DNA of 64,000 nt from Lonicera japonica (lineage: Eukaryota > Streptophyta > Magnoliopsida > Dipsacales > Caprifoliaceae), in NCBI GenBank assembly GCA_021464415.1, contig CM038464.1, forward strand, positions 2,976,001 through 3,040,000. Direction: 5' to 3'. A program made the translations under genes and the position numbers. The notes beneath the pieces are model-generated. The model worked only from the letters and a program-made list of their open reading frames with translations. It was not told the origin of the DNA and made no database searches. Shown in pieces: positions 1 through 64,000 of this stretch (its first letter is position 1; each line of letters begins with the position of its first letter).

Positions 1-624
1 AATAAAATTCTAATGATTTTTGAACCTCAAAGATATGTTTCTAAGATACCTATTTTTATTCTAGCTTAAAATATGATCATTTAAAATTAATATGAATTTA
101 TTTTGAAACTCGATTTTTGTAAAATGATGTTTTTCAAATAAATTCAATTTCAAGCTAGTTTGAATCAATCTTTAAAAGATGTAAGAATATGTTTGAGCTA
201 TAGGGATTTGATCAATAAAGTATCTTTACATAAAATCTAAGCACTCACTCCATTTAATGATAATTTGAGTCTTCGTGATGCTTGATTTTCTTGTGCGTAT
301 CTTTACTTGTTTGATGTTCTTGATCCTTTCTTGGTTTTGATAACTTGTAGAACATGTGGAGATCATTCTTGTGCATATCTTCACTTGCTTGATGATCTAG
401 ATCTTTTCTTGGCTTTGTATATCACATGTATATCACTTGAGTTCATTTCTTGTGAGTAGAGGCGTTTATAAAGCTTGTGTGAGATTTGCTTCGGTTTGAA
501 GTTACACTTGGTCGGAAGATATATCGATTAAAATGGCTATCATCATTGGAACAACCGAGTTAAATAGCACTTTATTAACTTATTGTAAGTATCAAAATAA
601 GATTAATTAACTTTAAGGTCAACA
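1..624 (-). mobile_element. Ty1/copia LTR fragment, cut by the window edge
   Basis: This stretch is nearly identical over long blocks to positions 45420-45975, the outer part of the LTR of the copia element further right. It ends with the same terminus, GGTCAACA, at 624. On the minus strand the LTR therefore begins TGTTGACC at 624 and runs off the left edge. No polypurine tract follows it, so it is the outer end of a minus-strand element lying to the left, or a solo LTR. Around 300-450 it has an internal duplication, a second copy of a block resembling 'cttgtgcgtatcttcacttg', that the 45.7-kb copy lacks. Confidence 0.85.
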
Positions 625-687
625 ATATAAACCAAAATAAACAAGGAAATCAAGTTTGATAAGGAAACCTATTTTTCGTCCAGGTGA

Positions 688-750
688 AAAACGACTTTTG
701 CACATTTCTTACAAAAGTGCTTTTGCACATTTCTTACAAAAGTGCTTTTG
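688..750. repeat. 27-bp short tandem repeat
   Basis: A unit reading approximately CTTTTGCACATTTCTTACAAA is repeated head to tail with a 27-bp period, about two and a half copies. It lies just outside the LTR end and has no evident coding role. Open frames across it are incidental. Confidence 0.7.
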
Positions 751-948
751 CACCTTTCCAGAATGTAATCCAACTTCACTGTTTTACTGCAAATTCGCTT
801 TTGCACCATTTCAGCAAGTTTGATTACAAGCCAAACACAACAATCCGATTTTCAACAAAATTCATCTTTCTTGGGTTTGAAACTGAGCAAAACACAACAA
901 AAAATACAACCACTTAAGTCTCTGTTTGATAGCAACATGAAAAATGAT

Positions 949-964
949 AAAAAAAAAAAAAAAA

Positions 965-1003
<39 letters not shown>
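949..1003. repeat. Poly(A) followed by (TAA)n microsatellite
   Basis: A run of 18 A (949-966) continues directly into about twelve TAA units. Apparent poly-Leu/Phe frames on the opposite strand are artefacts of this repeat. Confidence 0.95.
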
Positions 1004-1844
1004 TGATATGTGCAAGAAGTTAAAAAAATAAATTGAAACATATGGTGAGATATTTTCCATCTCATACTAATTTTTATGAATGTAAGTCTTCCATCCTTCT
1101 TTATTTTTTGGGGAAATTTTTCTTCCGTGCCTTGAAAGAAAAAAAATTATATAATAAGCCAAAAAAATAAGAGTTAATCTCTATCATAAGCATCAACTTA
1201 TTTTTTCAACTATTGTTTTTTCTACCATTTTCCAATAGGGTGCTAGTAAAAGCACCCTTAAAATTCAGTTTAAACACCCTTTTAATTTTAAAAAGAAACC
1301 ACTTAAGTAAAAGTTGTATTTAAAGGCACCCTGATATTTCAAAAGGTGTTCTTCTCACCCTTCTATTCATTGCCTACTACATTTATTTATCGTAATTCAT
1401 TTGGTAACATAACATCACTCATTAACTAGGGCAAAATAAGAAGACATAAGTTACCGTCATGCTTATATTACTTTCATAAACTCTTCTTTATATATATGCA
1501 TGTATGTATTACCATGTATATTTTGCATATATATATATATATATGTATATATAAACACATTCTTCTCTACATCTATTTATCTACATATAAATGTGTTGTC
1601 GTGTATTTGTGGAATTTTTATCGTATATTTGTGTTATATTATTGTTGTGTTTACTTGTAATTTGATTTCAACTTTTTATATGTAATTGATTATTGTTTAT
1701 GGTGTTAAAGCTAACTATATGACTATATTGGATTTTCAATAAGAGTAAATTATAATTTTATAGACAAATGCGCTCTCAATTGCAAGCATTTTATATACGA
1801 AATTTTATTTTATCACTCTTGATTGATGAGATTTTGAACTTTTA

Positions 1845-2129
1845 GGCTCCGTTTGATTGCAAAGATGGAAAAGGAAAATAAATTTAGTTAGTTTGTGTGA
1901 AAAGATAGAAAATAAGGTGAAAGATGTTACTCATTTTATGAGTACATATCCTCCATCTTTCAATATTTTTGGTGGAAAATTTTTACTCACCACCAAGCAA
2001 AGAAAATTTTTTCATGGAAAAACATAAAAATCAAGAGTATATCACATCTATGATTCAACTTATTTTCCATCTTTTCACCAAAACTAACTCAATTTATTTT
2101 TCTTTTCCACTTTGCAATCAAACAGAGCC
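1845..2129. mobile_element. Tourist-type MITE, nested
   Basis: This is a 285-bp foldback element. Its left end, GGCTCCGTTTGATTGCAAAG, is matched by its inverse CTTTGCAATCAAACAGAGCC at the right end. TTA flanks both sides (1842-1844 and 2130-2132). The interior is also self-complementary ('ccatctttcaata', 'ttttccatcttttcacc'), so the transcript would fold. It has no coding capacity and sits inside the 917-2563 element. Confidence 0.8.
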
Positions 2130-2789
2130 TTATATTACAAAAACAAAAGTAGAAAAAGATTAATTTTAGTGCATTAAATTAGTTGTTGAACATAAGGATG
2201 TAAAACTAAATCAACTTTAACGAGATATGGTCTCATCGCTACACCGGTAACATTTTTCTTTAACTTGAATTAATATAACATAAAATTGTATATATTTGGT
2301 GGCGAAGAATAATTCAAGGTGAATAGATAGTATATTTGATGTATGAAAATTCTATAACAAAAGTTCATATTCGGCAACTGCGAAGTTGATCAAAAATAAG
2401 TCGATTTGTTAAATATATGCATGATTCTAGTAAGGTGCTCTAACTATTACGGGTTATCTTGTAAAAATAAAAGTTAAATATAGGTCTAAAAAATTGGTAT
2501 TTAAATCGATTTTCAATGGTGTTTTTACCAGCACCATTTCCAATATTGCTATCAAACAGAGTCTTACAGTTTGTATTTAGACACACTTTTGCATTCTTAA
2601 AACCTTAATGTAAAAAGGATGGGGAAACTTTTCACTTGTCCAATCATCCATAGTTTTTAGATTTTCTTTCAGATCTACACAACTTTAGCCCATTTTTATA
2701 TCTAAATTGTTTGTCTTTATTTAGTGATAGATGTTGTCCTCTCTAGTTCTAATAGATGTATTATTCAAACAATATGGATTAGCAGTCTG

Positions 2790-3662
2790 GTATAGGGTTA
2801 TTGTGGCCAATCCAAAAATTGACCAATCAAACCGAGCGGCACCAATCCAAAAAACACCGAATTAAAGAAAAAACTAAAACTGAAACATACAAACCAAACC
2901 TAAACTGAAGAGGTTTAGGTTAGACCACTCCAAAATTGAACTTTACACTCAACACAAAAAAATGATATCGTGTGTACATGCTATCATATGAAACCGGTAA
3001 TTAAGATAACGTTGTGTTCAATCAATATTATAGTTCATCAAACAAACATTCATTGAATTTTCATATGAAAGCCACCCGTGGTTAAAAAAAAATTATGTAT
3101 GCTAACTTATATTCTCGGACTTTCGTTTTGGAAAATATCATTAATTAATAAATCATGTTTAACTTAATTTCATCCCTCTAACAAGGTAGGTAGAGGAATA
3201 GAATATTAAGATGAAATAAAATATTCGTGTTCCCTAAACATAAGAATCTTTGATGCATGTCATGACATTTCCCTATCATTAATACTAAGCTATTTTTCAC
3301 ACATTTCCTCTTCTATATTTTATGTTACAAATTCTAAATTAATTATATACCCATCTTTTATTCTTTTCATTCTAACCTCTGTGCCATTTCTATTAAGTCT
3401 CAAACCCTAAACTCCATTCCTCCACTGCCTTTCAATGTTTTAAGCCACTTTTGAGACTATATTTACTTATTTAGCCACTATATATTAAATTAATTTTTTA
3501 AAATAAGATACACATAAAACGAATAAAACCGAACCAAAAAGTTTGGGTTGGGTTTGGATTTCGAAGATTTTGAAATTGAAACCGAAACAAAACCGAACTT
3601 TTAAATTCGGTTAGGTTTGGGTTTTTGAATTCCCATCCCAACCGAAACCGAAAACACCCTGA
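2790..3662. repeat. AACCGAA-motif-rich transposon remnant
   Basis: Both ends carry clusters of the short motif CCGAACC/AACCGAA and its complement (about 2800-2935 and 3510-3655), with plain AT-rich DNA between. A similar cluster is present at 48990-49545. Repeated CCGAACC-type motifs are typical of the subterminal regions of non-autonomous plant DNA transposons. Exact ends and target duplications were not resolved. Confidence 0.4.
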
Positions 3663-3784
3663 GTCGAGCATGAAGGAGAGTGAATGTACATTATTGGAAG
3701 TAGATATAACTCAAGGCACTAAAGATCTGCACTAGTTCCTTTTCTTTTTTTCTTCTTTGCTTTGTGATTTTGTAAATTATATTA

Positions 3785-4195
3785 GAGTATCTCCAATGGT
3801 AGTGCAAAAATTGACTTGTAACTCTTATATATCAACCCACTTTTACAAAAAACTTGAAATAAAAAAAAATGATCCAACGGTACTTTTGCAAGGTCTTATG
3901 CAAATTTTGAAATAACCAATAAGATTCCAACACATGATAAATATAAATTCAATAACTTTTTTGTTATTTTTTTCTTGGACTTTTCTATAAATAATTTTAT
4001 AGTTACAATAGATCTTGATTTATATGTATTGATGAATATATTTCAAATAAATAATTTTTATTAAAATTCATTTTATATTTGAAGTTATTACATTTTCAAA
4101 TTTTATTAAAAAAAATGGAGAGAGAGAAAACTAATATAGTACTGTAAAATGGGAATGTATTTTACATTTCATTTTAAAAGATTGAAAAAGCACTT
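3785..4195. mobile_element. Partial Tourist-type MITE, same family as 14124-14619
   Basis: It begins GAGTATCTCCAATGGTAGTG after TTA (3782-3784) and follows the sequence of the complete copy at 14124-14619 for about 400 bp. The matching right terminus is missing, so this copy is truncated or has been overwritten. Confidence 0.6.
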
Positions 4196-4199
4196 AGTG

Positions 4200-5163
4200 T
4201 TTTCATGGGTATCATTGTATATTATTTATGTCCCCCTCTCCTCCAAAAGTTTTACCTTAAAAATTTTATGGATTCTCCTTTGCTATAATGGTTTTTAGAT
4301 TACTAATAAAAAATTTGGATTTGGTATCAAGAGAGAGAGAGAGAGATGTGGAAGATTGATTCAGCAATTGATGAGTTCTGGTGTATGAACTATAGGCAAC
4401 AATGTGTGAGTTTTGGTTTTTTCATGGCTTGTTGCTCAAGGAAGAGAATGAGAAGAACCTGGAAGAGGAAGAAGACGAGGCAATTGTTAAATTAATAATA
4501 TTCCGGCAGACCAATCATAAGAGATTTTGAGGATGATAATGATGCAGAACCACGAATCACGATTATAAACACAATGTCTCTCTTGAAGGAGTAGAAATGA
4601 AGGGAGATTTCCGGTAATAATAACGGGAATTGGAGTACTGTTTTTCCTTTATGCTTTTTAGTTCACAGCAATTTTATCATAATAATCAGAAACTAATTTA
4701 TATTGAGCTTATTTATTTATTGTTGTCTATCTATAGAAATGTAATTTAATTAATTGAGATCAGACACATTTTTATAAATACGGATACATGTGGAATGAAT
4801 GCAGGTATACAATACAGCAGCTAACCAACCAAATCTTCCCATATTATTTCATTGTGAGCAGACCAGATAATCATTGTGTATTGTGTGTAAAACTAGGTTA
4901 ACGGTTTCTTCCACAAAATCACTATCAACTCAACCAGACAGTTTTACCCTTATTATTAGATGATCAGAAGCACATATAAAACTACCAATTTTCTTTTACT
5001 CTATTATACCTACTCTTGATAACCTATAGATACAAATTTACATGACACCCCATCTCACCCCTACCCAGAATCTACAGAGTACGCTCTCAACAGTCACGAT
5101 GAGATAAGTAGTTTTAACCCATCATTTCATTTTCCACCCCGTTGGCGAGAGTCAGATTATATC
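4200..5163. other. Downstream flank of EXO70; no gene recognised
   Basis: This is AT-rich sequence with a short GA microsatellite (4330-4345). A purine-rich stretch at about 4345-4620 has short open segments on the plus strand but no homology that I recognise and several stops. The part next to 5164 should contain the 3' untranslated region of the minus-strand EXO70 gene. Confidence 0.4.
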
Positions 5164-8100
5164 CTACCGCCTGGGCTCATTTAAAGTCTTACCCTCGAAA
5201 AATTCACCGAGCATTCTATCAAGATCTTCTGCCGTGTATCTGATGTACTTGTGGGCATTCTTTCCATTCTCAACCAGTGGACTGCAACACATAAGAAATT
5301 CCATTTTAAAATCACCGAATACAACAAATTACTAATGAAGGCTCTAAATGACCACTCTAATTAAAATGAAATTATTACTCGAGAGAAATCAACATCCGAG
5401 AAAAAAACATATTTTACAATATAGTTACAATAATGAATATACTATGTTTACTTGTTGCATATACAAGGAGGTTATATCCCATTGCGCCATATGAAATAAT
5501 TTCCATGTTTTGTTATCAGGTAAAGCTATTACAGGTGGCCTTAGCACCACGCTTACTGTCCTGATGACAGAAGCAACAGTGTTGATGCTGTTCAGGTAAG
5601 AATTTCCATTATGAGAGGTAACCCCAACTTTTAGCAACAACTTCGTCTTTGGATTTTCAACAAATGCATCATATGGAAAATACTTGCAACAACAAAATAT
5701 TGAGGGAGGGTGTGATTGGTTTATGTGGAAAATAACTGAATTTCTTGGAATTCGTTTTTCATGAAACAATTTTAAATGGAGAACATAACCCAGAGCTAGA
5801 GGGGAGGTGGTTCTTGGATTTTCCAAGAAGAAGAAATATAATAAAAAATGGCCTAAAAAAAAATATGGAAGTGTCCTCGTGCCCCTTTTAAAAAAAAGCA
5901 TCCTGTGCTTGTGAACGATGAGAAAGAAGCAATACCCAAAACGTTTAATGAAAGATCTGTATGCTGGCAATAAGACTTCAGCAACAGCAAGCCTCAGAGA
6001 TTCTCGCAACTCCGTATCAGGAACTGTCCACTCAGATTGTCTTTGATGAAGCTCCTCAAACTGCGCATTGAAAGTCTTCAACCTGATAACAGGATGCAGT
6101 GAGATTCAAATAGGAAGCCACATAAACCAAATTTTTGATACCCCAGAAGGAAAATATTGACCTCTCTTTTATGACTGCTCTTGATACTCCACTACTACTA
6201 CTACTTCCTCCGTCAACACCAACTGAACTAGAACTACCACCCCCAGATGATGTCAGGCCTTGAACAGAGAGGCACTGCAGGATCTACAAAGACAAAAGCA
6301 TCCGAAATTATTATTTGATATATAACCTAAACATTTGAAAACATAAAAATATAATTGAGCCCCTTTAAACAGTGCAAACCAATTGATAATTCAGATTGAG
6401 CACGTGGTACCATGATATTTAACAATATAGTCGTCGTGATCAGAACAGCTGGCTGGAAGGCCCCTCCTTCCAAAGTTCCAATTGTTCTCGGGTTTTTTAA
6501 ACCAACTTCCTAACCCATATATTTAAAACTTGAGAGGAAAATAATTGTTCTAAAAAACTTGACTTGCTATCAATAAATAAGAATGCAGAAAATGTGGTAA
6601 AACTCCACTTGTCAACCTATGGATGCAATAAGGAGACTTGAGTGATTTTCTTTACATACTTTTCTGAATACTACGTTGGAATGGCTAATCAGAACGGGTA
6701 CAGGGTGGGGACATTGTTGATTGCACCCGATGAAACATTTATGTATTATTTTAAAGGACACAGTAACTCACACTGTCCATCTTACCCAGAAAACTGAAGG
6801 ATGTATATAGAAGAAGGTAACACTACAAAATTGATAGCAAACTACCCCCTCCAAACCAACACACCACCCGCCCACTTTTTGACCTTTTCTGATATGGAGT
6901 ATAAGATTACACACTCCACCTGAAATGCCATGCAACACTGTTGACCAGTATGACACATCTTTCATAATTTCAGTTCTATAAGATAGATTAAACGAGGATT
7001 TCAAAGGGACTACATGAAAGGATAGTTATGCATCCACAATATACAAGTAGAGATGTATGTGTTCCTCACCCACCCCCAACCCCCCTTTCTTCTCTCTCTT
7101 CTTTCTCAAAAACCAAAACAAAAAATTTATTGAATTTAAATCTTCTCATATCACTGTAAGAATTAAGACCGGGCCAGTGAAGTTTGTATCGATGTCAACT
7201 ATTGTAAGATGCATGTTAAATTACTAGCCACAACATTTGATCGTGTTCATGTATGTATCATAATAAGGTTTGGATGTCACTATCTCCAATAATATCATCT
7301 TCCTGTGAGAACTATAACGGCCAGAAGTTTCTACAGGAAGTAAGCCCAAGTTTCTAGGGTAAAAAGATAAAAATCATAAAAGAAGTCTTATTAGAATTAG
7401 ACCTTTGCCCAAGCAATCCTCTTGTACTGGTTTGCATGTTGCTGAACAACTCTTCGGTGTCTTTGCACCCAATCGTCCCCTAACAAATCCTTAGCTTCAG
7501 ACCTAAAAACAACAGATATGAGCACAGATTTTAGTATGCATATAAGACAAGCTTGTTGTGCCATAAACAAGTTATCTCAAACTCTTATATACATATGACA
7601 AACCTGCGCACCGATCTAACCATATAGTGAATGTTGTTCATAAGAAACAAGTGAGTGAGAGCAACATCTTTATATTGCTTGGATTTTGCCTCCAAATTGA
7701 TCTGGAGAGCCTGCATTATTCGCATTGTTACGGATGCCAGCTGAGAATTTGATTCACCTGGATTTTCAAACTCTTGGAAGAGCTGCTTCAAAGTTGACTG
7801 ATAGCTGAACATAAATGATGTCAAAAACCAGTGACATGTGATTAATAGAGAAGAAATGAACATCTGATAATTTCGAGACAGTGGATATGATTTCAACTTA
7901 GTTATATGAATTGGATCGTTGAATTTACGACTTAAAATAAACTGACAGAAATCCAAGGCGGGGGAAATTAAAGTAAGTTAATAAATATGCAATGAAAGGC
8001 AGAAAAGATAAATTCAGCAGATAGAGTTTAAAATCATGTGGCGCATTCTGTGAATATGTTGCAGGAAAATCCTTGCAAAAAGATAAATGCGTGCATTCAA

Positions 8101-11100
8101 TAAATAGGGCCCTTGTATAAGGGATGAACAGTTGATGTGACTTACTCAAATAGAAACTTCACATAGTTAATCACATAGCTTGTCAAAGGATGGACGGTTC
8201 CATCTGACACAGCAGTTCTTGTTGCATCCTTTTCAACTGCTTCTTCAAAATCACTGAAAGTATCTTGGGCAGTCTGGGCAAGTCGCTTTGTTAAACCCAA
8301 TGCAGACTCTCTAATTTCGGTGCAAGCTTTACCTTTGAAAAGCGTTTCAATCTGTCAATAATTTGAATATCAAGTCAAAAAATTTAACCTGATTGGCACT
8401 TCAACATATCTATATATTATATATGGAAACCAACACATATAGAAGGAAATCGATTTTGCAGTAAAGTGGTCAACTTTCAGAGTTAGTTATTCTACTGACT
8501 AAAAAATGATTTCAAGACAAAGTTATTAATTTCACAAATCCCCTCAGTTACACAATGCGATATGACTGGAAATATACAAAACCACATTTCTGAAATACAA
8601 GCACAACTATACTAATCCAGGAATTATTATAAAGATCGTGAGTGTGATATGCAAGTGTCATGGGGCATTGCTGACAGAAAATCAGACAGCCAAGATCAAA
8701 GTAGAAACATCACTGAAGATGAAATTATACAATATGTCAACTGAACTCTAAGGTATTACGAGTAAAAAACTTTAAATCAATTACATTTTAAGCAGAAAAG
8801 TACCAGTTATATAATATTTTTTCTTCAAGAAAATTGAGAAAGGTATTTTGTTTCAACTCCGTCTCTCATGCTTCCTATAAAAAGGGAAGAACATGTTTCC
8901 TAGAATGTATATATTTATCATACCTCTGAATGAAGCTCTCGCATTATCTCATACATATCTAAGAGCACAAATAACTTTTCTGGGGATCTCTTGCTTTTGG
9001 CAATTGCGTCTCCAAAACTAAGTAACATGGCAACACTAGCTGCAGTTACTTCAGCAAAACATTGATCCCGAAGGGAACCAGTGCCTTCAAATATTTGATC
9101 ACAAACTTTCCTTTCACCAGCAAACAGCAGTTTGACCTGTTCAAGAAAGATTAGATAGTCTAAAAGAAATGCTCATAATGGTTAGGCTAGCAGCTTGCAC
9201 ATAGAGCTTACAGCAATCCGCATGAAATGAATCCAATTCCCAATCTTGGCTTCCAAAACCTCCCACTGCATGCTTTGAACATCCTCCCTAGTGAGTTTTT
9301 CCACTCCCAACATGCGAAGGCTTTCTTCCAAGACTGAAGAACGGGTATCCCTGAATGAAAAAAATTGAAAAAAAAAAATTACTAAGGTACTATGAACAAA
9401 GTCATAAGAACTAGAAGTACCTGTTACAATATCGGAAGAAAATTAGACTATGATTTCTCCAAATGTAACTGTTTCTTCTCTAGATGATCATCAAGTTTGA
9501 AGACTTACAAAAATTTAATTAGAATTTTTCCTACCAACCAATAAGGCAGAAATTTCTTGGAAACCAGGGAACTGGTCAAAAGTTCATGTTTCATAACATT
9601 ATCATAGGACCACAAAAAGATTCAAAGTTCAGGAAATCAAATGGCACTTTCTTTAACCACAGAGGTGCGCAAGTAAATTCTTGCATTAAAAGTTGGTTTC
9701 TTTTTTTGGTCTAGATACTTTCTAGTACCATAGGGTGTCCAGGCTAGCTTTCCCGCACCTTGACTAATCCCTGTTCGCGGAACAGTGGCCAGCCGCTGGC
9801 CACCAGATGTTTTTGCAGCTGCCGAGATTCGACTTGGGGAGCTCCCAGTCAAACCACCAATTCTTGCATTAAAATTTAGTTTCTATGGAAGATTTTAATG
9901 AAACATATTAATTGTTTTGAACCCAATGGTAGAACTAACTGGGCCAGTGTCATATCTGGGATTGTGCCTGTTCACACCAATTCCTACGAAACCCATGGGG
10001 CAAGCTGAAAACCAGCTTGGCATACCGCTCTAAATTCTTCTTTTTTCTGATCAAGCGATTAGGGTCGCATAGAAATGCATAACCAATATAGAAAACAGGG
10101 AGGCAGCAGCGCATGTCAATAAATAAATGTCCTACCAATACCCCCATAGTACTTTTGCCCGATGCAAAAATAGTGTTAACAGTACAAGAGGTGTACTTAA
10201 ACCGCGCTAATTGTATTTCTGTTTGCCTAACAGTAGAATGGAACCCAAGTAGTATATTTATAATTGAAATGGTCACCATATATGAGGAAGACAAAAACAT
10301 GAAAAATCTTAAATGGAAAAAATACATCATAACGGAAAAATATAGTATGTTTACCTGTATATTTTCAGTAACTGCTGCTTGTGACCTGCTTGAACCATTT
10401 GTATGGCCAAGTCATGCAGCAATGGAAGAATCCGTGGTGGTATAAGATTCGGTGTTGTGTAAACAGAATCTTCTGAGCCACTGTTTGGGCAATCAGAATG
10501 AATATGGGATGAAGGATTCTTGCCACTGAAATCCCCCTGGAGTGGTGATGATGGTCTCAGTGAATTCGGGAGGCACTCAAAAAGTCGATCAGGTTCTACA
10601 GGTTTGCTGAAATTCAGATTCATATTCAGATAAGAACACTACATAGGTTAGAGATGCAACGATGAGGAAAATGCATATTGTATAATGCTCAAGTAGAAAT
10701 TGATCAAACAATACTAGGGTGCTCCTCGTTCATGCTGCATTAAGAAAAATACCAGCAACTAGTAATTTTCAAAAACCTAGAATGATAATGCTTTAAAAAA
10801 AAAAACCTAGTACAGAAATAACTCCTTACAAAACAAAAAGGGAACGGGAGAAAAATGGGCACTTCAGTAGAGCATAAGAAATAAAATTTACGTAGCAAAC
10901 CAAATATTTGCAACAAGCCTTGTTAAGTTGAGTTGATACAATATGACCACAGAAGAAGGTCCCTCAGTAATGCCAGGAGAAACCTGTAAGATGATAAAAG
11001 CTGCTGGAACTCCTCTTCTAGCTTAGAAATAGCCTTAGAAAGTAAGCTATTGGCATGGTTTAGCAACCCATCACTACTCTTAAAGCTTTTGTTGTTGTTA

Positions 11101-12362
11101 AAAAATCGAATGTTGCTTCTTAGCTGGTCAACTCCTTCAAGATAACTTTCTAGGTCTTCCTGTGGTCCTTTAAGTATCTTAGCCTCAGCCTACATATAGG
11201 AATAATTCAAATATCATCAGCTATAAACAACTATATTTAACAAAAAATATTGTCCTGTAATAAGTAATAGATGTACAAAGTGCTAAAAAGAAATTGGTCA
11301 ATAAGATCCAATCAAAAAGAGACTGCACAATGTACATTTGAGAACATTGAACCCTTTTCCAATATCCATTAGTAGCCTAAGTCAATCAGATTCAACAAGA
11401 TTAACCAACCATGCAATCAACAACATATAGGGTATGTGACATGAACCTGTTAAAAAGTAAAAATAAGAATGAGAAAGAAAGTCCATTTTAAGGATGGCGG
11501 AAAACATGTTTTGCTTCAAATCGAGGAGAACCTGACTTCCATTAACAGACAATTATAAAGCTGCAGCATCTTAATATTTATGTAGAACTCCGAGCTTTTC
11601 TTAAGATCAGAATTAATTAAAAAGAGATTTACAACGTTAAGCCACTACATCATCGACCATTAAGATACCCATTATCTCTCCACTGCCTAAATTAAAGCCA
11701 CTATCCACAACTACTATCCTATAAACTAGGTTAGAACAAAGACCTAGATTCTTAATAAAACTAGGAACCGTGTGCAACACATACACAATTTGTTTGAACA
11801 AAAATGATAATTGGCCTAGTAGTTAGTTGAATGTTATCTCTCTTAGTAGCAGGGGTTCAAATCAAATTGGAAAATTGTATTTAATGTAAACGCCAAGTTG
11901 TAGATTTTCTTTGCAGACCAATTCCTCCCTCATTTACAAGTAATCAAACAGAGCCATGTTTATATAATTTCACTGACTCCATTGGACAAACCAAGTAGTG
12001 AATTGAGTGGCAGAAGCAAAGATAAATAAATAGTTGGGAAAATTATAAAACTAACCTGGCGAGAAAGATCAAACCGGGCCAATATAACCTCTGCAGACTT
12101 CAAGGTCTTATCGATGTTCTCATGAGCTTTGCGTATAGAATGAGTCCTAATCTACATAAAAACAGATTCACGATCGAGCAGAGATTAAGTAAGCAATCAG
12201 ATTCAAAACCATGCGCCACCTTTTTACTGACATTATTTTTCCGTTTTCCGGTGGTTAAGTAAAGATCGGGAAAACTGAATTTTCTTTCTCTTACTGAATG
12301 TCAGAATGGAACTATGTTTACTAAGTATCTTCGAATTTTCGCAGTAAACAAACCAAGGGGTA

Positions 12363-12398
<36 letters not shown>

Positions 12399-12669
12399 TA
12401 TATATATGTGGGAATTAAATTAAGTTGAAGAGGACCTGAGTGGGGCGCATGGCGGTTTCGAGGGCGGAGAGGCGGTGGTCGAAGGAGCCGAGGATGGAGA
12501 CGATGTTGTCAGTGATGGATTGACTATTTTCAAGTGACTGCTTCATCATCGCCGCTTTATCGCTCAACGCATCATCAGTGGCCGCCGCCGTTGAAGATGT
12601 TGGTGGTGTTGTTCCACTCGGAAACAACACCCTCCTCTCTCTCAATACCATTGCCACCACTTCTGACAA
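5164..12669 (-). CDS. EXO70A1: EXO70A1-like exocyst subunit, 12 exons, 677 aa
   Basis: EXO70 is a subunit of the exocyst, the complex that tethers secretory vesicles to the plasma membrane. EXO70A-clade proteins act in polar growth, cell-plate formation and cell-wall deposition. Exons, transcription order: 12669-12436, 12151-12056, 11189-10984, 10606-10355, 9350-9212, 9136-8924, 8351-8146, 7804-7604, 7502-7403, 6283-6162, 6082-5936 and 5281-5164 (TAG stop). All have GT-AG borders, and the 2034 bases stay in frame. Family landmarks are the N-terminal helical segment with NIVSILGSFDHRLSALETAM in exon 1, VEPDRLFECLPNSLRPSS in exon 4, LTHLFLMNNIHYMVRSVRR in exon 8, and WTVPDTELRESLRLAVAEVL in exon 11. 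The C-terminal Exo70 domain covers about residues 290-665, and the protein ends NEPRR. The first ATG gives about 25 residues more than the Arabidopsis protein. Exon 10 encodes a Ser/Gly-rich linker. No lesion is visible, so the gene looks functional. The A1 symbol is assigned by resemblance; another EXO70A paralogue is possible. Confidence 0.95.
9692..9858 (-). mobile_element. Au-type SINE in intron 4 of EXO70
   Basis: This is a 167-bp insertion flanked by identical 16-bp copies of AATTCTTGCATTAAAA (9676-9691 and 9859-9874). Read on the minus strand it starts with a tRNA-like head (GGTTTGACTGGGAG, then a B-box-like GTCGAATCTCGGC). It continues through TAGTCAAGGTGCGGGAAAGC and GGACACCC, which resemble the plant Au SINE family, and ends in an A-rich tail. 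It is in the same orientation as the host gene and is not expected to disturb splicing. The long target duplication shows insertion by target-primed reverse transcription. Confidence 0.8.
12361..12408. repeat. (CATA)n/(TA)n microsatellite in intron 1 of EXO70
   Basis: About seven CATA units lead into about nine TA units, close to the exon 1 donor side of intron 1. It is a likely length polymorphism. Confidence 0.95.
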
Positions 12670-12965
12670 CTCCTCTTGCAGAGAAGAGAGAGAGGGAGAG
12701 AATTTTTTGTAAAATAAATAAAAATTCTCAAATTCTCTTCTTTATTTATTATATTTATATTTATATTTATATTTATTAGAAAAGGGAAAAGAGAAGACGG
12801 TGTGGTGTTTTAATTGTGTTTTCATAATTTTCTGCTTTATAATTTGACAGGCTGTCACCGTATGGGCTCGCTCTCTCTCTCTCTCTCTCTCTCTCATTAC
12901 ACAACGGACAAGTCGGTATTATTGTCCGCCCCTCGATTCGAGTCGAGTCGAGTCGAGTCCAATCA
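12670..12965 (-). promoter_or_regulatory. Probable 5' leader and proximal promoter of EXO70
   Basis: Upstream of the EXO70 ATG (minus strand) lie a GA-rich leader (about 12680-12705), TATATT-like repeats (12744-12780), a (GA)n tract on the minus strand (12870-12896), and a GACTC/GAGTC pentamer repeat (about 12935-12960). GA tracts are common in plant 5' untranslated regions and core promoters. The transcription start cannot be placed from sequence alone. Confidence 0.4.
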
Positions 12966-13242
12966 ATTTGTTTTCTTTTATGATTGCACTAATGACACAC
13001 TTAAAACTTACCAATATTCTCCTCTGTTTTAATCTATTATATAATTACTAAAAGGGACAATTAAAAAAAAAGACTTATTAGAGAAAGATTTTCACACTAA
13101 AGTTTAGGAATAATTTTTTTTTAAATAAAGGGCTTATTTTTTATTTTATTGATAATATGACATATGCCTTTTTTTTCATTATAAAATGACATCCCAACCC
13201 TTGAAATAAATTAAAAAAATACAAATATGCATTAAAACATGG

Positions 13243-13505
13243 ACTGCAATATGAACTTTGCAGTCTATATTTCACTGCAATATGAACTTTGCAGTCCATA
13301 TTTCACTGCAATGTGAACTTTGCAGTCGATATTTTTAGTGCAAAGTTCATATTGCAGTCCATTTTTTACTGCAATATGAACTTTGCAGTCCATATTTTTA
13401 GTGCAAAGTTCATATTGCAGTCCATATTTCATTGCAATATGAACTTTGCAGTTCATATTTTACTGCAATATGAACTTTGCGGTCCATATTTTTGTGCAAA
13501 TTTCA
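13243..13505. repeat. 31-bp minisatellite with flipped cores
   Basis: About eight and a half units of roughly 31 bp follow one another. Each has a core GCAATATGAACTTTGC followed by a spacer like AGTCCATATTT. In at least two units (near 13340 and 13405) the core is replaced by its exact reverse complement GCAAAGTTCATATTGC, while the spacer keeps its direction. Open frames with repeated 'NCKVHIA' or 'FAVHI' residues are read-throughs of the repeat and not proteins. The block lies in an AT-rich stretch bounded by 'aaaagggac' (about 13045) and 'agcccttcta' (about 13695), which may be the ends of a carrier element. Confidence 0.85.
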
Positions 13506-14123
13506 TAAAAAGGGGTAATTTAGGTAATACATAACATATTTTTATTAATTAAATGATATTTAAATGCATTCAAATACATTCATTTAAAATATAAAACAAA
13601 ATAGGCCTCTTACACTAATTACCAATTAAAAATAGGCCCTTCATTCAAAAAAATATTATTCATTGGATTTTTGGTAAAAATCAATGTATAATAAGCCCTT
13701 CTATCTAATTTCTAGTTACTAAAATAAAAAAAGTTGTTTCGTAATTATTATAAATTTAATTTTTTTAATTAATTAATTATTAGCCATTTTTCATCTTTCA
13801 CCTCTTTTTATTATTTTTAATGCTACGATCTTTTCCTTTCACAAATCAAAAATTTTAAGTATAATATTCACGTTAAATATAGTCATTTAATTATATAATT
13901 TGATTCTTCGATTTTTTCTACCATTGTTTATTTATTTTTTAGAGTCACCATTACAAATACATCGAAAATATAAACAAGACATTTATAATAAATTTGCAAG
14001 TTAATTAATGTTTGTGTTAATACCCTATATTAAATCAAATTTGAGTATCCATAAATAGTTCTAATATAATAATAGATTTTTTTCAAATTTAATTTAACTT
14101 AGTAATAATTTGTGAAACAATTA

Positions 14124-14619
14124 GAGCATCTCCAATGGTAGTGTAAAAATTGACTTGTAAAACATTGCGTAACCCACTTTTAAAAAAAAACTTGAATACT
14201 AAAAAAAAACATGCTCCAATGGTACTTTTTGTAACATCTTGTGTAAATTTTAAAATAACCAATAAGATTCCAACACTTGTTAACTATCAATTTAAGTAAT
14301 TTATTATTATTTTTTCTTAAATTGTTTTACAAATAATCTTATAATCACAATGGATGTTGATTTATAGGTATTAAGGAGCATATTTCAAATATATAATTTT
14401 TATTAAGATCCATATTTTACATTTAAAGTTATTATATTTTAAAATTTTATTTAAAAAGCAAAGAGAGAGAAAAATGATGTGGCATTGTAAAATGTGAGTG
14501 TATTTTACACAACCATTTTACACAAATTTGTATTTTAAAAGACTACTAAAGAGAAAAAAAATTACAAATCGTATAAATTTTACGTAAAATAAAAATATAG
14601 AAGACTGTTGGAGATTATC
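14124..14619. mobile_element. Tourist-type MITE (complete)
   Basis: This is a 496-bp element. Its left end, GAGCATCTCCAATGGTAG, is matched by the inverse of GATAATCTCCAACAGTC at the right, and TTA flanks both sides (14121-14123 and 14620-14622). It is non-coding and AT-rich. A truncated relative is at 3785-4195. Confidence 0.75.
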
Positions 14620-14999
14620 TTATGTAAAGATTAAATAATAGGTGTTTTTAAATACACCCACCAATACATTCTTTTCACCCCGCTTAGAGACAACCGTAAA
14701 CTCACCCCACCATATCTTAAATATTCTTTAAACTCGCCCCGGTTTTTTTCTTATTGCCAAACAGAGACTTAAGGCCAATTCTTCCTGTGTGCACCCATAC
14801 AAGTTTTCCACCTTGCCATGGCAAAGCTCTGGCAAAAATACTTCACCAGATTTGTAAATACCTCTAAGATAGTATTAAATCCCGTTTTGTCAATCTCGTT
14901 TAGGCAAAATTATTTTTAAGATTTATAAGAATTAAAATAATGGAGAAGGCGGCACTCATATATGTACATAAACATATAAATATATATATATATATATAC

Positions 15000-15400
15000 A
15001 GAGCATTTCCTACGCGGATTACTGTTCACGGACTGTGTGTACGGATTGGCCCATTTGGCATGCTTCCCGATGAAAATTTTTGATGAAATTTGGTGGGGAT
15101 GTTCTTCATCGTGTGTAGAACATCTCCACCAAATTTCATCAAAAAATTCAACCGGGAAGTAGGTTAACTACATGATTGAAAAATATTGGATTTTATATAT
15201 CTATTTTTGGACCAATATTTTTCAATCATGTAGTTAACCCACTTTCCGGTTGAATTTTTGATGAAATTTGGTGGAGATGTTCTACACATGATGAAGAACA
15301 TCCCCACCAAATTTCATCAAAAAATTTCATCGGGAAGCGTGTCAAATGGGCCAATCCGTACGTACAGTTCGTGAACAGTAATCCGCGTAGAAAATGCTCT
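15000..15400 (+). mobile_element. Foldback element, copy 1
   Basis: Nearly the whole 401 bp is one long inverted repeat, from AGAGCATTTCCTACGCGG to its inverse ending AAAATGCTCT. The centre is a second nested inversion around 'ttggattttatatatctat'. Each arm itself contains an inverted pair (GTTCTTCATC...CATCTCCACC), so a transcript could form a long hairpin with branches. The left flank is a TA repeat, consistent with insertion at TA. Confidence 0.85.
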
Positions 15401-15407
15401 CTATATC

Positions 15408-15809
15408 AGAGCATTTCCTACACGGATTACTGTTCACGGACTGTGTGTACGGATTGGCCCATTTGGCATGCTTCCCGATGAAAATTTTTGATGAAATTTG
15501 GTGGGGATGTTCTTCATCGTGTGTAGAACATCTCCACCAAATTTCATCAAAAAATTCAACTGGGAAGTAGGTTAACTACATGATTGAAAAATATTGGATT
15601 TTATATATCTATTTTTGGACCAATATTTTTCAATCATGTAGTTAACCCACTTCCCAGTTGAATTTTTTGATGAAATTTGGTGGAGATGTTCTACACACGA
15701 TGAAGAACATCCCCACCAAATTTCATCAAAAAATTTCATCGGGAAGCGTGACAAATGGGCCAATCCGTACGTACAGTTCGTGAACAGTAATCCGCGTAGG
15801 AAATGCTCT
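15408..15809 (+). mobile_element. Foldback element, copy 2
   Basis: This is a second 402-bp copy in the same orientation as copy 1 and more than 95% identical by eye. It is separated from copy 1 by only CTATATC. Frames read through it in either direction encode the same peptide because the element is a palindrome, so these are not genes. Confidence 0.85.
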
Positions 15810-15816
15810 CTATATC

Positions 15817-16034
15817 AGAGCATTTCCTACGCGGATTACTGTTCACGGACTGTGTGTACGGATTGGCCCATTTGGCATGCTTCCCGATGAAAATTTTTGA
15901 TGAAATTTGGTGGGGATGTTCTTCATCGTGTGTAGAACATCTCCACCAAATTTCATCAAAAAATTCAACCGGGAAGTAGGTTAACTACATGAATATAAAA
16001 TATTGGATTTTATATATCTATTTTTGGACCAATA
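15817..16034 (+). mobile_element. Foldback element, copy 3 (half only)
   Basis: Only the left arm and centre are present. The sequence follows copies 1 and 2 to about 'ttttggaccaatat' and then stops, replaced by an (AC)n/(AT)n microsatellite. It differs by 'gaatataaaatatt' where the others have 'gattgaaaaatatt'. A CTATATC spacer again precedes it. Confidence 0.8.
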
Positions 16035-16064
16035 TATTACACACACACATATATATATATATAC

Positions 16065-16466
16065 AGAGCATTTCCTACGCGGATTACTGTTCACGAACTG
16101 TACGTACGGATTGGCCCATTTGACACGCTTCCCGATGAAATTTTTTGATGAAATTTGGTGGGGATGTTCTTCATCGTGTGTAGAACATCTCCACCAAATT
16201 TCATCAAAAAATTCAACCGGGAAGTGGGTTAACTACATGATTGAAAAATATTGGTCCAAAAATAGATATATAAAATCCAATATTTTTCAATCATGTAGTT
16301 AACCTACTTCCCGGTTGAATTTTTTGATGAAATTTGGTGGAGATGTTCTACACACGATGAAGAACATCCCCACCAAATTTCATCAAAAAATTTCATCGGG
16401 AAGCATGCCAAATGGGCTAATCCGTACACACAGTCCGTGAACAGTAATCCGCGTAGGAAATGCTCT
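16065..16466 (-). mobile_element. Foldback element, copy 4 (inverted)
   Basis: This is a complete 402-bp copy in the opposite orientation. The arm with GTACGTACAGTTCGTG, which is on the right in copies 1 and 2, is on the left here. TA-rich DNA flanks both sides (ATATATAC before, GTATACAT after). Its arms are nearly perfectly complementary. Confidence 0.85.
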
Positions 16467-18868
16467 GTATACATATATATGTTTTGCAGAGAATAAAATC
16501 AAAAATCCCTATTTGTCCTTTTGATGTCTAATTGTCTATCATGACTAAGGGATGATTTCCTACAATCAATCGAATGACCAAACTCATTCAAGTTCAGCAT
16601 CAATCAGAAGTTTATTTGTGGTTTAGAAGTAAAAAAAAACCAATGGATTTCCATTCATCTCTGTTGTCATTAGCGACAACCCCCAGCCTCATCGACAACA
16701 TTCCTAAGTTTGATTTTACAATCCCGTATATATTCTTGAGAGTGAATATGAACTTTTAATTGTGTTCTTTGGATTGAATTTCTTTGGGGAATTTTTTGTA
16801 GATTTAGCATTGGGGATGATAAAGTATATATACTTACAAGAGACTTCAACGCTTGAGCTCCGTGGGCTCGCGTCAATGATATGTTGGATGCCCGAAAGCT
16901 TTTGCCGACAACAATTTGGGAGAAAAGTTAGAAATATAGAGATGAAGTGCTTAGGAACTGTTTGGTTAGATGAATTTGACTTTTTCTATTAAAATTTAAA
17001 ATAACCGGGATCAATTGAAAGATTACGTGGGTGTGAATAATATTATAATACATCGCCCGTACATAAGACATGATACAAATTAGTGTTGTTTATAAATTTA
17101 TCAGAATATCCACCATATTAACTAGATTAATATTATAATTATATTATTGATTAATAATATTAAAGAGTAATGACACAGTGTTTTTGTTATCTTTCAAAAT
17201 CTCCACACACAGATTTTCCTCTCATCTTTCAACACCCCTTCCCCCACAGACCGAAGAGCGCCATTTTTAATTGTTGGTAAAAATTATTCAAAGTGACTTT
17301 GACTCTCTTCGTTCGTTGTGATCGAATGTAACCCACTGCGACCTGAAAACCTATTTGAAATATTTTAATAAAAATAAAATATATTAATTATTTTATTTAT
17401 AAATAGGTTTTATCTATAAGTTACACTAAAATGTTTTATTACCTCTTTTAATTATTGTGTTTTATATACTTTTATTATGTGATTAAATCACTTTTATGAA
17501 GGTGTATTAATGATTTTTTTTTCTAACTACAATATTTTTCTATTGTATTAGCAAAAGAGGGAGAAGGAACAATTAGATATATATACTCTTCATCTCCTCT
17601 TATAAACTATATACACGCATATATATATATATGTGTGTGTGTGTGTATATAGACTTTATGTTTTGAAGCAACTTAATGATGGATTGGTTCATTGTTTTTC
17701 TGTAAACGTACACATGGAGAAGATAACGCTACAAGCTTATGTGAATTTCATTTTAGGGGTTATATCGGCAATTGATACCTGCACGTAGAGAGGCTATATT
17801 GTCCTTGGGACAGCGACTTGCCAAGACTTTCACAGAATAGCATTTTTTTATATTTACCTATATTATCTATTATAATTTTTTTATGTTATTATTGTTTGTT
17901 ATGATATTTAGATTATTCTTAAAATTGATCTTACATTTATTTACAACTAAAATACAAATCAAAGCTATTTTTCCAACAAAACCTCTTAACAAAGTCCTTA
18001 ATTTGAATCTTAACAATCTATTTTCGTTGGAGTTTAATTAACTGTGATCAGTGTCGGCCGGTGAACTTGATCCCTTTTTTTTATATGAACTCGCTCAATT
18101 TTTATATTATTACTCGGTTAATGAGAATCGAGTTTGGCAACATGTACACGGCAATCTCTAATCGAGGTCATTCACCCTTACTCAATTAGCATGAACCGAG
18201 AACTGAACTTAGAAACCAATTGATGAAAACTTGTACTCAGTCCATATGTACCAAGAACTTTATGCTTTACTCGGTTACGTTAAACTGAGTAAAACTTCAT
18301 TCTAGATTATCCATTGTAGCTTTCGATCTAAAGATTATAAGAGTGATGAAAATGAGTAAAACTCTATGTGTGTGTATTCTCTGTGATGAAGAAAATTGTG
18401 TTTCCAAACTGTGATAAAGAAGATTGTGTAAAAGAAAAGAGAGAGTAGTGGGAGTAGCATTAATTAGGTTTTTGTCCAAAATGTAGAGAGAAAAAAAGTT
18501 GTAGAAGCAGGTATGTGATTAATTTTGTTAATAATAATATATTATTTATATAATAAATATTAATTAATACTAATTAATTTTAAAATTATATGAGGGGTGT
18601 TGGGGTGGTGTATGTCACTAGTAGAGCAAGTCAATTTAGTTGCTGGAAATGTTACAAAGCCTTTTGCATGTGTTATTAGCGCCACCCTTTCTTTTATGTA
18701 CTTTCCCCTTTTTTCCTTCAACGCATTTTGAAATTGTGTCATATCGTAACTCATCAATTTGTGACATGAGTTTCAACAATAGAATTACAAATATTTAGGC
18801 TTTATTAATATAAAAAAATAGTTGATTTATTTAAGAATAATAAATTAAGGTCATGTTGATGTATACCC
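16467..18868. other. Intergenic DNA without recognisable gene
   Basis: This is AT-rich sequence with an (AT)n/(GT)n microsatellite near 17617-17650. Short frames at 16574-16992 and 18297-18757 lack family motifs and are interrupted. The stretch 18060-18300 has several ACTCGGTT motifs that may be a transposon remnant, but no ends were found. Confidence 0.4.
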
Positions 18869-18871
18869 TTA

Positions 18872-19088
18872 GGCCTCGTTTGTTTCAGGTATTAAAAAGT
18901 GGGATGGGATTATTAATATCACTTTTTTAATAATACCTTTTTTGTTCGCACAAATGTGGTGGGATTACTAATACTGGGACTAACTTAATACCACTATTTG
19001 TGTTATAATTTAATATAAGGGAGGGATGGTATTGTTTATCCGGGATTAAGAAAAATGAACCATATATTTTCAAATATGCCATTACAAT

Positions 19089-19153
<65 letters not shown>

Positions 19154-19250
19154 TAATAATAATAATAATAATAATAATAATCATATTATTATCATTGTCA
19201 TTGTCATATTATTATCATTGTCATTGTCATTGTTATTGTTGTTATTGTTG

Positions 19251-19320
<70 letters not shown>

Positions 19321-19625
19321 TATCATCGTCCTCATCATCATTATTAGTATTAGTATTATTATTCCAAAATATAATCACGTATACGAGTTGCTGAACCAAA
19401 CATGGTATTAACATTAGTATTGGATATCCTAGTATTAATACAACATCAGCATCATCATGGGATATCCCATTATTAATACAACATCAGCATGGGATATCCC
19501 AGTATTAATACAACATGAATCAAACAATGTATTAGTATTAAATTAACACTAGGATTAATAGTCAAATACTATTAATACTGGTATTATTAATCCCACTAAC
19601 TCTAATACCTGAATTCAACGAGACC
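18872..19625. mobile_element. MITE with internal microsatellite expansion
   Basis: The ends are inverted: GGCCTCGTTTGTTTCAGGTA on the left, and the inverse of GGTCTCGTTGAATTCAGGTA on the right. The flanking trinucleotides are TTA and TAA, so the target duplication is imperfect. A shorter relative lies at 50710-51229. The interior carries expanded trinucleotide repeats at 19087-19320 and three copies of a 'gggatatcccattattaatacaaca'-like block at 19425-19520. Confidence 0.65.
19087..19350. repeat. Compound trinucleotide microsatellite
   Basis: A (CTA)n tract runs into (TAA)n. A degenerate TTATCATTG/TTGTCA stretch and a long (TTA)n follow. Predicted poly-Val and poly-Asn peptides on the minus strand come from this tract. 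Confidence 0.95.
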
Positions 19626-19793
19626 TAAGAGTACATGTTAAGCACGTATATTTAAAAAGAACATTTTTCAAACAAGCATTAAATATGATGCAAATTCTTG
19701 TAAAAGAGTTTATTCTTTCTATGCATAGTAGCTTTAATTTTTGTTTTCTTTTTTTCTCAAATTTTCATAAAATAAAATTTGGGTTATTTTAAA

Positions 19794-20245
19794 GATTTTT
19801 TTCCCAATATAATGTTTTCAAAAATCTTTGTTCCCAAAATAGTACCCTCTCCATCTTTGTTCCCAATATGGTGTGTTTTTAAAAGTGGCATCAGTGATAC
19901 CAATTTTGTAAGTAAAATCGGCATCAAGAATACCAATTTCAGCTATTAAAACGGCATCATCGATAGCACTTTTTAAAATAGAAATTTGTAAAATTTTTAA
20001 AAACGGCATCACTAATTCCAATTTCAACATAGAAATAGGTATCCACAATGCCAATTTTAACATTTATATTTTTCTAATTTTTGAAAACGGCATCAGTGAT
20101 GCCACTTTTAGTCATAAAAATTAATAAAATCATTCCAATTTCATCTTTAAAAACAGCATTACTGATGCCAAGTTTAAATTTTTTTTTACACGGAATGGTT
20201 AGTGTTTCAAAAGAAAAGATGGCATTACTGATGCCAATTTCACTT
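19794..20245 (+). repeat. Left terminal inverted repeat of the MULE
   Basis: This is the inverse of about 25130-25590. Beyond the first 90 bases it is built from about eight imperfect copies of a short palindrome, GGCATCAGTGATGCC, spaced about 35-45 bp apart and each followed by an AATTTT-like tail. Such regular subterminal motifs may be transposase binding sites. Confidence 0.85.
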
Positions 20246-20299
20246 TCATATATTACGCATCTCTTAGCAAAACCAAACAAGCCCTAGATCTAAATTGGT

Positions 20300-20580
20300 A
20301 ATCCTTCTCCCATTGTTCCGCTGATACGCCACCACACTCCGCTCTCCCTCTCACCGTCGACGGCCACCGCACTCCCTCTCCCCCATCGATGACCACTGCT
20401 CTCCTCTCTCCCCCATCGACGACCACGACACTTCCCCTCTTCACACTTCTACACTTCCCCTCCGCCGCCTTCTCCGTCATCACTGGAAGAACCCCACGCC
20501 GAGCTCAGCTGATTACCCACGCCGTGCTGTGTCTCCGATTACTTTCTGCCGTGCGCCACTCTTTATGCCGAAAAATTTGG
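20300..20580. other. GC-rich patch inside the MULE
   Basis: This block has clearly higher GC than its surroundings and C-rich, codon-like composition. It contains a short tandem duplication of a CTCTCCCCCATCGA-like unit and an open frame at 20389-20583 on the plus strand. It may be a captured host exon or 5' untranslated region, as in Pack-MULEs, or simply the element's own leader. I do not recognise the peptide. Confidence 0.35.
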
Positions 20581-22261
20581 TAAGCCCTAATTTTTGAGTT
20601 TTTGTTAGTTTATTTGAGCTTTTTTTTGGGGTATTTCTTGATTTGGTGTTTGAAATTGATAGGAAATTGATTGTTTATTTGAGCTTGTTTTTTGGTTATT
20701 CTTGGTTTGGTGTTTGAAATTGATAAAAAATTATTTGTTTTAGCTACATCGTAGGACATGGCACACTAATCTTATGATTACACAACATACAAGAAAAAAA
20801 ATTCAAATAGAATAAGAGCAAAAGTGGTATGGAGCAAGAATTGAAGATGAAGATGGAGGAAGATATAAGATGAAAACATCCGTGGGTTGTGAGAGAAAAA
20901 ATATACACATTTATGAAACTTATATGATGATGAAAAAAGAAGAAAGAAAATCTCAACTATGGAATATTCCCAAATGTTTAAGTTTAGGACCTCAAAACTT
21001 GATTACTCTCGAAATAGAATAAAAATTAAATGGACTTTGTGTCCTCGTTTGCAGACATATATATATGTATGTATATATGCACAAAAATGCGATACATATT
21101 TTTGAAAAACGATACAGTTCCAATACACTTTTTCATTACCTTAAGAATGCCTCATCAAACACCTGGGGATCTCTCCATCATTCTAAAGAAAATGTAATTC
21201 ACATCCTAAAACACGAAAAAAATGTCTTTAACTACCCACTGTTTAATTTCTTAGCTGAGTAACATTGCAAAAAAATAAAATTAAATATAAGCAATATTAC
21301 GTAGCAAAAATAAATAAATCAATTGAAATTCACAACTCAAAAATAATTTTCAATCAACTATATATATTTTTTTCACTTTCTCTATAGATACTCGAGTACA
21401 AATATGTATAACTCATAGGTGGTTGGTTACCTCATTATTGATTTGGACCTGTGGGAAGTGTAAACTTTTTTTATTTAGCATGTTTAATTTATGCGTACTC
21501 CTTTTGTTTTGGTGTTTAATGTCTGCTAATTAACTTGAGGCTACAAATATTGGTGCCATTTGTCCCCCATTAATATATATATATAGATAATTATTTTGAT
21601 AATAATATTACTCATAATTTAGTGAATATTTTATGACTCCCGCTTTAAATTAGAACTTCAAATTTTTTTTTGTGAATCTATACTATTATAAAACAAAAGT
21701 CACCGTAGTCGATTATCACAATGAATTTTGGTATTTATTATTTTGCCTCCCGTATTTTTGTTTTGACATTAAAGTTATAATTTTGTTATAACTTAAACAT
21801 GTTACTACTTCATCACTAAGAGAGAAAATAGGGTGTGCGTAAGTGTTTAGTTAAATGCTTTCAATTTAAATTATATATTTATTAGAAGGAAATCGTAGAC
21901 ACGAATAGCGTGTGCGTAAGTCTTTAGTACACCCAAATAGGAATTTATTTTTTTAACAATATAACCAATCTATTTTTTTAACTTAGGATGCATTTTTTAA
22001 ACAATATAACAAAACTAAATTAATGTTAATATTCGAGAAAACCGAGAAACCGAGAGATAAACTATAAATATATTAACTGTGAGAGTTACCATTTTTGGAG
22101 GACTTGACTATTCATTTTTTTTAATACTAAGCATGTGGGTGAGCTGTTTGGCAGCACAATAGTTCATTGTAATTTGAGTATTAAAGTATTTAATAAATTG
22201 AAGATTAAAAATTTCATTGCTGCATTGGGCTAATATTTGAAGTGCTTTTGTAATATATTAT

Positions 22262-23144
22262 TTGAAGGTAGGAAATGGCAGAGGAGCTTTTGCCTGTGTT
22301 ATGTTACTGGGGGGGTCCACTTTTATTGGTCCAATGGGCTACAGTTTCGAGGGGTCTCCTAAGACGGCCATTATGCTGAATGCCAACTCAAACTACAATG
22401 AACTATTGAACAAGATATATTGTGTGATGAAATTGGATAAAACAAAGTTTAACATGAAGATTAATTTTCGGTGTCCCACAGCCATTCACGCGGCTTCCAC
22501 ATATTATACGTCTTTAGAGATTAACGATGACTCGTTAGTGGAGGTTATGATAGGTGTTTTGAAGAGAATGAGTTCTATAACCATGTTAGAGCTGTTCATA
22601 GAAGTCGAACCAGTTAAGATTGTCACAGTAGGAGATCCTGATTTCCCTCTCATGTTAACACAGAATTTCGTCGTCTTGTCGCAGTGTACACCTGGGGACC
22701 AAGTAGATTAAACTTGAATGAGAACCATTGCACTTATCTCCACCACCTGTCCACCATGCATATTCATTTGTTTCTACTTTGACATCTTCTTCACCACAGT
22801 TAGAGAATAACAACCAGTATCTACCGTTATTTGGATCACCTTACATGCTTACTCAGACTGGTTCATTAGCAGTTACACCATTGCCGACATTTTCGTCTTC
22901 CCCCACTATAGAGGTGTTGACATAATTGCCCAGTATTAAGGATTTAGATGCTACTACAGTTGCTATTGGTAGAGGTGTTGGGAGGGGGAGGGGGAGAGGT
23001 AGAGGGAGAGGGAGAGGGAGAGTTGCAGGTGCAGGTGGGATTGAGGGAGAGGGATATAAAGTTGTAGATGCACATGTAGGTGCAGATCACGAGGGGAATG
23101 GCAGGCCTAAAAGAACGAGGAAACACCCTGCTTGTGGTACATAG
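22262..23144 (+). pseudogene. mudrA-type transposase remnant (N-terminal and C-terminal parts)
   Basis: The first frame, open from about 22262 to 22711, resembles the N-terminal region of plant MuDR-like proteins. It contains a SNYNELLNKIYCVMKLDKT segment followed by IHAASTYYTSLEINDDSLVEVM-type sequence (quoted in part). After stops and frame changes, 22926-23144 gives a Gly-Arg repeat tail and a KRTRKHPAC-like end, typical of the C-terminal tails of the same proteins. The catalytic DDE core and SWIM zinc finger are absent, so a large internal deletion has removed them. The GR-rich tract is a (GGGAGA)n repeat in the DNA. No function is expected except perhaps as a non-autonomous relic. Confidence 0.6.
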
Positions 23145-23981
23145 TATGTTTATGGGGGTTTGCTACTTTAGATGGACTTATTTTTTGGGGTATATGTTTA
23201 GACATATGGTATTTGACATTTTTTGGGTTATGTATGTATGTTTGAGGTTGTTTTAAATATTTGTGAAACAGGTTAAAAATTATCAGATTGGTTTAAAAAC
23301 AAACGGAACTCTGCCAAAATTTTGTTGGAATGACTTGGCCAAAATATTAACTTTTTTGGGTTTTTTTGAAAATTTATCGAGACTTGTTTCAATTAGGGCT
23401 TGGATAGATGTTTCATTATCTGTGTATCAATGTTTTATTTATGCTAATATTATGTGTGTTTTATTATGTTTTAAATGCTGGGACATAATGTTTTGAATCA
23501 TATGATTTGACAAGTCTCGATGACTTCTCATAATAAATTAAACTTTGAATTATTATTTTCAATTACTTGTCAAGCTTTAAAAAGGTGACGTTCTTCATTG
23601 TCTAGTCACCTCAAAAAACTGTAAAAACCCATGCGTGACAAGTACACTTTTACAGAATTGTTAACAGTTTAGCTTTAACAGTATTTATGACTAAAAACTT
23701 TAGTCATAAATCAACAAACACATCAATGTGTGATTTTATAACACTTGAAAATATCAGTGACAATTCAAATCACTCATAATAGCTGTAACCTTAAGTCTTA
23801 CCCTATTTATGCAGTTGTAGCAGTGATTAAAAATATCAGTGACAGGTCAAATCACAATTGCTTTGTAGTGTGTTGTAATATCATCGAACTGTAGCAATAC
23901 ATGTATATGTAGACCTTATATAAGCACAACCTGTAACTTGTTAAATTAACTTACATATTTTTGCTATCAATCATAACAACA

Positions 23982-24547
23982 ATGGCATCTTCGAGCTCAA
24001 ATATCAACCCTATTGGATTTTCATACTGTGATGAAATTAACCTGTGTCTTGCTTGGAAACAAATGACCCGTGATGGTACCTGGTGTGACTGGGATAACCT
24101 TCAAACAGGGGAGCGAATGGCTGCAATTTTTAATGAAGAACCTAAGAAAGAGAGCTCTTTATAGAAGAACATGGTTGTAACACCTGAAGAACTTGCTCAA
24201 TTATGAGCAAAGGTTGAACCAGCCGTTGCAAAATGGAACCGCTTTTACAATGAAAAAGAAAGGCCTACTCCACATCCAAAATTTTTGATTGATTATCCTG
24301 GAAGTAGGGCTCACTATCTCGCAAAATTCCACAGCAAAGTTGAGAAGGAAATGGTAAAAGTTTTGCTTTTTTAGATTACATATTTTATTATTACATAGTT
24401 GATATTTATTTTTAATACTTTAACGCTTAATGACTTAAATTTTCTTTCCTGCAGGAAGAACACGCTGATCTCATGTACTTGGTGGAAGAAGGCGTAAAGT
24501 TTCCCTACAAGTTGTACTGGCATTTCCTTAAGAATATTATCAATTGA
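23982..24547 (+). pseudogene. Broken two-exon reading frame carried by the MULE
   Basis: Exon 1 (23982-24353) starts MASSSSNINPIGFSYCDE and stays in one frame for 124 codons, but carries in-frame stops TAG (24162-24164) and TAA/TGA-type TGA (24204-24206). A good donor (GTAAAAG) and acceptor (TTTCCTGCAG) join it in phase 0 to exon 2 (24455-24547), which ends ...FLKNIIN and TGA. The clean intron and long continuous frame suggest a once-real gene, either an accessory MULE protein or a captured host gene. Tryptophan-rich charged segments are visible (AWKQMTRDGTWCDWDN), but I do not recognise the family. Confidence 0.5.
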
Positions 24548-25129
24548 TATTTTCTATGAATTATTTAATGTGTTTCTAGTTTGTAATGTTAAGTTGATGT
24601 CTATTTATGTTTGTTGAAGTCTATTTATGTTTTATTAATTTTCATGTGTAATGTTTTTAGATTATGAAACTTGTAACCACGGACACTTATATGAAAGTAT
24701 TTGTGTCTAATTATGTATTAAGCTTTTAATTAATGAAAAAATGTCTTATTATGTCTAAATAATTAAATTAATAGTATCAGTGAATAGAATAATACAATCA
24801 CACTTTAATAATAATCGAATAAATACTGTATGATAAGTCCCAAAATTAAAATACAAAAGAAAACAATAATTCTTGAAAAATAAATTTTTTGATGAAATAA
24901 ATAAGAAAACAAATGATATGGAAAAAAAGATTTATAAGAAAAACAAAATAACTACTTAAAAATAATATATATTAATAATAATACAAGAAATTGATAAAGT
25001 GTGAATAAAAATTGTTTATTGAGTTGAAAGGAATAAGTGAAACTGTTCATTATAAACAAAAAAAAAGTAAATGGAGGTCACCCTTAAAAAACGAACGGCA
25101 TAGTTGATGGGATTTAAAAAAAATTCTTT

Positions 25130-25590
25130 TTTTAAAATTGGCATCAGTAATGCCGTCTTCTCTTTTAAAACATTGACCATTCCGTGTTTTAAAAAAAAAA
25201 ATCTTTTTTAAAATTGGCATCAATAATGCTGTTTTTAAAGATGACATTGGAATGCTTTTATCAAATTTTTGCCTAAAAGTGGCATCACTGATGCCGTTTT
25301 CAAAAATTAGAAATATATAAATGTTAAAATTGGCATTGCGGATACCTTTTTCTATGTTGAAATTGGAATTACTGATGCCGTTTTTAACAATTTTACAAAT
25401 TTGTATTTTAAAAAATGGCATCGATGATGCCGTTTTAAAAGTTGAAATTGGTATTATTGATGCCGATTTTACTTACAAAATTGGTATCACTGATACCACT
25501 TTTAAAAACACACTATATTGGGAACAAAGATGGAGAGGGTACTATTTTGGGAACAAAGATTTTTGAAAACACTATATTGGGAAAAAAGTC
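25130..25590 (-). repeat. Right terminal inverted repeat of the MULE
   Basis: This is the inverse of 19794-20245. The frame on plus at 25321-25566 and the one on minus at 19818-20063 are near-identical because they read the same repeat, not because a gene is duplicated. Confidence 0.85.
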
Positions 25591-25600
25591 TTATTTTAAA

Positions 25601-26890
25601 CCTATCCACTTGATTTATAAATATATCCACCCTAAAAAAGAGGACAATTTAAGTATCATATAATTTTTAATAACAAAAATGCAAACTGTATGTTTGACTC
25701 CTAAATAACATGTAACCATTCATTTTAATAAATGTTATCTTACCAAAATATCCATAACTTCTCCCTTATGAGAAAACATAAGGGCTCACTTTGTTGGAGT
25801 TTTTAAGCATTTCTAGAATCCTAAATTCCTTTCCTTGGAGGTTTCCAATGTTTGGTTAGAGTTTTAAGGGAAAATTTAGGATTCCAAAGAAAGTTAATTC
25901 TCCCATTTTGTCAAAATTTATTCCCTTCAAATTTTAGGGTGAAAGCTTTTTTATTCCTCAGGAATCCTCTATTTTTTGTTAAAAGACAAATATACCCTAA
26001 CATAAAACTCACTTCATTTCATGTAGTTTCATATGCAATTAACTTGATCTCATACTTACCGCCGACAAGACCTTGTGAGCAACAATCAACAATATTATAT
26101 CTAATTATGGCTAGGTATGTTCGATTTCTGTCTAGATCTCGTTTGATTTATAATGTTACTTCTATATAGTGCTATATACAACGAGTTCTTCAGTGAGTTT
26201 AATTCACTAGCCATATCTTGTTCGATTTCCACTGGACTCATACCCACGTGCACTAATCTCAGTATATACGTGTACATCATATGTATATATGTTTTTGTAT
26301 ATCTATCAGTACGTTTGAGTGTATATATATATATATATGTATTTCTGTAAATATACATGATTATATGTAAGACAGGGCTAAAAGTAAAAGATTTTAAATT
26401 ATTCAATTAAAAATTAGCTATTCAGATTAAAACTTTAATCTTAAAGTGAATTTTAGCCATTTTAAAGGAGTCTAAATCCACTTCAAAATAACTAATATCT
26501 TTAAAATACATACATAGTGCACACAAAATTATATCAGAGGAATAACCGGATAATTGCCCAAAAGTAAGAACTCACCTTTTAAGTAGTTAAATTCATATAA
26601 GATTGAAAACTTCTTTTTTTTACCTACAAATCTTACCCGATATTCTTACTGGAGCATTAAATGTGTTGTACTCTTATTGTATCTTGTGAAAGTACAACTC
26701 ATATAATACATTTGCTAAAAATATGTGGTAAGATTTATAAGTGTAGCATTGCTCTATAAGATTTTAGAGATCCAATATTTTGGCAAAGTGTGGTGTTATT
26801 TACACCCCACAAATCTATCAAAAACACCATCCTTCAAAATTTAATTAAAAACACATTTTAACACAACCTTATTTTTCACAAACACCCCTG
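25601..26890. other. Intergenic DNA without recognisable gene
   Basis: It is AT-rich, with an (AT)n microsatellite near 26320-26340. A self-complementary stretch around 25790-25930 (TTTCTAGAATCCTAAATTCC-like sequence against GGAAAATTTAGGATTCC) may be a small degraded MITE. No gene is supported. Confidence 0.4.
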
Positions 26891-27107
26891 TTCATTGCCT
26901 GATGTTAGGTGGGTGCTTAACAACACATTCTCCTTATGTAAATCGAGTTTATGTAAGTGCACTCACTTCTCATTAGACGAGTTTTATTTGAAAAGCACTA
27001 TAGTAATTCATTGCCTGATGTTAGGCGAATTATTACAAACAAACTCTCCCTAAGTGGGGCAAGTGTATATATCTGCACTCATATCTCATTAGACGAGTCC
27101 TAGGGAG
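26891..27107. repeat. 116-bp tandem duplication
   Basis: Two diverged direct copies begin TTCATTGCCTGATGTTAGG at 26891 and 27007. Each runs to a CTCATTAGACGAGT block. There is no coding role. Confidence 0.75.
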
Positions 27108-28359
27108 TGTTAGAGATAGAAATTTACCTTTGAGGGTGTTTGTGACAGAAATGAGGGTATAAACACTGCCTTTTGGAAAATCACTTAATAGAGTATTAAT
27201 TTTTATTTTTAGTATAAACAATAAATTCAGGCTTTGAATGAGGGGGTGAGGGCAAGGGGGAAGGGGATAATCTTTTCCGGTGGCACTTGAAACATGCCAT
27301 TAAGCCGTGGGCCACCGCCATTAATTCACAGCTAGTGACAATCTAAAAATAAAGTCGTTTTTTGGTGGTTTTAATCTCGCAATAACTTACTTGGGTTTTT
27401 ATTTGTTTGAAAGACCTTTGGGTGCAAATGCTGCAGTGGGCAGGAAAAAAACACCAGTTCCTGTATGAGGTTTAGATTCTTTTGTCACTCTAGGAAGAAA
27501 AACACCAGTCCCTGGTTTTAAATTGCCTCCAAAACCCTAATCAATGAAATAGAGATATAAATAACGTGACAAACTCTACTTCTGTAGTTATGCAAACTAA
27601 CAAGAAAAACATATACATTACTCTATCTTTTCGTACCTTTCAAATCAAGAGTACATTGATGTTTATAATTTCATATTATACGTTTTGAAAAATGAACATA
27701 TTAATCTTAAAATGGTCAATGTTTTAAAACAAGTCCTATAAAACTTTTGTTGTGTAATCCAATACATAATACATTCATTTGTCTCGAAAAGATAACTGGA
27801 ATTTTACTTCGGGACAACCTAAGAAAAATAGTGCGATGGCTAATTTAAAACAGGGGAGAATATGCAATTTACTGAAATATTTTAATGCATGGATTCTTTT
27901 GGATTTATGCAGATTTTAATAAGTCCATGGATTTCTGCAGATTTTAATAAGTTCATCAAAAAAATAAAAAATCAAAAATCAAAAGACAAAAGACAAACAA
28001 TAAAATAAATTAATTACGAGTTTAAACTTTAAAGTAACATTATCAAAAATGTAAAGACAATCAGCAAAATACATTATAAAAATTCATACAGTTCCATTCA
28101 ACCATCATTATGATTATCATAACCATCTTCATTCTCATTGTTGTCCTCTTAATTTCCATTCTCATTATTTTATAACCACCTATTTACTTAAAAAATTAAA
28201 GGCGACAATTTTTTATGATTTTCTTATAGTCATTAATTGAATTTTACACTTGATACTATGTTTTGTTTATATGTTATTATTATTTATATTTCATACTAAT
28301 TATTCAATTCTTAGTATATACGTATTCATTAATGAATTTAATGGCATTTGTCAAGCAGT

Positions 28360-28393
28360 ACAATCACGTGCAATGCACGTGTATAAAAACTAG
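28360..28393 (+). mobile_element. Helitron-type 3' terminus
   Basis: A perfect short palindrome, CACGTGCAATGCACGTG (28365-28381), is followed eight bases later by CTAG at 28390-28393 and then T. A GC hairpin about ten bases before CTRR with insertion before T is the standard plant Helitron 3' end. The element body must lie to the left, but no matching 5' end could be assigned. Confidence 0.55.
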
Positions 28394-28399
28394 TTATAA

Positions 28400-30233
28400 T
28401 AAAAAATCAAAGGATAAATAATAAAAGAATTTTGATTACAAAGTGAATATGAATTATAACATTATTATTCCAGTGTATATCTATTAATTTAAAATCCACA
28501 TATGAACCAAATTGAGTACTTAAAATTTTTGAGATTTTGGTCAGATTACTATCTGGAATATTATAAAAGTGTAATAATGCATGCTGTATTAGTCCATGTA
28601 ATGAATTACTAAAAAAAATAAAATATGTTATGTCCCTAGCCTTCGCTTACAGTAAAAAATTAACATTTATTACATAATAGGTGAACCGAATTTACTTTTG
28701 TAAACCGACTTTAACTATGGATGATTTATGCACCCACAAAATTAGACTTCTCACTCCACTAGTATTTTTTAATGAAATTGACATGAATTGTTTTTAAAAA
28801 TTTGAACGATAATTAGCGGTCTAACCATTTGAAATTATATTAATGCGTGATAACCACATTATTAGTAAAAGAGAGAATAAAGACCTTATAGGGATGAAGC
28901 AAAAATTAATGCGTTCATCACATAATAAGAAATTTGGATTTTGAGTTAAAGGTGGAGGGTGAAGGGGGGGGGGGGGAGAGTGTTTAGTAAAGTTCTTAAA
29001 GGAATTAAAAATCCATCTGAAATCTCTAGGTAAGTGAGAAGATTTGAAGATGGATTTTTATGTATAAAAAAAGTTTTACAATCCACCAAAATCCACCAAT
29101 AATTAAAATCCTACTAAGTCATTAGACTTTTGAATACCATAAGATTTAGATGGATTTTTTAAAATCTCAATTGAATACATCATGATTTTAAAAGATTTTT
29201 TAAAATTTCAATTGAATACCCATGAACTTTAAAAATCCATAAAAATCCAATAGATTCTAAATCCAATACACCCCCCCTTAATTCCATAACTATATATTCA
29301 AATTAAAAGTCCACTACTTTTTCTTTCTTTCTTTCTTTTTTATGTCGATCGCAAATTAAAACTATCAAGTACAAAACTTCATTATTATAGTACAAGATAT
29401 ATATATCCATATCTCTGTGTGTGGGGGGGGGGGGGGGGTCGCCCCTCCCTACTACATATGGACTATTTTTTGGAATATATATATATATATGGATGTATGC
29501 GTAAAACTTGAAATTTTAAGGTTTGTATCCACAAGTGCAAACGCACACGAGTCACATGTTTCCCTTATTTTCTTGAATGCTTAATTGCTTATAAGAGGTG
29601 ACTTTTTATAAACCCGTCAATTTTTTTTCGAAGTTTTCAAATGGAGCTTGCCCTTTTTCATTCCATTTTTCCACCTTTAGTAAATCACTTTGGCCAATAA
29701 TTTCTCATTTACCCCATAGCTATTTTGAGCAAAGAAATATACGATTTTAATATCCTCACGGACGAGAATACTAATCTATAATAACCTTTCATAATCGAGT
29801 GTAAAGTCCTACTAAACATTACTCTCAAAATCGCTCAAAAATAGTTTTTTTTTTTTTTACCATTTTTCCAACACTACCAAGGTAAATCTTTTCTTAAATC
29901 TACTTTTAATATTAGGTATAATTTATTTCTTGATTACTTTCATAATATATTAATAGTATTTCTTGATTAATTACATAATATTATTAATACTATTATATTT
30001 GCGTTAAAATTTTTTAGTTTTAAATATGTTTTTGTGTGCTTTGAATTTCATTCCCCCTAACTAAATTCATGGATCCACCATTGCATATATCACTTATTAT
30101 AGTTCATACTGAACTTGTTATATATCCTTTAAGAAAAGGTCATGCAAATTAAACAATACAGTATCAAGAGAGTATATATACATTAATTATATATTGTTCT
30201 TAACTAAAAATTAAAGGCACGTATTAAATCACC
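28400..30233. other. Intergenic DNA; possible MITE and poly(G) runs
   Basis: No gene is seen. A stretch from about 28955 to 29283 starts in a G run and ends in a C run followed by TTA. Its interior is rich in AAAATCCAT/ATGGATTTT motifs on both strands, so it may be a degraded MITE. A second run of 16 G is at 29423-29438. Confidence 0.4.
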
Positions 30234-30290
30234 TTAGAGCATCTCTAATAGGCACGTGTAAACACATAAGATCTATATAATAAGGAAAGG

Positions 30291-31365
30291 TTTTTTTGAC
30301 TAAAGATGTTTTGAAATTCTATCTAACCAATGGTCTAGATTTAGTTTGATAAATTTACTTTTTCTTACACACATTTTAGACCCTAGGATGTGGTTTATCT
30401 CCAAGAAGCATTCTCCACCTTTCATTTGTTTATTTCTACTCACTTTACACCTTTAGATTAAAGTGCTCCACCTACTAATATACTCCACCCACACACAATT
30501 AAAACAAACCCAATTTATCTCTCCTTTTTTCTTTAAACTTAAAAATATAGTAACTTTTAATCAAAGTATATATTTTTAATAATATATATATATATATATA
30601 TGAAACCTATTCATGAATACCTATAAAATAAGATTCATTATTATTATAAAATTATGTATAATTTTTTTTTTTACCTATATAACTTAACATTTTAGTGATT
30701 TTAAATTTATTTTACTTTCATATTATGATTTAAGTATAAACTTCTTAAAAAAAGAATTCTCACTTTCATAACAATTAAATTATTTTAGACTTTCGTATTT
30801 TTTTTATATAATTTTTAAATTAAAAGTTTTTTTTTTTCCTTTTGAGGTGTAATCATATACCTCACAACAACACTTATCCGTTATCTAGCTTTACATTTTC
30901 ACTTATTGTTAAATTAATTATGTCTTCGCCAGAGTACAATATAGTTTTGATAATAATACCGCCCATTATCTAACTTAGATTATGTTAATAGATAAAACCA
31001 TCACTAAATGTCAAATTTAATTTATTTCTTAAAAGACAAACAATTCACAAACTATCGTTATTGTCTTTCTTTTTAAAAAAAAATGGTATTCTCTAAAATA
31101 ATAAAAAAACAAAAGTATTATTTTTTTTAAAAAAATGTTATTTTGTTAGATTATTAATGTTTTATACTTTTTATTGAAGAAATTAAAGATGTTTGTATTG
31201 CAAAAACTATGGTATTTTGATTTAATTTTGACCAAATAGGAACGGTCATATATCTATATTTCCTATAAACTACATCGTCTGACTAATACTTTTAAATGAA
31301 AATATTGGTTATTTAAACTTTTTCATAATTTTGTTTGTAAATAATTTATTAAGTTAACTTTGTTT
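30291..31365. repeat. Direct segmental duplication, copy A
   Basis: It starts near TTTTTGACTAAAGATG and ends near TTAACTTTGTTTCG. It shares long blocks with copy B, for example TAGACCCTAGGATGTGGTTT and AATAGGAACGGTCATATATC. It has an extra 270 bp (about 30860-31130) that copy B lacks. No coding frame. Confidence 0.8.
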
Positions 31366-32175
31366 CGACTAAAGTGCTTTTGAAATGCTACATAATCAAA
31401 GATTTAGATTTAGTTTGACAAATTTACTTTTCCTTGCACATATTTTAGACCCTAGGATGTGGTTTATCTCCAAGAAATATTCTCCACCTTAGATTTGTTT
31501 ATTTCTACTCACTTTGCACTTTTAAATTAAAGTATTCCACCCACTAATATACTCCACCCACACACAATCAAAACAAACCCAATTTCTCTCTCCTTTTTTC
31601 TTTAAACTTAAAAATATAATAACTTTTAATCAAAGTATATACTTTTAATAAAAAATATATATTTGAAACCTACTCATGAAAACATATACAATGAGATCCA
31701 TTGTTATTATAAAATTATGTATAAAAAAATATTTTTTTTACCTATATAAGTTAACATTTTGGTAATTTTAAATTTATGTTACTTCATATTATGATTTAAG
31801 TAGAAACTTCTTAAAAAAATAATTCTCACTTTCATAACAAATAAATTATTTTAGACTTTCATTTTTTTATATAATTTTTAAATTAAAAGATTTTTTTTTC
31901 TTTTTGAGGTGTAATCAATATACCTCACGTTCCTATTAGACTTTCATAACAAATAAATTATTTTAGACTTTCATTTTTAATGAAAAAATTGAAGATATTT
32001 GTATTGCAAAAAAATATGGTATTTTGATTTAATTTGGACCAAATAGGAACGGTCATATATCTATATTTCCTATAAACTATATCATCCGTCTAATTCTTTT
32101 GAATGAAACTATTGGTTATTTAAACTTTTTCATAATTTCATTTGTAAATAATTTATTACGTTAACTTTGCTTTTA
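31366..32175. repeat. Direct segmental duplication, copy B
   Basis: This is the diverged second copy of 30291-31365, beginning CGACTAAAGTGC and ending TTAACTTTGCTTT. A short internal repeat of CATAACAAATAAATTATTTT around 31830 and 31945 sits at the point where copy A carries extra sequence. No gene. Confidence 0.8.
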
Positions 32176-32987
32176 TTCTATATTAAAAAAAATCAAGTTA
32201 TCTTTAGTAGACAATAAATAAATTAGCTTTGAAAGTTAAATCTAAAAGGTTTTACAACCAATTTTTATGATACAACTTGATTTAGTAAATTTGTCAGGTG
32301 CACTTTAAATTTGTTAAAAATATCGATAATTTTAGGTATCAATTATATGGTATACATAGTTTTAAAGATGAGGAACATAATTATTAATTTCTCTCCGTGA
32401 TGGTGACAAGGTTGGGTATCATCTTTTGTATAACAAAGATTTGTTTGTCTCTTTATGTTTCGGTACGTAGTGGTTACACAAATTAAATTGTAGTGCCATC
32501 GGCACGGGCATACCCTAGTTTGTGTAAAATTTATACATTGTGTATAATTTTTGGTGTTCCAATGGTGTTGTGTAAAACATGCCATGTCATCTTTTGTGTA
32601 AAATAAGTGTGTATTTTACACATCCATCTCATCATTTTTTCTCTCCAACTTTTTAAAAAAACTTCAAAATAGTATAATTAAAAATTAAAAATATATTTTG
32701 TAATAAAACTTGCATATTTGAATTCTACTCATCAAGATCTTTAAATCAATACCCACTTTGACTATTTAATTATAAATAAAAAATATTTATAAAAAATGTT
32801 GAATATTATATATTCCATGTGTTTCCATATAATTGGTGTATCATAATTTTACGCAAGACTATAAGTTTGAACCATTGGAGCAAAAGTGAGAATGTGTATA
32901 ATTTATGTGTAAAACAACTTTTTATCAACCAAATGTCAATTATTTAGAACACATCAATTTTACACATTACTATTGTAGATGATCTTA

Positions 32988-34642
32988 ATCCCGGCCAAAC
33001 CCTATTTTTATTGTTTTTATCAACATATTAAATCACCAACATTTATATAACTAAGACCTCAGCGATATGTTTTAAATCCTTTTTTGGTTTTCCACTGAAT
33101 TTAATTGTTTGCGCTGTGGATAAGAATTTTTTTTTATATGGAAAAGTAAAAATGAAATTTGAAGAACGGGTGGCCAAATTTTAGTCATCTAGCTGGTTTT
33201 TCAACTTGCAAAAAGTTGGTTTTTTTTTTTCCAGTTATATTAAAAAAAGGAAGAACAAAAAGCATCTCAATGTATCCGGTTACAAAAAAAAAAAAAAAAA
33301 AAAGCGAGCCCATGGCCTGTGTATGTACTTATCATGAACACACACAAACAAAAGAAAAAAAAAATAGTTTGTAAAAAGTTTGGAGGTAAATATACAGCGG
33401 GGGGGGAGAGATGTGAAGTGAATTAGTTGAGCCCACGTGAAGCTAATTCATGTTGGTTTATATGATGATGATGTTGTTAATGGCACTGAATTTGGACCCA
33501 TTTTAGCACAGGCGGCTCTGAATTTGAAGGAAATTTAAGTCAGCCATTTTCACCACCATCAAACAAATCACAAAATGGCTACAAATACAATGGGTAATGA
33601 CATATTGACATTTACCGGGTTTCAACATATAGTAATGGGATTTTGCTCATTCGTGAAAAATTATAATTTCATTTTATTTATTTTTTGTGAAATTAAAAAA
33701 ATAAAATAAGATTGGGACATAATCAAGCTACAATATATATCTCAACATAGTAAACAACTTTTTCCATTTTAAGTTACAAGTCTCACTTTGATTTTAGATT
33801 TATTTATTTTTATTACTTTTATATATATTAAGAAAAATAAGAGAATTAATTTTGAACTGGAGAAATATTGTTTTAAAAAATGCAAGTCTTAATTTTGTAA
33901 AGAAGGGAACATATTTATTTAACTAAAACTTTCAAGCAGAAGGGGGGAAGGTTAAAGGCTACACCTTTGTTAGAGGAAATCGCAATGAATTCCTTTTAGA
34001 AAGTACCAATTGAGGACATCGAAGTTTAGGATATTTTTGAAAAGGTCAAAGTAAAATTGGACAGACTGCAGCAACATCACAAGGCGTATAGTACAATATT
34101 TAGGAAAAAATGTGTTTCTAATACACTTTTTTTTTCTTTTTGAAATTTCAATTTAGGAAAGACGGATTCATAACCGTTTAGCTTTTCCACTCAGTAATTC
34201 TCATCTGGTTAATTACAAACCAGTGTATCTGACAAATGACCTGAGTTAAAAAAGAAAAATTCCAAATTGGGTTGGCAATTTTCACACAAAACCAGCTCAT
34301 TGGTAACTTACTTCACAATATAATACTTCCATCAATTCAACACTAATTTATCCCCTTTTTTATTTAACGAAAAGTAATAGCATATAATTATAAACCAATG
34401 ATTCAAAAACAACACAGGAGAAATCTCGAACCAGCCACATTTCTCATACTGCTAGAAAAATACTAGCGTGTTTTCTAAGCGGTACAACTTGTAAATTTAT
34501 GTTTGGTGCGCAAGAGATCACCACTGTGAAGCACGTAGCAGTTAGATTTTACTATTTTGTGCAACTAGAATTTATTCAAACTATTTCTTCCTTCTATTAT
34601 TATTCTCCAATACAAGGGACACTTTTTGCTTACATGGAGAGT
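32988..34642. other. Intergenic DNA downstream of the 34.6-kb gene
   Basis: It is AT-rich with A and G homopolymer runs (33283-33302, 33400-33407). No gene, RNA or element end is supported. The last few hundred bases before 34643 should include the 3' untranslated region of the minus-strand gene. Confidence 0.4.
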
Positions 34643-36720
34643 TCAGTAAGTCCACTCCTCCGGTAAACAGATTTCATCTGACTCTTTATTTTCTGGAACT
34701 TGCCTTAAATGTTTCCAACCTGACAAAAGAAAGAAAAATAAAACGTTTGAAACTTGTAAATATTGCAAGAAAATGAATAAACATCGCACAAATTACACGC
34801 ATATATCATGTATAGAAGAACAGAACTTTTAACATGTGTCATCTTCTATTAGACATAACACCTTATTACATTGCCGCAGAAATTAAGTTGGATTCGTCAC
34901 CAAGCAACTTAAAAAAGGCTCCAAGCAAACTTTCTTTTAGCTTTCATTTTCGACCTATGCTAAAAGTACAAAAGCTACTACAATTCGATTGGATACCATA
35001 TCTCCAAAAACGTTGGGTTCAAACCAATCAAACCCCCAAGACTAATTAATATAGGATTTTATTTAATTTACTCTTCTTCGTTTCGAACTAAGCATCCTCA
35101 CTCGAAAGCCAAAACTTTTTCTGAAATTAATCAATGGTCAAAAACCTAAACATGTTAACCTTTTTTAAGGAACGCCGTGCCACACTTAAATTCAAGACGT
35201 CCCGGAAAGAAAAGTTCAGCTCTTAATTTAGATGCGACAAGTATCTCTTCTAAATCATTTACTTTTTATGATGTATATCACACAGACCTTTTCTCTTGTA
35301 ACGCATAATTAGGACCTTCCTCTTGTTTTAAATACCTGCTTCGCTCTCATCTTTTCTTTTTTGTAACGCCCACTATGAATTCCACATGGATGCTGACTGG
35401 ACAAAATTTCAAACAAGAGAAGATGCGGGTGTAATATTTTATAAAATAAAGCCGAAAGGCATATGAAGACTCGACCATTATGCTACTTATCCTTTTTTTT
35501 CAATTTTTTTCTTTTAATTATTTGTATTCACATGTGCATGAAAATCTAGTATTTTATAAAATGTTGGATATTTTGCCAATAATAACACTCCAACCAAGTC
35601 CTTTAATACGTACATTAAGCCTTGCAAACGTGATCGCTATGAAAAACAAATGCCTACTTCAAAGGAAATATATTACCAAAAACAAGAACGGGTAATTAGT
35701 GAGATTAGTTGAAGCAGGCTGAGCTTGACTGCACACACCAGTAATGCATTAAATAAACAAGCAAGACAATTCTATATATGCAAAATTTCCGAAAGTAAAT
35801 TAGATTCACTTTTAAGAACTCGACAAACTAGCTCATAAAGTTTCAAGTTTAGTAACTTACTTTTTTCCATTATGCAAACAGAGGCAGGTGAAACTGCAAA
35901 ACTGTCTCTCCCTTGAAGTGGTTTATATTCATTGATACCATTTATAACACGGGGAATAAAGACTCCGGTCCCTCTAGAATACCTCCTCGAACTTCTAGTA
36001 GATCCATGCTCAAAGATGCCGACCTCCATTGACAAAATGCATCAAAAAATATTTAGAAACTCAACAACGGGTCACAAACTTACTCACCCCCAGGGGTTGG
36101 GGGTAGGGGGAGAGGATGGCATTGTAAACAAAATAATATGGATAATCATACAATTTAGAGGAATTTCCTTTTGAGGTCTAATTCCTTTTCTACTTTTACT
36201 TATTTGGTTTACTAAAAAAGATGGATTGTACATATTCACAGCAGCCAGTGAACAAATAGTAGTGGCTAATCAATTTAACTGCAAGCAGTCTACCTGAGTG
36301 TGAATCCATGCTGCAGGAATGTAGGAGTGAATGTAGGAGTAAAACACTCGAGAGACTGATCCAAAATCATAAGAACTGAGAACTCTTTTGGAAACTTCAT
36401 TTCCAAAGACACAAGCCAGATTCACCTTAACACCAAGAAGACCCTAAATTTAAGTTCAACAAAAACATCGGATCAACGAATATGTATTTCTGCAATAAAA
36501 TGGCACCCTTTTTAAAGAAATATATAAAGGATTGAAAACTTACAGTGGATGAAGTTTTGAAAGCAGGGCTGATTGACTTGTCCAAAACGTGTGTGGCACG
36601 TCCTTTAAAAGGATTGCCAAAAGCAGCTTTGTGGTTAAACTTATCAGACATAATTTCTTGGTAGACATCAAATGGGAGCCACTTTTCACCATCCTCAAGA
36701 TTTTCTGGGAAGTCGATCAT
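34643..36720 (-). CDS. Plant protein of unknown function, 4 exons, 188 aa
   Basis: Exons in transcription order are 36720-36544, 36443-36294, 36023-35861 and 34719-34643 (TGA stop). All borders are GT-AG, and the 567 bases stay in frame. The chosen start is the ATG at 36720 (MIDFPENLEDGEKWLPFDVY); an in-frame ATG at 36732 would add four residues. Visible features are an acidic N-terminus with several aromatic residues, a Tyr-rich middle (VFYSYIHSYIPAAWIHTQ), a basic patch followed by GTGVFIPR in exon 3, and a conserved-looking end LPEEWTY. There is no signal peptide or membrane segment. I do not recognise a named family. The consistent splicing and lack of stops argue that it is real. Intron 3 is 1141 bp. 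Confidence 0.65.
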
Positions 36721-36732
36721 GGTAAACACCAT

Positions 36733-39072
36733 AAACAAAGCAAGGAAGGGAGACGGCAAGCAAGATAGAGGCACATGAGTGTGTGTGTGTGTGTGTATGA
36801 TGTTACAAGGGCAATGCTGCAATAAATAGAAGAAGAAAGAAGGCGAATGGGGAACTTTCAGCGGCTAAAAGAGCGGGGTAAATATTGCTGCTGGTGGGGG
36901 CCACTTGAACTCAGACATCACTGTTAAGGTTGCACAATTTTGCGCTGTTGCTGACAAATATTGTAAAGATACAAAATTATTTGAACCTTCAGTTACAACC
37001 TCAATGAGTGGGATACAATTTGATACGAGGGTTACTACCTCCACTTTTATTTGAAAGTTTTATGAGACTCAGGAAATTTATCACGTGAGAGCACTACCAT
37101 ATGTCTATAATTAAAAACCGTGTTTCATTTATTCAATAAATATAGCATTAGTTAAGTTGTTCTCTTCTTTTTATTATTAAAAATTATAATGTTTTTGTTT
37201 TATTTACCTTCATTTAGTAACCTACAATTACTATTATTCCTTCAGTGTTCTATACTTATAAGTGGGGTTCTTCTTGAGTCCCACTATTGTTGAAACAAGA
37301 TTGTGAGACAAGTAGATATACTTTTATCTTGAGTATTGATATATACTCAACTAGAGGCTCGTTCATAATATACATCAGCCAAGCTTGATTATCATTTTTA
37401 ACTTAGTAATATCTTGACCCACGTGAAATGTGCAAGGATCAAAAGGAATAACTCTGTTTAGCAACCGGATTCTAAATTCCAAGCCATTTTGGATTTCCTC
37501 CTAACACATTCCTAAGTAAGTTAGCAGCTAACCTCAAAACTTTGCACCTTCTTCCTTCAAGTCTCAACCCACAATAATACTTTTTGAGATATTAATTTGT
37601 AATACCGAAAACAATTATGTTCAATCAAATCCCTATAGTTCCTTTCATCGTTTGGATTTTGTGAAGGAACAGTCCTATTGGCATATAAAAGATTAGGTCG
37701 TAACTCGTGTCAAATGCATTATCAACTATTTAAATAGCATCTTAAATATCGGCCTCACAATTCTTTATCTCTTATATTATTATATAGTCCTCTCTTATGT
37801 TACTAACTTATTATAATAGTCGCCTGATTATTGTACTAGGAAAGCTTTAAAAATACTAGTTCTCCCTAAAAACAGATAGGAACTACAACTAAAATTCTCC
37901 AGTGTTCATCGTATCATAGAGCAGAGGATTATTTATCAAACACTTGCATGAATTAAACATACAAGAAGTAAAACATTCAACTCAAATCTAGAACAGAACT
38001 TACATTATGGTAATCCCTTAGTCCCAAAAAGAAAACACTAATTTAACCTAATCAATCAATTGTCCAGAATAAAAACCTATTTAGGTATGGTCAGATTTTG
38101 GTATATATATCACAAAAAAAGGAGTCATGGCATAGAAGTAAAAGTTAAAACAGGAGAAGAAGAATTATTAAACAAGATTAAAAAGTAAAGAAGACGAGGT
38201 ACCTAAGCCCGAACAACAAGAGAATATAATTGTCCGGTGAAAAGTAACCAAAATACACAAAATTCAAATCGAATATTTTTGGGCTGTCAAGATGCTAGTA
38301 AGTATAGTTTCTTTTTTTTTTTTTTTTTTTGTTTTCTTGTTGATTTGTGCTTGGACCCAAAAAAAAAGCCCTTCTATTAAGACTTAGGGCACTTAGGGCT
38401 CTGCCTCTTACATTGGCCTGGCCCATATATAGCCCGCCCGAATAGTCACGAAAGATTCTATAACGAGACCCCAATTTAATTTTTATTTTCCCAATTGGGG
38501 AAAGAAAAGGGCAATAGAAATTGATTTTAATTCTGTATTGGGGTTTATTAGTGGAACGACAGTGTTTTGGTGGTGTTCATTTTTTACGGTAATTTTATTT
38601 TTTATTCGCAAGTTGTTACGGTTATTCACCCTTAATTTATGCTAACTTTAAAACAAATTTCTCAAAACTTTCTTATAAAAATTGAGAAGTATACCCACCA
38701 ATTAATAATCCTTTAAATATATTTACTTTTAAAATTAGTTTCCTAATTAGAATATATACTTCCTTACTAATCTATTTTTCTCAATTTGTAAAAAAATTTA
38801 TTGATACAAGTACTATAAATTCATTATTCATCAAAATATAAAATACTACAAAACTGGTCGGAATTAATTTATATTAGTACATCATGACACTAGAATATTT
38901 TTTTTCAACAAATGGGTTTACTATTTTTTGTTCCTTTTGCTATACAATGAGGGCTCTAAAAAAATAAAAATAAAGCAGTATTAAAACTAAGAAACTAATT
39001 AAGTATTAGTGGAAGTAACAAACATCATTTCCTTCGATCTCAATCCTTTCAAGTCAAAGAAATAATATTCAA
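36733..39072. other. Intergenic DNA upstream of the 34.6-kb gene
   Basis: Just upstream of the start codon the plus strand has a (GT)n tract (36779-36796), placing a CA repeat in the leader of the minus-strand gene. The rest is AT-rich with poly(T) at 38313-38330. No gene is seen. Confidence 0.4.
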
Positions 39073-39075
39073 TTA

Positions 39076-39308
39076 TGCTGCGTTTGACGCACCGGATAAA
39101 AGAGTGAGATATGATAACTTTATCCTATCATATGTTTGATATTCGTCAAGATTAGATATCGGGATGAATTATTTATCCCATTAAAACTTCTTATCCCACC
39201 GATGGAAGGATTAATGAATCTCAAATGAGAGGTGAAATTGTTTTATCCTGCCCAAATAAGATTAACTAATCTAATCCGACTATGTAATCAGGCGCGTCAA
39301 GTACACCC
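39076..39308. mobile_element. Tourist/PIF-type MITE, left of a tandem pair
   Basis: The left end TGCTGCGTTTGACGCACC is matched by the inverse of GGGTGTACTTGACGCGCC at the right. TTA flanks both sides (39073-39075 and 39309-39311). The interior has many TTATCC/GGATAA motifs. The right-hand TTA is also the left TTA of the next element. Confidence 0.6.
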
Positions 39309-39888
39309 TTAGGGTGCGTTTGGCGCGCTGAATAAGGAGGTAGGATATGATAGGATAAAGGCCGGATATGATAAGAGTCAAAATTAGTCGAATATAAATT
39401 ATGTGAGATATGATAGCAAAGGAATCAGTCATATAATGATTAAGCGGGATCGGACAGAATAAAGATTAGTCGGATAAAGATTTAATAAACTTTACATTTA
39501 ATAGAGTTCTGGACTACAAATCCAGATATTATATAATACAACTTTCTTTTCTTTCAAATATATATGCAATTTTAATTGTTGTGCATAATTTTTTTTTAAC
39601 TAATGCGATTATTCTATTAATAAATAAGTTTCGTAAGAAACTTTTTCTAGAGAAAAGTTCTATATCACATACAATATTTACAAACTAGGCATTTAGTACA
39701 ATTTCAAATTCTAATGTTACCATTTTTTCTAAAATTAAAGTTTCTTATAAATATTTTCATTTAATAAAAAAATAAATAAAAATGCCATATTATAAAAGAA
39801 ATGAATTCTATTAATTGTATTACTGTAATTTTTGGTGGTTGAAAATTTTCATTAATAAATTTGATTATCTAAAAAGTGTAAAGAAAAA

Positions 39889-40096
39889 TGTTGACCTTAA
39901 AGTCAATTAATCTTATTTTGATGATGACAATAGAGTTAATGCGTGTTTATAAAAAGATAATAATTTTAAGCATATGAATAATATGCTCCCCCTAAATAGG
40001 TGCATAGATAAAAATGTAAATGAATAATATGCTCCCAAATTACACATGATTGATTTATTGTTATTATCAAAATAAGATTAAGACCTTAGGTCAACA
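39889..40096 (-). repeat. Rearranged 3' LTR remnant with two outward LTR termini
   Basis: The right end, next to the polypurine tract, reads on the minus strand TGTTGACCTAAGG..., as expected for the start of a 3' LTR. The left end reads TGTTGACCTTAAAGTC on the plus strand, which is the same LTR terminus in the opposite direction. The expected inner LTR end (CCTACA on the minus strand) is missing. The 208 bp is thus a short palindrome-ended remnant of an LTR of about 1.5 kb. Confidence 0.6.
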
Positions 40097-40110
40097 ATCT
40101 CCCCCTTTTT
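40097..40110 (-). other. Polypurine tract of the copia element
   Basis: On the minus strand AAAAAGGGGGAGATT lies directly before TGTTGACC, the position and composition expected of the plus-strand priming tract before a 3' LTR. Confidence 0.7.
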
Positions 40111-40481
40111 GATGATGACAATAAATTAATGTGTGTTAACAAGAACAAGCATAAATAGCATATAAATATAAATGAAAGAAATAGTTTAATAGTTAAAACT
40201 TAAATATAGTCATAGTTCTTAGAGTGTGTACCATTATCACTCTTTAAACTTGGCTTAAAAAATCACACACATCACACACATTATTTCTCCCCTTTTGATA
40301 TCATCAAAAAAGAGTGACTCTTGAGGTTGTGGTTGTGGTTGTGGTGAATTGGACTCACATATACGTCACTTAATGGAACGTTTTGAGCTGCTGAAAAAAA
40401 ATTGACTTCAGCCAACAAGCTGTTTTTGAGGATAGCATGCTGTTTTACTGCTCTAGAATCATCAAAAATCTACTAGAATGT

Positions 40482-40818
40482 CAAAGTCCTTTGTAGGAGA
40501 ATTGCTATAACTCTTTGTAGAAAACTCCAATTGATGCACTGTAAATTGAGTTAGAATGTAGACACATAGAGCTTTCCAGAAATATATGGTAGAGAACCTA
40601 ATTCTCAGCCAATTGGTAGAGTTTTAGTTGTAAAGTTGCACTATGTCCATATCAAGTCCTTTGTGGGAGAATTGCTATAACTCTTTATAGAAAACTCTAA
40701 TTGATGCACCGTAAATTGGGTTAGCAAGTAGACATATAGAGCTTTCCAGAAATATATGGTAGAGTACCTAGTTCTCAGCCAATTGGTACAGTTTTAGCTG
40801 TGAAGTTGTACCATGCCC
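40482..40818. repeat. Two-copy tandem repeat of about 168 bp
   Basis: Two direct copies start at AAGTCCTTTGT (40482 and 40651) and run through a shared TAGAGCTTTCCAGAAATATA block to a CAATTGGTA...TTTTAG end. They sit in the 3' non-coding part of the copia element. Confidence 0.8.
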
Positions 40819-41263
40819 AATTTTCTGCATATTATTTTGCCATTTTTTTTAATGGCTCAATAAAATGTCAAAACACGAAATATAACATGCAAAAGAAAAC
40901 AAGTATGGATATTAAATACATAAAGCATTTAAAAGTCTTACCACAATATTTAAAGTCGGTATAAAAAATCTTACCACAGCATTCAAAGTTATAAAAAATC
41001 TTACCGCAAAAAAAAAATCTTATCTTTTACCGCAGTATCAACATTACGCACATTTTCTCCCCCTATGTCAACATCAAAGAGGGATCTAGACCGTGCTAGG
41101 GCGGTGGACTTTAGATGCACGCGGGGGGCGCTGTATTTTTGACCTTTTAGGATGACAGCTTTTCATTTTCGGGATTCTTTTAATTGCTCTGCCTCTTGTC
41201 CCCTCTTTCTTGTTGTCTTCCTCGAGATCCATTTTCTTCTTATAACTTTTATAGAAGGTACCC

Positions 41264-42034
41264 ATGAGTAAAGGAAAGCAAATCACAAGTATGCCGAATA
41301 CCTTCTGTTGTACAGGTTCGTCTTGTGCTGCTTGCACTTATAAACGCAAGAAATGTCAGCCATGGTGTGAATATGCACAAATTTTTATGGATGTGATTAG
41401 TCGTCAAGATTATCGTACAATTTTCACCGTTTTTGGGGTAAATAGTGTTGCAAATATTTTAAAAGATATTCCTGAACATCAATATCTTGAGACTCTCTAT
41501 TCATTTCTTTTTGAAGCTAAGGCAAGAGTCAAGAATCCCAGTAAAGGCTGTATTGCACTTATTGTTTCTCTTGAACAGAAGGTACAAGAGTTACAATCAC
41601 GAGTGACAGCGTTAGAGGCTTTGCAATCGCGGGTGACAACATTAGAGGCTCGATTAGGAGAGTCTTCTAGCGCTAACCAATGCTTTTCTTTTGCTCATCC
41701 TAGAAGTTCTACAGTGCCCTTATCGTTAGTAGAAAATGTTGCAGTTGAAATTCTTCCGACTACCGGGAATCTTTCAGACCATGGTGCTTTTCAAACTAAT
41801 GTGGGTTTGCCGGCATATCTGACTCTGTCAGATTACCAAGCTGCTTTGGAAGGCCATTCATCACAATTTTCTCAAAGTGGTACTATTGCGGAGGTTGCCG
41901 AGCCAATGAGTCCTGATTGGACAGCTCTATTAGATATGGAGCATAATTTTGTTGATCATTCTTCTTCTAGTCTCGATACTGTTTTGAATTTTGATGCTGA
42001 TGATCTTCAGATTATGTTCCCTTCTTTTCTTTGA
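41264..42034 (+). CDS. LOB-domain (LBD/AS2-like) protein carried antisense in a copia element
   Basis: This is a 256-codon frame with no intron. LBD proteins are plant-specific DNA-binding transcription factors that act in organ-boundary and meristem development. The LOB cysteine block C-x2-C-x6-C-x3-C is complete (Cys21, 24, 31, 35). It is followed by a GAS-like block (residues 41-90, with IFTVFGVNSVANILKDIPEH) and the EAKARVKNPSKGC segment matching the EAxAR-DP-YGC region. A leucine-rich coiled coil spans about 99-131, within which LQSRVTALEA is repeated as LQSRVTTLEA. The acidic Ser-rich C-terminus (LDMEHNFVDHSSSSLD, then DADD) could be an activation region. Substitutions at usually fixed LOB positions (for example NPSKGC for DPVYGC) make it a divergent member. 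The ATG at 41264 is the first in frame; 41291 is an alternative. It lies on the opposite strand to gag between the broken pol and the polypurine tract. Confidence 0.85.
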   Translation: MSKGKQITSMPNTFCCTGSSCAACTYKRKKCQPWCEYAQIFMDVISRQDYRTIFTVFGVNSVANILKDIPEHQYLETLYSFLFEAKARVKNPSKGCIALIVSLEQKVQELQSRVTALEALQSRVTTLEARLGESSSANQCFSFAHPRSSTVPLSLVENVAVEILPTTGNLSDHGAFQTNVGLPAYLTLSDYQAALEGHSSQFSQSGTIAEVAEPMSPDWTALLDMEHNFVDHSSSSLDTVLNFDADDLQIMFPSFL

Positions 42035-42084
42035 ATGATAAATAATAATTTTTTTAGACTGCAAAATTATTGTTAGTTTATAAT

Positions 42085-42657
42085 AACATGCAAAATGAAG
42101 ACTTATGTTATTTACCAAGTTGACAAGCATCACAAATTTTATCTTTAATAAGTTTAGTTTTAAGCAATCCTTTAACTAATTCCATTTTAGATAATTTGTG
42201 AACTAAATCCATATTAGCATGAACTAATCTTCTATGCCATAACTAAGAAACATCATTTAATACGGATAAACATTTAACATATTGTTTAGATAAATCATCA
42301 AGTTCAAGGGTATATATGTTATTTGATCTATAAGCAACAAACAAGATAGAATTATCACTAATAATTTTAATAATGCAACATTCGGATTGAAAAATAACTT
42401 CATAACCTTTATCACACAATTGACTAATACTAAGCAAGTTATGTTTTAAACTGTCAACAAGTAGAACAATATTAATATAAGAAGATTTCTTACCAACTTT
42501 ACCTATACCAATAATTTTGCCTTTGGCTTTGCCTCCAAATGTGACGTTACCTCCTTATTTAGAAGTTAGACTCAAGAATTTTTTTTTTCCCATCATGTAT
42601 TTCGAGCATCCACTATCCAATAACCATTTTATTTTGCTAGCTTTTGCTCTTAGGCAA
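42085..42657 (-). pseudogene. copia pol remnant: protease and gag-pre-integrase only
   Basis: Continuing in the gag frame past its stop codon, the minus strand encodes KIKWLLDSGCSKYMMG, with the aspartic protease D-S-G. It then gives NLLSISQLCDKGYEVIFQSE and WHRRLVHANMDLVHKL...CDACQLGK, the gag-pre-integrase segment with its His and CxxC. The frame is continuous but has four in-frame stops (after ILV, and near 42553, 42243 and 42117). Homology stops at KSSF near 42085, about 50 bases from the end of the LBD frame, where the junction with the captured segment must lie. Integrase, reverse transcriptase and RNase H are not present anywhere in the element. Confidence 0.85.
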
Positions 42658-42659
42658 AC

Positions 42660-44411
42660 CTACACCAAAATCTTAAGCAACTTCTCTTTTGGTACCCAAA
42701 ATAAGTTGGGTCCTTTGGGATTAGCATACATAGTGGTTCCTTTAGGAATCCAAGCAAGTTTGTTCTTAGCAAAATTATTTTCTTTGTAATAACAAGAATG
42801 TGCACTATGAGTATTTCTTCCACAAAATGAGCAAAGATGAGTGGGATCATGAGGTGTGCATGTTTTAAAAAAGTTTTTGTAATCCTTTTGGTTGTCAATT
42901 TGGTTATAGCCCAAACCGGCTTTGTCAAAAACACACCTTTGCATTCCTAATAGTTTATCCAAATTATCCCTACCATTGGTGAATTTGGTTAAGCTATTAG
43001 TTAGATCATCCACTTGATCTTTTAATTTGACATTTTCTACTACAAGTGTGTTTGGAATTTCCTTTTCCTTTTCTTTCTTCACAGTATTGATTTCATTTTT
43101 CAAAACCATGTTTTCTTTCTCAAAAAGTTCACACTTGTTAGAAATTATCAAATTCTCCTTTTTGAGGCTTGCAAACTTTTTAGATAGATTTTCAAATTTG
43201 GTATGCAATTCCTCAAACATTTCATATAACTCATCATATTCATTTTCATCATGAGCATCATCATTTATAGAAATATCACTAAATGAATTATAAATAGAGT
43301 CTACCTCATTGTCTCTTGCCATAAGGCAAAGATTTGCCGTCTCCTCGTCGCTAGAGTTGGCATCGGACTCACCCTCTTCAGAATCACTCCAAGTTCCCTT
43401 GAGGGCATGCCTTACTTGTTTAAAGGCTTTATCTCTTTTATCTCTTCTCTCTTTTCTTCTAACCGGGCAATTTGTTTTGAAGTGTCCCGGTTCATGGCAA
43501 TGGAAACATTTTTTAACTTCTTCGTTTTCAACTCTTGGTTGAATTGATCGATCATTGTTTCTATTTGATGAAGAACCAAAATTGTTTCCTTTCTCTTGAA
43601 ACTTCTTATTCTTGGCTAGAAATTTCATGAAGTTTCTAGAGAGGAGAGCCATGTCATTGTCACCACCCATTGACTCTTCATCATCCTCTCGTTGACTTGC
43701 CTTGAGAGTAAGAGTCTTCTTGGCTTTTGGATCAACTTCTTCTTCTCTCTCTAATTCCTTCTCGTGGGTTTTAAGTGAACCCAATAGTTCATCCATGCTT
43801 AACGTTTTCAGATTCTTGGCTTCTTGAATAACCGTTACTTTGGGTCTCCACTTCTTAGGAAGAGTTCTAAGAATCTTTCGAATTTTATCCTCATTGGAGT
43901 ATTCCTTTCCAAGAAGATCTAAAGCATTAGTAATAATGGAAAACCTACTATACATAGAAGCAAGAGATTCATTAGGCTTCATTTTAAAGAGTTCATAATC
44001 ATGAACGAGCATATTTATATTATCATCCTTAACTTGTGAAGTTCCTTCATAGGCAACTTCTAATTTATCCCAAATTTCTTTGGCGGTTTTACAACTAAAA
44101 ATTTTGTTGTATTCATCTATAGTTAATGCACAGTGTAGAGCATTCAAGGCTTTAGCATTAAATTGGATTTTCTTAATATCATTCTCATCATATTCAGAAA
44201 TAGATTTAGAAGTGACTATACCATTTGCATCGGTTTTGGTAATCTTATACGGTCCAATAAGTGTAACTTTCCATTTCCATTGTTCAAAATCACTAGCTTG
44301 AAGGAAAGTGCTCATACGACTTTTCCAATAATTATAATTTTTGCCATCAAATAGCGGTGGTCTAGTGGTGGAAGAACCTTCGTTGATTTCGGTTCCTTGA
44401 TAAATAGACAT
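42660..44411 (-). CDS. Ty1/copia Gag protein, 583 aa
   Basis: Gag packages the retrotransposon RNA into virus-like particles. The N-terminus (MSIYQGTEINEGSSTTRPPLF) leads into a retrotransposon gag (UBN2-type) domain, about residues 20-225, with the typical YNYWKSRMSTFLQ and TAKEIWDKLEVAYEGT motifs. A CCHC zinc knuckle, CFHCHEPGHFKTNC, is at 302-315. A Lys/Glu-rich coiled coil covers about 385-480, and a second CCHC, CSFCGRNTHSAHSC, is at 527-540. The frame is intact and ends at a TAG, beyond which the same frame continues into protease. Copia elements of this type usually have one gag-pol frame, so that TAG may be a lesion. The start is the ATG at 44411, 44 bases after the primer-binding site. 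Confidence 0.9.
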   Translation of the reverse strand: MSIYQGTEINEGSSTTRPPLFDGKNYNYWKSRMSTFLQASDFEQWKWKVTLIGPYKITKTDANGIVTSKSISEYDENDIKKIQFNAKALNALHCALTIDEYNKIFSCKTAKEIWDKLEVAYEGTSQVKDDNINMLVHDYELFKMKPNESLASMYSRFSIITNALDLLGKEYSNEDKIRKILRTLPKKWRPKVTVIQEAKNLKTLSMDELLGSLKTHEKELEREEEVDPKAKKTLTLKASQREDDEESMGGDNDMALLSRNFMKFLAKNKKFQEKGNNFGSSSNRNNDRSIQPRVENEEVKKCFHCHEPGHFKTNCPVRRKERRDKRDKAFKQVRHALKGTWSDSEEGESDANSSDEETANLCLMARDNEVDSIYNSFSDISINDDAHDENEYDELYEMFEELHTKFENLSKKFASLKKENLIISNKCELFEKENMVLKNEINTVKKEKEKEIPNTLVVENVKLKDQVDDLTNSLTKFTNGRDNLDKLLGMQRCVFDKAGLGYNQIDNQKDYKNFFKTCTPHDPTHLCSFCGRNTHSAHSCYYKENNFAKNKLAWIPKGTTMYANPKGPNLFWVPKEKLLKILV

Positions 44412-44454
44412 GATCGTAAACTCTAAGATTGTTAAATCAAAAATAAGAGTACAA

Positions 44455-44466
44455 CCTCTGATACCA
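44455..44466 (-). other. Primer-binding site of the copia element
   Basis: On the minus strand TGGTATCAGAGG follows the LTR end CCTACA after two bases. TGGTATCAGAG is complementary to the 3' end of plant initiator methionine tRNA, the usual copia primer. Confidence 0.9.
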
Positions 44467-44468
44467 AT

Positions 44469-45975
44469 TGTAGGTCGGAAAATACCCTAGAGGGGGGGTG
44501 AATAGGGTTTATAAAACTAAATGCGGAATTTAAAAATCTTTTCAAAAAGTTTAAGTAAAACAATTTACTTAACAAATATATATCAAGGAATGTAAGCAAT
44601 AACAAAACAATCAATAATAAAGAGATTGAGTTAGAAAGATTAAACCAATCGAAATCCAAGATTTTTTGTCCACACGGTTCGGCTTGTTCCCCCTACTCCG
44701 CGCTCGGTTAGTTCCCCGAGAACTTCCACTAAAACCGATCTCCTTCCGGGTGAAGATCAAACCACTACAAGTGTATTCTTCTCACACACTCTACAAGTAT
44801 TGCTACACCACAACACTCTCACAAGATACCCTCTTGCTAACCTATGAGATACAACTCTCACAAATATGATTTGAATAAGTTTTGGTGGCTAAAACCAATG
44901 TACAATATCTCTCTTGTGTATAACAAAATACAAATGAAGCTCACACTAAGAGATATCAAAATTGATCAAAGTATATAGCTCAAAAATGAAATATTGATCA
45001 ATTAAATGAATTGAATACTTGAATAACTTTGTATATATGTAAAATGAGTTTGTAGAATGATTCAAGTATATTAAAACATGTCTAAGACATCATATTTATA
45101 GCTTACAAAATCATATGGCCGTTGGGGATGATTAAGAGAGGTTTTGGCTCCAAGGTATACATTTTCAAACTTTCCAACAGCTAGTTTTGACAAAAAAATT
45201 CAAAATTGTTTTGTTAATTTCTCCCAATTAGACCGTTGGATCATGCTCAAATTTTAGTCAAAATTTTCAGGAGATGTTGTCTAACTACTATAAAAATTTC
45301 AAAATGATCGGAGTTCGGGAAGGCCTCCATTTTACCGTTAGATCAAAACTGGGTAAAAATTGAGCGAATTTTAAACGAAAAATAAAAATATTTTTCCAAT
45401 TTAATAATTTAGTTCCAAATAAAATTCTAATGATTTTTGAACCTCAAAGATATGTTTCTAAGATACCTATTTTTATTAGAGCTTAAAATATGATCATTTA
45501 AAATTAATATGAATTTATTTTGAAACTCGGTTTTTGTAAAATGATGTTTTTCAAATAAATTCAATTTCAAACTAGTTTGAATCAATCTTTAAAAGATGTA
45601 AGAATATGTTTGAGTTATAGGGATTTGATCAATAAAGTATCTTTACATAAAATTTAAGCACTTACTCTATTTAATGATAATTCGAGTCTTCGTGATGCTT
45701 GATTGTCTTGTGCGTATCTTCATTTGATTGATGATCTTGATTCTTTCTTGGTTTTGATTCTTTGTGAAGCACATAGAGATCATTTGAATTCATTTCTTGT
45801 GAGTGAAAGCATTTGTGGAGCTTTGTGTGAGAGTTTGACTATATCGGTTTGACGTCACACTTGGTTGAAAAAGATATCGGCTAATGGCTATCATCATTGG
45901 AATAACCGAGTTAAATAACACTATATTAACTTATTGTAATTATCAAAATAAGATTAATTGACTTTAAGGTCAACA
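44469..45975 (-). repeat. 5' LTR of the copia element, about 1.5 kb
   Basis: It reads TGTTGACC...CCTACA on the minus strand, bounded inside by the primer-binding site. The outer 555 bp match 1-624 closely. It should hold the element's promoter. The inner part (about 44690-44790) is comparatively GC-rich. Confidence 0.85.
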
Positions 45976-46280
45976 AAAAAGATTGAAAAAAAATTAATTT
46001 TTTATATTCAATTTATTATCCGACAATCATGGGATAAAATAATACCACATATAGGGGTGGTACATATTTATCCTGTTTTAAAGAGATAAAATGATAATTA
46101 ATCTCGAATGCAATCCAGTCCCGTGTTGCGCTAAACGTGGGATAGGATTAAAATATTCTATCCACCGTTGCGCCAAACATATGACATAATTTATTTATCC
46201 TATCATTTTCGACAACAAACACTGGATATGATTAATTAATCATATCCTGCTTCTAATCCCGCGCGACAAACACACCCTTA

Positions 46281-48985
46281 TAGTATATGTTTTATTTTTT
46301 TGTTTGCCATCATGGATCTATAATTAAAGTTATAATTTTAATTTGTTTCTAGGTATGAACTAAATTTTGTAGATGTATTACAAATTTTTCAAACTACACT
46401 TACTGTTTAATTACTATTCCAGGACTAATGTAAATTATTGTATAATCTCAATTATGAAAATAAATGTGAATTATAGACTATAATCTAATCTTATAGTATA
46501 ATCTCAAGTCCTAAAAGTTGATATAATTGACAGTAAACTATATATATTATAAATATCATTTTATTATTATAATCTATGTTTACTTTTTAATATATTATTG
46601 ATGGTGGATAGAAGTAAAAACTTGGTGGATAATTTACAATTGAATTAAAAAGAATTATTATTATTTAATAACATGCCAATATTGATTTTTGTAAATTTAT
46701 CCAACAACGTGGTTAAACTTAGTGGCCAATTGAGATTAACTTAGTAAAACCCAAAAAGATTGATAGACTGACAATTTTGCCGATAGAAATAAAATAACCC
46801 TCGTTAATTATTAACCAAATTGATTAGGTTGTTTAAATTTTTTTTGATTGTTGAAATTTAAATTTTGAATTATTTGATTTTCTATATTTTAGTAATTGAT
46901 TAAGTTGTTAGAAGTTATTTGATTGTTTAAATTTGAATTTCGAATTTGATTTTATAGATGTTAGTTTCTAGCAAGATTTTGGGAGTTTAGATTAATTTAA
47001 CAATCAAATAGATGATGGGGACATTTTAGGAATAACAATAATATAAGATTGGGTCCTAAATATTTGAACCTTATTTATTAAAGGACACATATTTTGTGCA
47101 CATTGTTTCAAGGACATACATTTTAATAAAGGACCATCTTTTATTAAAAGTCCTAATTATTTTTTGGTGTTTTTAATAATGCTAATATTATTATTTTTGT
47201 GCAAATTATCCATGTTACCCTTCTTATATATTATTTAATATCCTACATTTTCAGCATTTAATTATTGACAAATTAAATATACATTACAAGATTAAGTACA
47301 ACTGCATAACTCCCCTTACTAGTACTCAAAATATGCAATCTTACTCCCAACAGTAACGTACATAAATAGATCCCCAATTTTGCATCAATTTATGCATTTT
47401 TCAACATCATTCACTCAGATCCGCACTCTTCCCCCATCTTTCACCCACGTCGCCAAGCGTGGATGGAAATTAGGCCAATGAGATCCATCAGGCTATTAGT
47501 TGTACTAATTCTAACCTAAAAGGATGGACCATATATGCATGTGGATTCAAATGGGTTCGATCTATGATCACCCAAAAATGGGGAGGTCCTAGTTAACTTG
47601 AAGCTTTATGTTTTTTCTACAAGTAGATGAAAATAAAAAAGACGAAAGCGAGAATCTCTCAAGAACAGTGTATGGATAGAAGCTGGACCACACGTGAGCA
47701 AAGGTATATATATATATATATATAATTATACATACACATATAGACGCAAATGTAGTAAATATGTTTGGTGTAATTAATAGCACTTTAATTATCATAAAAC
47801 CTTGCGTATAAATTTTACTTTAGTGATGTTTGTTTGCAAGTTTAATTTTTAAACAGGTAGTTGATACATATTTGATTCAATTTTGGCGAAGATCAACAGT
47901 TGGGGAGAAAGTTAGAAACTGTAAAATGTCTGTTTGGTTTGTAATGTCTGAGCATTTGTTTAGCAAGTATATTAGATAATTGCATGCATTATATAATTCG
48001 ACACGAGTAGTTGTTTTTTATTCATTTTTTGGAGTTGGAGCCTTTGAATCAGTTGGTGGTAAAAACTCTTAGTCCCTATTATGTCTACACGATAATTCAC
48101 AAATATGTCTGATGTGCTGGTTATAATTGCAAATTTAATTTTAGAGTCTATCTTTGTATTTTATCTTATATGCAGGTTTAAAATTCAAAGTTATTTTCTA
48201 TGTTTGAATTCTATTTTGTGAGTTTGAAATTTGAATATTGTGAAAATTAATGAAAGGATTAAAATTGTGATTATGTTTGGATTTTTGAAATAATTTGATT
48301 TTAATCTAATCCATCTTTAATGCATGTTTAATTGTTGATTATCCCCTTATTTTAAGAAAGTTAATTGTTGGTAGTATTAAATATTTCAAAGGGTTAGTAT
48401 TGGAAATTTAGACACCTATTTTATGTTATTTTTATTTTTTAAATTTAATTAATTCAAATGTCCTTTATGCTAAAATATGTCCTTTCTAAAAAACCTTTGT
48501 CCTTTAAACAATTGGTTGAAAATATATGTCCTTGAGTAGATGATAAAATTATTATTATGCTTTCCACAAAAGTTTGTACTTTAAACAAAACTTTAGATCT
48601 TAAATTATTGGTATAAAAGTTGTGTCCTTAAATAGACATAGAAAGGAATATTCGTCCTTAAAACTAATTTTTCTTGTTTTTATTTATTTAATTAAAATGT
48701 ATGTACTTATTAATTTAGTGAATTTTTTAATATTAAATCATTAATAAAATAATATTTATATAAATCAAAAATATTTTTTGTCAATCTATCCACGCTTGTG
48801 GATTAATTTAATAACGAGGATTAAATGCAAGATATCGTAAATAGAAATAAAATCACTCCATTTTTTATTGGTATGTCTTTTTATCTTTTTAAGTTGTAAT
48901 ATGTTGCTTTATTTTCATTGGTCCACATATCTAGGAATGAATCTGATTCTCTCTCATTTTCTGTTGCTACTATCTTCCAAGAGTG
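46281..48985. other. Intergenic DNA without recognisable gene
   Basis: It is AT-rich with an (AT)n tract at 47705-47724. Around 47080-47160 and 48460-48660 the short phrase TGTCCTTTA/AAGGACA recurs, suggesting an old repeat, but no element ends could be matched. No coding region is supported. Confidence 0.4.
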
Positions 48986-48989
48986 TTAC

Positions 48990-49545
48990 AGCGAATTCGA
49001 AAATCGAATAATTAAATCATACTGAGCTAAACTGATATGTAAAAAAAAAACACAAAACCAAAACTAAATATGTTTGGTTTAGGTTTAAAGCGTAATATTA
49101 AAAAACCAAACTAAACCGAACCGAACTAAATCATTACATGTATGACTTAAAAATAATAATAATTTACTATCTAAAATTTTATATTTTTAAAATTTACAAA
49201 ATTTAGTCAGAAATCACTCTTTCAACTACTATGAATATTAGAGTTATATTAAAAATATAAGAGTTAATATTTTTTCTATCTAAAATAAATGAGAGCAAGT
49301 AGAAAGTTATTAGTTTTTTATTAAAATAAATGTTGTCTTATAATTAATCTATTTTCAAAAAAATATATTTAAAAATCAAATAAAACAAAACCGAAATTAA
49401 ACTAAAAAATTTGATTCAAACTTAGGATTATGAAAATCTAAAATACAAAATTAAACCGAACTAAATCAAAACCAAACTTTTAAATTTGGTTTAGATTCGT
49501 GGGTTCTAATTTTTGCGCCGACCGAACCGAAAACATCCATGCTAT
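48990..49545. repeat. AACCGAA-motif-rich transposon remnant
   Basis: Clusters of AAACCGAACC-like motifs near 49060-49130 and 49385-49540 mirror those at 2790-3662. It lies just upstream of the Nudix pseudogene. Ends and duplications were not resolved. Confidence 0.4.
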
Positions 49546-50445
49546 CCTCCCTATTCTTCTCTGTACTCTCTTTAATTTATCTCTCCAAATTCCTAACTAT
49601 CTATTCTAATTTTCACCAACCCTAAATCCATCTCATGCCTCCAATATTTCCGTAAGTTCAGAGACCCTGACATATTTTCAGGAATCAATAATCCACGATG
49701 GCAGAGAACTTGGAAGAAGAAGAAGATGGAAAATTATTAGAGAGGAAATTGTATGTTTTGTTATGGCTTTGTGCCGATCAATCCTCTATAATTTCCCCTT
49801 TCTTCGACACTCCTCCTACACTATCATCCTCTTAGGTTGAGAAAAATTGCTGTCCTGCCACTCCGTACAATCTTCGGTGCTTCATCGTCTATGGAAACCC
49901 CAACGAAAGGTTACAGAAGGAACGCCGGCATTTGCCTTATGAATCCCTCCAAAATAGTTATATATACATCGACAGTATATTCGTATCATACTTTCTCTTT
50001 TCATTTTCAGTCTATTACAATTTTACACATGTGACTTGTGCAGATTTTTGAGGCTTGATATACCTGAATCTTGGCAAATGCCTCAGGTAAGTCTTAATAT
50101 TAAGTGGTGCTGCCTGATTCTTCTGTGGAAGTTGTTGGGAAAAATAGTTTTGATTTGTATATTAGTTGCAAATAAAATTGAGATATATTTTAAGAATAAT
50201 TTAAATATTATAAAAAAAAAAAATATAATGAAAATTATAACAGATAATTTAGATAAAAATAAAGAAACACTAGCTTGTGAGAGTTGCAACGAGCTGTTGT
50301 TATAAGGATAATTTCGTCTCCGTACATGCAAGTATAAAATCTATAAGCTAGTAGCGTTATCTCCTCTATGTGCACGGCATGTCCACAAGAAGATGACAAA
50401 CTAATCTACGATCATGTTACCCAAAATATATATAAATTATATATA

Positions 50446-50615
50446 TAGGGTACATTTTTCATACGATGCGGTCCGTATGGACCGGAACTTTTAGCGACAG
50501 TTTTCCGTCGCGTATACATTAAGGATATATTTTTAGTGACAAAAAACTGTCGCTAAAGGTCCCGGTCTGTACGGACCCGGTCTGTAGGGACTGGTCCACA
50601 TACGAAATTTTCCAT
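50446..50615. mobile_element. Small foldback MITE in the Nudix pseudogene
   Basis: The inverted arms GGTCCGTATGGACCGGAAC...TTTAGCGACAG and CTGTCGCTAAAGG...CCGGTCTGTACGGACC (quoted in parts) surround a short AT-rich centre. AT-rich TATATA flanks lie on both sides. No coding capacity. Confidence 0.6.
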
Positions 50616-50709
50616 ATGTATATATATAAAGTTTTGTTTATAGTATGTATGAGGAGGAGAAAGGTATCTTGTTATATATTTCTCTCAAGACAAACAAATA
50701 TTACTTATA

Positions 50710-51229
50710 GGCATCGTTTGATTCGGGTATTAAAAAGTGGGATGTGATTACTAATACTACTTTTTTTATAATACTTTGTTTGATTCGCACAAATGTGTTG
50801 TGATTACTAATACCGGTACTAACTTAATACCACTCTTTGTGGTATAATTTAATACCAGGAGAGGTGATATTGTTTATCCAGGATTAAGAAAAAGGAACCA
50901 TATATTTTTAAAAATGCCATTACTACTATAATATTTTCAAAAATGGCACTACTACATTATTATTATTATTATTATTATTAGTTTTAAAAAAAATTATTTT
51001 TTTTTTCAAAATTTGTTTTTGAAATTTTTTTTTTAGTTCAAAATATAATCCCGTATACGAATTACAAAACCAAACATGGTATTAACATCAGCATGGGATA
51101 TCCCAATATTAATACTGCACGAATCAAACAGGGTATTGGTATTAAATTAATACTATGATTAATAGTCCAATACTATTAATACTGGTATTATTAATCCCAT
51201 TGATCCTAATACCTGAGTCAAACGAGGCC
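50710..51229. mobile_element. MITE, relative of 18872-19625
   Basis: The left end GGCATCGTTTGATTCGGGTA is matched by the inverse of GGCCTCGTTTGACTCAGGTA at the right. ATA flanks both sides (50707-50709 and 51230-51232). It sits in the same intron of the Nudix pseudogene as the foldback and lacks the microsatellite expansion seen in the other copy. Confidence 0.75.
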
Positions 51230-53589
51230 ATACAGTACAAAACACTAAGATTCCATGAATACACTTTCATAAAAATGATTTAATCATATAATTAAATTAT
51301 GTAAAAGCATATAAATAATATAGGTTACAAAACATTTATTTTTTTGTAACTTAAATAAGTAAATATTCTAAATTATGAATAACATAATTATAGAAATATT
51401 TTGTAACTCATAAAACTATTATTTTTATTAAAATATCTCAAACCGAAATTATGATTTTGATTTGTTTCTAGGTACGACGAGTTGGTGAATTTAAAGTGGG
51501 ATTTGTTTGTATATTGAGTGTTCACTTCAGTTCTACTCCATTCCATTTTCACTCTGATATTATTTTGATTTTGGATAGGAAGACATATATACCTAGGTGT
51601 TTAAAATTGTCTTGTTACTAAGAAAAAAATGATGTTGATTTCAAAATACTTTACCTGTTTGAGCTTAGTATTTATTATATTTCCAGCATTCTGCATGCAA
51701 TTGTCAAATTGTAATGACCCATGTCCGTTGATATGCGGGGTCAAGCCCAGGTATGAACTTCAAGTTAGCACTTTTCCGTGAGGGCCAAAAGGTAATTACA
51801 TAAGTTATGATTTGCAATTTCACAAATTATCGATTAACCTGCCATCTAAATCATAACTAGTATGCTTGATGATAGTTTCTAGGAGTAAAACGGTGGTGCT
51901 CTCTGTAAGGACCATAACCGTCATATTTGGATCTTTTGAATATAAGAGCTTCAGATAACAACTTTTATTGTGGATAAGCAAAGATCAACAAACTGTTGTT
52001 CGAAATTTATAGAATTAATTCATATGAGGACTTAATGTTATCGTTGACATTCACGAAATCTTATATAAAATGAGTTTTACTTATTTGAATATTACTCACC
52101 TGTATATGAGATAAAACAAGATTGTCATACGACTGTTTTTATACAGCACGGCATTGATGAAACTGAAGATCCAAGAGATGCAGCCATCAGGGAATCAAGA
52201 GAAGAAACAGGAGTTACTTTTACTTCAGCAGAAATTCTGGCCGAGGTTTGGATGTTTGACTTTATCTCCGTTCGTTACAACCTTTTGGTCTGATTTGATA
52301 GTCCCTAATGTTCCAACACTTGCTTTCTAAAACAGTTGATGACAGCCTTAAGAAGTAGCTTAATAAGAGCTCTGCTCAGTTTATAATAAATTAATAATAG
52401 TAGTTGTTAAACTGGTGGCGTGCGTGACCTCTTATCCCACTATATCCTTTTCCCCCCTAAACATTCTCGTCTGTCAATGTTACATGCGCGCACATACACA
52501 GACTCAAATATCACGATAATATTGCGAAAGTAGAATGGCGAGAAGAGCAGCTGGTGTAAAACCAATAACACAAAGTAAAGAATTAATTGGAGTTTGAACC
52601 AAAAATTCATTCCAAATGTTCATTTTACTTCAGTTTCTAGCACGCGGACCTATTAGTGAGCATCTTTTGAAGATTAGATTCCTCTCGCAGGCACCATATT
52701 GGTTGACGTATGATTTCCCTAAAGAAGTCATGAAAAAGCTTAAGCACCAATGGTGATCAGACTGGAAAGGTCAGGCACAGAAGTGGTGAGCACGTCTACT
52801 TACTCGTTTACCCTTTAGATGCATTTTCTATATTTGAGATAGTTATGTAGGTGTCTCAGTTGAACAAACAGATTCCAGTTTAATAAAATTTACAAACAGC
52901 AACCTTTTGTTTTTGTGATAAACTCCCTCTACAGTTGGTGGTTTAGTAAAATTTACGTGAAAAGAAAATGCACAACAGGTTTCTGTTTAAGTTCACTGGG
53001 AAGGAGGAAGAAATTAATCTGTTGGGCGAAGGAACTGAGAAGCCGGAGTTTAGAGAGTGGTCTTGGATGTCTCCAGAGCAAGTAGTTGATCTCGTGAGTG
53101 CATCTTTCTACCTTTGAGTTTTGCTGAGATGAATCCTGTAATTAGATCTCAGTTATTTACTTATTTATGTTCAAACTTTCTCGACATTTTGATTTACAAG
53201 GAAGTTTTGACAGTTTTCTCCCCACATCTTCAACAGAACTCGTAAAGTTTTGGTTGTCAACTGATTGAGACTCGATTTTTGTTCGAATGTAATTCTCAAA
53301 TTTGCAGAACTGCTTAGACCAATTTGCGGTAAATTCAAACATGTTGTTGGTTGTTGAAAGCATATTTCTTTGCTTTACTGTAGAGTTTGGTGTATCTTGA
53401 AAGTTGAAACAAAGGAAGTCCATATTCTAAATATAAACTGGCTAGAACCTCGTTTATACTAACAAGGGCACGTAGAGACTTGATATGGACAAAATGGTTC
53501 AGAGCAAACTCGATACTGTTCAAGATGATTGAACCTTCGCCCAGTTCAACTTAAGGTTTTGGAACATACTAATACCAAATCACTTTTGG

Positions 53590-54107
53590 TTGTCTCCCTC
53601 ATTGATCATATGCCAATTTGCTCAAGATCTGTGGATTAGATTGTTTAATCGGTTTGGGTTAGTGGGTCATGGGTGTTCTTCCTAGGAGGTGGGTTGATGT
53701 TATTGCAATCAAGTGGTCATTTAAGCAATCCGGCAACATGGCTAAATGCATATGGAGGCTTATGGTTTTGGCTGTAGCTTGGTCAGTTAGGTTGGAAAGA
53801 AATAGAAGTCTTTGATGATAGATGCAACTTAGTGGATGAAGTGTGAAATCACAGCATATGCTTAGCTGGGCTATAGGCCAGAGCCCTGAACGTTTTTGAT
53901 TCTGTTGATCATTTTATGTTTGTGTTGAATTGTCACGGCTTTATGTCTTGATTGCTATTATTTTGTAATGGGTTTAGTTGCCTTTGATGTACTGTTGCAG
54001 GTATAGGGCACAACTTCAGTGGAAATCTCATTCGCTGGGTTTTTCCCTATTTTGATTGTAACTTCCTTTTCAATTTGAAATAAAATTTATTTCTTATCAA
54101 AAAAAAT
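53590..54107 (+). mobile_element. 5'-truncated LINE with target-site duplication
   Basis: This is a 518-bp insertion flanked by identical TCACTTTTGG (53580-53589 and 54108-54117), ending in ATTTCTTATC and a short A tail. Interrupted frames give LWRLMVLAVAWSVRLERNRS, the zinc-binding C-terminal region found after reverse transcriptase in plant L1-type LINEs. Everything upstream is missing, as expected for incomplete target-primed reverse transcription. Confidence 0.8.
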
Positions 54108-54453
54108 TCACTTTTGGCTTTTGCCAGTAGGGCATTGAGTACCCAATTATTTTTGCTACCACTTGAACCGAAATGAGTCTAATAAATATTTCAGTCTCAT
54201 GGTAAACTAAGATCAATGAGACAATGACCAAGCAAAAGCACAGCAAACTTACGGATAAATGTCAATTTCATTAGAATTTTGTGAAAAATGAATTGTTTTG
54301 AAGAAGAGACTGTTGCCTTTTATCACTGGGCAATCTCGTGGTAGATATAGCTCCATTCAAATTATTTAGGTGCTCCTGGAAAAACATATATACAAAATTT
54401 ATGTACTATGGTTTTGATGTTCAAATCATACATGTAATAAAATTTCCTAAGAA

Positions 54454-56891
54454 TCAAGCATCACACTTGTAAGCTAGAAAGGAGGAAGTTGTACAGTATT
54501 TGGATGCCAAGGTCTTTCCCATAGAGGTTGGATCAGAGAATGCCAATTGATATGGTTTCAGCTCCATGTCCTTGCAGAAACTTATCCTGCATATCACCAA
54601 ATAAATCCAACTTTAGGTTCAATTCTTCCATTACAAGACTGTTGTGTGAAAAAGAAGAGCTTATTATACAACAGAAGCTGCAAAAATTAAGAGACATGCA
54701 ACAAGGCACAATGCTACATCAACCAATTACTCGTACTAGTGGATATACAATCCATTAAGGCACCCCGTATGAATAGCCAGTTCATGTGCCGATACAAAAA
54801 TCGTTCTTCCCTGATCCTAAACACTAAACCAAAGAGTCACCTTTTCCGTCTTACCTTCCATCTGGTGCTTGTTTGATGCGAGTTATTGTGGAATCAGAAA
54901 TTAGTAGTCAAACCTTTCACAAAGAAATCGGTGTCAATTATTAAACTTTTGAGCCAGTTATGATAATATCTAAATTTTTACCAATTTAGGATCTTGGAAG
55001 CACAAAAGCCTAATGAATTTACTGGGTAAGTAAATAGGTAAAACAAGCAAATAGTGGGATATCAAATTATGTAATCATTTCAAGTATTATTAGAGTGAGC
55101 TGCTTTTATCAAATACTAGTGGCTGGGATAGATATCAAACTCAATGTGGAAAATACCTTGCAGCGTCCAGCAATTGAGTGGTTATATGTTTCCCTCTCAT
55201 AGAAGGTGCAACCCAGATGGCTCTAATTCCACAAACAGCAGGTACAGCATCCTTTTCAATAAATATTGCTCCCATGGCCTCCTCCCCTGATGCCTTATCA
55301 TCATTTGCCAAAGGAGTTCTCCTCAAAGTTTCCCTCTTAAAATTTATATCTCCAAACCGAAGTGGAAGTGAAGTTGGTCTTGTTTTATTTGTATTTGTAG
55401 TATCAAGATTTGGTCGAGACACTGAGTTTGAAATAACTTTGTAGGCATCTTTTATCGGCTCTGCAATTAGACAACCAGCAACCCTTTGGTGGAAAATAAA
55501 CAGATACACCTGTAATCGAGAGCAAATCATGTAGATGAAACAAAGAGCTCACTTCAAAAAATTGTATAAATGTAAACCAAACAATAGTACATGGCTCCAA
55601 CCTTACATAGCTTAGGAAATAGCCATCCACTTTCAAGCTCCATCTCCATCATCTCCAAAACCTTCTGAACCTGCCCAACGCAGTGGGTATCCAGAGTACG
55701 GTCAGGAGGATACATGAATTTGTCAGTCAAATGTACCCAAAATCCACTTTACCAAGGCTTAAACATAGTTAATATCTTTTATCAAACCAGGACTTCGGTT
55801 GAGACGGAGGAAGTATATTATATCAATTACCCATTAATCCACTGATTACAAAATGAAAAATTCAAGGATCAAAGGGATCTAACAGAAAGGGATTACCTTT
55901 TTCTTATGAGCAGGTGGGTCACTGTGTAGCACCAAAATTATGCGTCCTCCCTCATTTGATGGAACTGGAATAATCCTTTCATTGTGCCATCCCTATAAAT
56001 TGGAATCAGATAAAAACGACATCACATAGGGCAAAGACAATAAACAAAATGAGAACTTGAAAATCACTTGTGATGTCATTGATTTTTTCATATTTACATA
56101 AGAGGTGATTACCTTGAATTGGATGCCCCGAGTATAATCCTTGTGGAACACCTTGTGAACTTTTTCATCCCCTTGATTACCACAAGCATACTGGAAGCTG
56201 CATACAGGACAAGAGTGGAGCAGAAAATCAGATTGTCCCAAATCCAAATGTAGTTGAGCATAACTCCTCTTCTTGTTCAGTAATCTAGTTGAGCCACGGT
56301 TGGGTTTCAAAGGAAAACCTTCTGAATCATTTTCTTTTGATGCTTTAATCTGCAGACCAACACTTCCATTACTGCTGCAAACAAAAAGAATGATGCATTA
56401 AATGTCACATAAAGTGTAATTTGTACCTTTTCTCTGTCTTTTCTCTTTAGCTAGACCAAATGCAAGAAGTTGAAAAACAACTAAAAGAACCGAGACCCAA
56501 CAAAGGGATAGAAATTTATAGCAGTCACATGCAATTTAACTCCTGGATAACGGAATTCTAGGGTTTTCGAATAATTTGAAAGATAAAAAATAACTAATAA
56601 AAGAAATACAGTTTTATCGCAAAAATCAAAAGCAGTGAACTGTATTAAATTGGACAATGGCTGAAGAGTTATAAGTAACCAAGAATAAGAAAAGATGACA
56701 TACATATGAGGAGGGGGAGGAGGAGGAGGAGGTTGTGTATGACTTGGTGCACAGCCCTTTTCTATCAGTGAAATTTGAGGACCGTTGTTGCGGGAGGGTG
56801 AAAGACAGGAGCTTTGATCGAAGAGCTGAGGCGGGTTTAGGGTTTTGGTGTGTTGTTGCGGCTTGAAGAAAGCACTGATCTTCGATTGCAT
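54454..56891 (-). CDS. CTF7: CTF7/ECO1 cohesin acetyltransferase, 6 exons, 366 aa
   Basis: CTF7/ECO1 acetylates the SMC3 subunit of cohesin in S phase, which locks sister chromatids together. Exons are 56891-56704, 56374-56113, 55992-55897, 55670-55602, 55509-55157 and 54586-54454 (TGA). All are GT-AG, and the 1101 bases are in frame. The N-terminus MQSKISAFF is a PCNA-binding PIP box (Gln2, Ile5, Phe8, Phe9). A Pro run ends exon 1. The C2H2 zinc finger uses Cys118, Cys121, His136 and His140 (CPVC...HKVFH). The acetyltransferase core includes [20 protein letters not shown] and [13 protein letters not shown]. The last exon supplies [18 protein letters not shown]. Arabidopsis has RRKGIAT in the acetyl-CoA loop; here it is RGKHITT (Arg310-Thr316), so the usual glycine is His313. 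The reading frame is otherwise intact. Whether the enzyme is active is uncertain. Confidence 0.9.
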
Positions 56892-58190
56892 TGTTTAGGA
56901 TTTTTTATGCGAAGGATTAGGCCATTTCGGATCAAAACAAAATGGCCATTCCCCGGAGTCCGCGCCAGTCGGTTTTTCAAAGTATTAGACGCGCCGTGTT
57001 AGAAAGTCGATTGAATTATTTTATTTTATTTTCGATGGCACTCGAGTAATTTATCACAATATCTAATTTAATGAATATTAAATATGAAATAAACAAAGTT
57101 ATATATAATCACTAGGGTATACCTGTGTCATCTGACACGTTAAAATAAATAAAATATGATAATAAAATAACATAGAGTAAAGTGTGATAAATTTAAATCG
57201 ATAAATATCAATCAGCCTATTTTAAACTCATTGCTTAGTATAATTTAACGTTTTGAGTAACCGAAATGTATGTTCAATAAAATTTAATGTTAGAAAACCT
57301 AAAAGTACTTCGGATTGTACCAACTTGTTTTAAATTTTTTAAATAATCTTTTAATCTTATCTTTTGATCTCGTCAAAATATTTTTTTAACAAATTAAACT
57401 CAATGCCATGATGTACAAATACATAAAATACGTGATTAAATGTTACTCAATAATTTTTCTTAATTTTTTTTTACTTAATTCTATAGTCATGATGGATCTT
57501 GTTTAATTGATTTTGATTAGTAGATTTTAAATATTAAATTTTTTATTTTTTATTTTAAGTTATGACATTTTTAATGTAAACAAAATTATTAGTGTGTGAG
57601 AGTTGATTGTGTGTATATTATTGGTGTGAGTGTTTTAAATTTGATGTGACATCTTGATGTGTGTATAAAATTCATCCAATGGTATAGAACTAATGCACAC
57701 CATAACACGTGTATTTTTAACCATTAGATTCTTATACTTTTTCAAAAAAAAAATTGGTCAAAAATGGTGTTTTGTAATATAGATATGTTCTTATTCTACA
57801 TGTTAAATGCAGTTTTAAGGTGATCTATGTTGGGCCAAATTATTCTCTCCCTCGGCAAATTCTTTTCCATAAAGAATGATAATTTCTAATTTTAGAACAT
57901 CATTTTTTGAAAAAAATGAGTTGTACCTCAGTTGTAATTATATTCAAGTCAAAAATAACTTATTATTTTAAATTAGATAGTAGTCTTTCTTTAATATTTA
58001 TTTTAACAAAAAAGATAATTTTCAAATATTTGTTTAATGAAATAATACACTCTTTTTTATAAATATTTTGACTACAATCTTTTTTTTTCTTTATTACCAT
58101 TGATAGTTGTTAAACCTTACCAACACCTCTACTGCCATCGCCCACCGAAGCTCACACAGGAGTTTCAGCCAAAATTTTTATATAGTGCAA
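56892..58190. other. Upstream region of CTF7 and intergenic DNA
   Basis: The first 100 bases are comparatively GC-rich (CCCCGGAGTCCGCGCCAGTC), as expected of the promoter and leader of the minus-strand CTF7 gene. Beyond about 57000 the sequence is AT-rich, with no gene or element end recognised. Confidence 0.4.
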
Positions 58191-58197
58191 AAACAGT

Positions 58198-58409
58198 TTT
58201 GCTCAAAAAATATATCATGAGCTATTTATGAATTTAGTTCAAAAAACATATTTGCATAAAAATATGTATCATTAGTTCATTGCAGATTTAGGGTAAAAAT
58301 ATATTTGCACTAAAAATATATCATGAGTTGCTTGAGGATTTAGTACAAAAATATAATTGCACCAAAATATATATCATTAGTTGCTTGTGAATTTAATGCA
58401 AAAAACATA
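58198..58409. repeat. Four-copy tandem repeat of about 53 bp
   Basis: Units start at 58198, 58251, 58304 and 58356. Each reads approximately TTTGCANNAAAATATATCAT, then GAGTTNNTT, then TTTAGTNCAAAAAATA. The copies are diverged. Confidence 0.8.
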
Positions 58410-58731
58410 TTTATAGTACCTACGCCAGAGCTCCGGTGAGGTCATGACACTTCGGTAATAATTGCTGGAACTCCGGATGGGGACAGTGGTGGTGGTGGTA
58501 ACTAATTTCCTTTTAAGAAAAAATAAAAGAAATTTATGAAGCATATTTTAGGTAAAGAAAAATGAGTATCATTATTTTGAAATTAAAATATAAGGTATCC
58601 TTCTTTTAAATATAATTATGGAGGAAAACCTTTTAACCTATTGCCTTTTAATATTTTAACTTTTTAAAAAAGGATACCAATTTTAACATAACAAGTATTT
58701 TTATTTTTTAAAAATTATTTATTGTTAATTT

Positions 58732-59690
58732 GGTCGAATATTAATCCTATAGGAGGTGAATAGGGTTTAAGGTAAAAAATGCGAAATTTAAAATATTTTT
58801 GATAAATATTTAAACAATATATCAAGTAATATAAACTCGACATTAAATAAGAGTAATGAATAAAGAGCTTGGATTTCGAAAGAATTAACAGTAAAAGCCA
58901 ACGATGTTTTGTTTACGTGGTTCGGTTGTTTAGATCATACGTCCGCACTAAAAGTCGGTGCCCAAGAATTTTCACTATAAATCCTTTTATGGGTCAGGAA
59001 CAAATTGGTTAAAGTTCTTCAAACTCCAAGTATGAGAAACACACTCACATTATTCACACAATATCACAATATTGTTATATTATGAAAAAACATCTTATAA
59101 ATGAATAAATATAGTTTGTTTAGTGATACTCACCAATATACAATCATTTTCAAGTATTATGAAAATATAAGACGAAGCTAACTGATCAAAGTTTATAGCT
59201 CAATCACAATGATAATGATTAATTTAAATGATGATTTTTTGCAAGAAAGTGCTGATTGCTTTTTAATAGATGAAAATAAAGTCTTTTAAAGCCTTGGTAG
59301 TGTCTAAAAGTTCCCACAAAATTGGTTTTATAGTCCCTCTTTGGAATATAGCCGTTTTATTGCATTTAATGCAAAAAGTACAAATTCAACAGCTATATTC
59401 TGATGGTCATTAGTCGAGTGAGCAAAAGATTCTGCCACCTAACCAATTTTCAAATTGTTCCAAAAATCATTTCAATGCTTTGATAATGTTCCAAATATGT
59501 TTCGAAGAATGGACATATAGTTTTTGAACATTTAAACGTCTGTTTGATTTAGTTATGAATTAAAATTAAAAACAAGTATAAATTTTAAAAGATTTTTGTA
59601 AGTTGTTTTTATCAAAGCTAGTTTCGAATCATTCTTACGATATGATGAAATCATTATGTTTAAGTTATATAAGGTAATCAATCATTCTTA
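58732..59690 (-). mobile_element. Diverged copia LTR, solo fragment
   Basis: It follows the order of blocks in the LTR at 44469-45975: GGTGAATAGGGTTT near the inner end, an ACGTGGTTCGG block, the sequence around AACTGATCAAAGT, and a CGAATCATTCTTA block near 59630. It is much more diverged than the copy at 1-624. No gag or primer-binding site adjoins, so it is an old solo LTR or remnant. Confidence 0.65.
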
Positions 59691-61251
59691 AGGACAAAAA
59701 ATATGTCTTGTATTTTATTAATTTTTTTTGCATACCTGATGCAATTTAATTATACTAGTTTTACTACAAGATATAGTTGATATCGCAACATTTTTTAAAC
59801 GTCGAAAAAAGCTAGACGTTATATCAATTTAATTGCTTAAAATTTTAATATTACATTTATCCCATGTTTTGAATACACCATCTTACACCTTTGATCTTAT
59901 ACAAAGCCACTAACCACTTCACCAAAGCGATACATCAGTCAATAATCAACATTTCATCAATTATATACAAGATCTAAATATAAAATACTATTGTTATTTA
60001 ATTCATCATTATACAATAATGCAAAAGAATTAAATAAACAAAAATATATGTCAAGCCCTTTAGACAAATCAAAAAAAAATGCCAAAATTAAACTCATTTG
60101 CGGTGTTTTCTCACAAATGTCGTAAAATTTATGACTTTTTCTATGATAAATGCCGCAAAATTCAAGACGTTTGTGAAAAAAAGATTTTGCGCGACGTTTA
60201 TTACGCGATATTTCTAAAAACGTCGTGGCATGTACTAAAATAGCTTTAGCAATCATTGCAAAATTTTATAACGCAAATGTGCAAACGATGCAAATTGATA
60301 CATGTCATGACATTTTCATAAAATGTAGCATAAAAAAAGGTCGCAAAAATTAGAGGGAAAACGAGCTGGGCCGAACGAAAGATTGCTCAAACTTGACTCG
60401 TTCAAATTTTACTTATGTCTAAAGCTTGGCTCAAGCTCAAGCTTGGTTCAAGCTCGAGCTACTTTAAAGCAATATTGTTCAAGCTCAGCTTGATAAATAT
60501 TGACTTAATTCGCAATAAGCTCAGCTTGATAAATATTGACTTAATTCGCAATAAGTTATACTCGACTTGATAAGCCATTTCGAGGTTTTTTCAATCTCAA
60601 GCTTGAGCTTGTCCGTAAAAAACTTTTGCAGCTTCTAATTTAATCCTCCTAGCGGAAGTGTAAATTTATAAAGTAAACTTGATGGGATATGTTATACAAG
60701 TTTTCACTCCAACTTTTACTGGGAAAATAACTTTACTTGATTATAGAATACATATATGCATGAAATAGTACGAAGAACTAAATTAAATAAGATATGTACA
60801 ATCAAAAATCTTATATGAAAATATATATGTATATATAAAGTAATCAGTACACAAAATAGAATAAATAAACGATATTGAGAAATGACAAAAAATTAAAGCA
60901 CATAATAAATAAATATAACTAATCAAACAATTTAAACTTAAAAACCAAACATTCGAATACTTTGTCCAAGCCACAAAAATACCACCACATAGTTTAAATT
61001 ATTATGAAAACAATCCTAAACTATTTAAAACAAATATGTAATTAAAACCTCCATAAACTATTAAACTAGCTCTAAGCCGTCTTTATAAAAAAAGATTCAT
61101 CTAAGTCTTCGAGTTCCCCTGTACAAAAATGATAAAAGTTCGAAAGAAATAAAGAATGAAAATTGCATTCCATTGTCAAGTTTCAAGATGTTGGATATAA
61201 CAAAACTAAATAAAAAAAAATTATTTACATACCATTATCATATGTGACACT
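59691..61251. other. Repeat-rich intergenic DNA
   Basis: Around 59780-60360 a GACGTTT/AACGTC motif and its variants recur on both strands, which may be the subterminal part of a CACTA-type transposon. Around 60400-60620 AAGCTCAAGCTTG-like motifs recur and include an exact 36-bp tandem duplication (60481-60516 and 60517-60552). No gene is supported. Confidence 0.45.
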
Positions 61252-61492
61252 CAGTAGCATAGCCAGAAAATTGAAGCTGGGGGTGTGCAATTTGAATAAA
61301 CTCAAAAGTCAAAATAGTAATAATATAAATATGAAATTCTTACATCAACAAAAGTAATAAAATAAAGAAATTACCTACAATAATCCTCTTTGAGATTTAA
61401 TATTTTTAAAAAGGTTGAATGACAACTTTGTTATCGATGGACTCAAGTACATCCTTCTCGATATAAGCCGCCAAACAACCATTCATGAAATA

Positions 61493-61753
61493 TCATAACC
61501 GATTTCGTAGTTGACTTTTGATTATCTTCATCACTGAAAAAACTCTTTCAACTATTACAGTTGCTATGGGTAAGAGTAGAGCCAAGTTAATAAGCAAAAA
61601 GACCAATGGATAGACACAATGTTTCTTCAATCGAATCATTGTTTTACAAAAATCACTAACTGCAGCGATTATATACACTATTGTGGACTCCAAAATGTTT
61701 GTCAAATAAAGTCTTCTTCCTCCAATTATTAAAGTCTTCAACAATAAATGCAA
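61493..61753 (-). pseudogene. hAT transposase C-terminal dimerisation remnant
   Basis: The frame encodes YPLVFLLINLALLLPIATVI followed by VERVFSVMKIIKSQLRNRL. This is the hallmark hAT C-terminal (dimerisation) motif, in which the phrase ATxxVERxFSxMKxIK is conserved. Stops precede the frame. The catalytic core is not found between here and 61959. It belongs to the deleted hAT element. Confidence 0.8.
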
Positions 61754-61958
61754 GAACCTCCTTGCATTCCATTTAAATCTTTAAAAAGAAAACAGTACAA
61801 ACAATACGCTGCATCTTTTGATACACTATATTCCAACCAATCACTATAATCATTAAACCACGAAGAAACAAATCTACGCTTAACACGTCCTTACGTCCTT
61901 CACCAATCTAAGGAAAATCATGACTTTTTAGTTGACAATGGCCTTTTTGTAAATATGT

Positions 61959-62192
61959 TCATCTCATATTCTCTCTATCATTAGGATCATAAGATTGTAT
62001 ATTTTTTCTCAACCCCGAATCATATTGAACCTCTAAGTTAGAAGAAACATTTTGAGTGGGCGAAGATATATTTGTAGGATTGAAATCAACGTTCGGAATA
62101 GCGGAATTTATGCTTTGAATGGTAGAACTTGCACCTACATTTTGAGGATTGGAGGAGGAACGTGTTCCTATTTTGCAATAATACTTCTTCAT
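61959..62192 (-). pseudogene. hAT transposase N-terminal remnant
   Basis: The frame starts MKKYYCKIGTRSSSNPQ, then a Ser/Asn-rich stretch, and ends DSGLRKNIQSYDPNDRENMR. This matches the start of plant ZMYM1-like (TTF-domain) hAT transposases, which read DPGLR...YHPNDRE. The TTF zinc-finger domain that should follow is missing. Confidence 0.75.
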
Positions 62193-63361
62193 TCTAAAAC
62201 CAACCCTATAAATTCAACATTTATTCAATAAATAACTAATAATTAGACCTAAATTAATTAAACAATTAATTAATAATATACAATTAACTAAATAGTCTAA
62301 TAATATAAAATTATTCAATTATTCAAGAAATACACCCATTATAATACAACTAATCAAGAATAGAGCTAATATTCAATAACTAAATAAGTAAATCTAATTA
62401 TATAAAATTAGGGCTTTTTATCTAAATTACCAAATATTCAATAATCCATCAAAATTTCAAGAAATAAACTTCATTGTTCATATTATGCAATCAATCAAGA
62501 TATACACATCATAGTTCCTATTATATAAAATTAGGATTTTTTATTTAAATTACCAAATATTCAACAACCCATTAAAGTTTCAAGAAATACACTTCATTAA
62601 TAGTTCATATTATATAATCAATCAAGAAATATGCAAGTAATTAAGAAATAAATTTATAACTAATAAAAAAAATACTAATTTAGGGCTTATTTCAAGTCTT
62701 TAGAATATACCTTGGCTACTTGGCAATGGAGGCTGGAGTAGCGAAGTCGCGGCCCTTGTGGGTTCTGTGCAGACTGCCGTGGACTGTGGAAGGCTAGAGC
62801 TGAAAAGCTGTGTAGACCATAGATGTGCAGAGCTGTGAACTGAGAAAGTGAAAAGAGAAAAGAAAATGAAAGGAAGAAAATAAAAAGGGAACGAAGAAAA
62901 AGAAATAAACTAAAGGAAGAAGTACAGCAGTGAGTGAAGCATGATGTGCCCCACTGGCCATTGCCCCGTCAATGCATGAGAGATGAGTATTTTTTTTCTT
63001 ATTTACAATTAGGATCATAAACTATAAATTTATGCATATAAGTCCCTATTTTGTATTATTATTTTTTAAAATTGCTGAAAGTGCGCACCCCCTCGCCACA
63101 CTGTAGTTACGCCCCTGGTGACACTAGATAAGACAATATGGAACTACTCTAAGCATACTTTTTGCATAGACTTTTCATCACCCTACATATAGAAAAAACA
63201 TTATGAAATCCCATGTACAAACCAAAGCTTGCACAGTCTCTACTAATTAAATCAAATTCCAAACTATTCGTCTAAACTAAAACTCATTAAAATAATTGTA
63301 TATACCTCTACTAATTTTTCAACTCCCTAATCACAATGTAACTAATATATTCCCTATACAA

Positions 63362-63800
63362 ACCAAAACTTACACAATGTCTAGCTTTAAAGAGCTTCGA
63401 TATTGATTAAGAACTCGGCCTTCAATGTTAAATGCAGACTCAAAGGCTACTGTGCTAATAGGAATTAATAGTATATTATATTGCGGGCCATCTTTTACAG
63501 AAACTTAAGAGTATTAGCTTTCCACTAATCTAATGCACTAAATTCGACTTCTGAATAATCCTTAGCAACACAACGTCCTTCTTCTAAATAAATCTCCAAA
63601 TCTGATTTAGCTGGTTCAATTGTGTCTAACCTTTGAGCCCAATTATCAAATTCAACCTTACATTTTATTTTACCTTTAACGCTAGAAAAGGTAATATTGC
63701 TAAAAGAATTGGCCACTTGTGAATCACTATTGCTAACCACATTTGAGGTATAATCTTTAAAGCATAAATACTTCAGTTGGTATCGAATATGTATCGGTAT
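63362..63800 (-). pseudogene. Second hAT transposase remnant (RICESLEEPER-like C-terminus)
   Basis: On the minus strand the frame KSDLEIYLEEGRCVAKDYSE leads into EFSALD and a stop where LxWW would be expected. After a frame change it continues IPISTVAFESAFNIEGRVLN then QYRSSLK. This is the hAT dimerisation domain of BED-type, RICESLEEPER-like transposases. Several stops and at least one frameshift show that it is dead. It lies outside the 61252-63117 element and is of a different hAT lineage. Confidence 0.7.
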
Positions 63801-63945
63801 CGAATATTTATCATGCACAGATACACCGCCGATATGGTGGGATACGTACATGATACATATTGGAGTATCCGATATTTTTAAAATTTCGGATAGGTAGGGA
63901 TACCTGTGGGATACTAGAGAGATACCTGCAGGATACGATAGGGTA
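63770..63945. repeat. GATAC-rich degenerate repeat
   Basis: GATAC, GTATC and GTATCG occur more than a dozen times within about 175 bp on both strands. It adjoins the hAT remnant and may be its subterminal region. Confidence 0.6.
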
Positions 63946-64000
63946 AGTTTTGTAAAAAAAAAATTATTGGGTTTGCTTTAGAAATAACAAATAATTCTTT

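Follow-up and report, generated by a model that had tools for sequence, protein, structure and literature searches.

A Lonicera japonica segment of 64,000 nt (GCA_021464415.1, CM038464.1, positions 2,976,001-3,040,000 of the forward strand) was analysed as a single window, and all coordinates below are window positions. With moderate confidence, 39889-45975 is read as one composite, defective insertion of the Sirevirus type (Ty1/copia, SIRE lineage), in which an intact plus-strand ORF for a predicted LOB-domain protein separates a broken pol from the polypurine tracts. The parts of the element and its immediate surroundings are the following:

39312-39888, no strand: MITE-like left arm (TIR GGGTGCGTTTGGCGCGC, TTA before it), split by the insertion
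39884-39888, no strand: AAAAA, possible 5-bp target-site duplication, left
39889-45975: whole element, gag/pol on the minus strand, LOB ORF on the plus strand
39889-39922, plus: left terminus, repeating the start of the element's own 5' LTR in inverted orientation (34/34 bases identical)
39917-40036, minus: second, divergent linker stretch with its own AGGGGGAG and a pre-PPT inverted-repeat arm
40037-40096, minus: U3 stub of ~60 bp at the expected 3' LTR start (TGTTGACC...)
40097-41082, minus: Sirevirus-type linker, with a further AGGGGGAG octamer near its far end
40099-40106, minus: terminal polypurine tract (PPT) AGGGGGAG, two bases before the TG of the U3 stub
40484-40819, no strand: ~170-bp repeat present twice in tandem (90% identity over 166 nt)
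41083-42092, plus: inserted segment of about 1 kb with the LOB gene (junctions approximate, set by eye)
41264-42034, plus: intact LOB-domain ORF, 256 aa, antisense to gag (ORF call, Pfam, structure match)
41591-41650, plus: 30-bp duplication in tandem and in frame, corresponding to 10 aa within the leucine-heptad region of the LOB protein
42093-42659, minus: protease/gag-pre-integrase remnant, 189 codons, three internal stops
42660-44411, minus: intact gag, 583 codons without a stop (ORF call, Pfam)
44455-44470, minus: junction of 5' LTR end and primer-binding site (PBS), 15/16 to the Sirevirus consensus given in the accessible part of PMC2829016
44469-45975, minus: 5' LTR, about 1507 bp
44483-44499, minus: C-rich motif similar to the integrase signal of Sireviruses (by eye, no statistic)
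45976-45980, no strand: AAAAA, possible 5-bp target-site duplication, right
45976-46277, no strand: MITE-like right arm, then TTA

Sireviruses, as the accessible part of one source describes them, repeat a polypurine octamer in the linker, with the terminal octamer two bases before the LTR TG, surround the terminal tract with an inverted repeat, carry a C-rich integrase signal near the LTR end, and have a 5' LTR/PBS junction of the form CA/ATTGG/TATCAGAGC (PMC2829016). The PBS of the present element is of the tRNA-Met type. The octamer occurs three times in the element (39986-39993, 40099-40106 and 41057-41064) and seven times in the window, against a shuffle mean of 0.52, and the inverted-repeat arms around the PPT are complementary at 14 of 16 positions, the left arm abutting the tract. 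Judged by sequence, these non-coding landmarks place the element in the Sirevirus (SIRE) copia lineage. Other copies of it within the window are limited to LTR pieces, at 1-624 and, weakly matching, at 58752-58930.

The gag frame matches PF14223 (E 2.1e-27); a search of viral contigs for its relatives returned seven stretches, none of which was confirmed. The pol remnant matches gag_pre-integrs (E 1.1e-13), shows a protease DSG motif by eye, and contains two Pol_BBD pieces, one narrowly passing the cut-off (E 3.4e-6) and one failing it (E 8.6e-4). ORF calls, Pfam and PBS checks thus agree with an earlier, sequence-only reading, which had proposed a minus-strand LTR, primer site, gag and protease/gag-pre-integrase remnant. 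That reading also gave pol four stops; stops do lie in frame downstream of gag, at 42660, 42555, 42243 and 42108, but the first is gag's own, and the count is three once it is excluded. The proposed absence of integrase, RT and RNase H held up: five RT, RNase H and integrase motif patterns, scanned without a positive control, had no match in the element or the window, and Pfam recognised no RT, RNase H or integrase core family in any of the 18 stop-to-stop pieces of at least 45 aa (18/18) between 39889 and 42660. Pol is not resumed beyond the LOB insert, where the linker comes next.

The LOB ORF, whose intact 256-codon frame and cysteine block had been noticed earlier and are confirmed here, matches the Pfam LOB family (E 6.8e-23; residues 20-116, profile positions 1-96 of 99) and the solved LOB protein Ramosa2.1 (5ly0; E 1.5e-18). 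Its C-x2-C-x6-C-x3-C block, from residue 21, and the LOB domain match are those expected of a LOB/LBD transcription factor, to which the ORF is provisionally assigned. A chance ORF is ruled out by the Pfam match and by a shuffle test: when the bases of the 1013-bp insert were shuffled 2000 times, the longest ATG ORF reached 181 aa, versus 256 aa. The frame is intronless, has GC1/2/3 of 0.49/0.42/0.27, and ends in a protein tail of 121 aa with 15 acidic residues and one basic residue. Class I LBD proteins carry a zipper of the form L-x6-L-x3-L-x6-L; a pattern scan of the LOB protein for this strict form found no match, and another heptad-type leucine run is visible by eye. The AlphaFold2 single-sequence model is weak (mean pLDDT 43). 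Searches for relatives of the ORF returned 11 stretches in viral contigs and 38 in prokaryote genomes, with none confirmed in either set. Capture of the LOB segment from a host gene is plausible.

The lack of an intron would also suit an LBD copy that entered later, as a retrogene or another DNA insertion, into an already integrated and decayed element, and a younger insert would likewise explain why the 256 codons of the LOB frame are free of stops and the 189 of the pol remnant contain three. Yet linker, not pol, lies beyond the insert, and because pol does not resume there, late entry needs a pol deletion at the same place; moreover, neither a flanking duplication nor poly(A) is seen by eye at the insert junctions. 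Such a history is quite unlikely, the least probable of those considered here.

The termini bear on whether the two halves belong together. The earlier reading placed an LTR on the minus strand but missed that the left end is an inverted U3 start rather than an LTR 3' end, and that no full 3' LTR is present; because an inverted copy of the first 34 bases of the LTR forms the left end, both termini are U3 ends. The outer ends of the element share a 44-nt inverted repeat of 95% identity, and the left-terminal 34 bases differ from the LTR copy at window 1-624 at one position and from the U3 stub at 15 (ungapped). The search for a full 3' LTR on the 3' side found only the stub and the inverted U3 end, and a standard two-LTR element with direct LTRs is rejected. 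The divergent pre-PPT stretch reaches up to the proposed switch point.

An ordinary host LBD gene flanked by two independent Sirevirus fragments would account for an intact ORF of coding-type composition and for the substitutions and small gaps that set the U3 stub of the left half apart from the 5' LTR of the right half. It sits badly with two halves in the same orientation and element order, with outermost bases that are exact LTR termini beside AAAAA on both sides, with a left terminus that repeats the right one, in inverted orientation, over 34 bases without a mismatch, and with outer flanks that resemble two arms of one MITE; it is therefore judged unlikely. AAAAA is of low complexity, with a frequency of ~1% per position in each 500-bp flank, and identical 5-mers make up 0.35% of pairs between the two flanks. 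The MITE arms are paired by terminal similarity only, their joined length of ~0.87 kb is rather long for a MITE, and no uninterrupted copy occurs in the window. The AAAAA at both ends, the 44-nt inverted repeat and the split MITE-like sequence nevertheless support a composite that entered as a single unit.

For this single composite, the following history may be proposed. Most of pol would have been lost from an element that retained its LTR, primer site and gag, and a ~1-kb LOB-gene segment would have been gained in antisense, together with linker pieces of related elements, by template switching or recombination at the DNA level. During the final round of replication, the cDNA 3' end may have halted in the inverted-repeat arm just before a polypurine tract, annealed to the complementary arm in its own U3, and been copied to the LTR terminus; this fold-back would be an aberrant reverse transcription at the inverted repeat known around Sirevirus PPTs. 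The product would be linear and bear a U3 attachment end at each terminus; to judge from the ends and flanks, a relative's integrase could have inserted it into an older MITE with a 5-bp AAAAA duplication. The junction itself is the sole trace of the fold-back step.

Two TATAAA motifs lie in the linker, at 40960 and 40990. The LOB protein, if made, could plausibly come from an antisense linker promoter of this kind, with a leader that would hold three upstream ATGs if transcription begins in the linker, and would function in the nucleus as an ordinary LOB factor carrying an acidic tail; alternatively, the gene may be silent. Ordinary reverse transcription requires a second R, which is missing here because only the ~60-bp stub stands where the 3' LTR is expected. 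Having no 3' LTR, this copy should not transpose again and is probably stuck; mobilisation in trans, suggested earlier, is not supported for it, since the stub replaces the 3' LTR.

The insertion could instead be a damaged member of an established non-autonomous Sirevirus family, with the LOB ORF an antisense accessory gene maintained by selection, which also seems to hold for other such ORFs. According to the accessible parts of PMC7264820 and PMC11963269, Grande, RIRE2, Retand and PvRetro13 all carry antisense ORFs between pol and the 3' LTR. If stops were as dense as in the pol remnant, the LOB frame should contain 4.0 and gag 9.2, with probabilities of 0.018 and 1e-4, respectively, of finding none, and the probability that all three stops land in the pol remnant among three frames is 0.006; this comparison, however, presumes equal exposure time and is based on three stops, and P rises to 0.079 when the pol remnant is set against the LOB frame alone. 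Four of the five differences between the copies of the 30-bp in-frame duplication are synonymous, a weak signal (P 0.087 under a transitions-only null). A single copy is known, and the upstream ATGs, together with a weak first-ATG context, also speak against a selected gene. A family of this kind is improbable, about on a par with the host gene between two fragments. Slightly less probable still is the wider proposal that a non-autonomous Sirevirus lineage adopted an antisense LOB factor that might regulate the element or the host cell state, with PPT fold-back as a recurrent route to two-U3-ended insertions. Retroviral antisense regulators supply the analogy for such a factor.

The known kind to which the composite belongs is that of plant LTR elements with antisense accessory ORFs, varied here by a recognisable LOB factor within a Sirevirus, a combination not met in the literature searched. 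Papers on LTR elements with a LOB gene were sought, and none was found by title or abstract opening; 'LOB' is absent from the main text of PMC7264820, PMC11963269, PMC13317346, PMC6317226 and PMC3726574, and 'transcription factor' from that of PMC3726574. In the accessible part of one account, antisense accessory ORFs of plant LTR elements are mostly without recognisable relatives, and their origin and role are therefore open (PMC7264820). In a copy whose transcription factor is recognisably of host type, both origin and function would become testable, and the two-U3-ended structure points to a concrete effect that the conserved inverted repeat flanking Sirevirus PPTs could have. The single known copy may equally be a one-off accident.

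TR-GAG elements are non-autonomous LTR elements that retain LTR and gag and have lost pol. The Lonicera element shares these features and differs by its added antisense ORF and its missing full 3' LTR. With the SIRE (Maximus) lineage it has in common the PBS junction, the AGGGGGAG octamers, the PPT inverted repeat, the C-rich signal, the ~1.5-kb LTR and the long linker; by contrast, RT, INT and RNase H are undetected, a full 3' LTR is lacking, and the extra ORF is antisense and of LOB type, whereas 74% of SIRE elements bear a sense extra ORF in the figures available from PMC6317226.

Grande gene23, RIRE2, Retand TRP28 and the PvRetro13 accessory ORFs have the same position and orientation as the LOB ORF. 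As far as the accessible parts of the two sources go, several proteins of this group are nuclear or predicted to bind DNA, and they show either no clear similarity to known proteins or a small set of domains, among them TRP28 and SMC (PMC7264820, PMC11963269). Here, the ORF has a significant LOB-domain match, the element is a copia, and one copy is known. Host-type genes within LTR elements are also familiar, from maize Bs1 to 672 cases in rice and 1,343 in sorghum listed in the available text of PMC3726574 and PMC7264820; by contrast, the LOB gene is antisense and no donor gene was identified. Finally, Triticeae complex LTR elements share a chimeric insert, ascribed in the part of PMC1950507 available to abnormal template switching, whereas here the proposed U3 fold-back would yield inverted U3 termini.

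The element, a defective Ty1/copia retrotransposon of probable Sirevirus type at 39889-45975, is laid out on the minus strand as follows.

45975-44469, minus strand: 5' LTR, the first part of the element in element sense, followed by the primer site
44411-42660, minus strand: gag, 583 codons, 0 stops
42659-42093, minus strand: remnant after gag, 189 codons with protease-like and gag-pre-integrase pieces and 3 internal stops

ORFs, Pfam matches and the primer-binding site (PBS) junction bear out the minus-strand LTR, PBS, gag, protease and gag-pre-integrase of the sequence-only reading; gag is indeed intact, while the four stops assigned to pol become three, all internal to the remnant. Recognisable pol reading ends, by eye, near 42093. 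The claimed absence of integrase, reverse transcriptase (RT) and RNase H agrees with our searches: five motif patterns, run without a positive control, gave 0 matches in six frames of the window, and none of 18 stop-to-stop pieces of at least 45 aa from 39889-42660 matched these families in Pfam.

AAAAA adjoins both termini of the element. When every 5-mer of one 500-bp flank is paired with every 5-mer of the other, 0.35% of the pairs are identical, and AAAAA itself occurs at a frequency of ~1% in either flank, so a chance match is unlikely. When joined, the flanks (39312-39888 and 45976-46277) have similar sequence at start and end (18 bases, 2 differences, by eye) and are TTA-bounded, as in a MITE. 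The window holds no uninterrupted copy of this apparent split MITE, so the empty site stays putative. Directly abutting it at 39073-39311 lies a shorter, TTA-bounded MITE-like unit whose first 44 bases are similar (73%).

On its 3' side the element departs from the normal structure. Past the terminal polypurine tract (PPT), U3 starts at 40096 and matches the 5' LTR, with gaps, for ~60 bp, and then the match ends. Beyond this stub comes a second stretch resembling linker, which contains an octamer too; it leads into a pre-PPT arm, after which the sequence switches to the complement of U3, terminating at 39889; the final 34 bases equal the element's own LTR start (34/34), and this start has 1 mismatch to the LTR copy at 1-624. 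Judged from the junction, fold-back priming would be the simplest account: the pre-PPT arm would prime on the complementary U3 arm, with copying to the template end. Without a complete 3' LTR, this copy is expected to be immobile, and the suggested mobilisation of the composite is not supported for it.

The intact 256-codon plus-strand frame at 41264-42034, antisense to gag, stands as described: its product carries a LOB domain (Pfam E 6.8e-23), matches structure 5ly0 (E 1.5e-18), and has a four-cysteine block, a heptad leucine run (by eye) and an acidic tail (15 acidic and 1 basic among 121 residues); it shows no match to the strict class I zipper pattern. The frame has no intron, its GC by codon position is 0.49/0.42/0.27 (window GC 0.31), and the longest ORF across 2000 shuffles of the ~1-kb insert reached 181 aa, versus 256 aa. 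TATAAA at 40960 and 40990, in the linker (40097-41082), may form an antisense promoter; any plus-strand transcript begun in the linker would meet upstream ATGs at 41065, 41115 and 41152, and the first ATG of the frame lies in a weak context.

Equal decay of three frames would leave 4.0 stops in the LOB frame and 9.2 in gag; 0 are observed in both (P 0.018 and 1e-4, respectively). Comparing stops in the remnant with the LOB frame alone gives P 0.079, and the test on the 30-bp in-frame duplication at 41591-41650 gives P 0.087. The pattern is suggestive of selection on gag and a weak indication of selection on the LOB frame; later arrival of the LOB segment would also account for the difference in stops.

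Elsewhere in the window, 1-624 (minus strand, U3 start at 624) is another LTR of the same family, with 508/552 aligned bases identical to the element's LTR, gaps excluded; it is either a solo LTR or has its body beyond the window. A weak match to the LTR 3' part at 58752-58930 (67% over 204 columns) is perhaps a related copia LTR remnant. On the minus strand, Exo70 C-terminal pieces in two ORFs at 5428-7977 (E 2.6e-18 and 3.1e-19) represent either a broken or an intron-bearing Exo70-like gene, and ESCO/CTF7-type cohesion acetyltransferase pieces at 55144-56397 (zinc finger E 3.7e-13, acetyltransferase E 1.3e-9) apparently belong to an intron-containing host gene.

The element has no detected RT for phylogenetic placement; its non-coding marks fit those given for Sireviruses in PMC2829016. 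AGGGGGAG octamers number 3 in the element and 7 in the whole window, versus a shuffle mean of 0.52, the terminal one standing 2 bases ahead of TG. The PBS junction has 1/16 mismatched to the Sirevirus 16-mer, a C-rich run (by eye) lies close to the LTR end, and the arms ATTGTCATCATCAAAA and TTTTGATAATAACAAT flanking the PPT are 14/16 complementary. Two AGGGGGAG octamers overlap at 22983-22996 (plus strand).

The linker holds two tandem copies of ~170 bp (40484-40819, 90% identical), reminiscent of the arrays between pol and 3' LTR that PMC11963269 describes in Retand elements. A literature search, made mostly on titles and the opening parts of abstracts, turned up no LOB-type antisense ORF in a Sirevirus. 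Most SIRE elements have an extra ORF in sense orientation (PMC6317226), whereas the one carried here is antisense and LOB-type.
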